DNA of 64,000 nucleotides from the NCBI GenBank assembly GCA_021737975.1, contig JAIPCZ010000005.1, positions 1-64,000 of the forward strand. The letters are read 5' to 3'. Positions within the stretch are counted from its first letter, which is position 1. Each line of letters begins with the position of its first letter. The DNA comes from Polaromonas sp. GTDB taxonomy: Bacteria; Pseudomonadota; Gammaproteobacteria; Burkholderiales; Burkholderiaceae_C. The notes under the pieces are model-generated. The model saw only the letters and a list, made by a program, of their open reading frames with translations. It made no database searches and had not been told where the DNA came from. A program made the position numbers and the translations under genes. Positions 1-64,000 of this stretch are shown here, piece after piece.

Positions 1-500
1 GGCTCCGTTGCAGGCGGCACTTCTGGCTGCGCCTGCAACTCTGGCGGCACGTCTTGCGCCTCAAAACTATAGTTGAAGGCCAGCGGGTCAACACCTTCGG
101 TCACGCGCAGCAACTGCACAAAGCTGCTGCCGCCGTCGGCACCACCACCACCACCCAGGCCAGCCGCAGTGGCTTCCAGCTCGGTGCTCAGGTCGGTGCC
201 ACGCTCCAGGGCTCGCAAAATGGTGTCGGCCGTGACAGCGGGTACGCCAATGGCGCTGTCTTGCGCGGTGGGGCGCTGGTCTGATTCAGACACGTTTTCA
301 TCCAGGCGCAGCACCTGGTTGGGGGCCACGGCCATCATCTTGCCGTCCTCCATCAGCAGTTCAACGGAGGTGCCGGCGGGGGTACGCAGGGTTTCGCCCT
401 TTTGCAGGACATCACCCACCTGGACCGAACGTTGGACACCTTGTGCGTTGACAGCAAAAACCTGCCCGGACCCGTTGATTGCAAGGATGGTAGTAGCCAT
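1..500 (-). CDS. Retention-module N-terminus of a giant LapA-like surface adhesin (partial)
   Basis: The frame starts at the ATG read leftward from position 500 and is still open at position 1, so only about 166 N-terminal residues are present. There is no signal peptide. The first ~100 residues form the folded module that holds LapA-type type I-secreted adhesins in the outer membrane. It is followed by a Thr-Ala-Ala-Gly site at residues 111-114 next to a glycine run, and then a segment resembling SSFVQLLRVTEGVDPLAF. In Pseudomonas LapA the periplasmic protease LapG cuts a TAAG site at nearly the same position. After that the chain becomes Pro/Glu/Gln-rich, typical of the lead-in to repeats. 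I infer a biofilm adhesin released by a LapG/LapD system; the RTX end and the secretion genes would lie beyond the left edge. Confidence 0.88.
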   Translation of the reverse strand, partial: MATTILAINGSGQVFAVNAQGVQRSVQVGDVLQKGETLRTPAGTSVELLMEDGKMMAVAPNQVLRLDENVSESDQRPTAQDSAIGVPAVTADTILRALERGTDLSTELEATAAGLGGGGGADGGSSFVQLLRVTEGVDPLAFNYSFEAQDVPPELQAQPEVPPATE

Positions 501-792
501 GTAAACCTCTATTTGATTAGTAAATAACACGGGTGAATATTCACATCACCCACACTGGACATCAGTTATGTTCATGTTAGTTGTCGAGATCTATCCATCC
601 TATTGGACTAAAGTACTAGTTCGGACCAAAGCAATCTATAAACCATGCATATCCGGATTAGTTCTATGCATTTTCTGGATCTGCCCACTGAATGATGATG
701 AAACGCACTGTTGTGGTTCCTTATAAGCTCGTAAAACTTAAGAGTCGTATACTGGCGCCCCAGATTGCGGCCATTCCATTGGAGACCATTGC
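501..792. promoter_or_regulatory. Divergent promoter region, adhesin versus response regulator
   Basis: This 292-bp stretch is clearly AT-richer than the flanking genes and has no convincing coding frame. It contains a perfect 12-bp palindrome, GTGAATATTCAC, at 533-544, about 33 bp upstream of the adhesin start codon. That placement suits an operator. A GGAGACC ribosome-binding site at 781-787 serves the rightward gene at 793. No activator site can be named from sequence alone. Confidence 0.5.
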
Positions 793-1596
793 GTGTCGAA
801 CCCCAGCGTTTTAGTCATTGACGACCAGATACAGAGCGTGGCTGTGCTGCTGCAGTACTTTCGCGGTCAATCTGTGAACGTGATGGTGGCTCTGAATGGC
901 CTGGACGGGATCAACAAGGCGCGATCAGGGCAGGTGAACATCATCCTGCTTGATGTGTCCATGCCTGAAATGAGTGGTTACGACGTTTGTCGGGCGCTCA
1001 AGAGCGACCCCATCACCCGCCAGATCCCCGTGATTTTTCTGTCGGGGAACAGCTCTGTTGAACACAAGCTTGAGGGATTCGCGTCGGGTGGGGTGGATTA
1101 CATCTGCAAACCCTTCAGTTCCAAGGAAGTATTAGCCCGCGTGTTTGTCCATTTTAAATATGGAAAATTACCTGATCAAACCAATAATTTAGTTGGCATT
1201 TACACGCCACTAAATCAATCTGTGTCGCGTGAATCATCTCGCGATAACAAGATACTGGCATCCGCCATTGAAATACTGGCATCACCAGATCTTCAATGGG
1301 AAGGTACCATTCAACTCGCACATCAATTGGGTGTTAATGAAAAGAAACTGATTGAGATATTCAAAAATCAGTTTGGAATGACGGTTAATGATTATCATAT
1401 TACACAGCGTCTGGAAAATGCCCGAGAACGCCTGGCCTCCAGCAAGACCCAGATTCAGATTATTGCCATCGAAGCCGGGTACCAAAATGCCAGTGATTTC
1501 GCGCGGGCATTCAGAGGTAGATACGGCTTGGGCCCGCGCGAATATCGGCAGGCATGCGCCAAGGCTGGCTTGGTCGGCGCACCCGAGGAAGCATAA
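793..1596 (+). CDS. Response regulator with AraC-type DNA-binding domain
   Basis: This 267-residue transcription factor begins at a GTG with a good ribosome-binding site (GGAGACC). Residues 5-120 form a receiver domain with the acidic pair D10/D11, the phosphoacceptor D54 in LLDVSMPEMSG and the conserved K106 in CKPF. Residues ~155-255 form an AraC/XylS double helix-turn-helix, ending in the typical YQNASDFARAFRGRYGLGPREYR block. Phosphorylation would control DNA binding. The gene is divergent from the adhesin at 500 and is followed two bases later by a phosphoacceptor-like protein. Regulation of the adhesin is plausible from position only. Base composition is lower in GC than the origin-region genes. 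Confidence 0.93.
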   Translation: MSNPSVLVIDDQIQSVAVLLQYFRGQSVNVMVALNGLDGINKARSGQVNIILLDVSMPEMSGYDVCRALKSDPITRQIPVIFLSGNSSVEHKLEGFASGGVDYICKPFSSKEVLARVFVHFKYGKLPDQTNNLVGIYTPLNQSVSRESSRDNKILASAIEILASPDLQWEGTIQLAHQLGVNEKKLIEIFKNQFGMTVNDYHITQRLENARERLASSKTQIQIIAIEAGYQNASDFARAFRGRYGLGPREYRQACAKAGLVGAPEEA

Positions 1597-1598
1597 AC

Positions 1599-2105
1599 AT
1601 GGCAAACCAGATTGAGCGGCCCGGCTTGCAAACGCAATCGTGGCGTGATTTCAACCATGAAACGCGCCTTGCCCTGCATACCTTGCAAGGCAGTCTGCAA
1701 CTGGCAAAAAAAGAGGCTTCCCCAGAGCAGTTGGATCAGTTGCGCATCGCCGAGTGGTGCGGTACAGTGGTTTTGCGACTGCTGGAGTCCTATACAAGCG
1801 CAGACCCCAGCGTGCAGGCTGCAAGCCGTGTTTCGGCGGCCAACGCGTTCGCCCCGGCCATAGGCATGCCGGTTCAGGCAGTGGGTGATCTTGAACTGCC
1901 GCTGATCCCGGTCAACGAATTTGAAAAGTTTGAAAAGTTGATGCAAACCGGGCAACTCTTGAAAATTGAAGAGTGGTCAAATGACCTGGGCGAGGTCTTT
2001 CCAGAGTTCAGCAGCGTAGCCGACACGCTGGGTTTTTACGCCAATTCGGCCGATCTTCCCAGTTTGCAAACAGTTCTGGACAGGTGGCGCCGCAAACTGG
2101 CCTAG
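1599..2105 (+). CDS. Stand-alone protein resembling a histidine-kinase phosphoacceptor domain
   Basis: This 168-residue protein starts at the ATG two bases after the upstream stop codon; longer frames would overlap the regulator. Residues 15-65 resemble a DHp (HisKA) helical hairpin, with an H-box-like NHETR motif (candidate phospho-His H20) followed by a second amphipathic helix. No N, G1 or G2 boxes of an ATPase domain follow. The C-terminal third (about 120-168) resembles the helical tail found at the end of some hybrid kinases. I infer a kinase fragment or a phosphotransfer/dimer partner, probably acting with the neighbouring regulators. The usual HExRTPL proline is replaced (HETRLAL). 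The function is not established. Confidence 0.6.
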   Translation: MANQIERPGLQTQSWRDFNHETRLALHTLQGSLQLAKKEASPEQLDQLRIAEWCGTVVLRLLESYTSADPSVQAASRVSAANAFAPAIGMPVQAVGDLELPLIPVNEFEKFEKLMQTGQLLKIEEWSNDLGEVFPEFSSVADTLGFYANSADLPSLQTVLDRWRRKLA

Positions 2106-2467
2106 GCCAACAGTTCGGCCACGCAGGCAAGAAACGTGGCCTTGTCAAACGGCTTGAAGAGCACGCCATTGGCCCCACTGTTAGCGGCCAAGTCCTTGAA
2201 GTCTACAGAGAGACTTGCACTGCCTGCTGACACCACCAACACGGGTGTTGTCGAGTTGAACGCCCTGAATTGGGTCAGCATCTCCAGCCCACCGAGTTCG
2301 GGCATCACCACATCAGTGATCACCAGATCGGGCTGCCTCACCCGAAGCTCGTCAAGCGCCTGACGCCCATTGTCAAAACAAACCACCGTGTGCCCAGCCT
2401 TCACGAGAATCTTGCTCAATGTGTACTGAACATACTGGTCATCATCAACAAGAAAAATATGGGCCAT
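2102..2467 (-). CDS. Single-domain CheY-like response regulator
   Basis: A 121-residue receiver domain with no output domain. The acidic cluster DDD at residues 8-10, phosphoacceptor D52 in VITDVVMPELGG, the Ser of VVSAGS and the lysine of LFKPF are all present, so it should be phosphorylatable. It lies 11 bp downstream of the sensor kinase gene on the same strand, so the two are almost certainly cotranscribed. Its stop codon overlaps that of the convergent gene ending at 2105. A lone receiver usually acts by protein contact or passes phosphate on in a relay. Confidence 0.93.
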   Translation of the reverse strand: MAHIFLVDDDQYVQYTLSKILVKAGHTVVCFDNGRQALDELRVRQPDLVITDVVMPELGGLEMLTQFRAFNSTTPVLVVSAGSASLSVDFKDLAANSGANGVLFKPFDKATFLACVAELLA

Positions 2468-2478
2468 GGTGGTTCCGT

Positions 2479-3531
2479 TTATAGCGGTGTAAACCTGGAA
2501 CTGCCTTGCCGATCTTCGTTCAGCAATACCGGCAACCGAATGGAAAACGCGGCCCCCACCCGAGGCGTGCTTTCGACATGTACATAGCCACCGCCGGCCT
2601 TGATGATGCCGTAGGTCTCGGACAGCCCCAGTCCGGTGCCTTTGCCAGCAGGTTTGGTTGTGTAAAAGGGTTCAAATATCTTGCCGATTTGGCTATCTGA
2701 CATTCCCTCGCCAGAATCTTCAATCCGGAGATTGATCCATGCCGAATAGACCTTCAGCGCATCGCTTGCCTCAGCCGGAACCTCAGATGAAGCCAATGAA
2801 ATACCGATCCTTCCCTGCGCCCCACCAATGGCATCAACCGCATTCATGATGAGGTTCAATATCACGATCTCCAGAGAAACCTCGGACAGAGCCACTTGCA
2901 CGTTTAGGGTCTCAATATTTTTGTCGAGAAAAATCGAACTGGGAACAATTTGTTCGCAGAGTTGCAGCGCATGCGCCAGGGCAAGACCAAGGTTGCAGGT
3001 CTCTCGGACGGCCATCTCCTGCCGAGAAAAGTTTTTCAGCTGCTTGATGATGTGGGCCGCTCCGATGGCCGCGTTCAGCACCACGCCAAGGTCTTTCGCC
3101 ACCTCGGAATTGGGGTCCAGGTCCTCAAGCAACATTGTTGTCAACGTAATCACTGGCAACAAATGGTTGTTGACCGAGTGGGACACGCCCCCCAGCACTG
3201 TGCCCATCGCAACCAGGTGACGGGTCTGGTCAATCGAGCGCTGCAAGTTCTGCTTCTCTGATTTGGTCAGAATCAATCTCTTTCCAAGGTGAATGGCCAT
3301 CAATATCAGATAGATGCTCAATATGAATAGCGCTGCCAATGCGATCAGAATTAACTCGTCAAGCTGGCGATGTTCATATGCTCTGCTGAATTGATACAGG
3401 CCTTCAGAAACGTCAAAGTAGATCAGTGGCGCGGAAATCAGCACCACCAGCGCGATGTAACTGAACAGCAGGAACAGCTTTTCCCTGCTCGAAAGAAGCT
3501 CAAGTATTCGGATGCTTGATATTGATCTCAC
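2479..3531 (-). CDS. Membrane sensor histidine kinase, NtrB-like
   Basis: A 350-residue protein with two membrane segments (about residues 18-38 and 60-82) and a short loop between them, so there is little periplasmic sensing surface. The phosphoacceptor region reads GGVSHSVNNHLLPVI (H118), the form found in NtrB/hybrid kinases. It is followed by an N box (NLIMNAVDAIGG), a G1 box (DSGEGM) and a G2 box (GKGTGLGLS). The start is GTG. The single-domain receiver downstream is the likely direct partner. The signal sensed cannot be read from the sequence. Confidence 0.93.
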   Translation of the reverse strand: MRSISSIRILELLSSREKLFLLFSYIALVVLISAPLIYFDVSEGLYQFSRAYEHRQLDELILIALAALFILSIYLILMAIHLGKRLILTKSEKQNLQRSIDQTRHLVAMGTVLGGVSHSVNNHLLPVITLTTMLLEDLDPNSEVAKDLGVVLNAAIGAAHIIKQLKNFSRQEMAVRETCNLGLALAHALQLCEQIVPSSIFLDKNIETLNVQVALSEVSLEIVILNLIMNAVDAIGGAQGRIGISLASSEVPAEASDALKVYSAWINLRIEDSGEGMSDSQIGKIFEPFYTTKPAGKGTGLGLSETYGIIKAGGGYVHVESTPRVGAAFSIRLPVLLNEDRQGSSRFTPL

Positions 3532-3716
3532 GGAGCAGTCAGGAAGGGGGCAGGTGAAAAGGCACAGGATGTTCGACGCGCCAAGCGTTCCGCCTGATTA
3601 TCGCGTCAAGATGGAGAGGTCCCTCCAGGACAACAAGAACTACGGCACACCCGCCAGTTGTGTCAAACGTACCAATACCCGCGCGCAGCACCTCACGACG
3701 GGTATCGCTGACGCCA

Positions 3717-4169
3717 TCAGCAATAAACAAGGTCCGTGTGCCCGAAACCCTGGGTGTAATCAAGCACGGAAATGACCGTGGGCGTGACGCGGAACAGGCG
3801 AACCTCGTCCGGTGTCGGCATCTTCATGGGCAGGGGCTTTGCCTCGGCGTATTTCAGCGGCAGCATGCGCAAGACCTTCTCGGCTTCGGCCCGGTCTTGC
3901 ACCGCCTGCGCGCGTGCCGCCATCGACAGGCCGGTGATCGCCATCAGATCGGCGGTGTCGTGATCGATCGTCAGCGAGATCCGGTCATCACGCGCCAGGT
4001 TTTTTGCCTTCTGGCTGTCCAGCCCGCAAAGAAAGTACAGGGTCAGGCCTTCATTCACGTAGCCGACCGTGGTTGCCTGCGGCCAGCCATCCGGCCGCAA
4101 TGTCGCCACCGTCATGATGCGATGCTGATCCAGCAGCGCCATGATTTTTCGTCTGATCTCGTCGTCCAT
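3717..4169 (-). CDS. Pyridoxamine 5'-phosphate oxidase-fold flavoprotein
   Basis: A 150-residue protein whose start is set by a strong GGAGGTTGATC ribosome-binding site just before the ATG at 4169; a longer frame begins five codons upstream. The sequence has the small split-barrel pattern of PNPOx-like proteins (MTVATLRPDGWPQATTVGYVNEG, then LYFLCGLDSQKAKNL). Members bind FMN or F420, or act as general stress or haem-binding proteins; vitamin B6 synthesis itself is unlikely from similarity alone. The gene is isolated, with 185 bp of apparently non-coding DNA to its left and 240 bp to its right. Confidence 0.82.
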   Translation of the reverse strand: MDDEIRRKIMALLDQHRIMTVATLRPDGWPQATTVGYVNEGLTLYFLCGLDSQKAKNLARDDRISLTIDHDTADLMAITGLSMAARAQAVQDRAEAEKVLRMLPLKYAEAKPLPMKMPTPDEVRLFRVTPTVISVLDYTQGFGHTDLVYC

Positions 4170-4409
4170 GATCAACCTCCACAACCGTCAACAGGGAAAT
4201 TCCCACGCCATTCTGGGCTGGTGGTGGCGGGCGGACTTGAGAGTTGTCAACGCGTGTTGAAACGTGCTTGAGACCACCTGGTGCATCACATCAGCCCTTG
4301 AAGACCGAAGGATTTCATGGCGGACCAATAATCCGTAGCGGCTTGCGCTGGCGACGGTTCATGTCGTCAGCGCCCTATCCACCAAAATTCACGTGACCTG
4401 GAGACAACC

Positions 4410-4880
4410 ATGACGCCCCGACTGCTTTCAATTGGCCTGGTGCTTGCCCTGATAACCCAGGTTCACGCGGCCGACACGCCCGATACAACCGCTGCGCCAG
4501 AACCGACTGCGACCGAGCGTCTGGCAAACGCGCGCAGCGCCGTTGACGCCAAAAACTGGCAACGCGCCTTGACGGAACTGCGGGCTGCCTTGCAAGCAGC
4601 CCCGGACAACGCCGACGTGCACAACCTGCTGGGCTTTAGCTACCGCAAGCAGGCGAAGCCCGATTTGCCCAAAGCTTTTGAACATTACCGGCAAGCCCTC
4701 AAGCTCAATCCAACGCATCGCGGCGCACACGAGTACATCGGCGAGGCTTATCTGATGGATAACAAGCCGGCGGAAGCCGAACGTCACCTGGCCGAACTCG
4801 AGAAAATCTGTGGCAACCGCAGCTGCGAGGAATATGCAGACCTGGCAAAGGCGATTGCGGACTTCAAGCCGCCCAAGTAG
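4410..4880 (+). CDS. Secreted tetratricopeptide-repeat protein
   Basis: A 156-residue protein with a cleavable signal peptide (about residues 1-20, cut after VHA), a Thr/Pro/Ala linker and two to three TPR units between about residues 33 and 130 (for example ALQAAPDNADVHNLLGFSYRK and ALKLNPTHRGAHEYIGEAY). Near the end is a Cys pair in ICGNRSCEEYADL that could form a disulfide. TPR proteins of this size usually scaffold periplasmic complexes. No partner is evident: the left neighbour is on the other strand and ~250 bp of apparently non-coding DNA follows. Confidence 0.85.
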   Translation: MTPRLLSIGLVLALITQVHAADTPDTTAAPEPTATERLANARSAVDAKNWQRALTELRAALQAAPDNADVHNLLGFSYRKQAKPDLPKAFEHYRQALKLNPTHRGAHEYIGEAYLMDNKPAEAERHLAELEKICGNRSCEEYADLAKAIADFKPPK

Positions 4881-5134
4881 CTACAACAGCTTTTGACGTG
4901 GCACTGCGGCGGCATCGTTGAGCGCCTGCATGCATGCCGAGGTGAGCTTGATCAAAACGATGATCGCCAATATCCAGGCAGCAATAGCCTAGGCAAGACG
5001 ACTTGCGGAGCAGTTGCCAAAGATCGATCGTGGGCGCGTCCTGCCAGGATAGAACTGCGAGCAAAGCAGCCGTCCAGCTATCTTGAAGCCCTCACCGCCA
5101 ACCCTCGCGAGGGTCGGGTAACTGCGTTGTGGGA

Positions 5135-6094
5135 TCAATCAGAAGATGGCCTTTCAACGACGCGAATGCCTCGAAGTGCCAGCTGTTCACGGACGGTAGA
5201 TTGATACTTCAAAACGCAAGACCGCAGCCACTGCTCAAAGCGATTTGCCGCCATGGATCTACCGGCGTTTTCGGACGAGAACAATGAATAGGTCTGCGCA
5301 CTCACCACGCCCGTGCCGAACGGCACTGTAAGTTCGCCGAGTCGGACCAGTGGCAGAGTCAGAAAACTGTCGCCTATGGTCAGCCCCCCACCGGACGCAG
5401 CTACCGAAACGCACATCGTTGTTTCATTGAACAAGGTGCGATGAAGGCGCGCACCGCCCGGGTTAAACCCCGCAAACTGACACCATTCCTCCCAGACATC
5501 GTAGTTGTTGTCGATCAAGTACGGCGCCTCAGCGACGCACTGGCCCGGGCGAAGGTAGCGGTCTGCAAACGCTTGCGTGCAAACCGGGATATCGATCCAG
5601 CGGCACAATTCACTCTCAACCAGCGAACCGTTGAGATGCTGGCCGTGCATTCCATAAAAGATACGGAAATCGAAGTCCTCTGCTTGCCGAAAATTGCCAT
5701 TCTTCTCGGCGGTTATTTCGACCGAAAGGCCTGGATTGGCGACCAAGAACGCACCCACCTGCCCAGCCAGCCAGCCGGAGGCGAAATCCCTGCACACCAA
5801 CACGCGCACGCGCTGGCCCGGACCAGAGCGGCGCGCGACGCGTTCAGCGGTTGAGGACATCAAATCGAAGGCCTGCTTCAGTCCCAGATAAAGCTCTTGC
5901 CCCGCTTCCGTCACGCGAATTCTGTTGCCGGTTCGCTCAAATAGCGCGCAGCCAATGTCTTGCTCAAGCAGCGCAATTTGTTTGCTGATTGCGGGACGCG
6001 TGACATTTAACTCAGTGGCTGCGGTTGAGACACTGCCAGTGCGCGCCACAGCTTCGCATGCGCGCAGGGCTGTAAGTGATCGCCATTTTCGCAT
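5135..6094 (-). CDS. LysR-family transcriptional regulator
   Basis: A 319-residue regulator with a winged helix-turn-helix at residues ~5-65 (LRACEAVARTGSVSTAATEL followed by NVTRPAISKQIALLEQDIG) and an effector-binding domain after it. The N-terminal helices and C-terminal domain resemble GcvA-type members. It is transcribed away from the cupin/GMC-oxidoreductase pair, with a 141-bp shared intergenic region, the classic arrangement for a LysR regulator controlling its divergent neighbours. The inducer is probably the substrate or product of the oxidoreductase, which is inference. Confidence 0.93.
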   Translation of the reverse strand: MRKWRSLTALRACEAVARTGSVSTAATELNVTRPAISKQIALLEQDIGCALFERTGNRIRVTEAGQELYLGLKQAFDLMSSTAERVARRSGPGQRVRVLVCRDFASGWLAGQVGAFLVANPGLSVEITAEKNGNFRQAEDFDFRIFYGMHGQHLNGSLVESELCRWIDIPVCTQAFADRYLRPGQCVAEAPYLIDNNYDVWEEWCQFAGFNPGGARLHRTLFNETTMCVSVAASGGGLTIGDSFLTLPLVRLGELTVPFGTGVVSAQTYSLFSSENAGRSMAANRFEQWLRSCVLKYQSTVREQLALRGIRVVERPSSD

Positions 6095-6186
6095 CTGGGT
6101 AAGCCCTTCGTTAACCTGAAGTTACGCTGACAGAAATCTTATCACTTGTCCTCGTCACCCTTGTTTGGGTAGAGTTCGGCTCGGTG

Positions 6187-6211
6187 CGGGGCATCTTTTC
6201 GCCCCGTTTTT
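6187..6211 (+). terminator. Intrinsic terminator in the leader of the cupin gene
   Basis: CGGGGC (6187-6192), an 8-nt loop and GCCCCG (6201-6206) are followed directly by five T residues. The hairpin ends only 24 bp before the cupin start codon, inside the regulator/cupin intergenic region, so it would stop transcripts starting upstream of it unless read-through is controlled. Confidence 0.6.
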
Positions 6212-6235
6212 GGCTAACAGACAAGGCAGTTTTTC

Positions 6236-6595
6236 ATGATTTTACCGATTCGTTTTTCAAAATCCGGGCCGGAAGGTTGGCCGAATTTGGCCGATCTTCC
6301 CTTGGAGCACGCCGAACTTCTGGCGGGATTACCGCTTGGACAAGACTTCGCCTATTTTCAGCGGCCCGAAGCAAAATTACGCGCCGGGATCTGGCGATCG
6401 ACGGCCTACACCGAAAAATATGACAGCTATCCGACCGATGAATTCATGGTGATTCTGAAAGGTGAGGTGACGCTGGAGAATGATGAATTCAGTGAGACTT
6501 TCCGGGAAGGTGATGCCTTTTTGGTGCCAAAGGGATTTAAGGGTGTCTGGCGGCAACCGGTGGACATGCTGAAACTGTATGTGATTGTCGAGTGA
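6236..6595 (+). CDS. Small cupin-domain protein
   Basis: A 119-residue single-domain cupin. The barrel core runs from about residue 50 to 118, with YDSYPTDEFMVILKGEVTLENDEF as the first motif and GDAFLVPKGFKGVW as the second. This is close to the EutQ / ureidoglycine-aminohydrolase group (Cupin_3). The usual metal-binding His pair in motif 1 is replaced here (SYPTDEF), so a metal-free binding or isomerase role is possible. The stop codon overlaps the GTG of the following GMC oxidoreductase, so the two are translationally coupled and probably act on the same substrate. The LysR gene at 6094 diverges from it. Confidence 0.85.
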   Translation: MILPIRFSKSGPEGWPNLADLPLEHAELLAGLPLGQDFAYFQRPEAKLRAGIWRSTAYTEKYDSYPTDEFMVILKGEVTLENDEFSETFREGDAFLVPKGFKGVWRQPVDMLKLYVIVE

Positions 6596-8373
6596 CTCCG
6601 ACAAGTATGGAGACCGCTGTGCGCGACGAGGGTCGCTACGACTACATCATCGTCGGCGCAGGGTCCGCGGGGTGTGTATTGGCCAATCGGCTCGGCGAAG
6701 ATTTAAACATTCGTATTCTGGTTCTGGAAGCCGGTGGCAGCGATCGGGCGACGATCATTTCGATGCCGTCGGCCTTGTCCATTCCAATGAACACTGCCCG
6801 TTTTAACTGGGGCATGTCCACCGAGCCAGAGCCCGGTTTGGATGGGCGCGTGATGAACTTGCCCCGCGGGAAAGGCCTGGGCGGATCTTCCTCAATCAAC
6901 GGGATGTGCTGGGTGCGTGGCAACCCGATGGACTATGAATTGTGGGAGGCCTTGGGTGCCGAGGGATGGCGGTGGTCCAACGTACTGCCCTATTTTCAAC
7001 GACTCGAAGCAGTGCAAGGTGGTGGACCGCTGCGCGGGACCAACGGCCCGATTCAAGTCACTCGGGGGCGCGAGAAGAATCCGCTTTATCAAGCCTTTGT
7101 GCAGGCGGGCGTGCAAGCGGGCTATGCCGAAAGCCCCAATATGAACCAGCGCCAGCACGAAGGCTTTGGTCCGATGGAGATGAACGTGGGCGACGGCAGG
7201 CGCTGCAGCGCTGCCGTCGCTTATTTGCGCCCGGCGATAGCGAGGGGCAATGTCCGGGTGGTGACCGGGGCATTGGTGGACAAGATAGAAATGACGGGTC
7301 GCCGTGCCACCGGCGTGCAGTTCTCAGTCAAGGGGCAACCGTGTCACGCCCGCGCCGGGCAAGAAGTTATCTTGTCTGCCGGTTCTATCATGTCGCCTGT
7401 GATCCTGAAGCGGTCCGGTATTGGCCCCCAGCAAGAGTTGCGCGATCACGGAATTGCCGTGCTGCAGCACAGCCCGGGTGTTGGTGAAAATTTGATGGAC
7501 CATCTGGAGCTGTATATCCAACAGGAATGCACGCAGCCGATCACCTTGTATTCGGCCGTCGGATTGCTGGGCAAAGCCAAAATTGGCGCTGAATGGCTGC
7601 TCACCCACCGAGGTTTGGGTGCTACCAACCATTTTGAAAGTGGCGGCCATATTCGAAGCCGCGCGGGCATCGTCTATCCCGACATTCAGTTCCACTTTCT
7701 GCCATTGGCCATTTCCTACGATGGCAAATCATTGGCGGGCGGCCACGGCTACCAGGTCCACGTGGGTTCCAAGCGGTCGAAAAGCCGGGGTTGGGTGCGA
7801 CTTCGGGACAGTCGGCCTGAAAGCCTGCCGCGTGTACGCTTCAGTTACATGACGCATCAGGACGACTGGCTGGAGTTCCGCGCTTGCATCCGGCTGACCC
7901 GTGAAATCTTTGCACAGGCGGCGATGGCGCCCTATCGCGGGAAAGAACTGGCACCTGGAGCCGATGCGTTCAGTGATGATCACTTGGACGCGTTTATCAA
8001 ACGGAAAGTGGAAAGTGCCTACCACCCCAGTGGCACCTGCCGCATGGGGACCGATGACGCTGCGGTGACGCACCCCGATGGCCGAGTGCGCGGGGTGGCG
8101 GCGTTGCGGGTGGTCGACGCTTCCGTGATGCCGCAGGCCACGGCGGGAGATTTGAACGCCCCCACCTTGGTGCTGGCAGAACGGATGGCCGATCTGATTC
8201 GTGGTCGTCAGCTTCCCGAGGCCACCGATGCCCCGCTTTTGGCGGCATCAGACTGGGCCGGCGCGCAGCGCTCATCCACGATCCAGCACGACTATTCGGG
8301 CGACCGCGCACGCTTGCGCGAAGCACTGCTGGTCAATGCGCGGAGCGGCGCTTTTGAAGACAAACAAGCTTGA
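6592..8373 (+). CDS. GMC-family FAD-dependent oxidoreductase (choline dehydrogenase-like)
   Basis: A 593-residue flavoprotein; family members are about 530-600. Residues ~14-45 carry the FAD Rossmann motif (IIVGAGSAGCVLANRL), then LPRGKGLGGSSSINGMCWVRG (GMC signature 1) and AGSIMSPVILKRSGIGP (signature 2). The C-terminus has YHPSGTCRMG (catalytic His) and GDLNAPTLVLAERMADLI. It should oxidise an alcohol to an aldehyde, passing electrons to a quinone or oxygen. It starts at a GTG overlapping the cupin stop; an ATG five codons later is an alternative. The C-terminal ~50 residues extend beyond the usual end of the family. The substrate cannot be named. Confidence 0.92.
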   Translation: MTPTSMETAVRDEGRYDYIIVGAGSAGCVLANRLGEDLNIRILVLEAGGSDRATIISMPSALSIPMNTARFNWGMSTEPEPGLDGRVMNLPRGKGLGGSSSINGMCWVRGNPMDYELWEALGAEGWRWSNVLPYFQRLEAVQGGGPLRGTNGPIQVTRGREKNPLYQAFVQAGVQAGYAESPNMNQRQHEGFGPMEMNVGDGRRCSAAVAYLRPAIARGNVRVVTGALVDKIEMTGRRATGVQFSVKGQPCHARAGQEVILSAGSIMSPVILKRSGIGPQQELRDHGIAVLQHSPGVGENLMDHLELYIQQECTQPITLYSAVGLLGKAKIGAEWLLTHRGLGATNHFESGGHIRSRAGIVYPDIQFHFLPLAISYDGKSLAGGHGYQVHVGSKRSKSRGWVRLRDSRPESLPRVRFSYMTHQDDWLEFRACIRLTREIFAQAAMAPYRGKELAPGADAFSDDHLDAFIKRKVESAYHPSGTCRMGTDDAAVTHPDGRVRGVAALRVVDASVMPQATAGDLNAPTLVLAERMADLIRGRQLPEATDAPLLAASDWAGAQRSSTIQHDYSGDRARLREALLVNARSGAFEDKQA

Positions 8374-8419
8374 TGCGGTACGTTTCCCCGGGGAGATTTA
8401 TTCACATTAACAAAGAGGA

Positions 8420-8491
8420 GTGAGCCTGAAATCTGGTTCAAAGTTGGTTGGGGTCCTTGCCGGTATGGCTCTGCTGTCCGGGCAGGACAAA
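8420..8491 (+). other. Possible 5' stump of a truncated exported-protein gene
   Basis: An AAAGAGGAG ribosome-binding-like sequence at 8412-8420 leads into a frame reading KSGSKLVGVLAGMALLSG, which looks like a signal peptide. The frame then runs straight into the complement of the gyrB 3' end with no recognisable continuation. This may be the stump of a gene that followed the GMC oxidoreductase and was lost by deletion, or it may be chance. Confidence 0.22.
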
Positions 8492-11128
<2,637 letters not shown>

Positions 11129-12235
11129 TTAGATGCGCATCGGCATCACCACATACTTGAACGTGGTGTTGTCGGGAATGGTGAACAGGGCCGAGCTGTT
11201 GCCGTCTGACAGCTCCAGCGTGACCATGTCTTGCGACATGTTGCTGAGGGCATCGATGAGGTAGGTCACGTTGAAGCCGATTTCGATGCTGTCACCACCG
11301 TAGTCGATGTCGAGCTCGTCCACGGCTTCTTCCTGCTCGGCGTTGTTGGCGGCCACACGCAGGGTGCCGGGGTCGATGTTCAGGCGCACCCCCTTGAACT
11401 TCTCGCTGGTCAAAATGGCCGTGCGCTGCAGCGTGGCCAGCAGCGCGCTGCGGCCCAGCGTGATGCTGTTCTTGTGGTTGCGAGGAATGACGCGGTTGTA
11501 GTCGGGGAACTTGCCCTCGACGAGCTTGGTGACGAATTCCATGCCGTCAAAGCTGAACTTGGCCTGGTTGTTGGCAAATTGCATCTCGATGGCGCCCTCG
11601 GCATCGGACAGCAGGCGCTGCAGTTCCAGCACGGTCTTGCGCGGCAGAATGACCTCTTGCTTGGGCACTTCGACGTCGAGCGTGGCGCTGGCAAAGGCCA
11701 GGCGGTGGCCGTCGGTGGCCACCAGGCTGAGCTGCTTGCCTTCAACCACAAACAAGATGCCGTTGAGGTAATAACGAATGTCATGCACCGCCATGGCAAA
11801 CGACACCTGGCTCAGCAAGGCCTTGAGCGTTTTTTGCGGCACGCTGAAGGCCGGGCCGAAGTTGGCCGACTCCTGCACCAGCGGAAAGTCTTCGGCGGGC
11901 ATGGATTGCAGCGTGAATTTGCTTTTGCCACCCTTGAGGATGAGTTTGGCGGCGCTGGATTCGAGCGACACCACCTGATCGGCCGGCATGGTGCGCAGAA
12001 TGTCGATCAGTTTGCGCGCGCCCACCGTGGTGGTGAAGTCGCCGGTGTCACCGCCCAGCGCGGCGGCCGTGCGGATCTGGATTTCGAGGTCGCTGGTGGT
12101 GAGCTGCAAGGCATCGCCTGTTTTGCGAATCAGCACATTGGCCAGAATGGGCAGGGTATGGCGACGCTCCACAATGCCCGAGACCGCCTGCAAAACCGAC
12201 AAAACCTTGTCCTGGGTGGCTTTTAAAACAATCAT
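11129..12235 (-). CDS. dnaN: DNA polymerase III beta sliding clamp
   Basis: 368 residues, the standard length for the three-domain DnaN clamp that dimerises around DNA and tethers replicative and repair polymerases. The N-terminus (LKATQDKVLSVLQAVSGIVE, then RHTLPILANVLI) and the C-terminus ending in YVVMPMRI are diagnostic. It lies between dnaA (105 bp upstream) and gyrB (42 bp downstream) and is probably cotranscribed with dnaA. Confidence 0.98.
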   Translation of the reverse strand: MIVLKATQDKVLSVLQAVSGIVERRHTLPILANVLIRKTGDALQLTTSDLEIQIRTAAALGGDTGDFTTTVGARKLIDILRTMPADQVVSLESSAAKLILKGGKSKFTLQSMPAEDFPLVQESANFGPAFSVPQKTLKALLSQVSFAMAVHDIRYYLNGILFVVEGKQLSLVATDGHRLAFASATLDVEVPKQEVILPRKTVLELQRLLSDAEGAIEMQFANNQAKFSFDGMEFVTKLVEGKFPDYNRVIPRNHKNSITLGRSALLATLQRTAILTSEKFKGVRLNIDPGTLRVAANNAEQEEAVDELDIDYGGDSIEIGFNVTYLIDALSNMSQDMVTLELSDGNSSALFTIPDNTTFKYVVMPMRI

Positions 12236-12340
12236 GTCATCCTCTTGGGTTCAATGGCGAATAAGCTGGACCCCGATTGGCCCAGACCAGCTTGCGATAA
12301 AGTGCATATTTTCCCACTCATTTGCGTCAGCCTTTTGGCA

Positions 12341-13750
12341 TCAACCTTTAAGTGTTTGTTCCAGCACGTGTAATTGCTGGTTAAGTTCAGTGACCTGCTG
12401 GCGCTCGGTGCCGATCTTGCGCACCGCGTGCAAAACCGTGGTGTGGTCACGCCCGCCGAACATTTCACCAATTTCGGGCAGGCTCTTTTGCGTCAGTTCC
12501 TTGGCCAGGTACATGGCAATTTGCCGCGGGCGGGCAATGCTGGCGGGCCGCTTCTTGGAATACATGTCGGCGATCTTGATCTTGTAGTAGTCCGCCACAG
12601 TCTTCTGGATGTTTTCCACCGATATCTGGCGGTTCTGGATGGAAAGCAGGTCGCGCAGCGCCTCGCGCGCCAGCAGGATGGAGATTTCCTTCTGGTTAAA
12701 CCGCGAATAAGCCAAAATTTTGCGCAGGGCGCCTTCGAGCTCACGCACGTTGGAGCGCACATTTTTGGCCACAAAAAAGGCCACTTCTTCGGGCATCACA
12801 ATACCTTCGGCCTGCGCCTTGTTGATCAGAATGGCGACCCGCATCTCCAGTTCGGGCGGCTCGATCGCCACCGTCAGGCCGGAGTCAAAACGCGACACCA
12901 GGCGCTCGTGAATGTCGGCCAGTCCCTTGGGGTAGGTGTCGCTGGTCATGACAATGTGCGACTTTTTGGCCAGCAAGGCCTCGAAGGCGTTAAAAAATTC
13001 CTCTTGCGTGCGCTCCTTGTTGGCAAAAAACTGCACGTCGTCAATGAGCAGCAGGTCCAGCGAGTGGTAGCGCTCCTTGAATTCGTCAAAAGCCTTGCGT
13101 TGGTAGGCTTTCACCACGTCGGTGACGAACTGCTCGGCATGGATATAGAGCACCTTGGCGCTGGGGTGGTCGGCCATCAGCTGGTTGCCCACCGCGTGCA
13201 TCAGGTGGGTTTTGCCCAGGCCCACGCCGCCATAAATAAACAGCGGGTTGTACAAATGACCCGGCATGCCAGCCACGTGCATGGCCGCCGCGCGGGCCAT
13301 GCGGTTGGCGCTGCCTTCGACCAGGGTGTCAAACGTCAACGAGGTGTTGAGGCGGCTTTTGAGGGGCTCGGCCGGGCGGAAATGGTCGGCCTCGGCGATT
13401 GTGTCGACCACCACGGCAGCACTCGCCACCTTGGTTTCGGGCTTGCGCACGGCAGCGTCACGCGGCGACAGCGCGAGCTCGACCTGGACGGCTTGCCCGG
13501 TGAGGCGCTCCATGATCAGCGCCAGGCGGTGGCTGTATTGCGCCCGGATCCAGTCCATCTTGAAACGGTTGGCGACAAAAATCGTGACCCTGCCCAGGTC
13601 ATCGGCCACCTGCGCCGACAAAGGTTTGATCCAGGTCTGAAACTGCTGCTCCGGGAGCTCCTGCGCCATTTGATCGATACAGGCTTGCCAAAAATCTGCG
13701 CCGCTTGCGTCTGAAACGGCTTGGGGTGTGGGGTGTTGTCCCTCGGTCAT
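12341..13750 (-). CDS. dnaA: Chromosomal replication initiator DnaA
   Basis: 469 residues with all four DnaA domains: the N-terminal oligomerisation domain, a variable linker, the AAA+ domain with Walker [16 protein letters not shown] and Walker [11 protein letters not shown], and the C-terminal domain with the signature [15 protein letters not shown] that binds DnaA boxes. It reads away from rpmH, and the 225 bp between the two start codons contains DnaA-box sequences, including one close to its own start that could autoregulate it. Confidence 0.98.
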
Positions 13751-13975
13751 TGTGCGATTGATTTCTGTGGATATTATTGATTTCTGACACCGTCAATTCT
13801 AATTTATCAAACACTTATCCACACTGCGGGTCTTCCCTCGATTTACCGTGCGCCCAAAAGTTTGCGATAATCTGCGGTTCCCCTGAACTGTTCGGGTGAA
13901 ATTTACGTTGATGCCCTTGGCATAATCAATCAAACTGGGGCAGCTTGCCTCTGAAGCTTCTTAGGATTTCCGAAA
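13751..13975. promoter_or_regulatory. dnaA-rpmH intergenic region, candidate part of oriC
   Basis: An AT-richer stretch between the divergent dnaA and rpmH genes. It holds a perfect consensus DnaA box, TTATCCACA, at 13815-13823 and a near-consensus inverted one, TGTGGATAT, at 13766-13774, with a TTATCAAAC-like site near 13804. Only one or two good boxes are visible, which is few for an origin, so it may serve mainly as the dnaA promoter/autoregulatory region with the full oriC nearby. A promoter-like GATAAT at about 13866 could serve rpmH. Confidence 0.5.
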
Positions 13976-14110
13976 ATGAAACGCACTTACCAACCCTCCA
14001 AGATTCGTCGCGCCCGTACGCATGGCTTTTTGGTGCGCATGAAAACCCGTGGCGGTCGTGCCGTGATCAACGCACGCCGCGCCAAGGGCCGCAAGCGCCT
14101 GGCTGTCTAA
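13976..14110 (+). CDS. rpmH: 50S ribosomal protein L34
   Basis: A 44-residue protein, [20 protein letters not shown] followed by a highly basic tail ending KGRKRLAV, matching L34 end to end. It is a small subunit of the large ribosome particle that packs into 23S rRNA. It heads the rpmH-rnpA-yidD-yidC-mnmE run that is conserved next to dnaA in many proteobacteria. The coding frame was found by direct reading. Confidence 0.98.
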
Positions 14111-14160
14111 TTTAGTTTTGGGCGCAGTCTGGTCCCGTTTTCCGCAACGCTTGACGCACC

Positions 14161-14580
14161 TTGCAACGACTCAAAAGTCGGCGCCAGTTTCAGGCCGTGC
14201 TTGCGGGCTCGACCCTGGCGCGCACACCGCATTTTGCTTTGCACTCCGTGGCGCTGAATGCTGACCAAGTGGACTTGACCGAGAAGCCATTGTTCAACAT
14301 GCCCGTGGTCTGGCTCGGCGCCATGGTGCCCAAGCGCTGGGCCAAGCGGGCCGTGACACGCAACGCCCTGAAACGCCAGATCTACGCCGTGAGCGCGTTG
14401 TACCAGGCGCAATTGCCGGTGGCCGCCTATGTGGTTCGGCTGCGCAGCGGCTTTGACCGGGTGCAGTTCGTCAGTGCGACTTCTGACGCGCTGAAGTTGG
14501 CGGCGCGCACCGAAATGCACCAGTTGCTGGAGCGCGCCACTCGCGCCTTGGGCGGTGTGCAAACGCCGGTGGCGGCATGA
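14161..14580 (+). CDS. rnpA: Ribonuclease P protein component
   Basis: 139 residues starting at a TTG. RnpA binds the catalytic RNase P RNA and helps it trim the 5' ends of tRNA precursors. The N-terminus (LKSRRQFQAVLAGSTLARTP) and the RNA-binding signature PKRWAKRAVTRNALKRQIY are typical (the latter matches the RNR motif region). It follows rpmH by 50 bp and overlaps yidD by four bases (ATGA), so the operon is translationally coupled. Confidence 0.95.
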   Translation: MQRLKSRRQFQAVLAGSTLARTPHFALHSVALNADQVDLTEKPLFNMPVVWLGAMVPKRWAKRAVTRNALKRQIYAVSALYQAQLPVAAYVVRLRSGFDRVQFVSATSDALKLAARTEMHQLLERATRALGGVQTPVAA

Positions 14581-14861
14581 TGGCCAGGTTGCTGATTCTG
14601 CTGATCAAGGGCTATCGTCTGTTTTTGAGCCCGTGGCTGGGTTCGTCATGCCGCTTTGAGCCCACCTGTTCCGTGTACGCGCTGCAAGCCGTGCAGCGTT
14701 TCGGGGCTGGCAAGGGGAGCTACCTCATGTTGCGCCGGATTGGTCGCTGTCACCCCTGGTGTGATGGCGGTCTCGACCCCGTGCCTGAGGCGTCCGCCAA
14801 GCCCTCGTCCCGATTGTTTACCCGGTTGATTCCCTCTTCCACTCATAAGAAGTCCTCATGA
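14577..14861 (+). CDS. yidD: Membrane protein insertion efficiency factor YidD
   Basis: 94 residues with the characteristic LIKGYRLFLSPWLGSSCRF start, the Cys-containing EPTCSVYALQAVQRFG core and GRCHPWCDGGLDPVP. YidD is a small amphipathic membrane-associated protein that aids YidC-dependent insertion. It overlaps both rnpA (upstream) and yidC (downstream) by ATGA, the usual arrangement. Confidence 0.96.
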   Translation: MMARLLILLIKGYRLFLSPWLGSSCRFEPTCSVYALQAVQRFGAGKGSYLMLRRIGRCHPWCDGGLDPVPEASAKPSSRLFTRLIPSSTHKKSS

Positions 14862-16579
14862 ACGATATCCGCCGCACCATTTTGTGGGTGATTCTTGGTT
14901 TTTCCCTGGTCATGTTGTGGGATCAATGGCAGGCTTACAACGGCCGCAAGGCCACCTTCTTCCCAGGCCCCGCCGTTGTGCAACCCCAGGGCGCGGCGAC
15001 GGCGGCAAGCGCACCCAACAGCTTGCCAACCGGCGTGCCCACCGCCAGCAGCGGCGTGGCTGGCGCCGACCAAATTGCCGGGGCAGTGCCGGCAGTCGCG
15101 GCACCCGCGACCGCACCCGCTGCGGCGCGCGAGCTGGTCATGGTTGAAACCGATGTCTACAAACTCAGCTTTGATACTGAAGGCGGTTCGCTTGTCAAAG
15201 CCGAGATGCTCAAACACGCCGACATGGCCGACAGAGGTCGCAATTTCGTTCTCTTTGACGACAGCAAAGACCGCGTTTACCTGGCCCAGTCGGGCCTGAT
15301 TGCCGGCGCGGGTGGCCCCGCGCTGCCGACCCACAAGTCGGTCATGACGCTGGCCCCGGGCGAGCGCAGCCTCAAAGAGGGCAGCCAAAGCCTGGAGTTG
15401 CGCTTTGAATCGGCCGAAGTCGGCGGCGTTCAGCTTATCAAGACCTATACCCTGACACGCGGCAGCTATGTCGTGGCGGTCAAGCACGAGGTGGTCAATC
15501 TCGGTGCAAGCGCCATCGCGCCGCAGCTTTACCTGCAATTGGTGCGTGATGGCAACAAGCCACCCGGCGAGTCGTCGTTTTACTTCACCTTCACCGGCCC
15601 GGCGGTCTATACCGAAGCCCAAAAGTACCAGAAAGTCGAGTTTTCCGACATTGAAAAAGGCAAGGTTGACATAGAAAAGTCGGCCCAGAATGGTTACGTG
15701 GCCATGGTGCAGCACTACTTTGCCAGCGCCTGGTTGCTGGCCGACGGCATCAAGCGCGACCTGTTCATGCGCAAGGTGGACACCAATTTGTACTCGGTGG
15801 GCATGATTGCCCCGCTGGAATCGATCGCCCCGGGCGCCCGCAAAACCATTGCCACCACGCTGTATGCCGGCCCGCAGGAGGAGAAGGTGCTCGAAGCCTT
15901 GTCGCCCGGCCTGGAACTGGTCAAGGATTACGGCTGGCTGACCATCCTGGCCAAGCCGCTGTACTGGTTGCTCGACAAGCTGCATGGCTTCATCAGCAAC
16001 TGGGGTTGGTCGATTGTGGCCCTCGTGCTATTGCTGAAAATTGCCTTTTACTGGCTCAACGCCAAGGCTTATTCGAGCATGGCCAAGATGAAGGCGGTGA
16101 ACCCGCGCATCACGGAAATGCGCGAGCGCCTGAAAGACAACCCGCAGCAGATGCAGCAGGAAATGATGCGCATTTACCGCGAGGAGAAGGTCAACCCGAT
16201 GGGTGGCTGCTTCCCGATCATGGTCCAGATCCCGGTGTTTATTGCGCTTTACTGGGTGCTGCTGGCCAGCGTCGAAATGCGCAACGCGCCCTGGATCGGC
16301 TGGATTCACGACCTCTCCTCGCCTGACCCGTTCTACATCCTGCCGATTGTCATGACGCTCACCACGGTGCTGCAGACCTCGCTCAACCCGGCACCGCCAG
16401 ACCCCTTGCAAGCCAAGATGATGTGGTTCATGCCGCTGGCTTTCAGCGTGATGTTCTTCTTCTTCCCGGCCGGCCTGGTGCTGTACTGGATCACCAACAA
16501 CGTGCTGTCGATCGCCCAGCAGTGGGTCATCAACACCCGTATGGGCGTGCCACCGAAGTTTCACCTGCCCAAGTTCTAG
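14858..16579 (+). CDS. yidC: Membrane protein insertase YidC
   Basis: 573 residues, of the usual Gram-negative form. There is an N-terminal membrane anchor (ILWVILGFSLVMLWDQWQAY), an Ala/Pro-rich linker, a large periplasmic beta domain to about residue 350, and five C-terminal membrane segments (starting WGWSIVALVLLLKIAFYWLN; the cytoplasmic loop reads MGGCFPIMVQIPVFIALYWVL). It inserts inner-membrane proteins alone or with SecYEG. It overlaps yidD by four bases and is followed by mnmE after 22 bp. Confidence 0.98.
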   Translation: MNDIRRTILWVILGFSLVMLWDQWQAYNGRKATFFPGPAVVQPQGAATAASAPNSLPTGVPTASSGVAGADQIAGAVPAVAAPATAPAAARELVMVETDVYKLSFDTEGGSLVKAEMLKHADMADRGRNFVLFDDSKDRVYLAQSGLIAGAGGPALPTHKSVMTLAPGERSLKEGSQSLELRFESAEVGGVQLIKTYTLTRGSYVVAVKHEVVNLGASAIAPQLYLQLVRDGNKPPGESSFYFTFTGPAVYTEAQKYQKVEFSDIEKGKVDIEKSAQNGYVAMVQHYFASAWLLADGIKRDLFMRKVDTNLYSVGMIAPLESIAPGARKTIATTLYAGPQEEKVLEALSPGLELVKDYGWLTILAKPLYWLLDKLHGFISNWGWSIVALVLLLKIAFYWLNAKAYSSMAKMKAVNPRITEMRERLKDNPQQMQQEMMRIYREEKVNPMGGCFPIMVQIPVFIALYWVLLASVEMRNAPWIGWIHDLSSPDPFYILPIVMTLTTVLQTSLNPAPPDPLQAKMMWFMPLAFSVMFFFFPAGLVLYWITNNVLSIAQQWVINTRMGVPPKFHLPKF

Positions 16580-16601
16580 CCGCAACGCGGCCTGACCTGA
16601 C

Positions 16602-18008
16602 GTGAGCCTGCCACGCCACAGTGACCCGATCGTGGCCATTGCCACGGCGCCGGGTCGGGGCGCGGTGGGCATGGTGCGGGTCAGCGGCCGCGGCCTGCAG
16701 GAACTGGTGCTGGCCCTGTGCGGGCGGGCCCTCAAGCCCCGCGAAGCCACCTACACCCCTTTTCTGGACGCCACCGGCCAGGCCATCGACCACGGCCTGG
16801 CGCTATATTTCGTGGCGCCAAACTCTTTCACTGGCGAAGAGGTGCTGGAACTGCAAGCCCATGGCGGGCCGGTGGTCCTGCAATTGCTGCTGACGCGCTG
16901 CCTGCAGGCCGGCGCTGAGCCGGGCCCCGGCGGATCAGCGCGGCTGGCGCACCTGCGCGTGGCGCTGCCGGGCGAATTTTCCGAGCGCGCCTTTCTCAAC
17001 GACAAAATCGATCTGGCGCAGGCCGAGGCCATTGCCGACCTGATCGACGCCAGCACCGAGGCCGCCGCGCGCAGCGCCAGCCGCTCGCTGGCGGGAGCTT
17101 TTTCGCAGGAAATTCACCAGTTGCGTGATGCCCTCATTCACTTGCGCATGCTGGTCGAGGCCACGCTGGATTTCCCGGAGGAAGACATCGACTTTTTGCG
17201 CCAGGCCGATGCCCAGGGGCAGCTCGACCGGCTCGAAACAAACCTTGCCACGGTGATGGCGCGCGCGCAGCAGGGCGCGTTGCTGCGTGAAGGCATCACG
17301 GTGGTGATTGCCGGCCAGCCCAATGCCGGCAAGTCGTCGCTGCTCAACGCGCTGGCCGGGGCCGAGCTGGCCATCGTCACCGCCATCCCCGGCACGACCC
17401 GCGACAAGGTGCAGCAGACCATTCAGATTGAGGGTGTGCCGGTGCATGTGATCGACACCGCCGGGCTGCGCGAAAGCGAGGACGAGGTCGAAAAGATTGG
17501 CATCGAACACGCCTGGGACGCCATCGCGCAAGCCGATGCGGTGTTATTCCTGCACGACCTGACACGCATCGGCCAGGTGGCCTACCAGAACGATGATGCG
17601 ACGATTGCCCACACCATCGCGCAGAAAATCACCAGCAGGGTGCCGGTGATCGGGGTCTGGAACAAGCTGGACGCCGCCACGGCTGCGGTCTTGCCCGACG
17701 GCTTGCAGCTGTCGGCCAGGACCGGTGCCGGGCTCGATGCCTTGCGCCAGAAGCTGCTGCAGGTGGCCGGCTGGCAATCCGGCTCTGAAGGGGTTTTCAT
17801 GGCGCGCGAGCGCCATGTGCGGGCCTTGCAGCAAACCCGGGACCACCTGAAACAGGCGCAGTCTCACCTCACAAGCCAGGCTCAGGCGCTCGATCTGCTG
17901 GCCGAGGAATTGCGGCTGGCGCAGGCCGCCCTCGGGGAGATCACCGGCGAGTTCACCTCAGACGATTTGCTCGGCGTGATCTTTTCAAGTTTCTGTATCG
18001 GAAAGTAG
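16602..18008 (+). CDS. mnmE: tRNA uridine-5-carboxymethylaminomethyl GTPase MnmE
   Basis: 468 residues starting at GTG. MnmE with MnmG modifies the wobble uridine of certain tRNAs. The N-terminal tetrahydrofolate-binding domain ([17 protein letters not shown]) is followed by helical parts and a GTPase domain with G1 [10 protein letters not shown]2 TTRD, G3 DTAG and G4 NKLD. The chain ends in the essential FCIGK motif with the conserved cysteine. Its last 66 bp are duplicated at 19197-19262, where the second copy encodes the same 21 residues plus stop, a sign of insertion at this gene's 3' end. Confidence 0.97.
17943..18008 (+). repeat. Direct repeat, left copy (mnmE 3' end, attL-like)
   Basis: The last 66 bp of mnmE, including the stop codon. 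It matches 19197-19262 at 62 of 66 positions: the first 50 bp are identical and all four differences fall in the last 16 bp, at third codon positions. The terminal 18 bp, TTCTGTATCGGAAAGTAG, corresponds to the attachment site used by SGI1-type genomic islands in mnmE (thdF/trmE). Confidence 0.85.
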
Positions 18009-18040
18009 AAGTTACTCCAAGGTGCTCTCCACCCACGACA

Positions 18041-18907
18041 TCAGTTTATTATCGAGAGCAACTGCTGGCTTTCAACCAAGTTACGTACCCCGTGGGCATG
18101 GTCCTCATCAAAGACATTAGACTTGCACCACTCACCCACCGACCCCACATTCACCTTCACGACCTTGGGCCGCACGCTCCAAGAAACTTGCAGTGGTGAG
18201 CCCTTTTCGTTGTAGGCAGGGCCAGTGGTGGAACCAGCGTACTGAATAGGTTTGCCGGTCTTGGTCGGAATGTTCAGGGGTTGGTAGTAGCCCTTCACTT
18301 GGCCCACCTGGGTCAGCCGCTTGAAATCGGCGGCCTTGCTGTCGTTCACCAGCGCAAACACCTGTGCCTGCACACGCAGTTGCGGGTTGGCACCCGCTTC
18401 GTTCAGGCAGGCGTTGAGCGTGGGCCCAGGCTTGACTTGGGCAGTACTGAACACATAGTGCAGTTCAATGGTGTCTCCGGCCTGCAAACCACCGTGTTTG
18501 CCCTTGCACACTTCGGCCGCCAGCGGCTGGACTTCCTGCGAAGTCAGCTTGCCCGCATATTGGTAACCGGTGTCATAACCATGGCCATCGCCGTGCCCGG
18601 CAAATTTGGTGAATTCTCCCCCCTTGTGCTCGGCATTTTCATGGAAGTGAATGTTGCACAGATTCATCTGTGCAACAGGGGGTGCCGCCACAAAGGCGCG
18701 GGGGTTGTTACCCTTTTTTTGGCTCAAATCACGTGGTGACTGTGGACCATATCCTTTGCCCTCGGTGTTTTTGGTTAGGGAGGCGTTCTGGACCTCGATG
18801 GTGGATGCATCAGCCTTGTGCGCCACTTCGTTGGAGGCATGTGTAGGTTCGGCCGCCGTGGCCGCTCCGATGACGGCCAGGGCCGAAATTGTCATCCAGT
18901 ATTTCAT
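18041..18907 (-). CDS. Periplasmic delta-class carbonic anhydrase
   Basis: A 288-residue exported protein; the start at 18907 is chosen because a GAGGAAACAC ribosome-binding site precedes that ATG. Residues 1-22 are a signal peptide. The core has NLCNIHFHENAEHKGGEF (HxH zinc-ligand type motif), GHGYDTGYQY and the later ELHYVFS histidine, the pattern I know from bacterial delta-class carbonic anhydrases. It would interconvert CO2 and bicarbonate in the periplasm. Codon use and GC are lower than in the flanking genes, and the gene lies inside the mnmE-linked insert, both pointing to horizontal acquisition. The family call is by motif recall. Confidence 0.8.
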   Translation of the reverse strand: MKYWMTISALAVIGAATAAEPTHASNEVAHKADASTIEVQNASLTKNTEGKGYGPQSPRDLSQKKGNNPRAFVAAPPVAQMNLCNIHFHENAEHKGGEFTKFAGHGDGHGYDTGYQYAGKLTSQEVQPLAAEVCKGKHGGLQAGDTIELHYVFSTAQVKPGPTLNACLNEAGANPQLRVQAQVFALVNDSKAADFKRLTQVGQVKGYYQPLNIPTKTGKPIQYAGSTTGPAYNEKGSPLQVSWSVRPKVVKVNVGSVGEWCKSNVFDEDHAHGVRNLVESQQLLSIIN

Positions 18908-19070
18908 GTGTTTCCTCAAAAAAGTATGTAAATTGGTCTGGCTGGACCATATAAATGGTTATAAGTTACAAATTTCATTAATAACTGTAAAGATGGTAGC
19001 CTGAAAAAACATTCAAGCTAAAAATAGCTAAAAGTTAAATTAGCGCTTCTTGAAAGATTCGCCCAGGGTT

Positions 19071-19196
19071 TTACGCAAAAATGTTTGAGAGAATGTCGAC
19101 CTGAAACTGGCGCAACAGTTGCGTGGCGTCCCCATCTAAAACGTCAAACATCGCATAGATCAGTGCATTACAGTCTGCGTAGCGCCGACAAGTGAT
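19071..19196 (-). pseudogene. Short broken reading frame at the right end of the insert
   Basis: Read leftward, about 42 codons stay open (containing [20 protein letters not shown]) and end at a TAA at 19071. The frame enters the insert from the mnmE repeat with no start codon upstream, as if the 5' part of a gene was cut off at the junction. I do not recognise the protein; it may also be chance. Confidence 0.25.
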
Positions 19197-19262
19197 ACCG
19201 GCGAGTTCACCTCAGACGATTTGCTCGGCGTGATCTTTTCAAGTTTTTGTATCGGCAAATAA
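19197..19262 (+). repeat. Direct repeat, right copy (residual mnmE 3' end, attR-like)
   Basis: This copy still encodes the C-terminal 21 residues of MnmE ([20 protein letters not shown], then K) plus a TAA stop, but has no gene in front of it. The last eight codons and stop of the leftward MlaF-like gene lie on its opposite strand (19239-19262), so it is probably the original chromosomal 3' end of mnmE. Confidence 0.85.
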
Positions 19263-20054
19263 GCTGGCCGGGGGGCGCAGCGGCGCATCCAGCAGGGCGC
19301 TGGCACGCCGGCCGCGTTCACCCAGGAAAAACTCCCTGATGAACGGGTGCGGCTGGGCCATCACTTCTGCGGCGCTGCCACTGGCCACAATGTGCCGGTC
19401 CGCCACGACCGTGATGCGGGTGCTGAGTTCCAGCAGGGTGTCGAGGTCGTGTGTGACCATCACCACGGTCAGGCCAAGTTCCTGATGCAGCGACTGCAGC
19501 AGCCCACAAAATTCGTCGGCGCTGCCAGGGTCAAGGCCGGCAGTGGGCTCGTCGAGCAGCAGCAGCGGCGGGTCCATGATCAGGGCGCGGGCCAGCGCCG
19601 CGCGCTTGACCATGCCACCCGACAGTTCTGCGGGCATCTTGTGAGCCGCCGACGGGTCGAGCCCAACCATGCGCAGCTTGACCATGGCGACGTCCACAAT
19701 CAGGTCACGGGGCAGGGTTTTAAGCTCGCGCAGGGCAAAGGCGATGTTGTCGAGCACGCTGAAGGCGGAAAACAGGGCCCCGTGCTGAAACAGCATGCCG
19801 ACCCGGCTGGCCGCGCCTTCGCGCCCCATGCTGGCCGCGGCGTCACCCAGCACCTTCACGCTGCCGCGCGCGGGTACCTCCAGCCCCAGCATCTGGCGCA
19901 GCAGCACGGTTTTGCCGCTGCCCGAGCCCCCCACGATCGACACCATTTCGCCCGCATCGATGCGCAGGCTCAGGTCCTGGTGGATCACGACGTCGCGCCC
20001 GGCCGCGTGAAACACCGACCACAGCTTGTCAATCTCGACGACGGGTGTGCTCAT
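19239..20054 (-). CDS. ABC transporter ATPase, MlaF-like
   Basis: 271 residues with Walker [12 protein letters not shown], signature [14 protein letters not shown] and Walker [13 protein letters not shown]. The [10 protein letters not shown] signature and the C-terminal layout match MlaF/Ttg2A, the ATPase of phospholipid transporters that maintain outer-membrane asymmetry. The start at 20054 overlaps the upstream permease gene by ATGA; a long frame extending further upstream is a shadow of that permease. The last residues, SLFADTKT, are encoded on the complement of the residual mnmE repeat. No MlaD or lipoprotein gene follows. Confidence 0.93.
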
Positions 20055-21202
20055 AGGCCGACATTCTTGAAAACCACGGCAAAGACCGCATCCACCAGCA
20101 GCACCACGGTGATGGCCGTCACCACCGAGGCGGTGGTGCCCTGCCCCAGGCTCTCGGTGTTGGGCTTGACGCGCAGGCCGTAGTGGCAGCCGATCAGCGC
20201 GATCAAAATGCCGAACACCACCGACTTGCCCAAGCCCAGCCACAGGTTGCCAATGGCCACGGCGCGCGGCAGGGCGGCAAAAAAATACGCCGGTGTCACG
20301 CCCAGCACCACGTCGGCGGCCAGCATGCCGCCGAGCAGCGCGGCCAGCGTGGTCCAGACGCTGATGAGGGGCATGGCGATGGCCAGCGCGATGGCGCGCG
20401 GCAGCACCAGCCGGTAACCTTTTGGAATGCCCATGACACGCATGGCGTCGAGCTCTTCGGTGACGCGCATCACGCCAATCTGCGCGGTGATGGCCGAACC
20501 CGAGCGACCGGCAATCAAAATCGCCGCCAACATGGGGCCCAGTTCGCGGATGATCGACAGGCCCAGAATATTGACAATGAAAATGTCGGCACCAAACAGG
20601 CGCAATTGGCGGGACATCAGGTAGGCCAGCACCACCCCGATGGTGAAACCGACCAGCGCCGTCACCGGCAGCGCCTTGGCGCCGATCCGGAACAGGTGGC
20701 CCGAGACGTCGCGCCACGGCCCGCGCCTGGGGGCGCGCAGCAGCACCACGACGTCGAGGAGCAACTGGCCCGTCAGTGCCAGCAGCCCCACAAGGTGATC
20801 CCACAACAGCCAGAGTTGCTCACCCAGGCGCAAAAAAAGCTGCCAGAGCGTGCGGCGCGCCGGTTTGGCAGCGGGCGCCGTGAAGCGCGCCACCCTCTCC
20901 AGCATGGCGCGTTGGCCAGGCTGCAATTCCAGTTGCGCCGGCCACTGATGGCCCCAGGTGTTCCACAGCAGCTGGGCGCCGGTGTGGTCAAGGCGGGTGA
21001 TGGGTCGTAAATCCCAATTCAGCGCGCCGCTGTTGGCCACGTCGGCCAAAACCCGGCCGGTGCGGCTCCAGGCGGCCGGCTCGGCCAGGCGCGCCGCGCT
21101 CCAGCTGCCGGCCAGCAGCACGCCAGACGCGCCATCGGGGGCGGTCTGCAGGGTCAGCGTGGGGACGACGTCAGGCATGGTGTAAGGCGATGAGTCTGGC
21201 AT
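20051..21202 (-). CDS. MlaE-family lipid ABC transporter permease with N-terminal STAS-like domain
   Basis: The open frame extends to 21259; I place the start at the ATG at 21202, with another at 21178, because no clear ribosome-binding site decides. The first ~110 residues resemble a STAS/MlaB-like domain (LLAGSWSAARLAE; WDLRPITRLDHTGAQLLW). The rest is the MlaE permease, with ADIFIVNILGLSIIRELGPM and LIAGRSGSAITAQIGVMRVTEELDAM. With the ATPase downstream it forms an MlaFE-type core; the fused STAS part would replace a separate MlaB. Its substrate is probably phospholipid. Confidence 0.9.
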   Translation of the reverse strand: MPDSSPYTMPDVVPTLTLQTAPDGASGVLLAGSWSAARLAEPAAWSRTGRVLADVANSGALNWDLRPITRLDHTGAQLLWNTWGHQWPAQLELQPGQRAMLERVARFTAPAAKPARRTLWQLFLRLGEQLWLLWDHLVGLLALTGQLLLDVVVLLRAPRRGPWRDVSGHLFRIGAKALPVTALVGFTIGVVLAYLMSRQLRLFGADIFIVNILGLSIIRELGPMLAAILIAGRSGSAITAQIGVMRVTEELDAMRVMGIPKGYRLVLPRAIALAIAMPLISVWTTLAALLGGMLAADVVLGVTPAYFFAALPRAVAIGNLWLGLGKSVVFGILIALIGCHYGLRVKPNTESLGQGTTASVVTAITVVLLVDAVFAVVFKNVGL

Positions 21203-21321
21203 GTTAACGGCAACACGTTGGCCACCCGCTTTTTCGTCTTTGTCGCCAACATGCGGCAAAATGCCTGCAGAGACAAAGCGCCGCTGGCGCTGTGACCACG
21301 ACCCTAAGAAAGTGATTCGCC

Positions 21322-22998
21322 ATGAGCACCCACTTTGACTACATCATCATCGGCGCTGGCACCGCCGGTTGCCTGCTGGCCAACCGACTCTCAAGCGATG
21401 CGTCCAAACGCGTGCTGCTGATCGAGGCGGGACGCGCAGACAACTACCACTGGATTCACATTCCGGTGGGTTACCTTTATTGCATCGGCAACCCGCGCAC
21501 TGACTGGCTGTACAAGACCGAGCCGGATGCCGGCCTGAACGGGCGCAGCCTGCGCTACCCGCGCGGCAAGGTGCTGGGCGGCTGCAGCAGCATCAACGGC
21601 ATGATCTACATGCGCGGCCAGGCGCGCGACTACGACGCCTGGGCGCAGCTCACCGGCGACGACGCCTGGGGCTGGCAGAACAGCCTGCCCGACTTCATGG
21701 CCCATGAAAGCCATTACCGGCTCGATGGCGCGCCCGCCGTTCAAGACCAGGGCAAGCTGGCTCAGTTCAGCCAGTTTCACGGCGCGGGCGGCGAGTGGCG
21801 GGTGGAGAAGCAGCGCTTGCGCTGGGACGTGCTCGATGCCTTCGCCCAGGCGGCGCAGCAGGCCGGTATTGCCGCGACCGACGACTTCAATCAGGGCGAC
21901 AACGAGGGCGTGGGCTATTTCGAGGTCAACCAGCGCAGCGGCTGGCGCTGGAACACCGCCAAGGCCTTTTTGCGTCCCGCTTGTATGAGCCGCCCCAACT
22001 TCACGCTCTGGACCTCGGCCCAGGTGGTCAAGCTCGCCATCGAAGCCCAGGCCAGCGGCCAATTGCGCTGCACCGGTGTCGAGGTGCAGACGCCCGGCGG
22101 CCGGGTCAACGCGCAGGCCGCATGCGAGGTCATTCTGAGCGCCGGCAGCATCGGCTCGCCGCAGATTTTGCAGCTCTCAGGGATCGGCCCTGGCGCCTTG
22201 CTGCATCAGCACGGTATCAACGTGGTGCATGACGCCCCCGGCGTGGGCGCCAACTTGCAGGACCATTTGCAGATTCGCTCGGTGTACAAGGTGCGGGACG
22301 TCAAGACCCTCAACGTGCAGGCCAATTCGCTCTGGGGCAAGGCCATGATCGGGCTGGAATATGCACTCAAGCGCAGCGGCCCGATGAGCATGGCGCCGAG
22401 CCAGCTGGGCGCCTTTACCCGCAGCGACGCCAGCCAGCCCTACCCCAACGTCGAGTACCACGTGCAGCCGCTGAGCCTGGACGCCTTCGGCGAGCCGCTG
22501 CACAGCTTCCCGGCGTTCACCGCCAGCGTCTGCAACCTCAACCCCAGCAGCCGGGGCAGCGTGCAGATCAAGTCGCCTGATTTCTCCGCGGCCCCCGCCA
22601 TCGCGCCCAATTACCTGAGCACAGAGGTGGACCGCAAGGTGGCGGCCGATTCGCTGCGCCTGACCCGCGCCATCGTGGCGCAACCGGCGCTCGCCAGGTA
22701 CCAGCCGCAGGAGTTCAAACCCGGCGTGCAGTACCAGACCGATGACGATCTGGCCCGCCTGGCCGGCGACATTGCCACCACCATTTTCCATCCGGTGGGC
22801 ACCACAAAAATGGGCCGCGCAGACGACCCGATGGCGGTGCTGGACGCGCACCTGCGGGTGCGCGGGCCGGGCGGCGTGATTGCGGGCTTGCGCGTGGTCG
22901 ATGCCGGGGCCATGCCGGTCATCACCAGCGGCAACACCAATTCCCCCACCTTGATGATGGCCGAAAAAGCGGCCCGCTGGATCAGCGCGGGAGTGTGA
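21322..22998 (+). CDS. GMC-family FAD-dependent oxidoreductase (second copy type)
   Basis: 558 residues, full length for the choline/alcohol dehydrogenase group. It has the FAD motif IIIGAGTAGCLLANRL, signature 1 YPRGKVLGGCSSINGMIYMRG, signature 2 SAGSIGSPQILQLSGIGP, the catalytic FHPVGTTKMG region and the C-terminal GNTNSPTLMMAEKAA. It is closest in feel to AlkJ-like alcohol dehydrogenases that feed electrons to quinones. It diverges from the lipid transporter genes and stands alone. It is clearly distinct from the GMC protein at 6592, so it is not a recent duplicate. Confidence 0.92.
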   Translation: MSTHFDYIIIGAGTAGCLLANRLSSDASKRVLLIEAGRADNYHWIHIPVGYLYCIGNPRTDWLYKTEPDAGLNGRSLRYPRGKVLGGCSSINGMIYMRGQARDYDAWAQLTGDDAWGWQNSLPDFMAHESHYRLDGAPAVQDQGKLAQFSQFHGAGGEWRVEKQRLRWDVLDAFAQAAQQAGIAATDDFNQGDNEGVGYFEVNQRSGWRWNTAKAFLRPACMSRPNFTLWTSAQVVKLAIEAQASGQLRCTGVEVQTPGGRVNAQAACEVILSAGSIGSPQILQLSGIGPGALLHQHGINVVHDAPGVGANLQDHLQIRSVYKVRDVKTLNVQANSLWGKAMIGLEYALKRSGPMSMAPSQLGAFTRSDASQPYPNVEYHVQPLSLDAFGEPLHSFPAFTASVCNLNPSSRGSVQIKSPDFSAAPAIAPNYLSTEVDRKVAADSLRLTRAIVAQPALARYQPQEFKPGVQYQTDDDLARLAGDIATTIFHPVGTTKMGRADDPMAVLDAHLRVRGPGGVIAGLRVVDAGAMPVITSGNTNSPTLMMAEKAARWISAGV

Positions 22999-23160
22999 CG
23001 GGCCGATGCACCAAGATGGTCCTGGCCTAGGGTAATTCCTGATGGTGTTGCACCGGATTGGCGCATACAGTTGTGCCCATCGCTTGACAGACTTGTGCTG
23101 ATTCAAGCGAAAGGCCCCAGGAGATCATGCCCGCAAGGGTCGAAAAACAAACAGAAACAA

Positions 23161-23186
23161 GGCACCGGCAAACCCGGTGCCTTTTT
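23161..23186 (+). terminator. Intrinsic terminator just before the TSUP gene
   Basis: GGCACCGG (23161-23168), a 5-nt loop and CCGGTGCC (23174-23181) are followed by five T residues. It may end the GMC transcript, but it finishes only 22 bp before the next start codon. About 60 bp upstream lies another inverted pair, CGCTTGA/TCAAGCG. Confidence 0.8.
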
Positions 23187-23208
23187 CATTTGGATCGACA
23201 ATGCAGCC

Positions 23209-23967
23209 ATGGAATTGCTCATTGTTTCTGTTGCCTCCCTGTTTGCCGGCTTTGTCGATTCCATTGTGGGCGGCGGCGGCCTGATCCTGATTCCCGCCTT
23301 GTTTGCGACCTTTCCCAGCGCGCATCCGGCCACCCTGTTTGGCACCAACAAGGGGGCCTCGGTGTGGGGCACGGCCATGGCCACCTGGCAATACAGCCGG
23401 CAAGTTCAGATGCGCTGGACCGTGCTGCTGCCAGCGGCGGGCGCGGGGCTGCTGGCCTCTTTTGCCGGGGCCTGGCTGGTCACCGTGATGTCACCCGAGT
23501 TCTTGCGCAAGGTCCTGCCTTTTGTCCTGCTCGTGGTGCTGCTTTACACCCTGGCCAAAAAAGAACTCGGGCGCAGCCACGCCCCGAAATACTCCGGCCT
23601 GCAGGAGCAAGTCATCGCCGCCGGGATTGGCGCCGTGATCGGTTTTTACGACGGTTTTTTCGGTCCAGGCACCGGCAGTTTTCTGGTTTTTCTGTTTGTG
23701 CGCCTGCTGGGTTACGACTTCTTGAGCGCCTCGGCGGCGGCCAAGCTGGTCAACACCGCCACCAACCTCTCGGCGCTGGCGCTGTTCATCACCAAAGGCC
23801 ACATCTGGTGGCACTTTGTGCTGGCCATGGCGCTGGCCAATGTGATTGGCAGCCTGCTGGGAACCCGGCTGGCGCTCAAACATGGCACCGGTTTTGTGCG
23901 CGCCGTGTTCCTGCTGGTGGTCAGCGCCCTGATCCTCAAGACCAGTTATGACGCGTTTCTGAAATAG
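23209..23967 (+). CDS. TSUP-family permease (TauE/SafE-like)
   Basis: About 252 residues from the ATG at 23209; the upstream part of the open frame runs through a terminator hairpin and is not used. The protein is a polytopic membrane protein with the two TSUP half-repeats: FAGFVDSIVGGGGLILIPAL at the N-terminus and GFYDGFFGPGTGSFL in the middle. The family exports or imports sulfite, sulfonates or related small anions; the substrate is not predictable here. It is followed at once by a 44-bp palindromic repeat. Confidence 0.92.
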   Translation: MELLIVSVASLFAGFVDSIVGGGGLILIPALFATFPSAHPATLFGTNKGASVWGTAMATWQYSRQVQMRWTVLLPAAGAGLLASFAGAWLVTVMSPEFLRKVLPFVLLVVLLYTLAKKELGRSHAPKYSGLQEQVIAAGIGAVIGFYDGFFGPGTGSFLVFLFVRLLGYDFLSASAAAKLVNTATNLSALALFITKGHIWWHFVLAMALANVIGSLLGTRLALKHGTGFVRAVFLLVVSALILKTSYDAFLK

Positions 23968-24011
23968 TTGGGGTCAGAGCACGTCGCTGCGCGAGTGGTC
24001 TGACCCGCAAG
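23968..24011. repeat. 44-bp palindromic intergenic repeat, copy 1
   Basis: It begins with TTGGGGTCAGAGCACGTCGC and ends GTGGTCTGACCCGCAAG. GGGTCAGA and TCTGACCC form the outer stem. It lies between the convergent TSUP and mrdA stop codons and differs in the centre by a base or two from the copies at 49395 and 49451. This resembles a REP-type element and could also act as a bidirectional hairpin. Confidence 0.75.
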
Positions 24012-24036
24012 CACGTTAAATTGCCCCTGGGCTGCC

Positions 24037-26055
24037 TCAGCGCGGGGCGGCCAGCGGGGCCGCGGCGCCAGCGGTGGGCGCTGATGCGGAAGGGGCCGCT
24101 ACTGCTGCCAGCGCTCCGCGCGGCCAGGGGACCTCCGCCGCCAGCCGCGCTTGTCCCACCGGTGCTGATGCGAGCCCCTTGCGCACCTGGGACAGGTCCT
24201 CGTCGTTGGGGTATTGACCCAGCAACCAATAGTCAAAGGCGCGCCGGGCCATCGGAGCGGCCGAGACCGAGCCGAAACCGGCGTTTTCCACAATCACGGC
24301 GATTGCCATTTTTGGGTCTTCTGCCGGCGCAAAGGCGATGTAGAGCGCGTGGTCGCGCTGGCGCTCTTCCATGCGCGCGGCGTTGTACTTTTCGTTTTTG
24401 CCAAGCGACACGGCTTGCGCGGTGCCTGTTTTCCCGCCGCTGAGGTAGCCAGCACCTGCAAACACTCGGCGCGAGGTTCCGTCCTGGGTCACACTCACCA
24501 TGGCCCGGCGAATGGTGTCCAGATGCTCGGGTTTGAAGCCCAGGTCTTCTGCCGGCGGGGAAGCCACCGGCACGCTGACCTGGCTGCCGGTTTCCTGGGT
24601 CGCCAGCACCAACTGCGGCGGGTGTTTGATGCCATTGTTGGCAAGTATCGCTGTGGCCTGGGCCAATTGCAGCATGGTGAAGCTGTTGTAGCCCTGGCCG
24701 ATGCCCAGCGAGATGGTTTCTCCGGCATACCACCTTTGCTGCTCTGGGCGTTTGTAGTAGTTGCGCTTCCAGTCCGTGCTGGGCAGCACGCCGCGCACCT
24801 CGCCGTGGATGTCGATGCCGGTGAACTGTCCAAAGCCCAGCGGCTTCATGAAGTCGTGCATGACATCGACCCCCAGCTCGTTGGCCAGCGAGTAAAAGTA
24901 GGCGTTGCTGGACTCGACAATGGCGCGGTGCATGTCCATGATGCCGCCGCGCTCATTTTCCGGGCTGCCAAAGCGGTGGCCGCCAAACATGAAAAATCCG
25001 GGGTCGTTCATCTGCATGCTGGCCGAGCGCTTGCCGGTGCTCAGGGCCGCCAGGGCCATGAAGGGCTTGTAGGTGGAGCCCGGCGGGTAGGTGCCGCGCA
25101 GCGCCCGGTTCAGCAGCGGCTTGTCGATCGACTCGTTGAGCCCTTGCCAGCTCTCCTGGTCAATGCCCTCGACGAACAGGTTGGGATCGAAGGTGGGCTT
25201 GCTGACAAAAGCCAGCACCTCACCGGTCTTGGGGTCCAGCGCCACCAACGCGCCGCGGCGCTCGCCAAACATGTCCTCAACGAGTTTTTGCAACTTGATG
25301 TCAATCGACAGCTTGATGGTGCTCCCAGGGGTCGAGGCCTGACTGGAGAGGCGCCGGGTGGCGCGGCCACCGGCGGAGGTCTCCATGGCGTCGATGCCGG
25401 TCGTGCCGTGGAGCTGCGCCTCAAAACTTTGCTCGACACCGAGCTTGCCGATGTACTCGGTGCCGCGGTAATTGGCAGCATCGTCAGACTCCTCCAGTTT
25501 TTCCTTTTCCGAAGTGTTGATGCGTCCGATGTAGCCAATCACATGGCTGGCCAGCTCGCCATAGGGGTAGTTGCGAAACAGCCGCGCCTTGATGTCGACG
25601 CCGGGAAAACGGTAGCGCTGCGCGGCAAAGCGGGCCACCTCTTCGTCGCTGAGGCGGCTGCGCAGCGGAATCGACTCAAAACTCTTGCCCTCCTCGCGCA
25701 GCTTCTTGAAGCGGCGACGGTCACGCGGGGTGACCTCGAGAATTTGCGCCAGTTCGTCGATGGTTTGCGCGAGGTCGGGGACTTTGGCGGGTGTGATTTC
25801 CAGGGTGTAGGCCGAATAATTGGTGGCCAGAACGATGCCGTTGCGATCCAGGATCAAACCCCGGTTCGGGACGACCGGCAGCACGGCAGTGCGGTTGTTC
25901 TCAGCCTGGGCGCGCAAATCGTCATGCCGGATCACCTGCAGATAAATGAGCCGGGCGGCAAGCAGCCCAAAACACAGCAGCACAACAATGCTGGCCACCA
26001 GCACCCGCAGGCGAAAGCGGGCCAGTTCAAGTTGGACGTTACGGATGATCTTCAT
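24037..26055 (-). CDS. mrdA: Penicillin-binding protein 2 (elongasome transpeptidase)
   Basis: 672 residues. After a short cytoplasmic tail and one membrane segment (VLVASIVVLLCFGLLAARLI) come the pedestal domain and the transpeptidase domain. The active-site Ser-X-X-Lys is in PPGSTYKPFMAL, followed by SSN (VESSNAYF) and KTG (GGKTGTAQAV). It cross-links lateral-wall peptidoglycan with RodA and MreBCD. The C-terminus is Ala/Pro-rich and low in complexity. It is the last gene of mreB-mreC-mreD-mrdA; rodA is not next to it in this window. Confidence 0.96.
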   Translation of the reverse strand: MKIIRNVQLELARFRLRVLVASIVVLLCFGLLAARLIYLQVIRHDDLRAQAENNRTAVLPVVPNRGLILDRNGIVLATNYSAYTLEITPAKVPDLAQTIDELAQILEVTPRDRRRFKKLREEGKSFESIPLRSRLSDEEVARFAAQRYRFPGVDIKARLFRNYPYGELASHVIGYIGRINTSEKEKLEESDDAANYRGTEYIGKLGVEQSFEAQLHGTTGIDAMETSAGGRATRRLSSQASTPGSTIKLSIDIKLQKLVEDMFGERRGALVALDPKTGEVLAFVSKPTFDPNLFVEGIDQESWQGLNESIDKPLLNRALRGTYPPGSTYKPFMALAALSTGKRSASMQMNDPGFFMFGGHRFGSPENERGGIMDMHRAIVESSNAYFYSLANELGVDVMHDFMKPLGFGQFTGIDIHGEVRGVLPSTDWKRNYYKRPEQQRWYAGETISLGIGQGYNSFTMLQLAQATAILANNGIKHPPQLVLATQETGSQVSVPVASPPAEDLGFKPEHLDTIRRAMVSVTQDGTSRRVFAGAGYLSGGKTGTAQAVSLGKNEKYNAARMEERQRDHALYIAFAPAEDPKMAIAVIVENAGFGSVSAAPMARRAFDYWLLGQYPNDEDLSQVRKGLASAPVGQARLAAEVPWPRGALAAVAAPSASAPTAGAAAPLAAPR

Positions 26056-26088
26056 GCGCGCTTCAGCAGGGGGGCTTCACCACGGCGC

Positions 26089-26619
26089 TCACAGCGGCCG
26101 GTTGGCGTCCGGGTTGGGTGCGCGCCTTTGCGGCAACAGCAAGACCACACTCACGGCGGGCCACAACAGCGCCTCAAGGATCGGTGCCAGCAGCATCGAC
26201 CAGCCAGGGAAATCGTCCCCTGCGATCAGGCGCACCAGCAGGGTCAAGGCGTGGGCCGCCACGAACAAGGGCAACACCTGCGCCGCCTGCGACGGCACGC
26301 TGAACCAGAGCAGGCGGCGGTGCATGGCAATGGCCAGAAAGCTCAGGGCCGCGTAAGCCAGGGCATGTTGCCCAAGCAAAGCGCTCTGGTGCACGTCCAT
26401 GCCCAGACCCAGCACAAAGGCGGCCGTCATACCCACCCGCAAGGGCTGGTGAATGGTCCAGAAAACCAGCACCAGCGCCAGCAGGTCGGGGTGCCAGGCC
26501 GCGCGCCCGAGCAGGCCCATGTTGAGCAGCATGTTGCCACCCAGCGCGACCAGCAGGCTGCTCCAGATGAAGAGCGAGCTCGCCGGCAGCAGCAATTGTT
26601 GGCCCCGCGGCATGATCAT
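26089..26619 (-). CDS. mreD: Rod shape-determining protein MreD
   Basis: 176 residues, almost entirely hydrophobic with about five membrane segments, as expected for MreD. MreD sits in the inner membrane with MreC and links the MreB filament to the wall-synthesis enzymes. Recognition rests on position as much as sequence, because the family is poorly conserved: it overlaps mreC by four bases and is followed by mrdA after 33 bp. Confidence 0.9.
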   Translation of the reverse strand: MIMPRGQQLLLPASSLFIWSSLLVALGGNMLLNMGLLGRAAWHPDLLALVLVFWTIHQPLRVGMTAAFVLGLGMDVHQSALLGQHALAYAALSFLAIAMHRRLLWFSVPSQAAQVLPLFVAAHALTLLVRLIAGDDFPGWSMLLAPILEALLWPAVSVVLLLPQRRAPNPDANRPL

Positions 26620-27536
26620 GGCGGACTCCCCTTGCTGCCGTTCCCGGGATCGACGGACACTGCGGGGCGGGCCGGCACCTGCGCGCCAAGCGGCTGCAGA
26701 ACCAGCACGTGCAGGCTGCCTTCCAGCCGGGCGATGGGTTGCGCCGTGATGCGGGCAAAAGCCGAATCGGCGCGGCGCTCAATCTTCAGCACCCGGCCCA
26801 CCTGCAGGCCGGGCGGGTAGATGCCGTCCACGCCGCTGGTGGTGAGCAAGTCGCCCGCGGCCATGTCCACGTTGGCGTCCATGTAGCGCAACTCGAGTGT
26901 GCCGCTGCTCGAGGTGGTATTTCCAAAGGCCAACCCGCGAGCGCCGGTGCGTGTGTTGAGCACGGGAATGGCCTGATTGGGATCGGTGATCAGGGTCACC
27001 TCGCTCATCATCGGATAAACCCGGGTCACCTGGCCCAGAATACCGGTCTCGTCCAGCACGGGCGCCCCGGCTGCCACGGCCTCCAGGGCACCCTTGTCGA
27101 TGATGACTTTGCGGGTGTAGGGATCGGCCGCGTCGTAGAGGACCTGAGCCGCCAGGGCGGGTGTGTTGATGCGCGCGCGCATCTCAAGCAAAGCCCGCAA
27201 GCGCACGTTTTCAAGCGTCAGTTGCTCCACTTGCTGGGCCCGCTGGGACTGCAGGCCGAGCTGGTACTGCGCTGCCGCCTCCCTGGTTTGGGACCGGTTG
27301 AGGGATTCAAAATACTGGCTGCCACCCTGGCCCCAGATGATGGGGCGCAGCGCCAGCCACTGCACCGGGTAGAGCGCCGTGGCGATCACGCTGCGCAGGG
27401 GCTGGATCACATGGAAACGCAGATCGGCCACCATCAGCAGCAGCGCCAGCGCGCTGAAAAATACGAGTTTGGACAGTGCGGACGGGCCCTGCCTGAAGAA
27501 TGGCGGTGGCGTGCCGTCCAGCGTACCGAGTGGCAT
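26616..27536 (-). CDS. mreC: Rod shape-determining protein MreC
   Basis: 306 residues: one N-terminal membrane anchor (LVFFSALALLLMVADLRFHV), a coiled-coil stretch around residues 75-110, and the periplasmic beta-barrel pair (ARINTPALAAQVLYDAADPY; VLDETGILGQVTRVYP; LLTTSGVDGIYPPGLQVG). MreC forms periplasmic filaments that activate PBP2. It starts 15 bp after mreB and overlaps mreD by ATGA. The tail is Pro/Gly-rich. Confidence 0.95.
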   Translation of the reverse strand: MPLGTLDGTPPPFFRQGPSALSKLVFFSALALLLMVADLRFHVIQPLRSVIATALYPVQWLALRPIIWGQGGSQYFESLNRSQTREAAAQYQLGLQSQRAQQVEQLTLENVRLRALLEMRARINTPALAAQVLYDAADPYTRKVIIDKGALEAVAAGAPVLDETGILGQVTRVYPMMSEVTLITDPNQAIPVLNTRTGARGLAFGNTTSSSGTLELRYMDANVDMAAGDLLTTSGVDGIYPPGLQVGRVLKIERRADSAFARITAQPIARLEGSLHVLVLQPLGAQVPARPAVSVDPGNGSKGSPP

Positions 27537-27551
27537 CGCTGTGTGGCCCGC

Positions 27552-28637
<1,086 letters not shown>

Positions 28638-28795
28638 TCACCGGGTAACGGGTTCAAAGTGGGTTAATTTTGGGCTTAGGGAAGCGCTGGCGCACCTTGC
28701 CTCTCAAGGGATGGATAATACCCTATTGCCTGTGCATAACTCTGCAGAAAGCCATCTGATGGCCTTCATTTACACCCTGTTTCGATTGAACACCC

Positions 28796-29095
28796 ATGTC
28801 ACTTTCTACCGCTGATATTGACCGCCTGGCGCATTTGGCCCGGCTGGGCCTGGCCCCGGACGAGCGCACCCGCCTGCGCGCACAACTCAATGATTTTTTT
28901 GGCATTGTGGAAAAAATGCGCGCCGTCGACACCACCGGCATCGTCCCGCTGGCGCATCCGGTGGAGATCATGGGTGATGTGGCGCTGCGCCTGCGCGACG
29001 ATATCGCCAGCGAGCCCAACCAGCGCGCAGCCAACCAGCGCAATGCGCCGGCGCTCGATGCCGGCCTGTTCCTGGTGCCCCGGGTGATTGAATAA
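28796..29095 (+). CDS. gatC: Glutamyl/aspartyl-tRNA amidotransferase subunit C
   Basis: 99 residues: [17 protein letters not shown] at the start and [12 protein letters not shown] at the end are typical. GatC stabilises the GatA-GatB complex that amidates Glu-tRNA(Gln) and Asp-tRNA(Asn). It heads the gatCAB operon, divergent from mreB, with gatA starting 19 bp after its stop. Confidence 0.96.
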
Positions 29096-29114
29096 ACAAG
29101 AAAAACAACACATC

Positions 29115-30611
29115 ATGACGCAAATTAGCTCTGATCTGCATGATCTGACGGTGGCCCAACTGGCCACACTTTTACGCGAGCGCCAGGTCTCTTCGCTCGA
29201 GGTGGCCGAGCATTTTCTGGCCCGTGCCGCGACACACACCGAGCTCGGTGCCTTTTTGGACAGGCAGCCCGACGTCACGCTGGCCCAGGCCCGTGCCGCC
29301 GACGACCGCTTGGCCGCCGGCAACGCCGGGACGCTGGCAGGCGTGCCGCTGGCGCACAAGGACATCTTCGTGACGCGCGATTTCGCCACCACGGCCGGCT
29401 CCAGGATGCTCAAGGGCTACCACTCGCCGTTTGACGCCACCGTGGTGGCCAGGCTCGGTGCCGGCGTGCCGGGCGGCGCACCTGGCGCGGGCATGGTGAC
29501 TCTGGGCAAGCTCAACTGCGACGAGTTCGCCATGGGCTCGGCCAACGAAAACTCGGCCTATGGCCCGGTCAAGAACCCCTGGGACACCCGTTGCACGCCC
29601 GGTGGCTCCTCGGGCGGCAGCGCCGCCGCCGTGGCCGCGCGCCTGACACCCGCTGCCACCGGCACCGACACCGGGGGTTCGATCCGCCAACCCGCCTCGT
29701 TCTGCGGTGTCACCGGCATCAAGCCGACCTACGGCCGGGCCTCGCGTTATGGCATGGTGGCCTTTGCCTCCAGCCTCGACCAGGCCGGGCCGCTGGCGCG
29801 CACCGCCGAGGACTGCGCCCTGCTGCTGGGCGCCATGTGCGGTCCCGACCCCGACCGCGACTCAACCTCACTGGATGTGCCGGCTGAAGACTTCAGTCTC
29901 AGCCTCAACGCCGATCTGGCCGGACTGCGCATCGGCATACCGGCCGAGTTCTTTGGCGAGGGCCTGGCTCCCGACGTGCGCGCGGCGGTCGATGCGGCGC
30001 TGAAGGAATTCGAGCGACTCGGCGCCCGGCTGGTGCCCATTTCGCTGCCGCGCACCGAGTTGTCGATTCCGGTGTACTACATCATTGCGCCGGCCGAGGC
30101 GTCGAGCAACCTGAGCCGTTTCGACGGTGTCAAGTTCGGCTTTCGGGCCAAGCAGTACACCGACCTCAACGACATGTACCTGCAAACCCGCGACCAGGGT
30201 TTTGGCGACGAGGTCAAGCGTCGCATCATGATCGGCACCTATGTGCTGAGCCATGGCTACTACGACGCCTACTACCTGCAGGCGCAAAAAATCCGCCGCA
30301 TGATTGCCGACGATTTTCAGCAGGCCTTCAAGCAGTGCGACGTGATTGCCGGGCCGGTGGCACCCACCGTGGCCTGGAAGCTCGGTGGCCACAGCGACCC
30401 CCTGGCGGACTACCTGGCCGACATCTTTACCTTGCCCGCTTCTCTGGCGGGTTTGCCCGGCATGAGCCTGCCAGTGGGATTTGGCGCCGGCAAGATGCCG
30501 GTGGGCATGCAACTGATCGGCAACTACCTGAGTGAGTCGCGCCTGCTGAACGTGGCGCACCGCTTCCAGCAGGCCACCGATTGGCATGCGGCCAAACCGC
30601 AAGGAATTTGA
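29115..30611 (+). CDS. gatA: Glutamyl/aspartyl-tRNA amidotransferase subunit A
   Basis: 498 residues from the ATG at 29115 (an open frame extends nine codons upstream into gatC). It is the amidase subunit, with the Ser-cisSer-Lys triad visible as LAHKDIF (Lys), [15 protein letters not shown] and [16 protein letters not shown]. It releases ammonia from glutamine and channels it to GatB. It ends two bases before gatB. Confidence 0.97.
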
Positions 30612-30613
30612 AG

Positions 30614-32092
30614 ATGAGCACCACTTTTCAAGATGACAAACCTGTCACCGCGTCGCTGCTGATCATGGGTTATGAGGTCGTGATCGGCTTCGAAACCCAC
30701 GCCCAGCTTTCCACCCAATCCAAGATTTTCAGCCGCGCGCCGACCGCATTCGGCGCCGAGCCCAACACCCAGGCCTGCGCCGTGGACCTGGCTTTGCCCG
30801 GCACCCTGCCGGTCATGAACAAGGGCGCGGTGGAACGCGCCATCGAGTTCGGCCTGGCCGTGGGTTCCCACATTGCCGAGCGCAGCATTTTTGCCCGCAA
30901 GAACTACTTCTACCCCGACCTGCCAAAGGGCTACCAGATCAGCCAATTCGAGATCCCGGTGGTGCAGGGCGGCGCGGTCGAGTTTTACCTCGGCGACGAG
31001 AAAAAATCGGTCCGCCTGGTGCGCGCCCACCTCGAAGAGGACGCGGGCAAGTCGCTGCACGAGGATTTCATCGGCCAGACCGGCATCGACCTGAACCGCG
31101 CCGGCACGCCCTTGCTTGAGATCGTCACCGAGCCCGATATGCGCTCGAGTGCCGAGGCCGTGGCCTATGCCAAGGAATTGCACAAGATCGTCACCTGGAT
31201 CGGCATTTGCGACGGCAACATGCAGGAAGGATCTTTCCGTTGCGACGCCAATGTGTCGGTGCGCAAACCCGGTGCCGGCTTCGGCACACGCCGCGAGATC
31301 AAGAACCTCAACAGCTTCAAGTTCATGCAACAGGCCATCGACTACGAGATCCGCTGGCAAATCGAGGAACTCGCGGACGGCCGCGCGATCCAGCAGGCCA
31401 CCGTGCTGTTCAACCCCGACACCGGCGAAACGCGCGCCATGCGCACCAAGGAAGACGCCGCCGATTACCGCTATTTCCCCGACCCCGATCTGCCGCCGCT
31501 GGTGATCGCACCCGAGTGGGTGGAGCGCGTGCGCCGCGAGATGACCGAGTTGCCGCGCCTGATGGCGCAGCGTTTTGTGCGCGACTACGGCCTGTCCGAC
31601 TATGACGCAAACACGCTGACACAAAACCGAGAGGTGGCCGCCTACTTTGAAGCCGCAACGCAGACCTGTGGCCAGCCCAAGCTGGTCGGTAACTGGATCA
31701 TGGGTGAGATCTCGCGCCGGCTCAAGCTGCTCGAGGCCGACATCAGCGCCTGCCCGATCACACCAGCGCAACTGGCGCAACTGGTCGGCCGCATCCAGGA
31801 CGGCACCATTTCGAACAACGCGGCACGCCAGGTGCTCGATGTGCTGTGGTCCGAGCCGCAAGGCACGGTCGATGCCATCATCGAAGCCAAGGGCCTCAAG
31901 CAGATGAGCGACACCGGTGCGCTGGAGTCGATCGTCGACACGGTGCTGGCCGCCAACCCCAAGAATGTGGCCGAATTCCGCGCCGGCAATACCAAGGCGC
32001 TCAACGCGCTGGTGGGTCAGATCATGAAGGGCAGCCAGGGCAAGGCCAATCCGCAACAGGTCAACGCCCTGTTGCTGCAAAAACTGGCCTGA
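30614..32092 (+). CDS. gatB: Glutamyl/aspartyl-tRNA amidotransferase subunit B
   Basis: 492 residues from the ATG at 30614, two bases after the gatA stop. It is the kinase/amidotransferase subunit: [20 protein letters not shown] and [15 protein letters not shown] in the cradle domain, and the tRNA-binding helical YqeY-like tail ending [14 protein letters not shown]. The presence of gatCAB implies an indirect route for Gln-tRNA and/or Asn-tRNA in this organism, as is usual for Comamonadaceae. Confidence 0.97.
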
Positions 32093-32142
32093 TCACCCGG
32101 CGCCGCGCTGCGACACGCTGCGGTCGCGCGCGCCACCCGGCG

Positions 32143-32829
32143 TCAGCGTGCCGGGCCCGCCGTGGCAGGCGCCTGATTGGCCTGCCAGAGCGGCTCCAGG
32201 CGCTTCTGTTCTTCGTCAAAGTGGGCATTGACCCGCTGGACTTCCGTGTCCTTTTCAGCCAGAAAGCGCTGCTGTTCTGCCAGCGTTTGGGTCACACCAG
32301 CGATCTGGCGCTGCAGTTTCGCCGGTGCCTTGCTCGGGTCCTTGGCATAAAACGCCATCTCTTCGGTCAGTTTGCTGCGCTCAGCCAGCAGGTCTTTCAA
32401 ACGCGCTGCGCCCACCTGCCTGACGAGCAGGATTTGATCCAGCGTGTCTTCCCGGTCTTTTTGATGCGCGGCGCGACTAGGATAACGGACCAAGAGCGCC
32501 CGTTCCATCCTCTTCTCCTCGTCTTTTTTGGCGCGTTCCTTTTGCTCGGCCCGGATTCTGGCCTCGGACTGGCTCTGCTCGAGCGGCGTCAGGACCGGCC
32601 CGATTTTGGCTTTCACGGTGCCGCTCGGATTAAGAATCGTTTGTTCCCGGTCATTACATTCGACGATCGGGCGGTCCGAGGTGAGCTTGCGCCCGCCGGC
32701 ATCGGTGCAAGTGTAGATTTGGGGCGTGGGCCCGCCCGCGCTCTGCGCCCATGCCGTGACGCCGGATGTCGCCAGGACCACCCCGGCGGCAGCCCGGCAA
32801 AACCAGGCGCGGGCTGGGCTGGGAGTCAT
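32143..32829 (-). CDS. DUF4124-domain exported coiled-coil protein
   Basis: 228 residues with a signal peptide (about 1-28, cut after AWA) and then a short DUF4124 domain (QIYTCTDAGGRKLTSDRPIV), here with a Cys pair. The remaining ~150 residues are charged and helical, strongly predicted coiled coil (SEARIRAEQKERAKKDEEKR; AEKDTEVQRVNAHFDEEQKR). The function is unknown; such proteins sit in the periplasm or envelope. Its ATG overlaps the pyrE stop (ATGA), so the two are coupled, a pairing I believe is common in Burkholderiales. Confidence 0.85.
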   Translation of the reverse strand: MTPSPARAWFCRAAAGVVLATSGVTAWAQSAGGPTPQIYTCTDAGGRKLTSDRPIVECNDREQTILNPSGTVKAKIGPVLTPLEQSQSEARIRAEQKERAKKDEEKRMERALLVRYPSRAAHQKDREDTLDQILLVRQVGAARLKDLLAERSKLTEEMAFYAKDPSKAPAKLQRQIAGVTQTLAEQQRFLAEKDTEVQRVNAHFDEEQKRLEPLWQANQAPATAGPAR

Positions 32830-33542
32830 GTGGGCACCCCGGAGACACCGTACCGTTCCCGGTAGGCCTGCACCCGCTGGTGGGCGTCGCCCAGGCCGGG
32901 CACAGGGTGCTGCGCCAGGTAACGCAGCAGGTCATCCAGCCGGGCAATGGCGCACACCTGCAGGCCCAATTGCTGCTGCACATACTGCACCGCGCTGTGA
33001 TTGACGTCGAGACCGTTTTCAGTGGCTTTTTCCTGGCGGTCCAGCGCAATGACCACGGCATGGGGCCGGGCACCGGCCGCCTGGATCAGGGCAATGGATT
33101 CACGCACGGCCGTGCCTGCCGACATCACATCGTCGACGATCAGGACCCGGCCTTGCAGCGGGGCCCCGACCAGGCTGCCACCTTCGCCGTGGTCTTTGGC
33201 TTCCTTGCGGTTGTAGGCAAACGGCACGTTGCGGCCCAGCCGCGCCAACTCCACCGTGAGCGCGGCACCCAGTGGAATACCCTTGTAGGCCGGGCCAAAA
33301 ATCATGTCGAATTCGAGGCCGCTGGCCAGCAGGCGCTGCGCATAGAATTGCGCCAACCGGCCCAGCTTGGCGCCATCGTCAAACAGGCCGGCATTGAAAA
33401 AATAGGGGCTCAACCGCCCGGCTTTGGTTTTGAATTCACCGAAGCGCAGCACCCCGCAGTCCACCGCAAACTGCACAAACTCCAGCGCCAGCGTGTCCTG
33501 GCCTGGCATCTGTGCAGTCTGGGGTTCCTTACGCTCTGTCAT
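32826..33542 (-). CDS. pyrE: Orotate phosphoribosyltransferase
   Basis: 238 residues from the ATG at 33542, chosen for its AAGGA ribosome-binding site. It converts orotate and PRPP to OMP in pyrimidine synthesis. The PRPP-binding signature VLIVDDVMSAGTAVRES is at about residues 133-149, with FKTKAGRLSPYFFNAG and GPAYKGIPLGAA before it. The start codon overlaps by two bases the ATG of the divergent exonuclease III gene, so neither gene has a separate intergenic promoter. Confidence 0.96.
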   Translation of the reverse strand: MTERKEPQTAQMPGQDTLALEFVQFAVDCGVLRFGEFKTKAGRLSPYFFNAGLFDDGAKLGRLAQFYAQRLLASGLEFDMIFGPAYKGIPLGAALTVELARLGRNVPFAYNRKEAKDHGEGGSLVGAPLQGRVLIVDDVMSAGTAVRESIALIQAAGARPHAVVIALDRQEKATENGLDVNHSAVQYVQQQLGLQVCAIARLDDLLRYLAQHPVPGLGDAHQRVQAYRERYGVSGVPT

Positions 33543-34338
33543 GAAAAAGTCCTTGTTCAAATTAACCAGCCTGAACCTCAATGGCATCCGCTCGGCCTGC
33601 AGCAAAGGCTTGCCCGCCTGGGTCGCTGAAAACACCCCCGATTGTATTTGTGTCCAGGAAGTCAAGGCCCAAAGCGACGACGTGCAGGGCCGTTTCGAGC
33701 AACTGCATGAACTGCGCGGCTACTTTCATTTTGCCGCAAAAAAAGGCTATTCCGGTGTGGGAATATACAGCCGCCAGCAACCCAGCGATGTCCGCACGGG
33801 ATTTGGCAATCCCGAGTTCGATGCCGAAGGGCGTTATGTGGAGTTGCGCTTTGACAGCGCCGATGTGAAGCGCTCCATCATCAGTTGCTACTTCCCCAGC
33901 GGCTCGTCGGGCGAGGAGCGGCAGCAGGCCAAGTTCCGGTTTCTTGACGCGATTTATCCGCACCTCCAGCGCCTGAAGGCAGAGCGCGAGTTTGTGCTGT
34001 GCGGGGATATCAACATCGCCCACCAGGAAATTGACCTGAAGAACTGGAAAAGCAATCAGAAAAATTCGGGCTTCCTGCCCGAAGAACGGGCCTGGATGAG
34101 CAAACTGCTCGGTGAGGGCGGCTTGGTGGACGTGTACCGCCAACTGCACCCGCGTGCCACCGACGAAGCCTACACCTGGTGGAGCAACCGGGGTCAGGCC
34201 TATGCCAAAAATGTGGGCTGGCGGCTTGACTACCACCTGGCGACCGAGCGCCTGGCACGAGGCGCCACATCAGTGGCGATTTTCAAGGACATAAAGTTCT
34301 CCGACCACGCACCGATCACGATTGGCTACGACTGGTGA
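33541..34338 (+). CDS. xth: Exodeoxyribonuclease III (AP endonuclease family)
   Basis: 265 residues of the exonuclease-endonuclease-phosphatase fold, near the usual length for ExoA/XthA. Visible catalytic motifs are LNLNGIRSA (Asn), CVQEVKA (Glu), LCGDINIAHQEIDL (Asp/Asn) and WRLDYHLATERL followed by SDHAPITIGYDW (Asp-His). It cuts at abasic sites in base-excision repair. The start overlaps the pyrE start on the other strand; a TTG four codons later is possible. No good ribosome-binding site precedes the ATG. Confidence 0.94.
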   Translation: MKKSLFKLTSLNLNGIRSACSKGLPAWVAENTPDCICVQEVKAQSDDVQGRFEQLHELRGYFHFAAKKGYSGVGIYSRQQPSDVRTGFGNPEFDAEGRYVELRFDSADVKRSIISCYFPSGSSGEERQQAKFRFLDAIYPHLQRLKAEREFVLCGDINIAHQEIDLKNWKSNQKNSGFLPEERAWMSKLLGEGGLVDVYRQLHPRATDEAYTWWSNRGQAYAKNVGWRLDYHLATERLARGATSVAIFKDIKFSDHAPITIGYDW

Positions 34339-34410
34339 CGCGCATCGATCAGCGCAAACCATGTCGGCCGGATCCGCGCTTTCAGGGCTGCATTGCTGAC
34401 GCCTCCCTTT

Positions 34411-34875
34411 TTACGGCTCAAGACAGGCGCGCAAGCCGAAAAAACCGCGCTCGAACACCTGGCCGGCCCGTTCCTGCATATCGGCCTCACGGTCGGTCTC
34501 GAACTCGGCACGCCAGCTTACAGCGCATGCGGAAGCCTCATAAGCATATGAATTTTCTGTCCTTGCCGAAAGCGACTGAACGCAGATTCGGGCCCGATAA
34601 TTCCAGACCGGGACACGCATGGGTTGCGGCGTGCCGGTGATGCGGTACTGCAGGCAGCGGTCTTCGTCGGACAGACCCGTGAGCTGATGGGTCCAGAGGC
34701 CGCCGTCGTCGAACTCCAGCACGCGCGTGCAGCCAACACGATCCGCTGGACCGTTTTCGATGCGCGAGGAGCGCACCGTGTCGTTCCACTGCGGCATGGC
34801 GTTGAAGTCGCGGAGCAGTGCCCAGGCACGCTCAGCCGGTACCCTGAGCGTGACGGTGCGGGTGACGTTGACCAT
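34411..34875 (-). CDS. SRPBCC-family (START-like) ligand-binding protein
   Basis: 154 residues of a helix-grip fold, close to bacterial polyketide-cyclase/dehydrase-like proteins: TLRVPAERAWALLRDFNAMPQW at the start, GCTRVLEFDDGGLWTHQLTG in the strands and the long C-terminal helix FERGFFGLRACL. These proteins bind hydrophobic ligands; no specific function can be assigned. It lies alone between the exonuclease gene and the divergent TRAP operon. Confidence 0.82.
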   Translation of the reverse strand: MVNVTRTVTLRVPAERAWALLRDFNAMPQWNDTVRSSRIENGPADRVGCTRVLEFDDGGLWTHQLTGLSDEDRCLQYRITGTPQPMRVPVWNYRARICVQSLSARTENSYAYEASACAVSWRAEFETDREADMQERAGQVFERGFFGLRACLEP

Positions 34876-34999
34876 GGTGTTGATCCTCAGGCAGAAGCGG
34901 GGTTTCGACGTGTGTTCTGAAAATGTGCTTTTGGCGCTAAGATTTGCTGTGCCATTGGCATTTGGTGTTGTCTATTTTTACATGCAAGGAAGCAACTAT

Positions 35000-36010
35000 A
35001 TGAAGAAGTTCGTTCAACGCGCGCTCGTGGGCCTGATTGGTGGCGGTGCCTTCGCCCTTGCCGCCCATTCGGCCGAATTGCGGTTCAATAATCCGTTGCC
35101 GGAATCGCGCCCTGAAACCAGGGAACTGATGAAGTTCGCCGACGACGTGGGCAAGAACAGTGGCGGTGCCATCACCGTCAAGATGAACAACGGGGGAGCG
35201 CTGGGTATCAAGGATGCCGACGTGCTTCAGGTTTTGCCCAAGGGCGCGGTCGACATGAGCCTGATCTGGGCCAACTACGTTTCCCGCGATGCGCCGGCCC
35301 TGGCCACCGTGGTGGTGCAGGGAACCATCGGCACAGTGGAGGAGCTCAAGCGGGCATTGCCCGTGGTGCGGCAGATTTACGATGAGGAACTGAAGGACTG
35401 GGGCATTACTGCCGTGGGTTACCTGGCCATTCCGATGCTGGAAGCATCGGTGTTTTGCCGCGACCAGCCGGTCAAGTCGCTGGCCGAGCTGAAATCCAGG
35501 AAGCTGCGGGTCTGGGCCAAGGAGCAGGTGGCTTCGTTCAAGCGCCTGGGCATTGCCGCCCAGATCGTCGGGCAGGCCGACATGTATGTGGCCATGAAAA
35601 CCGGCGTGGTCGATTGCGCGGTGTACCCGGCCTTGTATGCCCACACGGTGAACATGCACGAGGTGGCCAAGTACGGCGCCTTCCTGTACCCGATGCCCTC
35701 CGGCCCGTACGCGCTGGGCATGGCCACGGCCAAGTGGAATGCACTCCCGGAGGCGCAGCGCAAAGCCGTTACCAAGGCGGCAGACGACACCTGGCTTCGC
35801 TCAAACGAGTATTCGGCCGATCACCAGCGTGAGTTGGCCGCGCGCGAGGAACTCAAAAAGAAGGGCATCACCTGGTTGGGCGACTTCCCGGAGGCGGACC
35901 GCAAGCAATTCCTGGATGCCGTGTCGGCCACCTGGGCCGATCTGGCAACGGACGCCGGGGGCAAGGCACCGGCTTACCGTGAACGCGTGCTCAAGGCGAT
36001 GGGGCGATAA
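35000..36010 (+). CDS. TRAP transporter substrate-binding protein (DctP family)
   Basis: 336 residues from the ATG at 35000, which has an AAGGA site 9 bp upstream; the open frame runs further upstream but would delete the signal peptide from its N-terminal position. Residues 1-26 are a signal peptide (cut after AHS/A). The DctP core includes ADVLQVLPKGAVDMSLIW, AELKSRKLRVWAKEQVASFK and QADMYVAMKTGVVDCAVYP, where the Arg normally contacting a carboxylate lies in RKLRVW. It heads the P-Q-M operon; the solute is probably an organic acid. Confidence 0.94.
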   Translation: MKKFVQRALVGLIGGGAFALAAHSAELRFNNPLPESRPETRELMKFADDVGKNSGGAITVKMNNGGALGIKDADVLQVLPKGAVDMSLIWANYVSRDAPALATVVVQGTIGTVEELKRALPVVRQIYDEELKDWGITAVGYLAIPMLEASVFCRDQPVKSLAELKSRKLRVWAKEQVASFKRLGIAAQIVGQADMYVAMKTGVVDCAVYPALYAHTVNMHEVAKYGAFLYPMPSGPYALGMATAKWNALPEAQRKAVTKAADDTWLRSNEYSADHQRELAAREELKKKGITWLGDFPEADRKQFLDAVSATWADLATDAGGKAPAYRERVLKAMGR

Positions 36011-36056
36011 CGGCCATGCTTGAGCGCTTCGCTGTTCCTCTCGCAAGCCCAACCTG

Positions 36057-36572
36057 ATGGCGCTGGCACGCAAACTGGAGCTGATGCTGGGCCGGTTGGC
36101 CCGCCTCTTTGGCTACCTTGCGGCGCTGTCCCTGTTTGCCATCGTTGGCATCATTCTGGCCAGCGTGGTGATGCGCCGGGTCGCTGATTCCCCGCTGTAC
36201 TACACCGAAGAACTGGTGGGCCTGCTGCTGAGTGCCTCGCTGTTCCTTGCCTTGCCCATGGTGACGAAGCAGGCCAGCCATGTGCGTGTGACCTTTCTGG
36301 CCCAAGCGCTGCCAGAGCGCGGGCGTGCGGTGCTGGCCGTGCTGGCCGGGTTGGTGACACTGGGGTTTTGCGGCTGGTTTCTGGTAGAGGCGATCCCCTG
36401 GCTCGAGTTTGCCTTCAAGCGCAATATCAAGACCGAAGCGTCCAGCTTGCCCCTGGCACCCTGGATGGCTGTATTGCCCGTGTCCGTCGCGCTCAGTGCG
36501 TTGCTGGTGCTGGTGCGGCTGATCACCGGCAGTGAAAGGGCCTCATTCAGCCATGCAAAGCCCGCAGATTAA
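36057..36572 (+). CDS. TRAP transporter small permease (DctQ family)
   Basis: 171 residues with four membrane segments (LFGYLAALSLFAIVGIILAS; ELVGLLLSASLFLALPMV; AVLAVLAGLVTLGFCGWF; MAVLPVSVALSALLVLVRL), the usual layout of DctQ. It partners the large permease in Na+-dependent solute uptake. It lies 46 bp after the binding-protein gene and 56 bp before the large permease. Confidence 0.92.
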   Translation: MALARKLELMLGRLARLFGYLAALSLFAIVGIILASVVMRRVADSPLYYTEELVGLLLSASLFLALPMVTKQASHVRVTFLAQALPERGRAVLAVLAGLVTLGFCGWFLVEAIPWLEFAFKRNIKTEASSLPLAPWMAVLPVSVALSALLVLVRLITGSERASFSHAKPAD

Positions 36573-36628
36573 CTGAATGAACCCGCGCAAAAACGCGCGC
36601 AATGATCTAAAAAAACCAGGGCTTCTGC

Positions 36629-37918
36629 ATGTTCCTTTCGGTATTTTCTTCCTTGCTGGTGCTCACTGCCGCCAGTGGTGCTGCCCTGGGTGCAGCGCTG
36701 GGTTTGACAGGGTTTTTCCTGCTTCACTATTTCGCCAACGGTGCCACATCGCTGGCGGTCAACTCCATCTGGAATGTTTTCAATTCTTTTACCCTCAGCG
36801 CGATTCCGCTGTTCATCCTGCTGGGCGAGATCCTGTTGCACAGTGGTATCAGCCAGCGCGCCTACACGGCTTTCAGGCCGGTATTCGCGCGCGTCCCGGG
36901 AGGACTGCTGCATACCAATATCGCGGTTTGCACGCTTTTTGGTGCCGTCAGTGGCTCCAGCATGTCGACGGCGGCAGCGGTGGGGTCGGTCGCCTATCCA
37001 GAAATGGTCAAGCGCGGCTATCACAAGGAAACGGTGGTCGGAAGTCTGGCCGGCGGGGGTACCCTCGGCCTCCTGATTCCGCCCAGCCTGTCGTTCCTGA
37101 TTTATGGCGCGCTGACAGAGACGTCGATCGGTCGCCTGTTCATCGCTGGCATCATCCCCGGCCTGATGGTGGCGCTGCTTTTCATGGCCTACATCCTGGT
37201 GCTGTGCCTGCGCAACCCCTCCCTTTACCCGCAAGACAACGAGCGCATGCCCTTGGGTGCCATCCTCATCGGCACACTGCGCATATGGCCTGTGATCGCC
37301 CTCATTGTGTCGATCATGGGAAGCATCGCCTTCGGGTTTGCCACGCCCACGGAATCCGCCGGCGTGGGCGTCGTGGTGGCCGCCATCATTGCCTTCATCT
37401 GGGGTGACCTGACGCCGCGCAAAATGGCAGAAAGTGTCTTGCGTTCGGTGTTGCTGTTTTCCTCAATCGGGTTTGTCGTGCTGGGCGCCACGGTGTTGGC
37501 TCAGTCCGCCAGCGTGCTGGGGGTGCCCCAGACCATTCTGGAGTCGGCGCTGGCCGGTGGACTGGGCAAGTACGAAGTGTTACTGATCGTCGTCATCGTC
37601 TACCTGGTGCTGGGCTGCTTCTTTGATGGCCTCTCGCTGATGGTGATGACCTTGCCCATCGTCTTCCCATTGATGATCAAACTGGGCTTCGACCCCATCT
37701 GGCTGGGAGTGATCATCACCATCCTGATTGAAGTCGGCCAGCTCACCCCGCCCGTGGGTCTTAATTTGTCGGTGCTGACGGTATTGACCCATGGTGAAGT
37801 GACTTTGGGACGCGCCGCATTGGCCGCCACGCCCTACTGGTTGCTGTTGCTGGGGGCGGTGCTGATCCTTACCCTCTTTCCCAATATAGCCACCTTTTTG
37901 CCTGACCTGCTGATGTAG
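36629..37918 (+). CDS. TRAP transporter large permease (DctM family)
   Basis: 429 residues, about a dozen membrane segments. The conserved blocks are SAIPLFILLGEILLHSGIS, GAVSGSSMSTAAAVGSVAYP, GGGTLGLLIPPSLSFLIYG and IEVGQLTPPVGLNLSVLT. It forms the ion-coupled transport channel of the TRAP system with the two upstream genes. Confidence 0.95.
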   Translation: MFLSVFSSLLVLTAASGAALGAALGLTGFFLLHYFANGATSLAVNSIWNVFNSFTLSAIPLFILLGEILLHSGISQRAYTAFRPVFARVPGGLLHTNIAVCTLFGAVSGSSMSTAAAVGSVAYPEMVKRGYHKETVVGSLAGGGTLGLLIPPSLSFLIYGALTETSIGRLFIAGIIPGLMVALLFMAYILVLCLRNPSLYPQDNERMPLGAILIGTLRIWPVIALIVSIMGSIAFGFATPTESAGVGVVVAAIIAFIWGDLTPRKMAESVLRSVLLFSSIGFVVLGATVLAQSASVLGVPQTILESALAGGLGKYEVLLIVVIVYLVLGCFFDGLSLMVMTLPIVFPLMIKLGFDPIWLGVIITILIEVGQLTPPVGLNLSVLTVLTHGEVTLGRAALAATPYWLLLLGAVLILTLFPNIATFLPDLLM

Positions 37919-37980
37919 CCCTTGGCGCGGGTCGTCGGGAGCGCTTCTTGTCTGAAATTACCTTGTAGGAAATCGAACCC

Positions 37981-38394
37981 ATGCAAATCAGAGTCAAACC
38001 CAAGACCTATGGCCCCCTGACGGTGCAGTCATCCGCAGATGAAACCCTGGTGTTTCAAACCGAGGCAGGACATGAGGCTCGAGGCAGCCTGGCGCCCAGC
38101 GCGCAGGGCATGTCGCCCTCGGACCTGATGCTGGCGTCCCTCGCCAATTGCCTGGCCATTTCCATCCGCATCGCAGGGCGCCCCATGGCCATTGAACTGG
38201 GCGCCCTGCGCGTCTCGGCCATGGCCATCAAGGCGTCAGACCTGCCCAATCGCTTCGGTCGTTTTGAGGTGGACATCCGCACCGAGCACCCAGTGGATGC
38301 CGCTCAGGTGGACGAGTTGCTGCGCCGGACCAAGGAGACCTGCACCGTCAGCAACACGCTGGCAGCCGAGGTGATGGTGCGCCTGAACGCCTGA
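37981..38394 (+). CDS. OsmC/Ohr-family protein
   Basis: 137 residues of the OsmC fold. The first catalytic Cys environment is SDLMLASLANCLAISIRI and the second is RRTKETCTVSNTLAAEV. OsmC-type proteins reduce organic peroxides using paired cysteines, though several subfamilies are uncharacterised. It starts 62 bp after the TRAP operon with a TAGGAA ribosome-binding site and may be cotranscribed with it. Confidence 0.88.
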   Translation: MQIRVKPKTYGPLTVQSSADETLVFQTEAGHEARGSLAPSAQGMSPSDLMLASLANCLAISIRIAGRPMAIELGALRVSAMAIKASDLPNRFGRFEVDIRTEHPVDAAQVDELLRRTKETCTVSNTLAAEVMVRLNA

Positions 38395-38473
38395 TCATCA
38401 GCACCCGTTTGTTTGAAATTCTCAAAATGGAAACCGGCGTCGATGCGCGTCGACTTTGATTGGAAGTCATAAG

Positions 38474-39676
38474 ATGAGTCACACGACAACCCTGCCGCGT
38501 GGCTCGGTCATCGAGGTCTTCCTTGCCTTCCTGAGACTGGGCCTGACCTCGTTCGGCGGACCGGTGGCGCACCTTGGCTACTTCCGCACCGAGTTCGTCG
38601 AACGCCGGCGGTGGCTGGACGACGCCAGCTACACCGACGTGGTGGCCTTGTGCCAATTTCTTCCCGGTCCCGCCAGCAGCCAGGTGGGCATCTTGCTCGG
38701 CATGCGGCGCGCCGGTTGGCCGGGCGCGCTGGCCGCCTGGGCCGGATTCACCCTGCCCTCGACCGTGGTGCTTATTCTTTTTGCGTTTGGTGTCCTGCAA
38801 TGGGCCGGCGTGGCACAGTCCGGGGCCGTCCATGGACTGAAAGTGGCCGCGGTCGCAGTGGTCGCGCAGGCGGTTTGGGGCATGGCCAGGTCACTTTGCC
38901 CGGACCGGCTCCGGGCCGGCATCGCCGTGCTGGCCGCACTGACTGTGCTGGCGATGCCGTCTGCCGGCGGGCAGATCCTGGCCATGGTGACCGGCGCTGT
39001 GATCGGTCGCTGGGCCTTGAAACTGGCGCACCTGCCGCCATTGCATCATCACGACCATGGCATCAGCAAAACGACCGGGGCTGTCCTGCTGGCGCTGTTT
39101 GTGGTCTTGCTGCTCACGCTGGCGCTGCTTGCAGCCATGTTGCCCTCACCGCTGACTTCATCGCTTGCCGACTTCTACCGCGCCGGCGCGCTGGTCTTTG
39201 GCGGTGGCCACGTCGTCTTGCCGCTGCTGCAGCTGGCTGTGGTGCCCAATGAACTGGTCAGCAAGGAGGTGTTCCTTGCGGGTTATGGCGCGGCCCAGGC
39301 GATGCCAGGCCCGCTGTTCACTTTCGCGGCCTACCTCGGCGCGGTGATGTCGGCGCCGCCGGGTGGCTGGGTCGGTGGCCTGCTGCTGCTCGCCGCCATT
39401 TTCGTCCCGGCCTTCCTTTTGGTGCTGGGCGCCTTGCCGTTCTGGGAGCTGCTGCGCCAGCGCGACGGCGTGCAACGGGCGATGGCCGGGGTGAACGCCG
39501 CGGTTGTTGGTCTGCTCGGTGCGGCGCTTTACGACCCGGTATGGACCAGCGCCATTCACGCGCACAGTGATCTCGGGCTGGCGCTGGCGGCCTTCGGCCT
39601 GCTGGTGTTTGGTCGGCAATCGCCTGTGCTGGTCGTGCTGCTGGCGGCAGTGGCAGGCGGCCTTCTCGCACCCTGA
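38474..39676 (+). CDS. chrA: Chromate transporter ChrA, two-domain form
   Basis: 400 residues from the ATG at 38474 (GGAAG site upstream). Both homologous halves are present, each with the family signature: FLRLGLTSFGGPVAHLGYF with ALCQFLPGPASSQVG in the first half, and FYRAGALVFGGGHVVLPLL with GYGAAQAMPGPLFTFAAYLG in the second. Long-chain ChrA proteins expel chromate and related oxyanions. No chrB or chrC genes are adjacent, so regulation is unclear. Confidence 0.93.
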   Translation: MSHTTTLPRGSVIEVFLAFLRLGLTSFGGPVAHLGYFRTEFVERRRWLDDASYTDVVALCQFLPGPASSQVGILLGMRRAGWPGALAAWAGFTLPSTVVLILFAFGVLQWAGVAQSGAVHGLKVAAVAVVAQAVWGMARSLCPDRLRAGIAVLAALTVLAMPSAGGQILAMVTGAVIGRWALKLAHLPPLHHHDHGISKTTGAVLLALFVVLLLTLALLAAMLPSPLTSSLADFYRAGALVFGGGHVVLPLLQLAVVPNELVSKEVFLAGYGAAQAMPGPLFTFAAYLGAVMSAPPGGWVGGLLLLAAIFVPAFLLVLGALPFWELLRQRDGVQRAMAGVNAAVVGLLGAALYDPVWTSAIHAHSDLGLALAAFGLLVFGRQSPVLVVLLAAVAGGLLAP

Positions 39677-39693
39677 GCGCTTATTATTCACAC

Positions 39694-41016
39694 ATGACCA
39701 CCACCATCTCCACCCCCGCCGACAAGCCCTCATGGATCAGCACCTTGCGGGTTTATCTGGAGCCCGCCAGCCTGCGCATGCTCGTCCTGGGTTTTTCAGC
39801 CGGGCTGCCCCTGCTGCTGGTGCTGGGCACCCTGAGCTTCTGGCTGCGCGAGGCAGGCATCGACCGCACCACCATTGGCTACCTGAGTTGGGTCGGCCTG
39901 GCCTACGCCTTCAAGTGGCTGTGGGCGCCGCTGGTGGACCGGCTGCCGATTCCGCTGCTGACACGCTGGCTCGGGCGCCGGCGCAGCTGGCTGCTGCTGT
40001 CACAACTGGCGATTGTCTGGGGCCTCATCGCCATGTCCTTCAACGACCCGCAAGTGGCTTTGACGCCGGTGGTGTGGGGCGCGCTGGCGGTGGCCTTCGG
40101 TTCGGCCACGCAGGACATTGCACTCGATGCCTTTCGCATTGAGTCGGCCGACATCAACCGGCAGGCCGCCCTGGCGGCGTCTTACCAGACCGGCTACCGG
40201 CTGGCCATGATCTGGGCCGGGGCCGGCGTGTTGTGGATTGCGGCCGGGGCACAAACAGCGGCCATCAGCGGCTACCAGCACGGCGCCTGGCACACCGCTT
40301 ACCTGGTGATGGCGGCCAGCATGGGTTTGGGCATCGTCACCGTGCTGCTGTCGCCCGAGCCGCTGCGCCGCCCGATGCCCGCGGCCAAGAACGCCATGGA
40401 CTGGCTGCGTGGCGCGCTGGTCGAGCCCTTTGCCGACTTTTTGCGCCGCTACAAGTGGCAGGCGGCGCTGATCCTGGCGCTGATCGCCGTCTACCGGATC
40501 AGCGACGTGGTCATGGGCATCATGGCCAACCCGTTTTATGTCGACATGGGCTACACCAAGGCCGAAGTGGCCACGGTCACCAAAATCTACGGCGTCATCA
40601 TGACGCTGGCGGGCGCATTTATTGGCGGCGCCATGGCCATGCGCCTGGGTGTGATGCGTGTGCTGATGCTGGGCGCGGTGCTCAGTGCCGCCAGCAACCT
40701 GCTGTTTGCGGCTTTGAGCACGCGCGGCCACGACCTGACCGGGCTCATTTTTGTGATCTCGGCCGACAACCTGGCCGGCGGCATTGCCTCGGCCGCCTTC
40801 ATCGCCTACCTCTCGGGCCTGACCAACGTCAACTATTCGGCCACCCAGTACGCGCTGTTCAGCTCCATGATGCTGCTCTTGCCGAAGTTTATCGCCGGTT
40901 ATTCCGGGCTGTATGTCGATGCTTTTGGTTACCAGCATTTCTTCACTGCCACGGCACTGTTGGGCCTGCCGGTATTGTTGCTGGTGTGGCTGGCAGCCCG
41001 GGTGGAACCGGCCTGA
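39694..41016 (+). CDS. AmpG-like MFS transporter
   Basis: 440 residues, 12 predicted membrane segments. The start (LVLGFSAGLPLLLVLGTLSF, then WLREAGIDRTTIGYLSWVGL) and ATQDIALDAFRIE are characteristic of AmpG muropeptide permeases and their relatives. It probably imports anhydromuropeptides for wall recycling; related PAT/AmpG-like carriers have other substrates, so I leave the symbol blank. It follows chrA by 17 bp. Confidence 0.88.
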   Translation: MTTTISTPADKPSWISTLRVYLEPASLRMLVLGFSAGLPLLLVLGTLSFWLREAGIDRTTIGYLSWVGLAYAFKWLWAPLVDRLPIPLLTRWLGRRRSWLLLSQLAIVWGLIAMSFNDPQVALTPVVWGALAVAFGSATQDIALDAFRIESADINRQAALAASYQTGYRLAMIWAGAGVLWIAAGAQTAAISGYQHGAWHTAYLVMAASMGLGIVTVLLSPEPLRRPMPAAKNAMDWLRGALVEPFADFLRRYKWQAALILALIAVYRISDVVMGIMANPFYVDMGYTKAEVATVTKIYGVIMTLAGAFIGGAMAMRLGVMRVLMLGAVLSAASNLLFAALSTRGHDLTGLIFVISADNLAGGIASAAFIAYLSGLTNVNYSATQYALFSSMMLLLPKFIAGYSGLYVDAFGYQHFFTATALLGLPVLLLVWLAARVEPA

Positions 41017-41076
41017 TTTACCCAACTTTACGCCTTCTTCAAGCCTTGGATGCGACCAGACACTAGACTCAAGCCC

Positions 41077-41784
41077 ATGAACCAACACCTGCTGATGATC
41101 GAAGACGACGCGCGCCTGGCCCATATGGTCAGCGAGTATCTGGGCCAGTCCGGCTACCAGGTCGGGCACGCGGGTGACGGCCAAGGCGGCTTGACCGCCT
41201 TGCAGGCCCAGCCCGCCGAGCTCGTGATTCTTGACCTGATGCTGCCCGACATGGATGGCCTCGAAGTGTGCCGGCGCATCCGGGCCCTGCCCGGCACCCT
41301 GGCCCAGACGCCTATTTTGATGCTCACCGCCAAGGGTGACCCGATGGACCGCATCATCGGACTGGAGATGGGCGCTGACGACTACCTGCCCAAGCCCTTT
41401 GAGCCGCGCGAGCTGCTGGCGCGCATCCGCGCCGTGCTGCGCCGCCATGGCGACAGCCCGGCACTGGGAGGCGGCAACGTCATGCGTTTTGGCAGCCTGG
41501 AAATCGACCGTGATGCGCGTGTGGTCAGTGTGGCCGGCCAGGTCTGCGAGCTCACCTCGTACCAGTTTGACCTGCTGGTCGCTTTGGGCGAGCGCGCCGG
41601 CCGGGTGCTGACGCGTGACCAGATCATGGAGGCCGTGCGCGGCCGTGAGCTCGAGGCCTTCGACCGCTCCATCGACGTGCACATGGGCCGCATCCGCGCC
41701 GCCATCGAGGTCGATGCAAAGGATCCCAAACGCATCCTGACCGTGCGCGGCGTGGGTTATGTGTTCGCACGGCAGCAGGACTGA
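41077..41784 (+). CDS. OmpR/PhoB-family response regulator
   Basis: 235 residues from the ATG at 41077. The receiver domain has E9/D10/D11, phosphoacceptor D53 (VILDLMLPDMDG) and the Lys of LPKPFEPRELLARI. The winged-helix output domain covers residues ~130-232 and ends in the typical RTV-like KRILTVRGVGYVF. The sensor kinase gene follows 17 bp later. The overall look is RstA/OmpR-like. Confidence 0.95.
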   Translation: MNQHLLMIEDDARLAHMVSEYLGQSGYQVGHAGDGQGGLTALQAQPAELVILDLMLPDMDGLEVCRRIRALPGTLAQTPILMLTAKGDPMDRIIGLEMGADDYLPKPFEPRELLARIRAVLRRHGDSPALGGGNVMRFGSLEIDRDARVVSVAGQVCELTSYQFDLLVALGERAGRVLTRDQIMEAVRGRELEAFDRSIDVHMGRIRAAIEVDAKDPKRILTVRGVGYVFARQQD

Positions 41785-41801
41785 CCCCCCAAGAGACCCC
41801 C

Positions 41802-43130
41802 TTGTTCAATAGACTTTATGTTCGCATCTGGCTGGCCGTGGTGCTGGCCGTGGCCGTGCTGATCCTGCTAGTGGGCTGGGCCTGGCGGCTGGCGGCTGAG
41901 CCACCACTGCGTGACATCGAAGTGCGCAACCAGGCGGGCCAGATCATTGGCAAGGGGCGTTCCCGCTCCTTGCCCGGTGACGATGCGCTCGGGCCGCAAC
42001 GACGGGATCAGCAGGGCCTGGGCATGATGCACCGCTTTGAGCTCTCGCCCATGTTGCCGCCAACCGAGCTGTCAGAAGCCGATGCGCTGGCCGATCCAAG
42101 CCGACCCAGGACCCATCCCGGCGTCAACAACCCCGGGCGCGGCGGACCCGAATTTGTGGTGCGCATGCACGACGGCCAAACCATGCGTATGCACCTGATG
42201 CGTGCACCCGCCTCGTTCTGGAGCCGCCCTCCTTTTGGTTTTGCCTGGATGCTGGTGTGGGTCGGCCTGGCCGTGGCGCTGGCGACTTACCCGATCGTGC
42301 GCACCCTGACACGCCGGCTGGAGCGCCTGCAAAACGGCGTGCAGCAGTGGGGCGAGGGTGATTTGTCGGCCCGCGTGCCGGAAACCGGCGAGGACGAAGT
42401 GGCCTTTCTTGCCAGGCGCTTCAACCAGGCCGCCGAGCGCGTGCAAACGCTGGTGCACTCCCACGAGTCGCTGCTGGCATCGCAGAAATCTCTGCTGGCC
42501 AATGCCTCGCATGAGTTGCGCTCGCCTCTGACGCGTATTCGCATGGGGCTGGAGCTGATGGGCGCCGGCACATCCCCCGCGTTCAAGGCCGAGGTCACCC
42601 GCAATATCAACGAACTCGACCAGTTGATCGAGGAAATTTTGCTGGCCAGCCGACTTGATGCGCGCGAGGCGGATCTGGGGACGGTCGAGTCGGTGGACCT
42701 TATCGGCCTGGCCGCTGAAGAGTGCGCCCGTGTCGATGCCGAACTGGATCTGCCTCCGGCATTGGATTCGGGCCCGGCCACCACGGAAATCGCTGTGCCG
42801 GGCATCAGCAAACTGCTGCGCCGTGCCGTGCGCAATCTGCTGGAAAACGCGCGTCGTTATGGATCCGGCGAAATTCACCTGAGTCTGAGCCAAACCGGCA
42901 GCCATGTGGTGATCCGGGTCTCGGACCACGGGCCCGGTGTCCCGCCGGCCCTGCGCGAGCGCATCTTTGAGCCCTTTTATCGCCTGCCTGGCGCCACCGA
43001 ACGCGATGGCGGCGTCGGCCTGGGGTTGGCGCTGGTCAAGGCCATTGCCCAGCGCCATGGTGGCCGCGTAAGCTGTGAGGACCGGCCCGGCGGGGGCGCA
43101 ACATTCGTGCTTGAGCTACCCAAAAAATAG
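41802..43130 (+). CDS. Sensor histidine kinase paired with the OmpR-type regulator
   Basis: 442 residues from a TTG start. Membrane segment 1 is at about residues 8-28, the periplasmic domain runs to about residue 145 (Pro/Arg/His-rich, with MHRFELSPMLPP), and membrane segment 2 follows at ~146-165. Then come a HAMP domain (to ~218), the H box ASHELRSPLTRIR with H237, and the ATPase domain with N box (NLLENARRYGSG), G1 (DHGPGVP) and G2 (GVGLGLALV). The several His and Met residues in the periplasmic loop could bind metal, which is speculation. Confidence 0.94.
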   Translation: MFNRLYVRIWLAVVLAVAVLILLVGWAWRLAAEPPLRDIEVRNQAGQIIGKGRSRSLPGDDALGPQRRDQQGLGMMHRFELSPMLPPTELSEADALADPSRPRTHPGVNNPGRGGPEFVVRMHDGQTMRMHLMRAPASFWSRPPFGFAWMLVWVGLAVALATYPIVRTLTRRLERLQNGVQQWGEGDLSARVPETGEDEVAFLARRFNQAAERVQTLVHSHESLLASQKSLLANASHELRSPLTRIRMGLELMGAGTSPAFKAEVTRNINELDQLIEEILLASRLDAREADLGTVESVDLIGLAAEECARVDAELDLPPALDSGPATTEIAVPGISKLLRRAVRNLLENARRYGSGEIHLSLSQTGSHVVIRVSDHGPGVPPALRERIFEPFYRLPGATERDGGVGLGLALVKAIAQRHGGRVSCEDRPGGGATFVLELPKK

Positions 43131-43300
43131 GTGTCAAAACCCCCCAATTGGGGGATGTTCGAGCCACGGCATGGTCGTTACAGTTGACCCAACTGCTGTC
43201 ACAGTCATGAAGCACAGACCTTAGTCAGCGTCCTTGATTTTCTTTGATGTCGTCTCTGAGTTCGTGAGGTTTCCAACGACGTTCCCCCTCGGGGGAACCT

Positions 43301-46300
43301 TTACAAGCCACCCTCGGGTGGCTTTTTTTTGCTCCAAGCGGGTTCGGCCCGCCAAGCCTGGGCCCATGCCGGAAACTCCCGGGCCGGCATGGGGCGGGCG
43401 ATGCCGTAGCCCTGCGCCAGATCACAGCCCATTTGCAACAACAGGCTGCCGTGCTGCACGGTCTCGACACCCTCGGCGAGCACCTCGCGCTTGAACGCCG
43501 CCGCCAGGCCGATCACCCCTTGAAGGATCGCCAGATCATCGGGATCTTCGAGCATGTCGCGCACAAAGCTCTGGTCGATCTTCAGCATCCTGACCTGCAG
43601 CCGCTTCAAATAGGTGAGCGACGAGTATCCGGTGCCAAAGTCGTCCAGCGCAAAGCTGACCCCGAGCTGCGCGCAGGACTCGATCAATCTGGAGACCTGC
43701 ACAATGTCCTCGAGCGCAGTGGTCTCCAGTATCTCCAGCTCGAGGCAGGACGGATTCACCTGCGGATGCGCCGACAATATGGCGCGCAGCCGTTCCACAA
43801 AGTCGGCTTGCTGCAACTGCCGCGCCCCCACATTGACGCTGACCGGAATGTCCAGGCCCGTCTGGCGCCAGGATTCAATCTGTGACAGCGCCGTGTCGAT
43901 CACCCATTCGCCGACAGCCACCGCCAGCGGATGGCCCTCAATGACCGGCAAGAACTGCGCGGGCTCAAGCAGGCCGCGTTCAGGGTGCTGCCAGCGGATC
44001 AGGGCCTCGGCACCGATGACCGTGCCGGTCCGCATGTTCACCTTGGGCTGGAAATAGAGCAGGAATTCATGATTGGTCAGTGCCAGTCCGATGCGCTCAA
44101 GGTGCTCGTTACGGGCACGAATGCTGCTGTCATGCTGGGCATCAAAAATATGATGGCGGTTCTTTCCCGCCAACTTGGCCTGGTACATGGCCTGGTCGGC
44201 CTGGCGCAACAACTGGTCGGCATCAATAGCCTGGGTTTGCGAGTAGAACGCCACGCCGATGCTGGCGGAAACCTGGAGAATCCGCTCACCCACCGCCACG
44301 GGTTGCGACGCAGAGGCCAACAGCCGTTTGAGCATCGGCAAACTGGCGTCCACATGCGCGAGGTCGCCCATCACCGCGACAAACTCATCACCACCGATCC
44401 GGGCAAGCGTGTCGCCCTCACGCAGCGTCTGCTTCATGCGGTCGGCGATGGCGACCAGCAACTGGTCGCCTGCTTCATGCCCGTGCAAATCGTTGATGAC
44501 CTTGAAACCGTCAAGATCAAGATAGGCGACCGCCAGCGCGTTTCCGCGACGCTCGGCGTGTGCCAGGCCCTGAAGCAGACGATCCGAGAGCAGCAAACGG
44601 TTGGGCAGATTGGTCAGTGCATCAAAGTGCGCCATGTGCTCCAACTGGCGCTGGTGTTCCCTGACCGCCGTGATGTCGGTGAACAAGGCGACATAGTGCT
44701 CGATGCTCCCTTCGGCACTGCGCACGGCGGTGACGGTCAGCGCCTCCAGGTAGATGTCGCCGTTCTTGCGGCGATTCCAGACTTCGCCATACCAGTGGCC
44801 CTTGTCATGCATGTCTGCCCACATGGCCGCGTAAAACTTCTCATCCTGCCGACCCGAACTCAACAGGCGCGGATTCTTGCCCAGGGCCTCCTCGCGGCCG
44901 TACCCGGTGATGCGCGTGAAGGCATCATTGACATTGAGAATCGTGCCGTCTGCCTTGGTGATCATGATCCCTTCGCGGGCATAGGTGAAGACGCTGGCTG
45001 CCTGAACGAGACTCTCTGCGCGTTTTTTCTCGGTCACGTCGCGGGCCGCGGCAAATACCCCCATGACCCGGCCTTCAGGGTCACGGTACACGCTGGCGTT
45101 GTAAAGCACATCGGTAATCCTGCCCGAGGTGTGCCGGATGGCCAAGGGGTAGTCGGTCACAAATCCTTTGGCGAAGGCCGCCCGATAACCTTCGCGAGCC
45201 AAGGCCGGGTCGGTAAAATAATCAGCAAAGTCGCTGCCCACCAAGTCGTTTCGGCCGAGACCCGTGACCTGCTCGGTCGCCGTGTTGACGTCGGTGATCT
45301 TGCCTTCCGAACTGATCGCCACCAGCGGGTCCTGGCTGGCCTCGATGAGACTGCGGGTGTATTGGCCCAGCCTGCGCTCACTGTTGCGGCGCTGTCGCTG
45401 GACTCTCCAGACCATGGCGCCCGCCAAGATCAAGGCTGCAAAAATGCCGCTCAACCAGGGTAGCCAAGGAAGGATCCTTTTCCATACCAAGGAGAGAGGA
45501 TCCGGGCTGATGCTGATCCATTTCCCGAGAATGGCCTGCCGGTCCCGATCGGGGATACTTGCGAGCGTCTTGTCGAGAATCTCTCGCAAGATGGGCAAAT
45601 CCTTGCGCACACCCAAGCTCAGGTCATAGGTGTATTCAAAGGCAGCCAACATGCGAAGATTGGTGAATTTCTCGCGCTCGATAAAAAAGGAGGCGCTGGC
45701 CACATCCATGATGACCGCATCAACCTCACCGAATGACAGTTTGCGCATGCCGTCCAGATCATCGGCGACGAGCGCGAGTTGGATCGCCGGAAAAGCGTTT
45801 TCCAGAAACTTTTGCACGCCATAGCCCTTGCCCACTGCGACGCGCTTGTTCAAAAACGAATCGGGCCACTGCCCTTCAATGAAACCAGCCTTGACGATGA
45901 TCGCCGTGGGCACCCTGAAATAGGGCTGCGTGAAATCAAGATACCTCGAGCGCTCGGGTGTTTGCATGAGCGAGGTGATGATCTCCACTTTCCCGCGCTG
46001 CGCATCGGCCAGGATGGCGTCGAGATTCTGCGCGGGCAGGATCTCAAACTGCGCGTGAATCCGATCATTCAGCAACTGGACCATGTCCGCCGACAAACCA
46101 TGCCACTGGCCGGAGTCGATGAAGCTGAAGGGCGGAAAGTTGACCTCCGGCGCAACACGCACCTGGCCGGCGCGGGCGTCGATCCATGCACGCTCCTGCG
46201 CCGTCAGAAAACTGCGCTCCGGCTCAGTTGCCCGCGCCGCGGAAATGCCAAGCAGGCCCAACAGGCTTGTCAGCATGGCCAGTCTCCTTAGCCAGGACAG

Positions 46301-46339
46301 CAGGCGGACTGGGATGTATGACAACCTTGGCAAGTTCAT
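43301..46339 (-). CDS. Sensor protein: periplasmic solute-binding, PAS-PAS, GGDEF and EAL domains
   Basis: 1,012 residues from the ATG at 46339; the frame continues 101 codons upstream but that part overlaps waaF in another phase. Order: signal peptide (~1-37), a family-3 amino-acid-type solute-binding domain (~45-275), a membrane segment (~290-312), PAS 1 (~325-440), PAS 2 (~445-560), GGDEF (~565-735, intact RIGGDEF at 647-653) and EAL (~750-1005, with EALIRW and DDFGTGYSS). Both c-di-GMP synthesis and hydrolysis motifs look complete. It should turn binding of a small periplasmic solute into a c-di-GMP change. Confidence 0.94.
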   Translation of the reverse strand: MNLPRLSYIPVRLLSWLRRLAMLTSLLGLLGISAARATEPERSFLTAQERAWIDARAGQVRVAPEVNFPPFSFIDSGQWHGLSADMVQLLNDRIHAQFEILPAQNLDAILADAQRGKVEIITSLMQTPERSRYLDFTQPYFRVPTAIIVKAGFIEGQWPDSFLNKRVAVGKGYGVQKFLENAFPAIQLALVADDLDGMRKLSFGEVDAVIMDVASASFFIEREKFTNLRMLAAFEYTYDLSLGVRKDLPILREILDKTLASIPDRDRQAILGKWISISPDPLSLVWKRILPWLPWLSGIFAALILAGAMVWRVQRQRRNSERRLGQYTRSLIEASQDPLVAISSEGKITDVNTATEQVTGLGRNDLVGSDFADYFTDPALAREGYRAAFAKGFVTDYPLAIRHTSGRITDVLYNASVYRDPEGRVMGVFAAARDVTEKKRAESLVQAASVFTYAREGIMITKADGTILNVNDAFTRITGYGREEALGKNPRLLSSGRQDEKFYAAMWADMHDKGHWYGEVWNRRKNGDIYLEALTVTAVRSAEGSIEHYVALFTDITAVREHQRQLEHMAHFDALTNLPNRLLLSDRLLQGLAHAERRGNALAVAYLDLDGFKVINDLHGHEAGDQLLVAIADRMKQTLREGDTLARIGGDEFVAVMGDLAHVDASLPMLKRLLASASQPVAVGERILQVSASIGVAFYSQTQAIDADQLLRQADQAMYQAKLAGKNRHHIFDAQHDSSIRARNEHLERIGLALTNHEFLLYFQPKVNMRTGTVIGAEALIRWQHPERGLLEPAQFLPVIEGHPLAVAVGEWVIDTALSQIESWRQTGLDIPVSVNVGARQLQQADFVERLRAILSAHPQVNPSCLELEILETTALEDIVQVSRLIESCAQLGVSFALDDFGTGYSSLTYLKRLQVRMLKIDQSFVRDMLEDPDDLAILQGVIGLAAAFKREVLAEGVETVQHGSLLLQMGCDLAQGYGIARPMPAREFPAWAQAWRAEPAWSKKKPPEGGL
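43305..43330. terminator. Strong terminator between convergent genes, with a second hairpin
   Basis: AAGCCACCC / TCG / GGGTGGCTT followed by a run of T (to 43330). Just before it lies a perfect hairpin, GTTCCCCCTCGGGGGAAC, at 43281-43298. Further left CCCCCAATTGGGGG at 43141-43154 is also palindromic. The terminator overlaps the last codons of the leftward gene ending at 43301. Confidence 0.8.
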
Positions 46340-46415
46340 GGCGGGAAGGGTGCAGGATGAGGGTTTGAATGCGCCTGAGCGCGATGATGCCACAGCAAGG
46401 GCAGCCGGTACAGCG

Positions 46416-47441
46416 TCAGCCTTCCCGGCATGCTTCCGCCAGCAAGGCCCTGACCCGCGACGGCAGGATGTCGTTGAGGCAGCGCGTATGGCCAAGCGGG
46501 CAGGCCCTGGCAAAGCACGGCGCGCAGTCCAGCGCCGGCTGGTAGGCCGGATCCAGTTTGAGCCAAAGCACTTTGGCGAGCGCATTGAGCGGCGGGGTGT
46601 GCAGCGGACTGCTGGAGCCAAAAATCGCCACCTGATGAACACCCAAACCCGCTGCGACGTGCATCAGGCCGGAGTCATTGCTGACCATGCTCCTGCACGC
46701 CGAAATCACGCCGAGGGCCTGGGCCAGCGTGGTTTTTCCTGCCAGATTGATACATTGCCCCGGTCGCCGGACGTTGGCCGGGTCGGCAATGGCGGCGCAC
46801 AATGCAGCCTCCTTGCCGGAGCCCAGCAGCACCACGGGCAAATCGAGTTGTTCTGCCAGCGTGGCAAAGTGGGTGGCAGGCCAGCGTTTGGCATCGCCAA
46901 ATTCGGCGCCCGGCGCAAACACGTGGTAGCCCATGCGTGTGAGCGTCAAGTCGCGCAAGGTGGCGTCCACCTCGTGCGCGGACAACTGCAACTGCGGTCG
47001 GTCAGCCACCACATCCGCATCCCCGCTCAAAGCAGAATACAGAGCCACCATGGGCGGACGCTGCCCCTTGGCCGGATTCTTCAGATGCTGCGTCAACAGC
47101 CCGAAGCGCGCCTCGCCCAGATAACCCACACGTTTCCGAATGCCCGCCAGAAAAGGCAGCAGTGCGCTTTTCAACGAGTTGGGGCAGACATAGGCCACAT
47201 CGAACCGCCCCCGCATTTGCCGGGCCAGGCTCAAACGTTCGCGCCATTGCAGGCCGCCATGGGCAAACGGGAGTTCGATGACTTCTGCCACCTGCGGCAT
47301 GGCCCGGTACACCGGCGCCACCCAGGGCAGCGCCCCGACGGTGAGTTGTTCACCCCGCGCGCTGAGGCGGCGCAGCAGCGGCTCGGTCATCACCGCGTCG
47401 CCAATCCATTGGGGGGCGATGATGAGTGCGCGTTTCACCAA
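46416..47441 (-). CDS. waaF: Lipopolysaccharide heptosyltransferase II
   Basis: 341 residues of a GT-B family-9 glycosyltransferase. The start (ALIIAPQWIGDAVMTEPLL) and the C-terminal donor-binding block (SNDSGLMHVAAGLGVHQVAI, then FGSSSPLHTPPLN) are typical. The CAPCFARACPLGHTRCLNDI tail is a WaaF feature. It adds the second heptose to the LPS inner core. The start is a TTG at 47441 or the GTG next to it, immediately after the stop of the zinc-finger gene. Confidence 0.93.
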   Translation of the reverse strand: MVKRALIIAPQWIGDAVMTEPLLRRLSARGEQLTVGALPWVAPVYRAMPQVAEVIELPFAHGGLQWRERLSLARQMRGRFDVAYVCPNSLKSALLPFLAGIRKRVGYLGEARFGLLTQHLKNPAKGQRPPMVALYSALSGDADVVADRPQLQLSAHEVDATLRDLTLTRMGYHVFAPGAEFGDAKRWPATHFATLAEQLDLPVVLLGSGKEAALCAAIADPANVRRPGQCINLAGKTTLAQALGVISACRSMVSNDSGLMHVAAGLGVHQVAIFGSSSPLHTPPLNALAKVLWLKLDPAYQPALDCAPCFARACPLGHTRCLNDILPSRVRALLAEACREG

Positions 47442-47645
47442 TCAATGACCTTGAAAATGCTCGCCTTCCTTGAGCTTGTACAGCGTGCCGCAGTAGGGGC
47501 ACTTGGCCTGGCCGGTGTGGGCCACATCCAGATAGACCTTGGGGTGGCTGTTCCAGATGCTCATGTGCGCCAGCGGGCTGGGGCAATAGACCCCGCCTTG
47601 ATGGTTCAGGTCTTTGGCCAGCAGTTCTACGGTTGCATTTGTCAT
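47442..47645 (-). CDS. Small zf-CHCC zinc-finger protein
   Basis: 67 residues with a conserved C/H pattern: a Cys at VYCPSP, a His at NSHPKVYL and a Cys pair in AKCPYCGTLYKL. It belongs to the zf-CHCC group related to mitochondrial NDUFS6-like proteins. It lies between ilvE (1 bp upstream) and waaF (directly downstream), an order I recall in other Burkholderiales. Its biochemical role is not established. Confidence 0.9.
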   Translation of the reverse strand: MTNATVELLAKDLNHQGGVYCPSPLAHMSIWNSHPKVYLDVAHTGQAKCPYCGTLYKLKEGEHFQGH

Positions 47646-47646
47646 G

Positions 47647-48597
47647 TCAGACCTTCGTCAGCCAGTGGGCGTAGTCGGGATTGCGGCCATTGACGATGTC
47701 AAAGAACGCGCTTTGGATCTTCTCGGTGATGGGGCCGCGGGTGCCGACGTATCCAGCCTTGCCCAGTTCAATGCGGTCCAGTTCACGGATCGGGGTGATC
47801 TCGGCCGCGGTGCCGCTGAAGAAGGCCTCGTCACAGATGTAGATTTCGTCACGGGTGATGCGTTTTTGCACCACTTCAATTCCCAGGTCCTTGCAGATGT
47901 GCAGCACGGTGTTGCGGGTGATGCCGTTGAGCGCGCCGGCTGACAGGTCAGGGGTGTAGACCACGCCGTCCTTGATGACAAAAACATTTTCACCCGAGCC
48001 CTCACTGACGAAGCCATTGGCGTCGAGCAGCATGGCCTCGTCATAACCGTCGTCCAGCGCCTCGGTGTTCGCCAGAATGGAATTGGTGTAGTTGCTCACT
48101 GCCTTGGCCTGCGTCATGGTGATGTTGACGTGGTGGCGCGTGTAGCTCGAGATCTTGACACGGATGCCGCGCGCCATGCCTTCATCACCCAGGTAAGCAC
48201 CCCAGGCCCAGGCCGCGACCATCAGGTGGATATGGTTGCCCTTGGGGCTGACGCCGAGTTTGCGGCTGCCGATCCAGCTCAAGGGGCGCAGGTAACAGGA
48301 CTCGAGTTGGTTGGCGCGCACCACATCAACCTGCGCCTGCATGATTTGTTCTTTGCTGAACGGAATGGCCATGCGCAAGATCTTGGCGCTGTTCAGCAGC
48401 CGCTGGGTGTGCTCCTCGAGCCGGAAAATAGCGGTGCCGTCGGCCGTTTTGTAGGCGCGGACCCCTTCAAACACACCACAACCGTAATGCAGCGTGTGGG
48501 TCAGAACGTGGATCTTGGCGTCACGCCATTCCACCATCTGGCCATCCATCCAGATTTTTCCATCGCGGTCAGACAGGTCGGGCGGTAAGGGGCTCAT
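47647..48597 (-). CDS. ilvE: Branched-chain amino-acid aminotransferase
   Basis: 316 residues, class IV PLP aminotransferase. GKIWMDGQMVEWRDAKIHVL at the N-terminus, the PLP-lysine region MTQAKAVSNYTNS, and NGFVSEGSGENVFVIKDGVV followed by LDRIELGKAGY are typical. It performs the last step of Val, Leu and Ile synthesis. It is first in the ilvE / zinc-finger / waaF operon and diverges from the glycine-zipper gene. Confidence 0.96.
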   Translation of the reverse strand: MSPLPPDLSDRDGKIWMDGQMVEWRDAKIHVLTHTLHYGCGVFEGVRAYKTADGTAIFRLEEHTQRLLNSAKILRMAIPFSKEQIMQAQVDVVRANQLESCYLRPLSWIGSRKLGVSPKGNHIHLMVAAWAWGAYLGDEGMARGIRVKISSYTRHHVNITMTQAKAVSNYTNSILANTEALDDGYDEAMLLDANGFVSEGSGENVFVIKDGVVYTPDLSAGALNGITRNTVLHICKDLGIEVVQKRITRDEIYICDEAFFSGTAAEITPIRELDRIELGKAGYVGTRGPITEKIQSAFFDIVNGRNPDYAHWLTKV

Positions 48598-48783
48598 CGG
48601 TTATTCCTTCAAATTAATGGGGCAATGCTGCAAAACGCAGATTTTACGGCCCGGCGAAGTGCCGTTGCGACAATTTGGTCGATTGCGGGGTTCGGCTGGG
48701 CAACACAGGCAATTCGCAGTATTCTTGGGCCTGAGGCGAGCCCGTGCGCGAACCTGCAACTTGTTCTATTTCAGGAGAATTTC

Positions 48784-49374
48784 ATGACCCCAACTCTGAC
48801 ACCCCGTTCTTGGACTTCATGGCTCGCCGCAGGCCTGCTGTTGGGCGCTTGCAGCCTTGGCGCACAAGCGCAAACCCCCGCCGCAAGCGCGGCGAAGGTG
48901 CGTTACGAGGCCGACAAAAAGTTGTGCGCCGATGAAGCCTCGGCCGAAGCCCGGCTGCAGTGCCGCCGCGATGCCCAATCGGTGTATGAAAAAGCGCTGG
49001 CGGCAAGCAAACCCGCGGCCAAGTCATCGCAGCCGGCCGTTTGCAACGACTGTGGCAAGGTGACCGCCGTCAAGGTCGTCGAGAAAGCCGGCGAAGGCGG
49101 ACCGGTCGGGATGATTGCCGGCGGTGTGGCCGGCGCGGTGCTGGGACACCAGGTCGGCGGAGGCCTGGGCAAGGACCTGGCCACCCTTGCCGGCGCGGCG
49201 GGCGGCGCCTACGCCGGCAAAAAAATCGAGGAAAAAATGAACACCCGCAAAATCTGGACTGTCAGCGTGCGCTACAACAATGGAACAACAGCCGAGTTCG
49301 ATTACGAGCAGGACCCCGGCTTCAAGGCGGGTGATGCGGTGCGCAAAGCGGGGAATTTGTTGGAGCGGAACTGA
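48784..49374 (+). CDS. Outer-membrane glycine-zipper (2TM) protein
   Basis: 196 residues from the ATG at 48784, which has an AGGAGA ribosome-binding site. The N-terminus has a signal sequence whose LLLGAC could be a lipobox, with AQA as an alternative peptidase I site. A charged region with a C-N-D-C pair follows, then the glycine-zipper stretch GMIAGGVAGAVLGHQVGGGL (~residues 102-121) continuing to AGAAGGAYAGKKIEEK. The C-terminal strand domain (RKIWTVSVRYNNGTTAEFDY) resembles SlyB/OsmB-like proteins. It probably sits at the outer membrane. Confidence 0.85.
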   Translation: MTPTLTPRSWTSWLAAGLLLGACSLGAQAQTPAASAAKVRYEADKKLCADEASAEARLQCRRDAQSVYEKALAASKPAAKSSQPAVCNDCGKVTAVKVVEKAGEGGPVGMIAGGVAGAVLGHQVGGGLGKDLATLAGAAGGAYAGKKIEEKMNTRKIWTVSVRYNNGTTAEFDYEQDPGFKAGDAVRKAGNLLERN

Positions 49375-49394
49375 CCTCTAATTCATCTAATCGG

Positions 49395-49438
49395 TTGGGG
49401 TCAGAGCACGTCGCTTTGCGAGTGGTCTGACCCGCAAG
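49395..49438. repeat. 44-bp palindromic intergenic repeat, copy 2
   Basis: Same element as at 23968, with TTT in the centre instead of TGC. It lies just after the glycine-zipper stop codon and 12 bp before copy 3, in the same orientation. Confidence 0.8.
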
Positions 49439-49450
49439 ATTTCATGTTTG

Positions 49451-49494
49451 TTGGGGTCAGAGCACGTCGCTTTGCGAGTGGTCTGACCCGCAAG
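49451..49494. repeat. 44-bp palindromic intergenic repeat, copy 3
   Basis: Identical to copy 2 over its full length and in the same orientation. It ends one base before the radA stop codon, so the pair fills the whole gap between the convergent glycine-zipper and radA genes. Confidence 0.8.
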
Positions 49495-49495
49495 G

Positions 49496-50872
49496 TTATA
49501 AGTTTCTCACCACTTCCATGGCCTGCTCGACGCGCTCGACCGCGTGAATCGTCAGGCCCTCGAAGTCTTTGGCCTTGAGGTTCTTGGGCAGGTTGGCCTT
49601 GGGCACCACGGCCACGCTGAAGCCCAGCTTGGCGGCCTCCTTGAGGCGCTCCTGGCCGCGTGGCGCGGGTCGAACTTCGCCGGCCAGGCCGACTTCACCA
49701 AAAGCGAAAAAACCCTTTGGAAGCGGTTTACCGCGCAGGCTCGAGGTGATGGCCAGGAGCACCGCCAGATCGGCGGCCGGCTCGGAGATGCGCACGCCAC
49801 CCACCGCGTTGACAAACACATCCTGGTCCATGCAGGCGACCCCGGCATGGCGGTGCAACACAGCCAGCAGCATGGCCAGGCGGTCCTTGTCCAGCCCCAC
49901 GCTCAGACGCCTGGGCGAAGGCCCGCCGCTGTCGACCAGCGCCTGGATTTCGACCAGCATCGGGCGCGTGCCCTCTAACGTGACCATGACACAACTGCCC
50001 GGCACCGGCTCGGCGTGCTGGCTCAGAAAAATGGCGCTCGGATTGCTGACTCCTTTGAGCCCCTTCTCAGTCATGGCAAAAACGCCGATCTCGTTGACCG
50101 CGCCAAATCGGTTTTTAATGGCGCGCACCAGTCTGAAGCTGCTGTGGGTGTCACCCTCGAAATACAGCACGGTATCCACCATGTGCTCCAGCACGCGCGG
50201 CCCCGCCAGCGCGCCCTCCTTGGTGACATGGCCCACCAGCACAATACACACACCGCTGGCCTTGGCAGCGCGCGTCAGGTGGGCGGCACATTCACGCACC
50301 TGGGCCACCGAGCCTGGCGCGGAGGTGAGCTGGTCGGAATAGACGGTCTGGATCGAGTCGATGACCGCAATGTCGGGCTGGGTGGATGCCAGCGTGGCCA
50401 GGATCTTCTCGAGGCCGATTTCCGCCAGCACCCTGACCTGTGAGCCATCCAGGCCCAAACGACGCGCCCGCAAGGCCACTTGGGCGCCGCTTTCCTCGCC
50501 GGTCACATACAAGGTGCTTTGGCCGCTGCGCTGCAGCGAGTCCAGGGCTTGCAACAGCAGGGTCGATTTGCCAATGCCGGGGTCACCGCCGATCAGCACC
50601 ACGCCGCCTTCGACCATGCCGCCGCCGAGCACCCGGTCCAGTTCCTCGTGGCCGGTGGGGGTGCGCGCCATGTCCACCGCGTCAATGTCGCCCAGAACGG
50701 CAATTTCGGCCGTTTTGGCCAACGATGCAAAGCGATTTTTGACCGGTGAAGCGCTCTCAGGTGCCGATTCAATCAGCGTGTTCCACGCATTGCAGCTGGG
50801 ACACTTACCCTGCCATTTGGGGCTGGAGCCGCCGCAATCGGAGCAGACGTAGTGGGTTTTTTCTTTGGCCAT
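49496..50872 (-). CDS. radA: DNA repair protein RadA
   Basis: 458 residues: an N-terminal four-Cys zinc finger (YVCSDCGGSSPKWQGKCPSC), a RecA-like ATPase with Walker A GGDPGIGKST, the RadA-specific KNRFG motif (AIKNRFGAVNEIGVF) and a C-terminal Lon-like domain (FVNAVGGVRISEPAADLAVL). RadA extends and processes recombination intermediates by branch migration. A canonical LexA box lies 13 bp upstream of its start. Confidence 0.97.
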   Translation of the reverse strand: MAKEKTHYVCSDCGGSSPKWQGKCPSCNAWNTLIESAPESASPVKNRFASLAKTAEIAVLGDIDAVDMARTPTGHEELDRVLGGGMVEGGVVLIGGDPGIGKSTLLLQALDSLQRSGQSTLYVTGEESGAQVALRARRLGLDGSQVRVLAEIGLEKILATLASTQPDIAVIDSIQTVYSDQLTSAPGSVAQVRECAAHLTRAAKASGVCIVLVGHVTKEGALAGPRVLEHMVDTVLYFEGDTHSSFRLVRAIKNRFGAVNEIGVFAMTEKGLKGVSNPSAIFLSQHAEPVPGSCVMVTLEGTRPMLVEIQALVDSGGPSPRRLSVGLDKDRLAMLLAVLHRHAGVACMDQDVFVNAVGGVRISEPAADLAVLLAITSSLRGKPLPKGFFAFGEVGLAGEVRPAPRGQERLKEAAKLGFSVAVVPKANLPKNLKAKDFEGLTIHAVERVEQAMEVVRNL

Positions 50873-50884
50873 GCTGGAATAATA

Positions 50885-50900
50885 CTGTATAAATTTACAG
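50885..50900. promoter_or_regulatory. LexA (SOS) box upstream of radA
   Basis: CTGTATAAATTTACAG is an exact CTGT-N8-ACAG palindrome with an AT-only centre, the gamma/betaproteobacterial LexA consensus. It ends 13 bp before the radA ATG on the opposite strand, a normal place for a repressor to block the promoter. It lies ~120 bp from the divergent P-type ATPase frame. Confidence 0.75.
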
Positions 50901-51079
50901 ATTCACAGGGCTTCTTCAAGATCAAGATGCCATCGCGGCGATAGAGGCCACTCCCACCTGCAGCGGATTGTGTGACATATCGCACGGCGCCAGTTTGGGC
51001 GCTGTGATAGTTTGCTGCGTTGACACCAGGGATTCATTCGATCGCTGGCAACGATGAATTTAAGAGGTTGGTGGCGGCC

Positions 51080-53611
51080 ATGGCGACACTCGATCAGACC
51101 CCGATACTGCCGAATCATGCAAACGGACTCAGCTCTCGCGAGGCGGCTGAGCGGCTCGCGCGCGTCGGACCCAATCGACTGAAGTCGCCACGGCAAAGAG
51201 CGATCGGGTTGCAGTTTTTGATGCAGTTCAAGAATCCGTTAGTGTTGGTGCTGCTGGTGGCCAGCGGGATTTCAGCCATCACGGGCGATGCCGGTGGCGC
51301 CCTCATCATCGGCCTGATCGTCGTCATGAGCGTGACGCTCGACTTTGTGCAGTCCTACCGTGCCGGCCTGGCCGCCGATCGCCTGGCCCTGCAGGTGGCG
51401 GTCACCTCCAACGTGTTGCGTGATGGCATGCCCGGTGAACTGCCGGTGGCTGACCTGGTGCCAGGCGATGTGGTGTTGCTGTCTGCAGGCGATTTGGTGC
51501 CGGCCGATGCCAGGGTGTTGCAGGCTGGTGATTTCTTTGTTAACCAGGCGCAGTTGACGGGCGAACCGTATCCGGTGGAAAAGCGCGCTCCTGATCGGCC
51601 CGGTGCCCCGCCGTCGCCGGGCGCGGTCGCCGCGGGTGCCGACACGCTTGCTGCGCACGACCGCGTGTTCATGGGCAGTTCGGTGGTCAGCGGTTCGGCG
51701 CACGTGCTCCTTGAGCGCACGGGCAGCGGCACTGCCCTGGGGCAAGTTGCGGTCAGCCTGTCCCAGCCGGCACCGGCCACCGCATTTGAAATGGGCACCC
51801 GCCGCTTTGGCATGTTGATCATGCGTTTGACGCTGCCGCTGGTGCTGTTCACCGTGCTGGTGAACGTGTCCATGCACCGTCCCCTGCTGGAGTCATTTTT
51901 GTTTGCCGTGGCGCTGGCCGTTGGCCTGACCCCGGAATTGCTGCCGATGGTGGTGTCGGTCACACTCACACGCGGCGCGCTGCGCATGGCCGCCTTGCAG
52001 GTCATCGTCAAACGCCCGTCCGCCATTCAGGATCTGGGTGCCATGGATGTGTTGTGCACCGACAAGACCGGCACGCTGACCGAAGCGCATATCCGGCTAG
52101 AGCGGCATGTGGACATCAGCGGTGCCGACAACCCGCAGGTACTGGCCTTGGCCTACCTCAACAGTTTTTTTGAGAGCGGACTGAAAAGCCCGCTCGACGA
52201 CGCCATCCTCGCACACGAGGACATGGACGTGTCAGGCTGGGAAAAAATTGACGAGGTGCCGTTTGACTTTGAACGCCGACGGGTTTCGGTGCTGGTCGAA
52301 CGCGCTGCCGCACGGCGGCTGGTGGTCAAGGGCGCCCCGGAGGATGTGCTGCGCTTGTGCACCCATTATCAGGACCCGGCCGGTCACCCGGCGGCACTCG
52401 ATGCAGCCGCACTGGCGCGTCTCAACACCCTGTTTGACAGCCTGGGTAACGACGGCTTTCGCGTGCTCGGGATCGCCTGGCGCGATGTGGCGCTGGACCA
52501 CCCCCATGCCGTGGTGTCAGATGAAAGCGGCTTGAATTTTGCCGGCTTTGCCGCCTTTCTCGACCCACCCAAAAACAGCGCCGGGCAGGCGATTCACGCG
52601 ATGGCGACCAAGGGGGTGGCGGTCAAAATCCTCACCGGGGACAACGAACTCGTGACGCGCCACCTCTGCGCGCAGCTTGGTGTGCCCGTTCAAGGTGTGT
52701 TGACCGGCACCGAACTGGCCGCGCTGAACGACGATGCCTTGCGCGCGCGGGTGGAAAATGTCAACCTGTTTTGCCGCGTCAATCCAGCCCAAAAAAACCG
52801 CGTCATCCTGGCCCTGAAGGCGCGCGGCCATGTGGTGGGTTATCTCGGTGACGGCATCAATGACGCGCCATCACTGCACACAGCTGACGTGGGCATCTCG
52901 GTCGATGGTGCGGTCGACGTCGCCAAGCAGGCGGCCGCCATGATTTTGCTGGAACACGACCTGACGGTGTTGCATGCGGGGGTGCTGGAGGGTCGCCGCA
53001 CCTTTGGCAACGTGATGAAGTACATCATGATGGCCACCAGCTCCAACTTTGGCAATATGTTCAGCATGGCCGCTGCCACCCTGTTTTTGCCATTTCTGCC
53101 GATGCTGCCATTGCAGATATTGCTCAACAATCTGCTCTATGACGTGTCGGAGCTCTCACTTCCGCTTGACAATGTCGACGAGGAAGACCTGGCGCGACCC
53201 AGGCATTGGGACATGGGATTCATTCGAAAGTTCATGTTGAGCATTGGCCCGATCAGCTCCCTTTTCGATTTTTTGACTTTTTACCTGTTGATCAGGCTGT
53301 TTGAGGCGCAGGAGTCGATGTTTCGCACCGGCTGGTTCGTCGAGTCCATCGCCACGCAGGTGCTGGTGATCTTCGTGATTCGCACCCGACGCAATCCCTT
53401 GCGCAGCCCACCTCACCGCTGGCTGGTCATGACCTCGGTCGGCGTGGTGGTCACGGCGATGGTGCTGCCTTACACGGTGCTGGCGCCCTATCTCGGCTTT
53501 GTGCCGCTGCCGCCGGCTTTTTTTGCACTGTTGATGACGCTTGTGGTGGTTTACCTGCTGATGGTTGAAAAGGCGAAACAATGGTTTTACAGGCAACAGA
53601 CAAGGGCCTGA
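51080..53611 (+). CDS. mgtA: Magnesium-translocating P-type ATPase (MgtA-like)
   Basis: 843 residues from the ATG at 51080; a GTG at 51071 and a TTG at 51020 are in-frame alternatives. It has the P3B-type features: M4 motif VGLTPELLPMVVSVTLTRGA, phosphorylation loop CTDKTGTLTE, KGAPEDVLRLC in the nucleotide domain, and GDGINDAPSLHTADVGISVD in the hinge. MgtA imports Mg2+ down its gradient with ATP. It is somewhat shorter than the ~900-residue E. coli protein, mainly at the N-terminus. The second ATPase gene starts inside its last 31 bp. No mgtL-like leader peptide was recognised. Confidence 0.93.
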   Translation: MATLDQTPILPNHANGLSSREAAERLARVGPNRLKSPRQRAIGLQFLMQFKNPLVLVLLVASGISAITGDAGGALIIGLIVVMSVTLDFVQSYRAGLAADRLALQVAVTSNVLRDGMPGELPVADLVPGDVVLLSAGDLVPADARVLQAGDFFVNQAQLTGEPYPVEKRAPDRPGAPPSPGAVAAGADTLAAHDRVFMGSSVVSGSAHVLLERTGSGTALGQVAVSLSQPAPATAFEMGTRRFGMLIMRLTLPLVLFTVLVNVSMHRPLLESFLFAVALAVGLTPELLPMVVSVTLTRGALRMAALQVIVKRPSAIQDLGAMDVLCTDKTGTLTEAHIRLERHVDISGADNPQVLALAYLNSFFESGLKSPLDDAILAHEDMDVSGWEKIDEVPFDFERRRVSVLVERAAARRLVVKGAPEDVLRLCTHYQDPAGHPAALDAAALARLNTLFDSLGNDGFRVLGIAWRDVALDHPHAVVSDESGLNFAGFAAFLDPPKNSAGQAIHAMATKGVAVKILTGDNELVTRHLCAQLGVPVQGVLTGTELAALNDDALRARVENVNLFCRVNPAQKNRVILALKARGHVVGYLGDGINDAPSLHTADVGISVDGAVDVAKQAAAMILLEHDLTVLHAGVLEGRRTFGNVMKYIMMATSSNFGNMFSMAAATLFLPFLPMLPLQILLNNLLYDVSELSLPLDNVDEEDLARPRHWDMGFIRKFMLSIGPISSLFDFLTFYLLIRLFEAQESMFRTGWFVESIATQVLVIFVIRTRRNPLRSPPHRWLVMTSVGVVVTAMVLPYTVLAPYLGFVPLPPAFFALLMTLVVVYLLMVEKAKQWFYRQQTRA

Positions 53612-56175
53612 GCACAAGCTCTGGCACGCCCAAGGCGCCCGAAATGGCAGGACTCAGCGCCGTGCAGGCCGCCAGAGCGCTGCAGGACGAGGGTCCCAAC
53701 GAACTGTCTGATGGGCAAAAGCGGGGCCTGCTGGCCATTGCGCGCGACACGCTGTCGGACCCGATGTTCGCCCTGCTGCTGGCCGCTGGCGTGCTGTACC
53801 TGATGCTGGGCGACCTGCAGGAAGGCCTGGTCTTGTTTGGCCTGGTGCTCGTGGTGCTGGCCCTCACCTTGTACCAGGAGGGCAAGACCGAGCGTGCGAT
53901 CGAATCCCTGCGTGACCTCACCAGCCCGCGCGCCCTGGTGCTGCGCGACGGCACGGCGCAACGCATTGCCGGGCGCGAGGTGGTCGTCGGTGATGTGCTG
54001 CTGCTGGCCGAGGGCGACCGGGTGCCCGCCGACGCGGTGCTGATTCAGGGCGCTGAGATCCAAGTGGACGAATCTTTGCTGGCCGGCGAGCCGCTGCCAG
54101 TGGACAAGGTGGCTGCGGGGTCCGAAGCGGGCAGTGCAGCAGCTTTGCCCGCAAACACGCTGTACTCCGGCACCTTGCTGGTGCGCGGGCACGGCCTGGC
54201 GCGCGTGGTTGCCACGGGGCAACGCAGTGAAATTGGTCGCATTGGCCTGGCGCTGGTCGGCCTGACCACCGAGGCCTCTCCGCTCAAGCAGCAAATGGCG
54301 CGTCTGGTCAGGCTGCTGGCATGGCTGGCCTTGTTCGCCAGCCTGTTTTTGCTGGCAGCCTACGGCCTGATGCGCGGCGACTGGCTGGCGGCCTTGCTGG
54401 CTGCCATTGCGCTGGCCATGGCCTTGTTGCCGCAAGAATTTGCCGTGGTCTTGACGGTGATCCCCGCGTTGGGCGCGTGGCGACTGTCCCGGCAGAACGT
54501 GCTGACCCGTCGTATTGCCGCCATTGAAACCCTGGGGGCCACCAGCGTGTTGTGCGCCGACAAAACCGGCACCCTGACAGAAAACCGCATGACGGTGGTG
54601 GAACTCTTTGCGCCCCTGCCCCCGGGGCAGGCTGCCAGCCTGTCGATCGACTACGGCCGCACCACCGAATTGCCGGAGTGCTTTCACGCCCTGGTCGAAT
54701 ATTCCATTCTGGCCAGCGTCACCGACCCGTTTGACCCGATGGAAAAAGCCTTCCACCGCTTGGGGCAGCACTTTTTGCAAGACACCGAGCACCTGCACCG
54801 CGACTGGACGCTGATGCAAACCTACGGCCTGACACCCGAGCTGCGCGCCATGTCACATGTCTGGCAAGCCCGGGTCGGTGATGCCCATGTGGTGGCGGCC
54901 AAGGGGGCACCTGAAGCCATTGTCGATCTTTGCCATCTGGACAGCGGCGCCCAGGCGCGTGTTGCCAAGGCCGTCGAGTCCATGGCAGCCAAGGGGCTGC
55001 GCGTGCTGGGTGTGGCGAGCGCCAGCTTCGAGGGGCAGGACTGGCCCGCGATCGAGCACGACTTCGACTTTGAATTCATCGGCCTGCTCGGCCTGGCCGA
55101 CCCGCTGCGCGCCGAAATTCCAAAGGCTGTCACAGAAGCCCATGGCGCAGGCATCCGGGTGGTAATGATCACCGGCGACTACCCTGCCACGGCACTGGCC
55201 ATTGCCGCGCAAGCCGGGCTCCAGCCGGAAGTCCATGGAATCCTGACCGGCGACGAGCTGACGCATTTGACCGACGCCGAGCTGCAACAGCGCATGGCCA
55301 GTGTGCGCATTTGCGCGCGCATCGCCCCGACACAAAAGCTGCGCATCGTGCAGGCCCTGAAGTCGGCGGGCGAGGTGGTGGCCATGACCGGCGACGGCGT
55401 CAACGACGCCCCGGCCCTGAAAGCCGCGCATGTCGGCGTGGCCATGGGCGGGCGCGGCACCGACGTGGCGCGCGAGGCGGCTTCCATCGTGCTGCTCGAC
55501 GACAACTTCGCCTCGATCGTCGGCGCGGTGCGCCTGGGACGGCGCATTTTTGACAACCTGCGCAAGTCCATGAGCTACATCCTGGCGGTGCATGTTCCCA
55601 TTGCCGGCATGGCGCTGCTGCCGGTGCTGCTGGGCTGGCCGACCGTCCTGTTTCCGCTGCACATCGCGTTTCTGGAACTGGTGATTGACCCGGCCTGCTC
55701 GATGGTGTTCGAGAACGAGCCTGCCGAATCCGATGTGATGCAGCGCCCGCCGCGCGACGTGACGCGGCCGCTGTTTGGCGGCATGGCGCTGGGGCTGGCA
55801 CTGGCGCAAGGCCTGGGCGCACTGGCCGTGGTGCTGGCCGCCACCGTCTGGGGCGCCGGCCAGTTGACCGAGGGAGGCATGCGCGCCCTGGCCTTTGCCG
55901 TGCTGGTGTTCACCAACCTGGCGCTGATTTTTTCCAACCGCAGCCGCGCCGGCTCGCTGTGGTCCAGCCTGTGGGTGCCCAATCACACGCTCTGGCTTGT
56001 GGTGACGGCCGCTCTGGGGCTGCTGGCGCTGGTGCTTTATGTGCCGTGGCTGGCGGGTTTGTTCTTGTTCGATCACCTGCCGCTGGCCTGGCTGGCAGGC
56101 GCAGCGGGTCTGGGCCTGGGCAGTGTGCTGTGGTTTGAATTGCTCAAGGCCACCAGAAGCAAAATGGCTTCATAA
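53581..56175 (+). CDS. Cation-transporting P-type ATPase with atypical M4 motif
   Basis: 864 residues overlapping the end of mgtA by 31 bp, so tightly coupled. Actuator VDESLLAGEPLPVDK, phosphorylation site CADKTGTLTENRM, KGAPEAIVDLC, MITGDYPATALAIA and GDGVNDAPALKAAHVGVAMGG are all intact, so ATPase chemistry should be normal. It resembles P2-type Ca2+/Mn2+ pumps. The membrane-4 ion-binding motif, PEEFPVV in most relatives I recall, reads LLPQEFAVVLTV here, losing a carboxylate and a proline. The ion specificity is therefore uncertain. Confidence 0.9.
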   Translation: MVLQATDKGLSTSSGTPKAPEMAGLSAVQAARALQDEGPNELSDGQKRGLLAIARDTLSDPMFALLLAAGVLYLMLGDLQEGLVLFGLVLVVLALTLYQEGKTERAIESLRDLTSPRALVLRDGTAQRIAGREVVVGDVLLLAEGDRVPADAVLIQGAEIQVDESLLAGEPLPVDKVAAGSEAGSAAALPANTLYSGTLLVRGHGLARVVATGQRSEIGRIGLALVGLTTEASPLKQQMARLVRLLAWLALFASLFLLAAYGLMRGDWLAALLAAIALAMALLPQEFAVVLTVIPALGAWRLSRQNVLTRRIAAIETLGATSVLCADKTGTLTENRMTVVELFAPLPPGQAASLSIDYGRTTELPECFHALVEYSILASVTDPFDPMEKAFHRLGQHFLQDTEHLHRDWTLMQTYGLTPELRAMSHVWQARVGDAHVVAAKGAPEAIVDLCHLDSGAQARVAKAVESMAAKGLRVLGVASASFEGQDWPAIEHDFDFEFIGLLGLADPLRAEIPKAVTEAHGAGIRVVMITGDYPATALAIAAQAGLQPEVHGILTGDELTHLTDAELQQRMASVRICARIAPTQKLRIVQALKSAGEVVAMTGDGVNDAPALKAAHVGVAMGGRGTDVAREAASIVLLDDNFASIVGAVRLGRRIFDNLRKSMSYILAVHVPIAGMALLPVLLGWPTVLFPLHIAFLELVIDPACSMVFENEPAESDVMQRPPRDVTRPLFGGMALGLALAQGLGALAVVLAATVWGAGQLTEGGMRALAFAVLVFTNLALIFSNRSRAGSLWSSLWVPNHTLWLVVTAALGLLALVLYVPWLAGLFLFDHLPLAWLAGAAGLGLGSVLWFELLKATRSKMAS

Positions 56176-56203
56176 TGGAGCCAACATCCATTTTGGAGCC
56201 AAT

Positions 56204-56500
56204 ATGCCCAACCTCTCCATCAAAGACGTCCCCGAGGCCTGGGCCCAAGCCTTGCGCGATCGCGCGGCACGCAATCACCGATCACTGCAAGGCGAGCTCA
56301 TGGCGCTGATCCAGCGCGCGGTCGAGACAGACCCATTGCCCCCGGATACCCACACCAGACCCCTGACAAGCCGGCGACAGGGCTGGAAAACGGTGGAGCA
56401 AATTGCGGCTGAGCTGCGCGCCAATCCGCATGACCCCAAGCTGTGCCGCGAATTGCCGCGCGGCGTGGACATCATTCGCGAAGACCGGGATTCAAGATGA
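56204..56500 (+). CDS. FitA-like ribbon-helix-helix antitoxin
   Basis: 98 residues with the FitA/VapB-type N-terminus MPNLSIKDVPEAWAQALRDR and a helix RNHRSLQGELMALIQRAVE that would form the DNA-binding ribbon-helix-helix dimer. The C-terminal half should bind and block the toxin. Two direct TGGAGCCAA copies (56176-56184 and 56194-56202) lie directly upstream of the start and could be its operator. The stop overlaps the toxin ATG. Confidence 0.9.
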   Translation: MPNLSIKDVPEAWAQALRDRAARNHRSLQGELMALIQRAVETDPLPPDTHTRPLTSRRQGWKTVEQIAAELRANPHDPKLCRELPRGVDIIREDRDSR

Positions 56501-56937
56501 GTCGCCCGGCGCGCGGCCTCTACCTGGCAGAACCTCCGAAGCACTACCTGGTTCGTCCTCCTTTGGTGTTGGACTGCAGCACGCTGGCAGGACTGATCTT
56601 TGAAGAAGATTGGCAAGCCCAGGCCCTGGAAAAAATCGAAGGCCACAGCTTGAAGGCGCCTTACTTGCTGAACGTCGAGATCACCAGCGTGGGGCTGAAA
56701 AAACACCGTCGTGGTGGAGCCGCCATAGCGCTCAGCGGTCTGGCAAAGTTCGCCAGCATGGACATCGAGCTGTTTGAAGTCAGCGCCATCGACGTGTTTG
56801 AACTCGCCAATCGCTACCAGCTCAGCGCCTACGATGCAGCCTACCTTTGGCTGGCCGCCGAGCTCACCTGCCCGCTGGCCACCTTCGACGAAAAGTTGGC
56901 CACGGCAGCACAAGCGCATTTGAGCAGTTTGCCCTGA
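56497..56937 (+). CDS. PIN-domain toxin (VapC/FitB type)
   Basis: 146 residues from the ATG at 56497, overlapping the antitoxin stop (ATGA). The acidic residues expected of PIN ribonucleases are present: the Asp in LVLDCS (~residue 28), the Glu in NVEITSVG (~62), the Asp in SAYDAAYLWLA (~111) and the Asp in ATFDEKL (~129). It likely cleaves RNA when free of antitoxin. It has a ~20-residue N-terminal extension before the PIN core. It is convergent with alr, one base apart. Confidence 0.9.
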   Translation: MSRPARGLYLAEPPKHYLVRPPLVLDCSTLAGLIFEEDWQAQALEKIEGHSLKAPYLLNVEITSVGLKKHRRGGAAIALSGLAKFASMDIELFEVSAIDVFELANRYQLSAYDAAYLWLAAELTCPLATFDEKLATAAQAHLSSLP

Positions 56938-58029
56938 TCAACCTACTTGCACTGGCACCCGTTGCGCCAGCGCGCACATGAGCTCATAACCCAGCGTGCC
57001 GGCCGCCTGCGCGACCTCGTCGATGCCCAGCACCACACCGTTGGCGGCGCGACCCCACAGCGTCACCTCGGTGCCCATGCCCGCCTCGGGCACCGGCGTC
57101 AGGTCCACGGTGACCATGTCCATGCTGACCCGCCCGACCAGCCGGCTGCGCACGCCGGCCACCAGCACCGGCGTGCCGGTGGGGCAAACACGTGGGTAGC
57201 CGTCGGCATAACCACAGGCCACCACACCCAGCCGCATCGGTGCCTCGGCCACAAACCTTGAGCCGTAGCCGACGCTGGCACCCGCGGCGATGTCCTGCAC
57301 TGCGATGATCTTGGCCGCCAGCGTCATGGCCGGCAACAAGCCCCAATCACCGGCCAGGTGCTCGGGGTGATCGGGCGAGCTGCCATACAGGCTGATGCCC
57401 GGGCGAATCCAGTCGGACGCCAGCACCGCGTCGACATGGCGCAGGCTGGCGGCGCTGTTGCTCAGGGACCGTTCGCCAGGCAGGTCACGCGTGACCTCGG
57501 CGAAACAGGCCATTTGCGCGGCAATGCCCTGACCGCCATCGGCGTCGCTGAAGTGTGTCATGAGCGAGATTTCGTCCACCTGAGGCAAGGCGTTCAGCCG
57601 CGCCCAGGCACTGCGGTAACTTGCCGGGGTAAAGCCCAGCCGGTTCATGCCCGAGTTCATTTTCAGAAAAACCCGGTGACCAACATGGGTCTTGCAAGCG
57701 GCGAGCATGTCGATTTGTTCGCTGCAATGCACCGTGTGCCACAAGTCCAGCCGGGAGCACAACTCCAGGTCACGCGCCTCGAAGACCCCTTCCAGCAACA
57801 AAATGGGGCCGCGCCAGCCCAAGTCACGCACACGCTGGGCCTCGTCCAGGTCCAGCAGGGCAAAGCCATCGGCGCTGCGCAGCCCTTCAAACACGCGCTC
57901 GATGCCATGGCCATAGGCGTTGGCCTTGACCACAGCCCAGACCCGGGCGTCAGGGGCGGCCTGGCGGTTGCGCGCCAGGTTGTGCTGCAAGGCAGCGGTA
58001 TGGACGGTGGCGAGGATCGGGCGGGGCAT
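56938..58029 (-). CDS. alr: Alanine racemase
   Basis: 363 residues from the ATG at 58029. It makes D-alanine for peptidoglycan. The PLP-lysine site is [11 protein letters not shown] near the N-terminus, and the catalytic tyrosine lies in [20 protein letters not shown]. The C-terminal beta domain has [12 protein letters not shown] and VTLWGR. In related genomes alr sits close to radA and lplT; here the ATPase/toxin block separates it from radA. Confidence 0.96.
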
Positions 58030-58152
58030 AAAAGCTCTGGGGAAATTGCGTTGGGGTGATTTTGACACTGCAAGGGCATGCTATAACCCGGTACCGTTTG
58101 GAGACACGTCACCCCTCAGAGCGCCGCCCCGGGGCGCTTGCAAAAACCATCG

Positions 58153-59436
58153 ATGAAACGCGGCTTCTTCACCATCATGTCAGCGCAGTTTTTCAGCTCG
58201 CTGGCCGACAACGCCTTGTTTGTGGCCGCCGTGCAATTGCTGCGCACCAGCCACGCCCCGCAGTGGCAACAGGCCGCCCTGGTACCCATGTTTGCCCTTT
58301 TTTACGTGGTGTTGGCGCCTTTTGTGGGCGCCTTTGCCGACTCCATGCCCAAGGGCCGGGTCATGCTGATCAGCAACTTCATCAAAGTGGCGGGCTGCCT
58401 TTTCATGCTGTTTGGCACCCATCCGCTGCTGGCCTACGCCATCGTGGGCCTTGGGGCCGCCGCCTATTCACCTGCCAAATACGGCATCCTGACCGAGCTC
58501 TTGCCCGCCTCGCAGTTGGTCAAGGCCAACGGCTGGATCGAGGGGCTGACGATTGGCTCCATCATTCTGGGGGTCTTGCTGGGTGGTCAGCTGGTGGGAC
58601 GCCATGTGTCGCAGCACTTGCTCGCCATTGACATCCCGGGCATCAACACCGGCATCAACACCGCGGCCGAGGCCGCCATTTCGGTGCTGATTTTTGTCTA
58701 CCTGCTGGCGGCCTGGTTCAACACCCACATTCCGCTCACGGGCGTGCTGATGCGCCCGATGCCCAAACGGCGGCTCACACTGCTGCCCGATTTCTGGACC
58801 TGCAACACCCGCTTGTGGCGCGACAAACTGGGTCAGATCTCTTTGGCTGCCACCACCCTGATCTGGGGTGTGGCGGGCAATTTGCGCTTTATCGTGCTGG
58901 CCTGGGCTGCTGCAGCGCTGGATTATTCGGTGACCCAGGCGTCCGCCTTGCAAGGGGTGGTGGCGATTGGCATGGCGGTGGGCGCCGTCATGGCGTCGAT
59001 GCGCATGAAGCTCGAAGACGGCCCGCGCGTGATCACCCTGGGCATCGTCATGGGTCTCTTGATCATCGGCCTGATTTTCATCACCAATGTCTGGGTGGCG
59101 GCACCCTTCCTGATTTTGCTGGGTGCCCTGGGCGGTTTCCTGGTGGTGCCCATGAATGCGCTGCTTCAGCACCGAGGCCACAACCTGATGGGTGCCGGCC
59201 GCTCGATTGCCGTGCAGAATTTCAACGAGCAGGCCTGCATTCTGGTGCTGGGCGCGCTCTACAGCCTGTCCACCGGGCTGGGCTTGCCGACCTTCGCTGC
59301 CATCACCGGCTTTGGCCTGGTGATTGCCGGCTTCATGTGGCTCATCCGGCGCTGGCATGCCCGCAATCTGGTGCAGCACCATGAAGAAATCGACCGATTG
59401 CTGGCCATTGCAAGGAACGACAAGGCCCATGGCTAA
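58153..59436 (+). CDS. lplT: Lysophospholipid transporter LplT
   Basis: 427 residues, a 12-segment MFS-type carrier with the LplT start FFTIMSAQFFSSLADNALFV and later YSPAKYGILTELLPASQLVK, then ANGWIEG. LplT flips lysophospholipids inward for re-acylation by Aas. No aas gene is adjacent. It starts 123 bp from the divergent alr gene. The leader contains a GC-rich inverted repeat around 58122-58139. Confidence 0.94.
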   Translation: MKRGFFTIMSAQFFSSLADNALFVAAVQLLRTSHAPQWQQAALVPMFALFYVVLAPFVGAFADSMPKGRVMLISNFIKVAGCLFMLFGTHPLLAYAIVGLGAAAYSPAKYGILTELLPASQLVKANGWIEGLTIGSIILGVLLGGQLVGRHVSQHLLAIDIPGINTGINTAAEAAISVLIFVYLLAAWFNTHIPLTGVLMRPMPKRRLTLLPDFWTCNTRLWRDKLGQISLAATTLIWGVAGNLRFIVLAWAAAALDYSVTQASALQGVVAIGMAVGAVMASMRMKLEDGPRVITLGIVMGLLIIGLIFITNVWVAAPFLILLGALGGFLVVPMNALLQHRGHNLMGAGRSIAVQNFNEQACILVLGALYSLSTGLGLPTFAAITGFGLVIAGFMWLIRRWHARNLVQHHEEIDRLLAIARNDKAHG

Positions 59437-59457
59437 TTCTTGTACGAAGGGGAAAGA

Positions 59458-59943
59458 ATGACTACCGTGTATGACTTTGAAGCGCTTTCAATTGACGGGA
59501 AGCCGGTTGCGCTGAAAAAATTCAAGGGAAAGGCCATGTTGATTGTCAACACCGCCAGTGCCTGCGGCTTCACGCCGCAGTTTTCGGGCCTGGAGAAGCT
59601 GCATGAAGCCTATGGCAAACAGGGCCTGGTGGTGCTGGGTTTCCCCTGCAACCAGTTCGGCGCGCAGGATGCGGGCAGTGACAACGAAATTGCCGAGTTT
59701 TGCCAGCTCAACTACGGCGTCACGTTCCCGATGATGGCCAAGATCGAGGTCAATGGTGCTGGCGCCCACCCGCTCTACCAATGGCTGGCGGCCGAGGCTC
59801 CTGGCCTGCTGGGCAGCAAATCCATCAAGTGGAATTTCACCAAGTTCCTGGTCGGCAAGGACGGCCGCGTGCTCAAGCGTTACGCCCCGACCGACACGCC
59901 CGAGAGTCTGACCAAAGACCTTCAAGCCGCGCTGGCGGCCTGA
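59458..59943 (+). CDS. Glutathione peroxidase family protein
   Basis: 161 residues from the ATG at 59458, preceded by an AAGGGGAAAG site. The thioredoxin-fold core has [12 protein letters not shown], where the peroxidatic residue is cysteine rather than selenocysteine, then [15 protein letters not shown] and WNFTKFLV (Gln and Trp of the catalytic group). It reduces peroxides using glutathione or thioredoxin. It is 21 bp after lplT and closed by the terminator at 59961. Confidence 0.96.
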
Positions 59944-59960
59944 CCCAATCAATCGGACGT

Positions 59961-59989
59961 AAAAAAGCCCGTCACCAGGACGGGCTTTT
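59961..59989. terminator. Bidirectional intrinsic terminator
   Basis: Six A residues, stem GCCCGTC (59967-59973), loop ACCAG, stem GACGGGC (59979-59985) and four T. It can end both the rightward glutathione peroxidase transcript and the leftward cytochrome transcript that stops at 60009. Confidence 0.88.
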
Positions 59990-60008
59990 CCGGCTTTGAA
60001 GGCAAGAA

Positions 60009-61688
60009 TCAAATGGTGGGTGTCGCCAGGTAGGCGGCCAGGTCGGCGATGTTTTGCGTGGTGAGGTTGCTGAACATGCCCATGCCACCCATGTTACTGC
60101 TGATGGCGCCTTGAATGGTGCTGGCGCTGTTGGCGCCCGCGAGTACATTCAATCCGCCTGAAGCTGCGGCACCATGGCAGCCAGTGCAGTTGGCGTACAG
60201 CGTCTTGCCGCTGGTGGCAGATGCCACCGGGGTGACAGGGGCAGGACTGGTGACGGAAAAGCTGCGGCTCACCGTGGCAGCCGCTGTATAGACGGAATTG
60301 CCAGCCTGGTTGGCATTGACGGTACAGGTGCCTGCGGTCACCAGCGTCAGGGTGCTGCCGCTGACGCTGCACACGCGTGGTGTGCTCGAGCTCAGGCTCA
60401 CGCTCAGACCGGAGTCTGCGCTGGCCACCAAGGTGACCGGCGTCAGGCCCAGCGTCTGGGCACCCGGATTGGCAAAGCTGATGGTTTGGCTTGCCAGCAC
60501 GACACCGGTTGCAGATGCCACGGCGAAGCTGTAGCTCACGCTTGGGGCGGCACTGTAGGTGGTGTTGCCTGCCTGGCTAGCGGTCAAACCACAGTTGCCT
60601 GCAGCCAGCAGCGTGAGTGTGTTGCTGCTCACGCTGCACACGACCGGTGTGGTCGACGCGATCGTCACAGGCAAGCCCGATGTGGCGTTGGCGCTCAAGG
60701 CGACGGGTGCCACGCCCAGGGTTTGGTTGCCGGGTGATGTGAAGCTGATGGTTTGGCTGGTCAAGGCACTGGTTGGTGTGCTGCTCAGCCCATACATCAT
60801 GTAGGTGGCAATGTTGTTGGCCATGGTTTGGCTGACGGTGCCGGCAAGCGAGCCCATGCCACCTTCGTTTTCACGGATGGCCTCAAGGATTTTGGCGGCG
60901 TTCTTGGCATCTGACAGGCGCGCGCCGTGGCAGCTGCTGCAAGAGCTGTCCCAAGCGGCCTTGCCCGCAGAGGGGTCGCCGACCTGGCCTGTGGTGGTGC
61001 TCAAGTCACTTTCGTCGCCGTCGTGCATTTCTTGTTCCCAGTCATCGAGCGAATGGTGTTCGGCCTCGATCGTGGCTTCGATATCGTCGAGCACATGGTC
61101 ATACGCATCCCCATCCTGCGCATCATGCTTGGCACTAAAGCGTGTGGCAATTACATCAGCGGGCAAGCTCGCCGTGCTGATGCCCTTGGACTCCAGATGG
61201 GTCTTGGTGCGTTCGGTGGCCGTCTGCACGCGGTCATCGTCGTAGCCTTCAACCTCAGCGTGTTTGGACTCAAATTGATCGAACACATCATCTGCCACAC
61301 CGGTGCTGCTCAGGTTGGCCACCACCATATCGGTCAACTGCGTGATGTTCAGCGTGCCCGCGGCGCGCGCCAGCGAGTGCAGTCTTTTGTCAGCGCCGGT
61401 GCTGCGGTCCTTGAAGTCAACTCGCGCCACACAAGGCAAGGTGACCTGGCTCACATCCATGGTGAAGGTACCGTCAGACCTCGTGCTCACCGGATTCACC
61501 TGGCCACTGAGACACTTGAGGCTGACTTGGCCGTTGTCAATCGCCAAACCCGTCGCAGCCATGCCGTTGATGACGGACGGCGTGGTGGTGCCGCTGGGAT
61601 CCGAGCCGCCACCGCCACCGCAAGCCACGAGGGTGGCAGCAGCCGTTACAGCAAGGCCGAGCGTGATGTGCTGGCGAAAGTTTTTCAT
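60009..61688 (-). CDS. Di-haem c-type cytochrome lipoprotein with two Ig-like repeats
   Basis: 559 residues. Residues 1-23 are a lipoprotein signal (lipobox LVAC, C23), then a glycine run. A carboxypeptidase-like domain (~35-125) and an acidic helical stretch precede haem site 1, CSSCH at 250-254. Two ~80-residue repeats follow (~311-393 and 400-480), both containing TISF.(N/S)PG.QTLG and a C-S-V-S motif. Haem site 2, CTGCH at 501-505, closes the protein, with Met-rich GGMG ligand candidates after each site. It is probably an outer-membrane or surface electron carrier. The electron partners are not visible here. Confidence 0.88.
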   Translation of the reverse strand: MKNFRQHITLGLAVTAAATLVACGGGGGSDPSGTTTPSVINGMAATGLAIDNGQVSLKCLSGQVNPVSTRSDGTFTMDVSQVTLPCVARVDFKDRSTGADKRLHSLARAAGTLNITQLTDMVVANLSSTGVADDVFDQFESKHAEVEGYDDDRVQTATERTKTHLESKGISTASLPADVIATRFSAKHDAQDGDAYDHVLDDIEATIEAEHHSLDDWEQEMHDGDESDLSTTTGQVGDPSAGKAAWDSSCSSCHGARLSDAKNAAKILEAIRENEGGMGSLAGTVSQTMANNIATYMMYGLSSTPTSALTSQTISFTSPGNQTLGVAPVALSANATSGLPVTIASTTPVVCSVSSNTLTLLAAGNCGLTASQAGNTTYSAAPSVSYSFAVASATGVVLASQTISFANPGAQTLGLTPVTLVASADSGLSVSLSSSTPRVCSVSGSTLTLVTAGTCTVNANQAGNSVYTAAATVSRSFSVTSPAPVTPVASATSGKTLYANCTGCHGAAASGGLNVLAGANSASTIQGAISSNMGGMGMFSNLTTQNIADLAAYLATPTI

Positions 61689-61768
61689 GGGGTTCTCCTT
61701 CAGGGTCAGGGTTCAAGTTGTAAAGCCAACGCGATTTGCATTCATCGCCGGGTGACATTCCGCACTAT

Positions 61769-61785
61769 TGGGAATTTTTCCCAAA
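61769..61785. promoter_or_regulatory. Palindromic operator-like site 1
   Basis: TTGGGAATTTTTCCCAA, a perfect inverted repeat apart from its central base, ~80 bp upstream of the cytochrome start. Its core, GGGAATTTTTCCC, differs by one base from site 2 at 61826. Confidence 0.5.
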
Positions 61786-61825
61786 ATTGTGGCGGTACTT
61801 GATTATGCATACATTTTTCTTTAAT

Positions 61826-61838
61826 GGGAAATTTTCCC
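61826..61838. promoter_or_regulatory. Palindromic operator-like site 2
   Basis: GGGAAATTTTCCC, 55 bp centre to centre from site 1 and on about the same helix face, just upstream of the divergent DUF6502 gene. Two such sites in the shared promoter region suggest cooperative binding by one dimeric regulator. Confidence 0.5.
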
Positions 61839-61903
61839 TAATTTATTTCAAGATGCAAATTTGATGCACAATGCGGCACACCTTTGCACACCGCATTAGC
61901 CAG

Positions 61904-62827
61904 ATGAACCCGCCCGCCCAACCAAATGAAGCCACCCTGCCCAAGGCGGGCTTGCCGCAGCCTGCGCTCGCGGCGCAGGCCTTGGCGCAGCTGTTAAGGC
62001 CCTTGGCGCGGCTGATGATTGACCACGGCGTGCAGCTGACTGCCCTGCAAGATCCGCTCAAACTGGCCCTGGTGGAAGAAGCCCTGGGCACCTATGGTCT
62101 CAACGACAAAGCCAGCTCGGACACCCGCGTTGCACTGCTCACCGGCGTCCACCGCAAGGATGTGCGTCGCCTGCGCAAAGCCCCGCAGGCATCCCAGGAC
62201 AACAAGCCCATGTTGCCAGTCGCCGCTGCGGTGGTGGCGCGCTGGATCAGTGACCCGCAGTACCTCCATACAGACCAAAGCACCCGTGGCCTGGCACGCA
62301 CACCCAAACACGGCCAGCGCGGCGAGCCCGACTTCACCTCCCTGGTGGCCGAAATCAGCACCGATGTCGGTGCCCGTGCCGTGCTGGATGAGCTGGTGCG
62401 CCTGGGCGTGGTCAGCCTGCAGGGCGAGAGCCATGTGGTGCTGAACCACAGTGCTTTTGTGCCGCGCGAGGGGCTGGTTGAGTCGTTTCATTTTTTGGCA
62501 AGCAATGTCAGCGACCACTTCGCTGTAGCGGTTCACAACCTGGCGCCCGACCGCCGCATGCCACCCATGCTGGAGCAAAGCGCTTTTTGCGCTGACCTCA
62601 GCGCCGAACAGGCCGAGCAACTCCAGGCCCGCGCACGCCAACTCTGGGCGGGCACGGTACAGCAGTTTTTGCAAACCGCCACGGTCGCCGAGCAGCGCAG
62701 CCAACACGACATCGGTCCCAAGCACCGGGTCCGTTTTGGCGTCTATTTTTATGATGCAGCCCAAGACCCGCCCATCGCCGTGCAGCCCAAGTCCGTACGC
62801 AAAAACTCCCGAAAGACCAAGCCATGA
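61904..62827 (+). CDS. DUF6502-family protein
   Basis: About 307 residues from the ATG at 61904; an in-frame ATG lies at 61871. The N-terminal part (LAQLLRPLARLMIDHGVQL, then KDVRRLRK after TGVH) resembles a winged helix-turn-helix, and the rest is mixed helix without known motifs. This matches what I recall of DUF6502 proteins, of unknown function but possibly DNA-binding. Its stop overlaps the start of the DUF5666 gene (ATGA), a pairing that implies linked roles. It diverges from the di-haem cytochrome. Confidence 0.75.
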   Translation: MNPPAQPNEATLPKAGLPQPALAAQALAQLLRPLARLMIDHGVQLTALQDPLKLALVEEALGTYGLNDKASSDTRVALLTGVHRKDVRRLRKAPQASQDNKPMLPVAAAVVARWISDPQYLHTDQSTRGLARTPKHGQRGEPDFTSLVAEISTDVGARAVLDELVRLGVVSLQGESHVVLNHSAFVPREGLVESFHFLASNVSDHFAVAVHNLAPDRRMPPMLEQSAFCADLSAEQAEQLQARARQLWAGTVQQFLQTATVAEQRSQHDIGPKHRVRFGVYFYDAAQDPPIAVQPKSVRKNSRKTKP

Positions 62828-64000
62828 CAACAGTCCTGACACCCGATAACGCCCTGAGCCGGCGAGCCTGGCTTATCTTGACCGGCACGACCCTGGTCGG
62901 CTGTGGCGGCGGTGGCCTGGGAGACCTCGTGGCGGTGGTGACGCCGCCCGGCGTGGGTGGCACAGGCGCGGTATATTCGCAAGGCACCATCTCGGGTTTT
63001 GGCAGTGTGGTGGTGAATGCGGTCAAGTACGATGACAGCGCCGCCACAGTGCGGATCAATGGCCGGGTCGCCACCCCCCAGGACCTGCGTTTGGGCATGG
63101 TTGCCGCGGTTAACGGCACGCGCGCCGGCAGCGACCCACTCACCGGGGCCGCGCTGGGCAGAGCCAGTGACATCGCAGTGTGGGCGATCGCCGAAGGTCC
63201 GATCCGTGGCCTGAGCTATGCCGGCGCTTCAGTCACCAGCGTGCAATTGATGGGAATGCAGATCTTGCTCGACGGCAACACCAACCTGGATTCCACATCG
63301 CTGGCAGTGAACCAAAACGTGGTTATCTGGGGGCTGGTCGTCAATGACGCGGCCACGCAATGGCGCGCCACCCGGATACAAGTCCAACCAGGCGGCACGA
63401 CGCTGCGCATGAGCACCGGTCGGGTACAGCGCAGTGGAGCTCAGGTCATGCTCAATGGCGTGACACTGTCAGGCCAGGCGGTTACTGATTTGTTAGACGG
63501 GCAACTGGTGCGGGTGCAGGGCACTCAGACTGACTCCCCAGTCATGACGGTCACCCAGGTCTGGCTGCTTGAGACAGGCCTGAGCACGCCAACACCCAGC
63601 GGGAGCGACGTCGAGATTGAAGGCTTTGTGACCCGTACCCCGGTTGCGGGCCAATTCAAAATCGGCAACATCAACGTCAATGCCAGCTTAGCTACGCTTG
63701 CCACCACCTTGGGAACACTGTACCTGGGGGCGCGCTTGGAGGTTTCTGGTCGCTGGGCGGAGAACACCCTGATCGCCACCCAAATCGAACTAAAAAGTCA
63801 AATCAATGACGATGGCCAAGAAGGCGAGATCAAAGACAATGTCGAAATTGAGGACAGGATAGAACAATTTACCAGCGCCGCCGACTTTGTCATGCGCGGC
63901 CAGCGCTGCAACGCCGCCCAGGCCACGTTCTCGCACGGGACCGCGTCAGACCTGCCAGCGGCTTTCCTCAATCAAACCCGGATCAAGATTGATGGCCACT
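62824..64000 (+). CDS. DUF5666-domain lipoprotein (partial)
   Basis: The frame starts at the ATG overlapping the previous stop and remains open to the window edge (about 392 codons). A lipoprotein signal (LILTGTTLVGC) is followed by a glycine run. Then come several ~70-residue beta-strand units typical of DUF5666: TISGFGSVVVNAVKYD; VLDG-like LLDGQLVRVQGTQ; IEGFVTRTPVAGQFKIGNI; and LYLGARLEVSGRW. Such proteins are exported, with unknown function. The acidic stretch NDDGQEGEIKDNVEIEDRIE near 63805-63870 resembles a linker. Confidence 0.85.
   Translation, partial: MTTVLTPDNALSRRAWLILTGTTLVGCGGGGLGDLVAVVTPPGVGGTGAVYSQGTISGFGSVVVNAVKYDDSAATVRINGRVATPQDLRLGMVAAVNGTRAGSDPLTGAALGRASDIAVWAIAEGPIRGLSYAGASVTSVQLMGMQILLDGNTNLDSTSLAVNQNVVIWGLVVNDAATQWRATRIQVQPGGTTLRMSTGRVQRSGAQVMLNGVTLSGQAVTDLLDGQLVRVQGTQTDSPVMTVTQVWLLETGLSTPTPSGSDVEIEGFVTRTPVAGQFKIGNINVNASLATLATTLGTLYLGARLEVSGRWAENTLIATQIELKSQINDDGQEGEIKDNVEIEDRIEQFTSAADFVMRGQRCNAAQATFSHGTASDLPAAFLNQTRIKIDGH

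Follow-up and report, generated by a model that had tools for sequence, protein, structure and literature searches.

The window (the whole stretch of DNA analysed, 64,000 nucleotides) carries a complete mnmE gene whose 3′ end recurs further along the same strand, enclosing a carbonic anhydrase gene, with an mlaF-like gene running into the second copy from the other side (Table 1). The two copies, 17943-18008 and 19197-19262, start 1254 bp apart and match at 62 of 66 positions, the duplication around a carbonic anhydrase that a preliminary description of this DNA had reported. Their first 50 bp are without a difference and form the longest exact direct repeat of the 64-kb window. All 4 differences fall in the last 16 bp, as had also been noted (P = 0.0025 for 4/4 if randomly placed over the 66), and all are synonymous (TTC/TTT, GGA/GGC, AAG/AAA and the stop, TAG/TAA). 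Elsewhere in the window a 45-bp exact tandem pair of the GGGGTCAGAGCACGTCGCTTTGCGAGTGGTCTGACCC type (49394-49494) can form a hairpin; together with a 22-bp match at 23967-23988, it resembles a dispersed palindromic repeat.

Table 1 Features of the mnmE locus, with positions in the window
Feature	Position	Strand	Basis or remark
mnmE	16602..18008	+	468 aa, complete ORF; Pfam and NCBIfam MnmE
50 bp of mnmE, probably native, first copy	17943..17992	+	Identical to 19197-19246; 42 distinct relatives differ at at least 3 positions
attL-like 18-bp core, foreign-looking tail ending GGAAAGTAG	17991..18008	+	Coincides in position with the 18-bp repeat in four complete islands of the family; 4 differences from native core
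Possible island arm (TCCA ... TCCA) beside core	18009..18031	+	Position-anchored matrix from 10 islands
Delta-class carbonic anhydrase	18041..18919	-	292 aa as called from TTG; PF10563, E 2e-79
AT-rich stretch upstream of carbonic anhydrase	18920..19196		GC 0.39, 277 bases; not found in any other among 120 genomes
Reading frame cut at right junction, 41 codons of open 3′ end	19071..19196	-	Translation
Right junction of non-canonical form, from insert to mnmE position 17943	19196..19197		Not seen in four islands with both ends
50 bp of mnmE, probably native, second copy	19197..19246	+	Repeat identity and comparison with relatives
mlaF-like ABC ATPase	19239..20054	-	PF00005; best NCBIfam match MlaF, below curated cutoff; stop inside right copy
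Native 18-bp core and mnmE stop (original gene end)	19245..19262	+	Tail identical to L133, one mismatch from L013; following bases match empty sites

Over the first 50 bp, each of the 42 distinct relatives sampled differs from the window at at least 3 positions and the two window copies from one another at none, so both 50-bp copies are probably the organism's own; donation by the same species is a possible alternative, the nearest sampled relative being only 92% identical over the repeat region. A foreign look is confined to the final 16-18 bp of the left copy; upstream of these, both copies have 50 bp of native appearance. The left tail (CTGTATCGGAAAGTAG) is identical in a single sampled relative (L019) and shows 2-6 differences from the eight sequences closest over the first 50 bp; an island probably supplied these 16-18 bp of mnmE. 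Two full 66-bp copies occur in this genome alone among 89 of the genus, a search that at E 0.01 matched nothing in 50 of them and could therefore miss divergent cases. Three other genomes of the 399 in the family sample have two matches to the last 25 MnmE residues, which are contig overlaps in G129 and G237 and two whole mnmE genes on two contigs in G417. No second example of the 66-bp duplication was found among these 89 and 399 genomes. The G417 genes (L172 and L178) may reflect a duplicate or a mixed bin.

The site is empty in 8 of the 29 same-genus loci examined (L128-L135): mlaF ends within the mnmE end and nothing is inserted. Such empty sites had been proposed as the thing to look for in close relatives, together with a 24-bp overlap of the two genes, which is the overlap worked out for L129. 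Because mlaF ends inside the mnmE end where there is no insert, and here ends at 19239, it is the right copy that carries the native gene end, as had been suspected. Its last 16 bp are those of L133, and the bases past the stop match L013 and its kin. The remaining 21 loci, one close relative among them (L139), have no mlaF within 1.5 kb behind mnmE. At L192, in the close relative G021, mnmE is likewise followed by no mlaF, the best MlaF-like match (46%) lying on another contig.

The insert proper comprises 1188 bp with one recognisable gene, its other reading frames being antisense or short. The PF10563 match spans profile positions 2-180 of 181, making the product a delta-class carbonic anhydrase by domain, with CO2 hydration as its predicted function; no match was found among solved structures. 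An ATG at 18907, followed by a signal-peptide-like N terminus, is a likelier start than the called TTG. The frame cut at the right junction has no Pfam, PHROGs or plasmid match. Its one weak local match (E 0.024) falls in a long frame, presumably SelO, on a Shewanella contig and is probably due to chance.

That the insert is of lower GC, as first described, is confirmed by a value of 0.521 against a mean of 0.615 (s.d. 0.035) for 1188-bp stretches of the window, 2.2% of which are as low or lower; the carbonic anhydrase has a GC3 of 0.66, compared with 0.77-0.87 for seven genes close by. GC reaches its minimum for the window, about 0.48-0.51, at the left end (151-1800). Relatives do not all share the carbonic anhydrase between the repeats, the pattern that the preliminary description had named as speaking against its proposal: the gene was not found in the 59 other genus genomes sampled (E 0.001). 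It is present in 5 of 398 other genomes of the family sample (E 1e-40), at loci none of which adjoins mnmE. The closest relatives, at 71-75%, are from two Limnohabitans (among the best 80 of 375 loci), and related DNA is carried by four Shewanella baltica plasmids that are predicted to be conjugative. Among 82 carbonic anhydrase loci checked (flanks of at most 10 kb, often shorter), none has mnmE alongside, the sole match being a 29% GTPase (L057). On sequence evidence, the carbonic anhydrase is an acquisition.

Several origins of the insert were considered and rejected. Transfer of a larger block from the Limnohabitans loci does not agree with DNA similarity confined to the gene (insert positions 133-878), and a phage origin of the carbonic anhydrase finds no match in phages and no confident PHROGs match. 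Insertion at a tRNA site fails on the lack of any tRNA in the window, and no known RNA family is present at 16000-22000 at gathering scores.

Islands at the end of mnmE occur in the family. In G129, a short contig that continues the mnmE end (C37, locus L188) carries a tyrosine integrase with an Arm-DNA-bind_3 domain, and a related integrase is found in 60 of the 399 family genomes (E 1e-60). The G129 integrase and its eight closest matches (65-84% identity) all have mnmE directly upstream (9/9), as does one further integrase at 45%, giving 10 of the 30 loci fetched. Among the eight closest matches (L316-L323), most have TCC-rich bases at fixed places after the core, which may be an integrase arm site. 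The genus has a related integrase in 38 of 89 genomes (E 1e-40), and none of the 12 loci fetched adjoins mnmE; the expectation of integrase-bearing islands at this site is borne out in the wider family. This genome (G000), only ~70% complete, gave no match to the G129 integrase at E 1e-40.

A search of up to 60 kb behind mnmE in seven islands located a second core in four, at 14.2 kb (G162), 23.8 kb (G236), 11.4 kb (G141) and 5.7 kb (G262); these cores show 1-2 mismatches in 18 bp, and identity extends upstream of them by 0, 1, 1 or 2 bases. G188 and G457 have no second core within 60 kb, and the G309 contig stops at 10.9 kb. Where both ends are seen, in four islands, only the 18-bp core is repeated, which is what a core crossover (~18 bp) had been expected to leave.

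In sequence, the left junction of the insert fits this 18-bp-core rule. The insertion lies directly after the 18-bp mnmE end, relatives have the site empty and islands of the family occupy the same core, upholding the original proposal of insertion at the 18-bp mnmE end used by SGI1-type elements. The right tail is native, equal to that of L133, and the left appears element-borne, the arrangement given for SGI1-related elements in the part of PMC9035990 consulted. The resemblance of the following sequence to an island arm is suggestive only: on a matrix from ten islands the 24 bp after the left core outscore 43 of 44 control sites (1/44 is higher), 8 of 10 true arms outscore the window's arm in leave-one-out comparison with two scoring lower, and 1.9% of all window positions score as high. 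The case for an island is weakened because this arm is weak, the genus integrase loci are away from mnmE (0/12) and the insert has no mnmE-specific integrase, holding the carbonic anhydrase and antisense or short frames only.

The right junction does not follow the rule. Here the core is preceded by 48 bases of mnmE, not by an island arm, and the repeat extends beyond the core by these 48 identical bp, against 0-2 in the four family islands. Because the first 50 bp look native twice, the simplest description of the right junction is that the island interior would run there into an empty allele, at native position 17943. We put at about one half the probability of an illegitimate join between the left end of an mnmE island and an empty allele, made either in metagenome assembly or in the cell through partial loss of the island, assembly from a mixed population being the slightly more likely maker. 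The repeat, the empty sites and the family's site-specific islands with their 18-bp repeats are observed; from these and the other features above we infer the membership of the left end in an mnmE island, the native character of both 50-bp copies and the origin of the right join. On this view the final 18 bp of mnmE would be the entry point of an integrative island, with strand exchange at the core start by a tyrosine integrase that is absent here. The left mnmE would then run natively to about 17992 and take its last codons from the island, its protein unchanged, with the carbonic anhydrase as cargo just inside the island's left end. The rest of the island would be missing from the sequence; at 19196, island DNA would pass, by an event other than site-specific recombination, into an mnmE-mlaF allele free of any insert, entered at position 17943 and contributing 50 bp of native mnmE together with the native core. 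Capture of a neighbouring mnmE end, one of three routes offered in the preliminary description, comes close to such a join with an empty allele. The other two, an unusual integrase and gene conversion, are not needed with the first 50 bp native-looking in both copies.

The genome, apparently a metagenome bin, is 69.5% complete in 66 contigs. Among 120 contig ends (60 of the 66 contigs), 12 pairs overlap head to tail by 43-218 bp at 86-100% identity, most of them imperfectly, and five more pairs terminate in the same 135-139 bp; these overlaps point to mixed strains. In the G129 and G237 drafts, the mnmE end is precisely where contigs break, and their overlaps, 119 bp and 56 bp, are exact, as expected of a block common to two alleles that then continue differently. 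Because of the mixed-strain overlaps and these breaks, a composite made in assembly is easy to imagine. For the two contigs to be joined, reads or a gap closer would still have to provide some bridge, and N is absent from the window and from the 120 contig ends. An origin of the join in a k-mer overlap of 50 is unsupported, the overlaps being 43-218 bp and none of them exactly 50 bp; the composite reading is still supported. The exact 119-bp overlap of G129 contig C37 with the mnmE contig looks as if occupied and empty alleles coexist there. Should assembly have made the join, the locus would serve as a useful warning: two alleles merged in a metagenome can leave a perfect repeat that ends where the alleles first differ within an integration core.

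That the join is real DNA we regard as somewhat unlikely, though it is the main rival. Most of the island would have been lost by recombination with an empty mnmE-mlaF allele, on a sister chromosome or in incoming same-species DNA, the exchange being homologous on the mlaF side and illegitimate inside the island and leaving a 1.2-kb stub of carbonic anhydrase and 50-bp mnmE scar. Such an event accounts for every base as well as the assembly version does, covering the foreign left tail, the native right tail, the 50 bp present twice and the frame cut at 19196, and the junction is free of N. However, both alleles must then have been present in the same cell and the illegitimate break must have fallen 50 bp upstream of the core, and neither the 89 genus genomes (50 without a match at E 0.01) nor the 399 family genomes hold a second example. 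If the stub is real, an island attL on one side and a 50-bp host-gene scar on the other would enclose cargo now fixed in the chromosome, a concrete route for mobile cargo becoming resident that can be read from the scar.

An integrase with a longer repeat is an improbable source. The element would carry about 66 bp of the mnmE 3′ end and cross over near 17943, like tRNA-gene islands, so that the whole left copy would be element-borne. The sharp repeat start at 17943 agrees with this, as do the repeats of 8-60 bp called usual for tyrosine-recombinase elements in the part of PMC5704250 consulted, but use of the 18-bp core alone is seen in all four family islands that show both ends. Moreover, 50 bp borne by an element should differ at at least 3 positions, and here differ at 0 while the last 16 bp differ at 4. 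This mosaic of 0/50 and 4/16 could also follow from ordinary insertion with a long mnmE copy and subsequent gene conversion equalizing the first 50 bp, which is more improbable again: it requires a long element-borne copy, absent from the family islands, and a 50-bp tract stopping exactly at the core. Least probable is a circle that took 50 bp of mnmE with it in an imprecise excision and re-entered the site, by core or homology, duplicating them; the order of parts would be as observed, yet two rare steps are involved and no such circle or second case was seen in the 89 genus and 399 family genomes.

Among delta-class carbonic anhydrases of Beta- and Gammaproteobacteria, the gene is an ordinary full-length member; unlike it, none of those at the other loci fetched sits at mnmE. 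A cis-mobilizable element (CIME), as defined in the part of PMC5704250 consulted, keeps attL and attR and has lost its integration and transfer genes. The insert is likewise short, cargo only and without integrase. Its left end has the core position of an attL with a weak resemblance to an arm, whereas its right end is not a normal attR, mnmE sequence taking the place of an island arm before the core.

Membership of the SGI1 family, a group that the first reading of the locus had brought up, is not supported for a 1188-bp insert with a single recognisable gene. Unlike SGI1-type elements, the insert lacks an integrase and backbone genes, shows no right arm and repeats 48 extra bp. It shares with them the target (the last 18 bp of mnmE), a gene kept whole and a native tail on the right. 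According to the part of PMC9035990 consulted, the last 9 bp of attR in SGI1-related elements are the host trmE end and those of attL the element's, a rule with which the native right tail of the window agrees; the left tail here is GGAAAGTAG, compared with GGGAAGTAA and GGGAAGTGA for the two tails given there (for further context of mnmE-site islands, see the part of PMC8409611 consulted). In the portions of the literature we looked at, we met no description of mnmE/trmE-site islands in Burkholderiales, which is not to claim that print holds none.

A further comparison is with the mnmE islands of the family (G129, G188, G202, G457, G309, G141, G223, G162 and G236). These have an integrase about 0.2 kb from the core and, in those that show both ends, an 18-bp repeat, whereas the insert is without integrase or normal attR. 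They share with it the site and the 18-bp core, and the first bases after the core are weakly similar. Whichever way the join arose, mnmE ends serve tyrosine-integrase islands with 18-bp repeats in the bacterium's own family.
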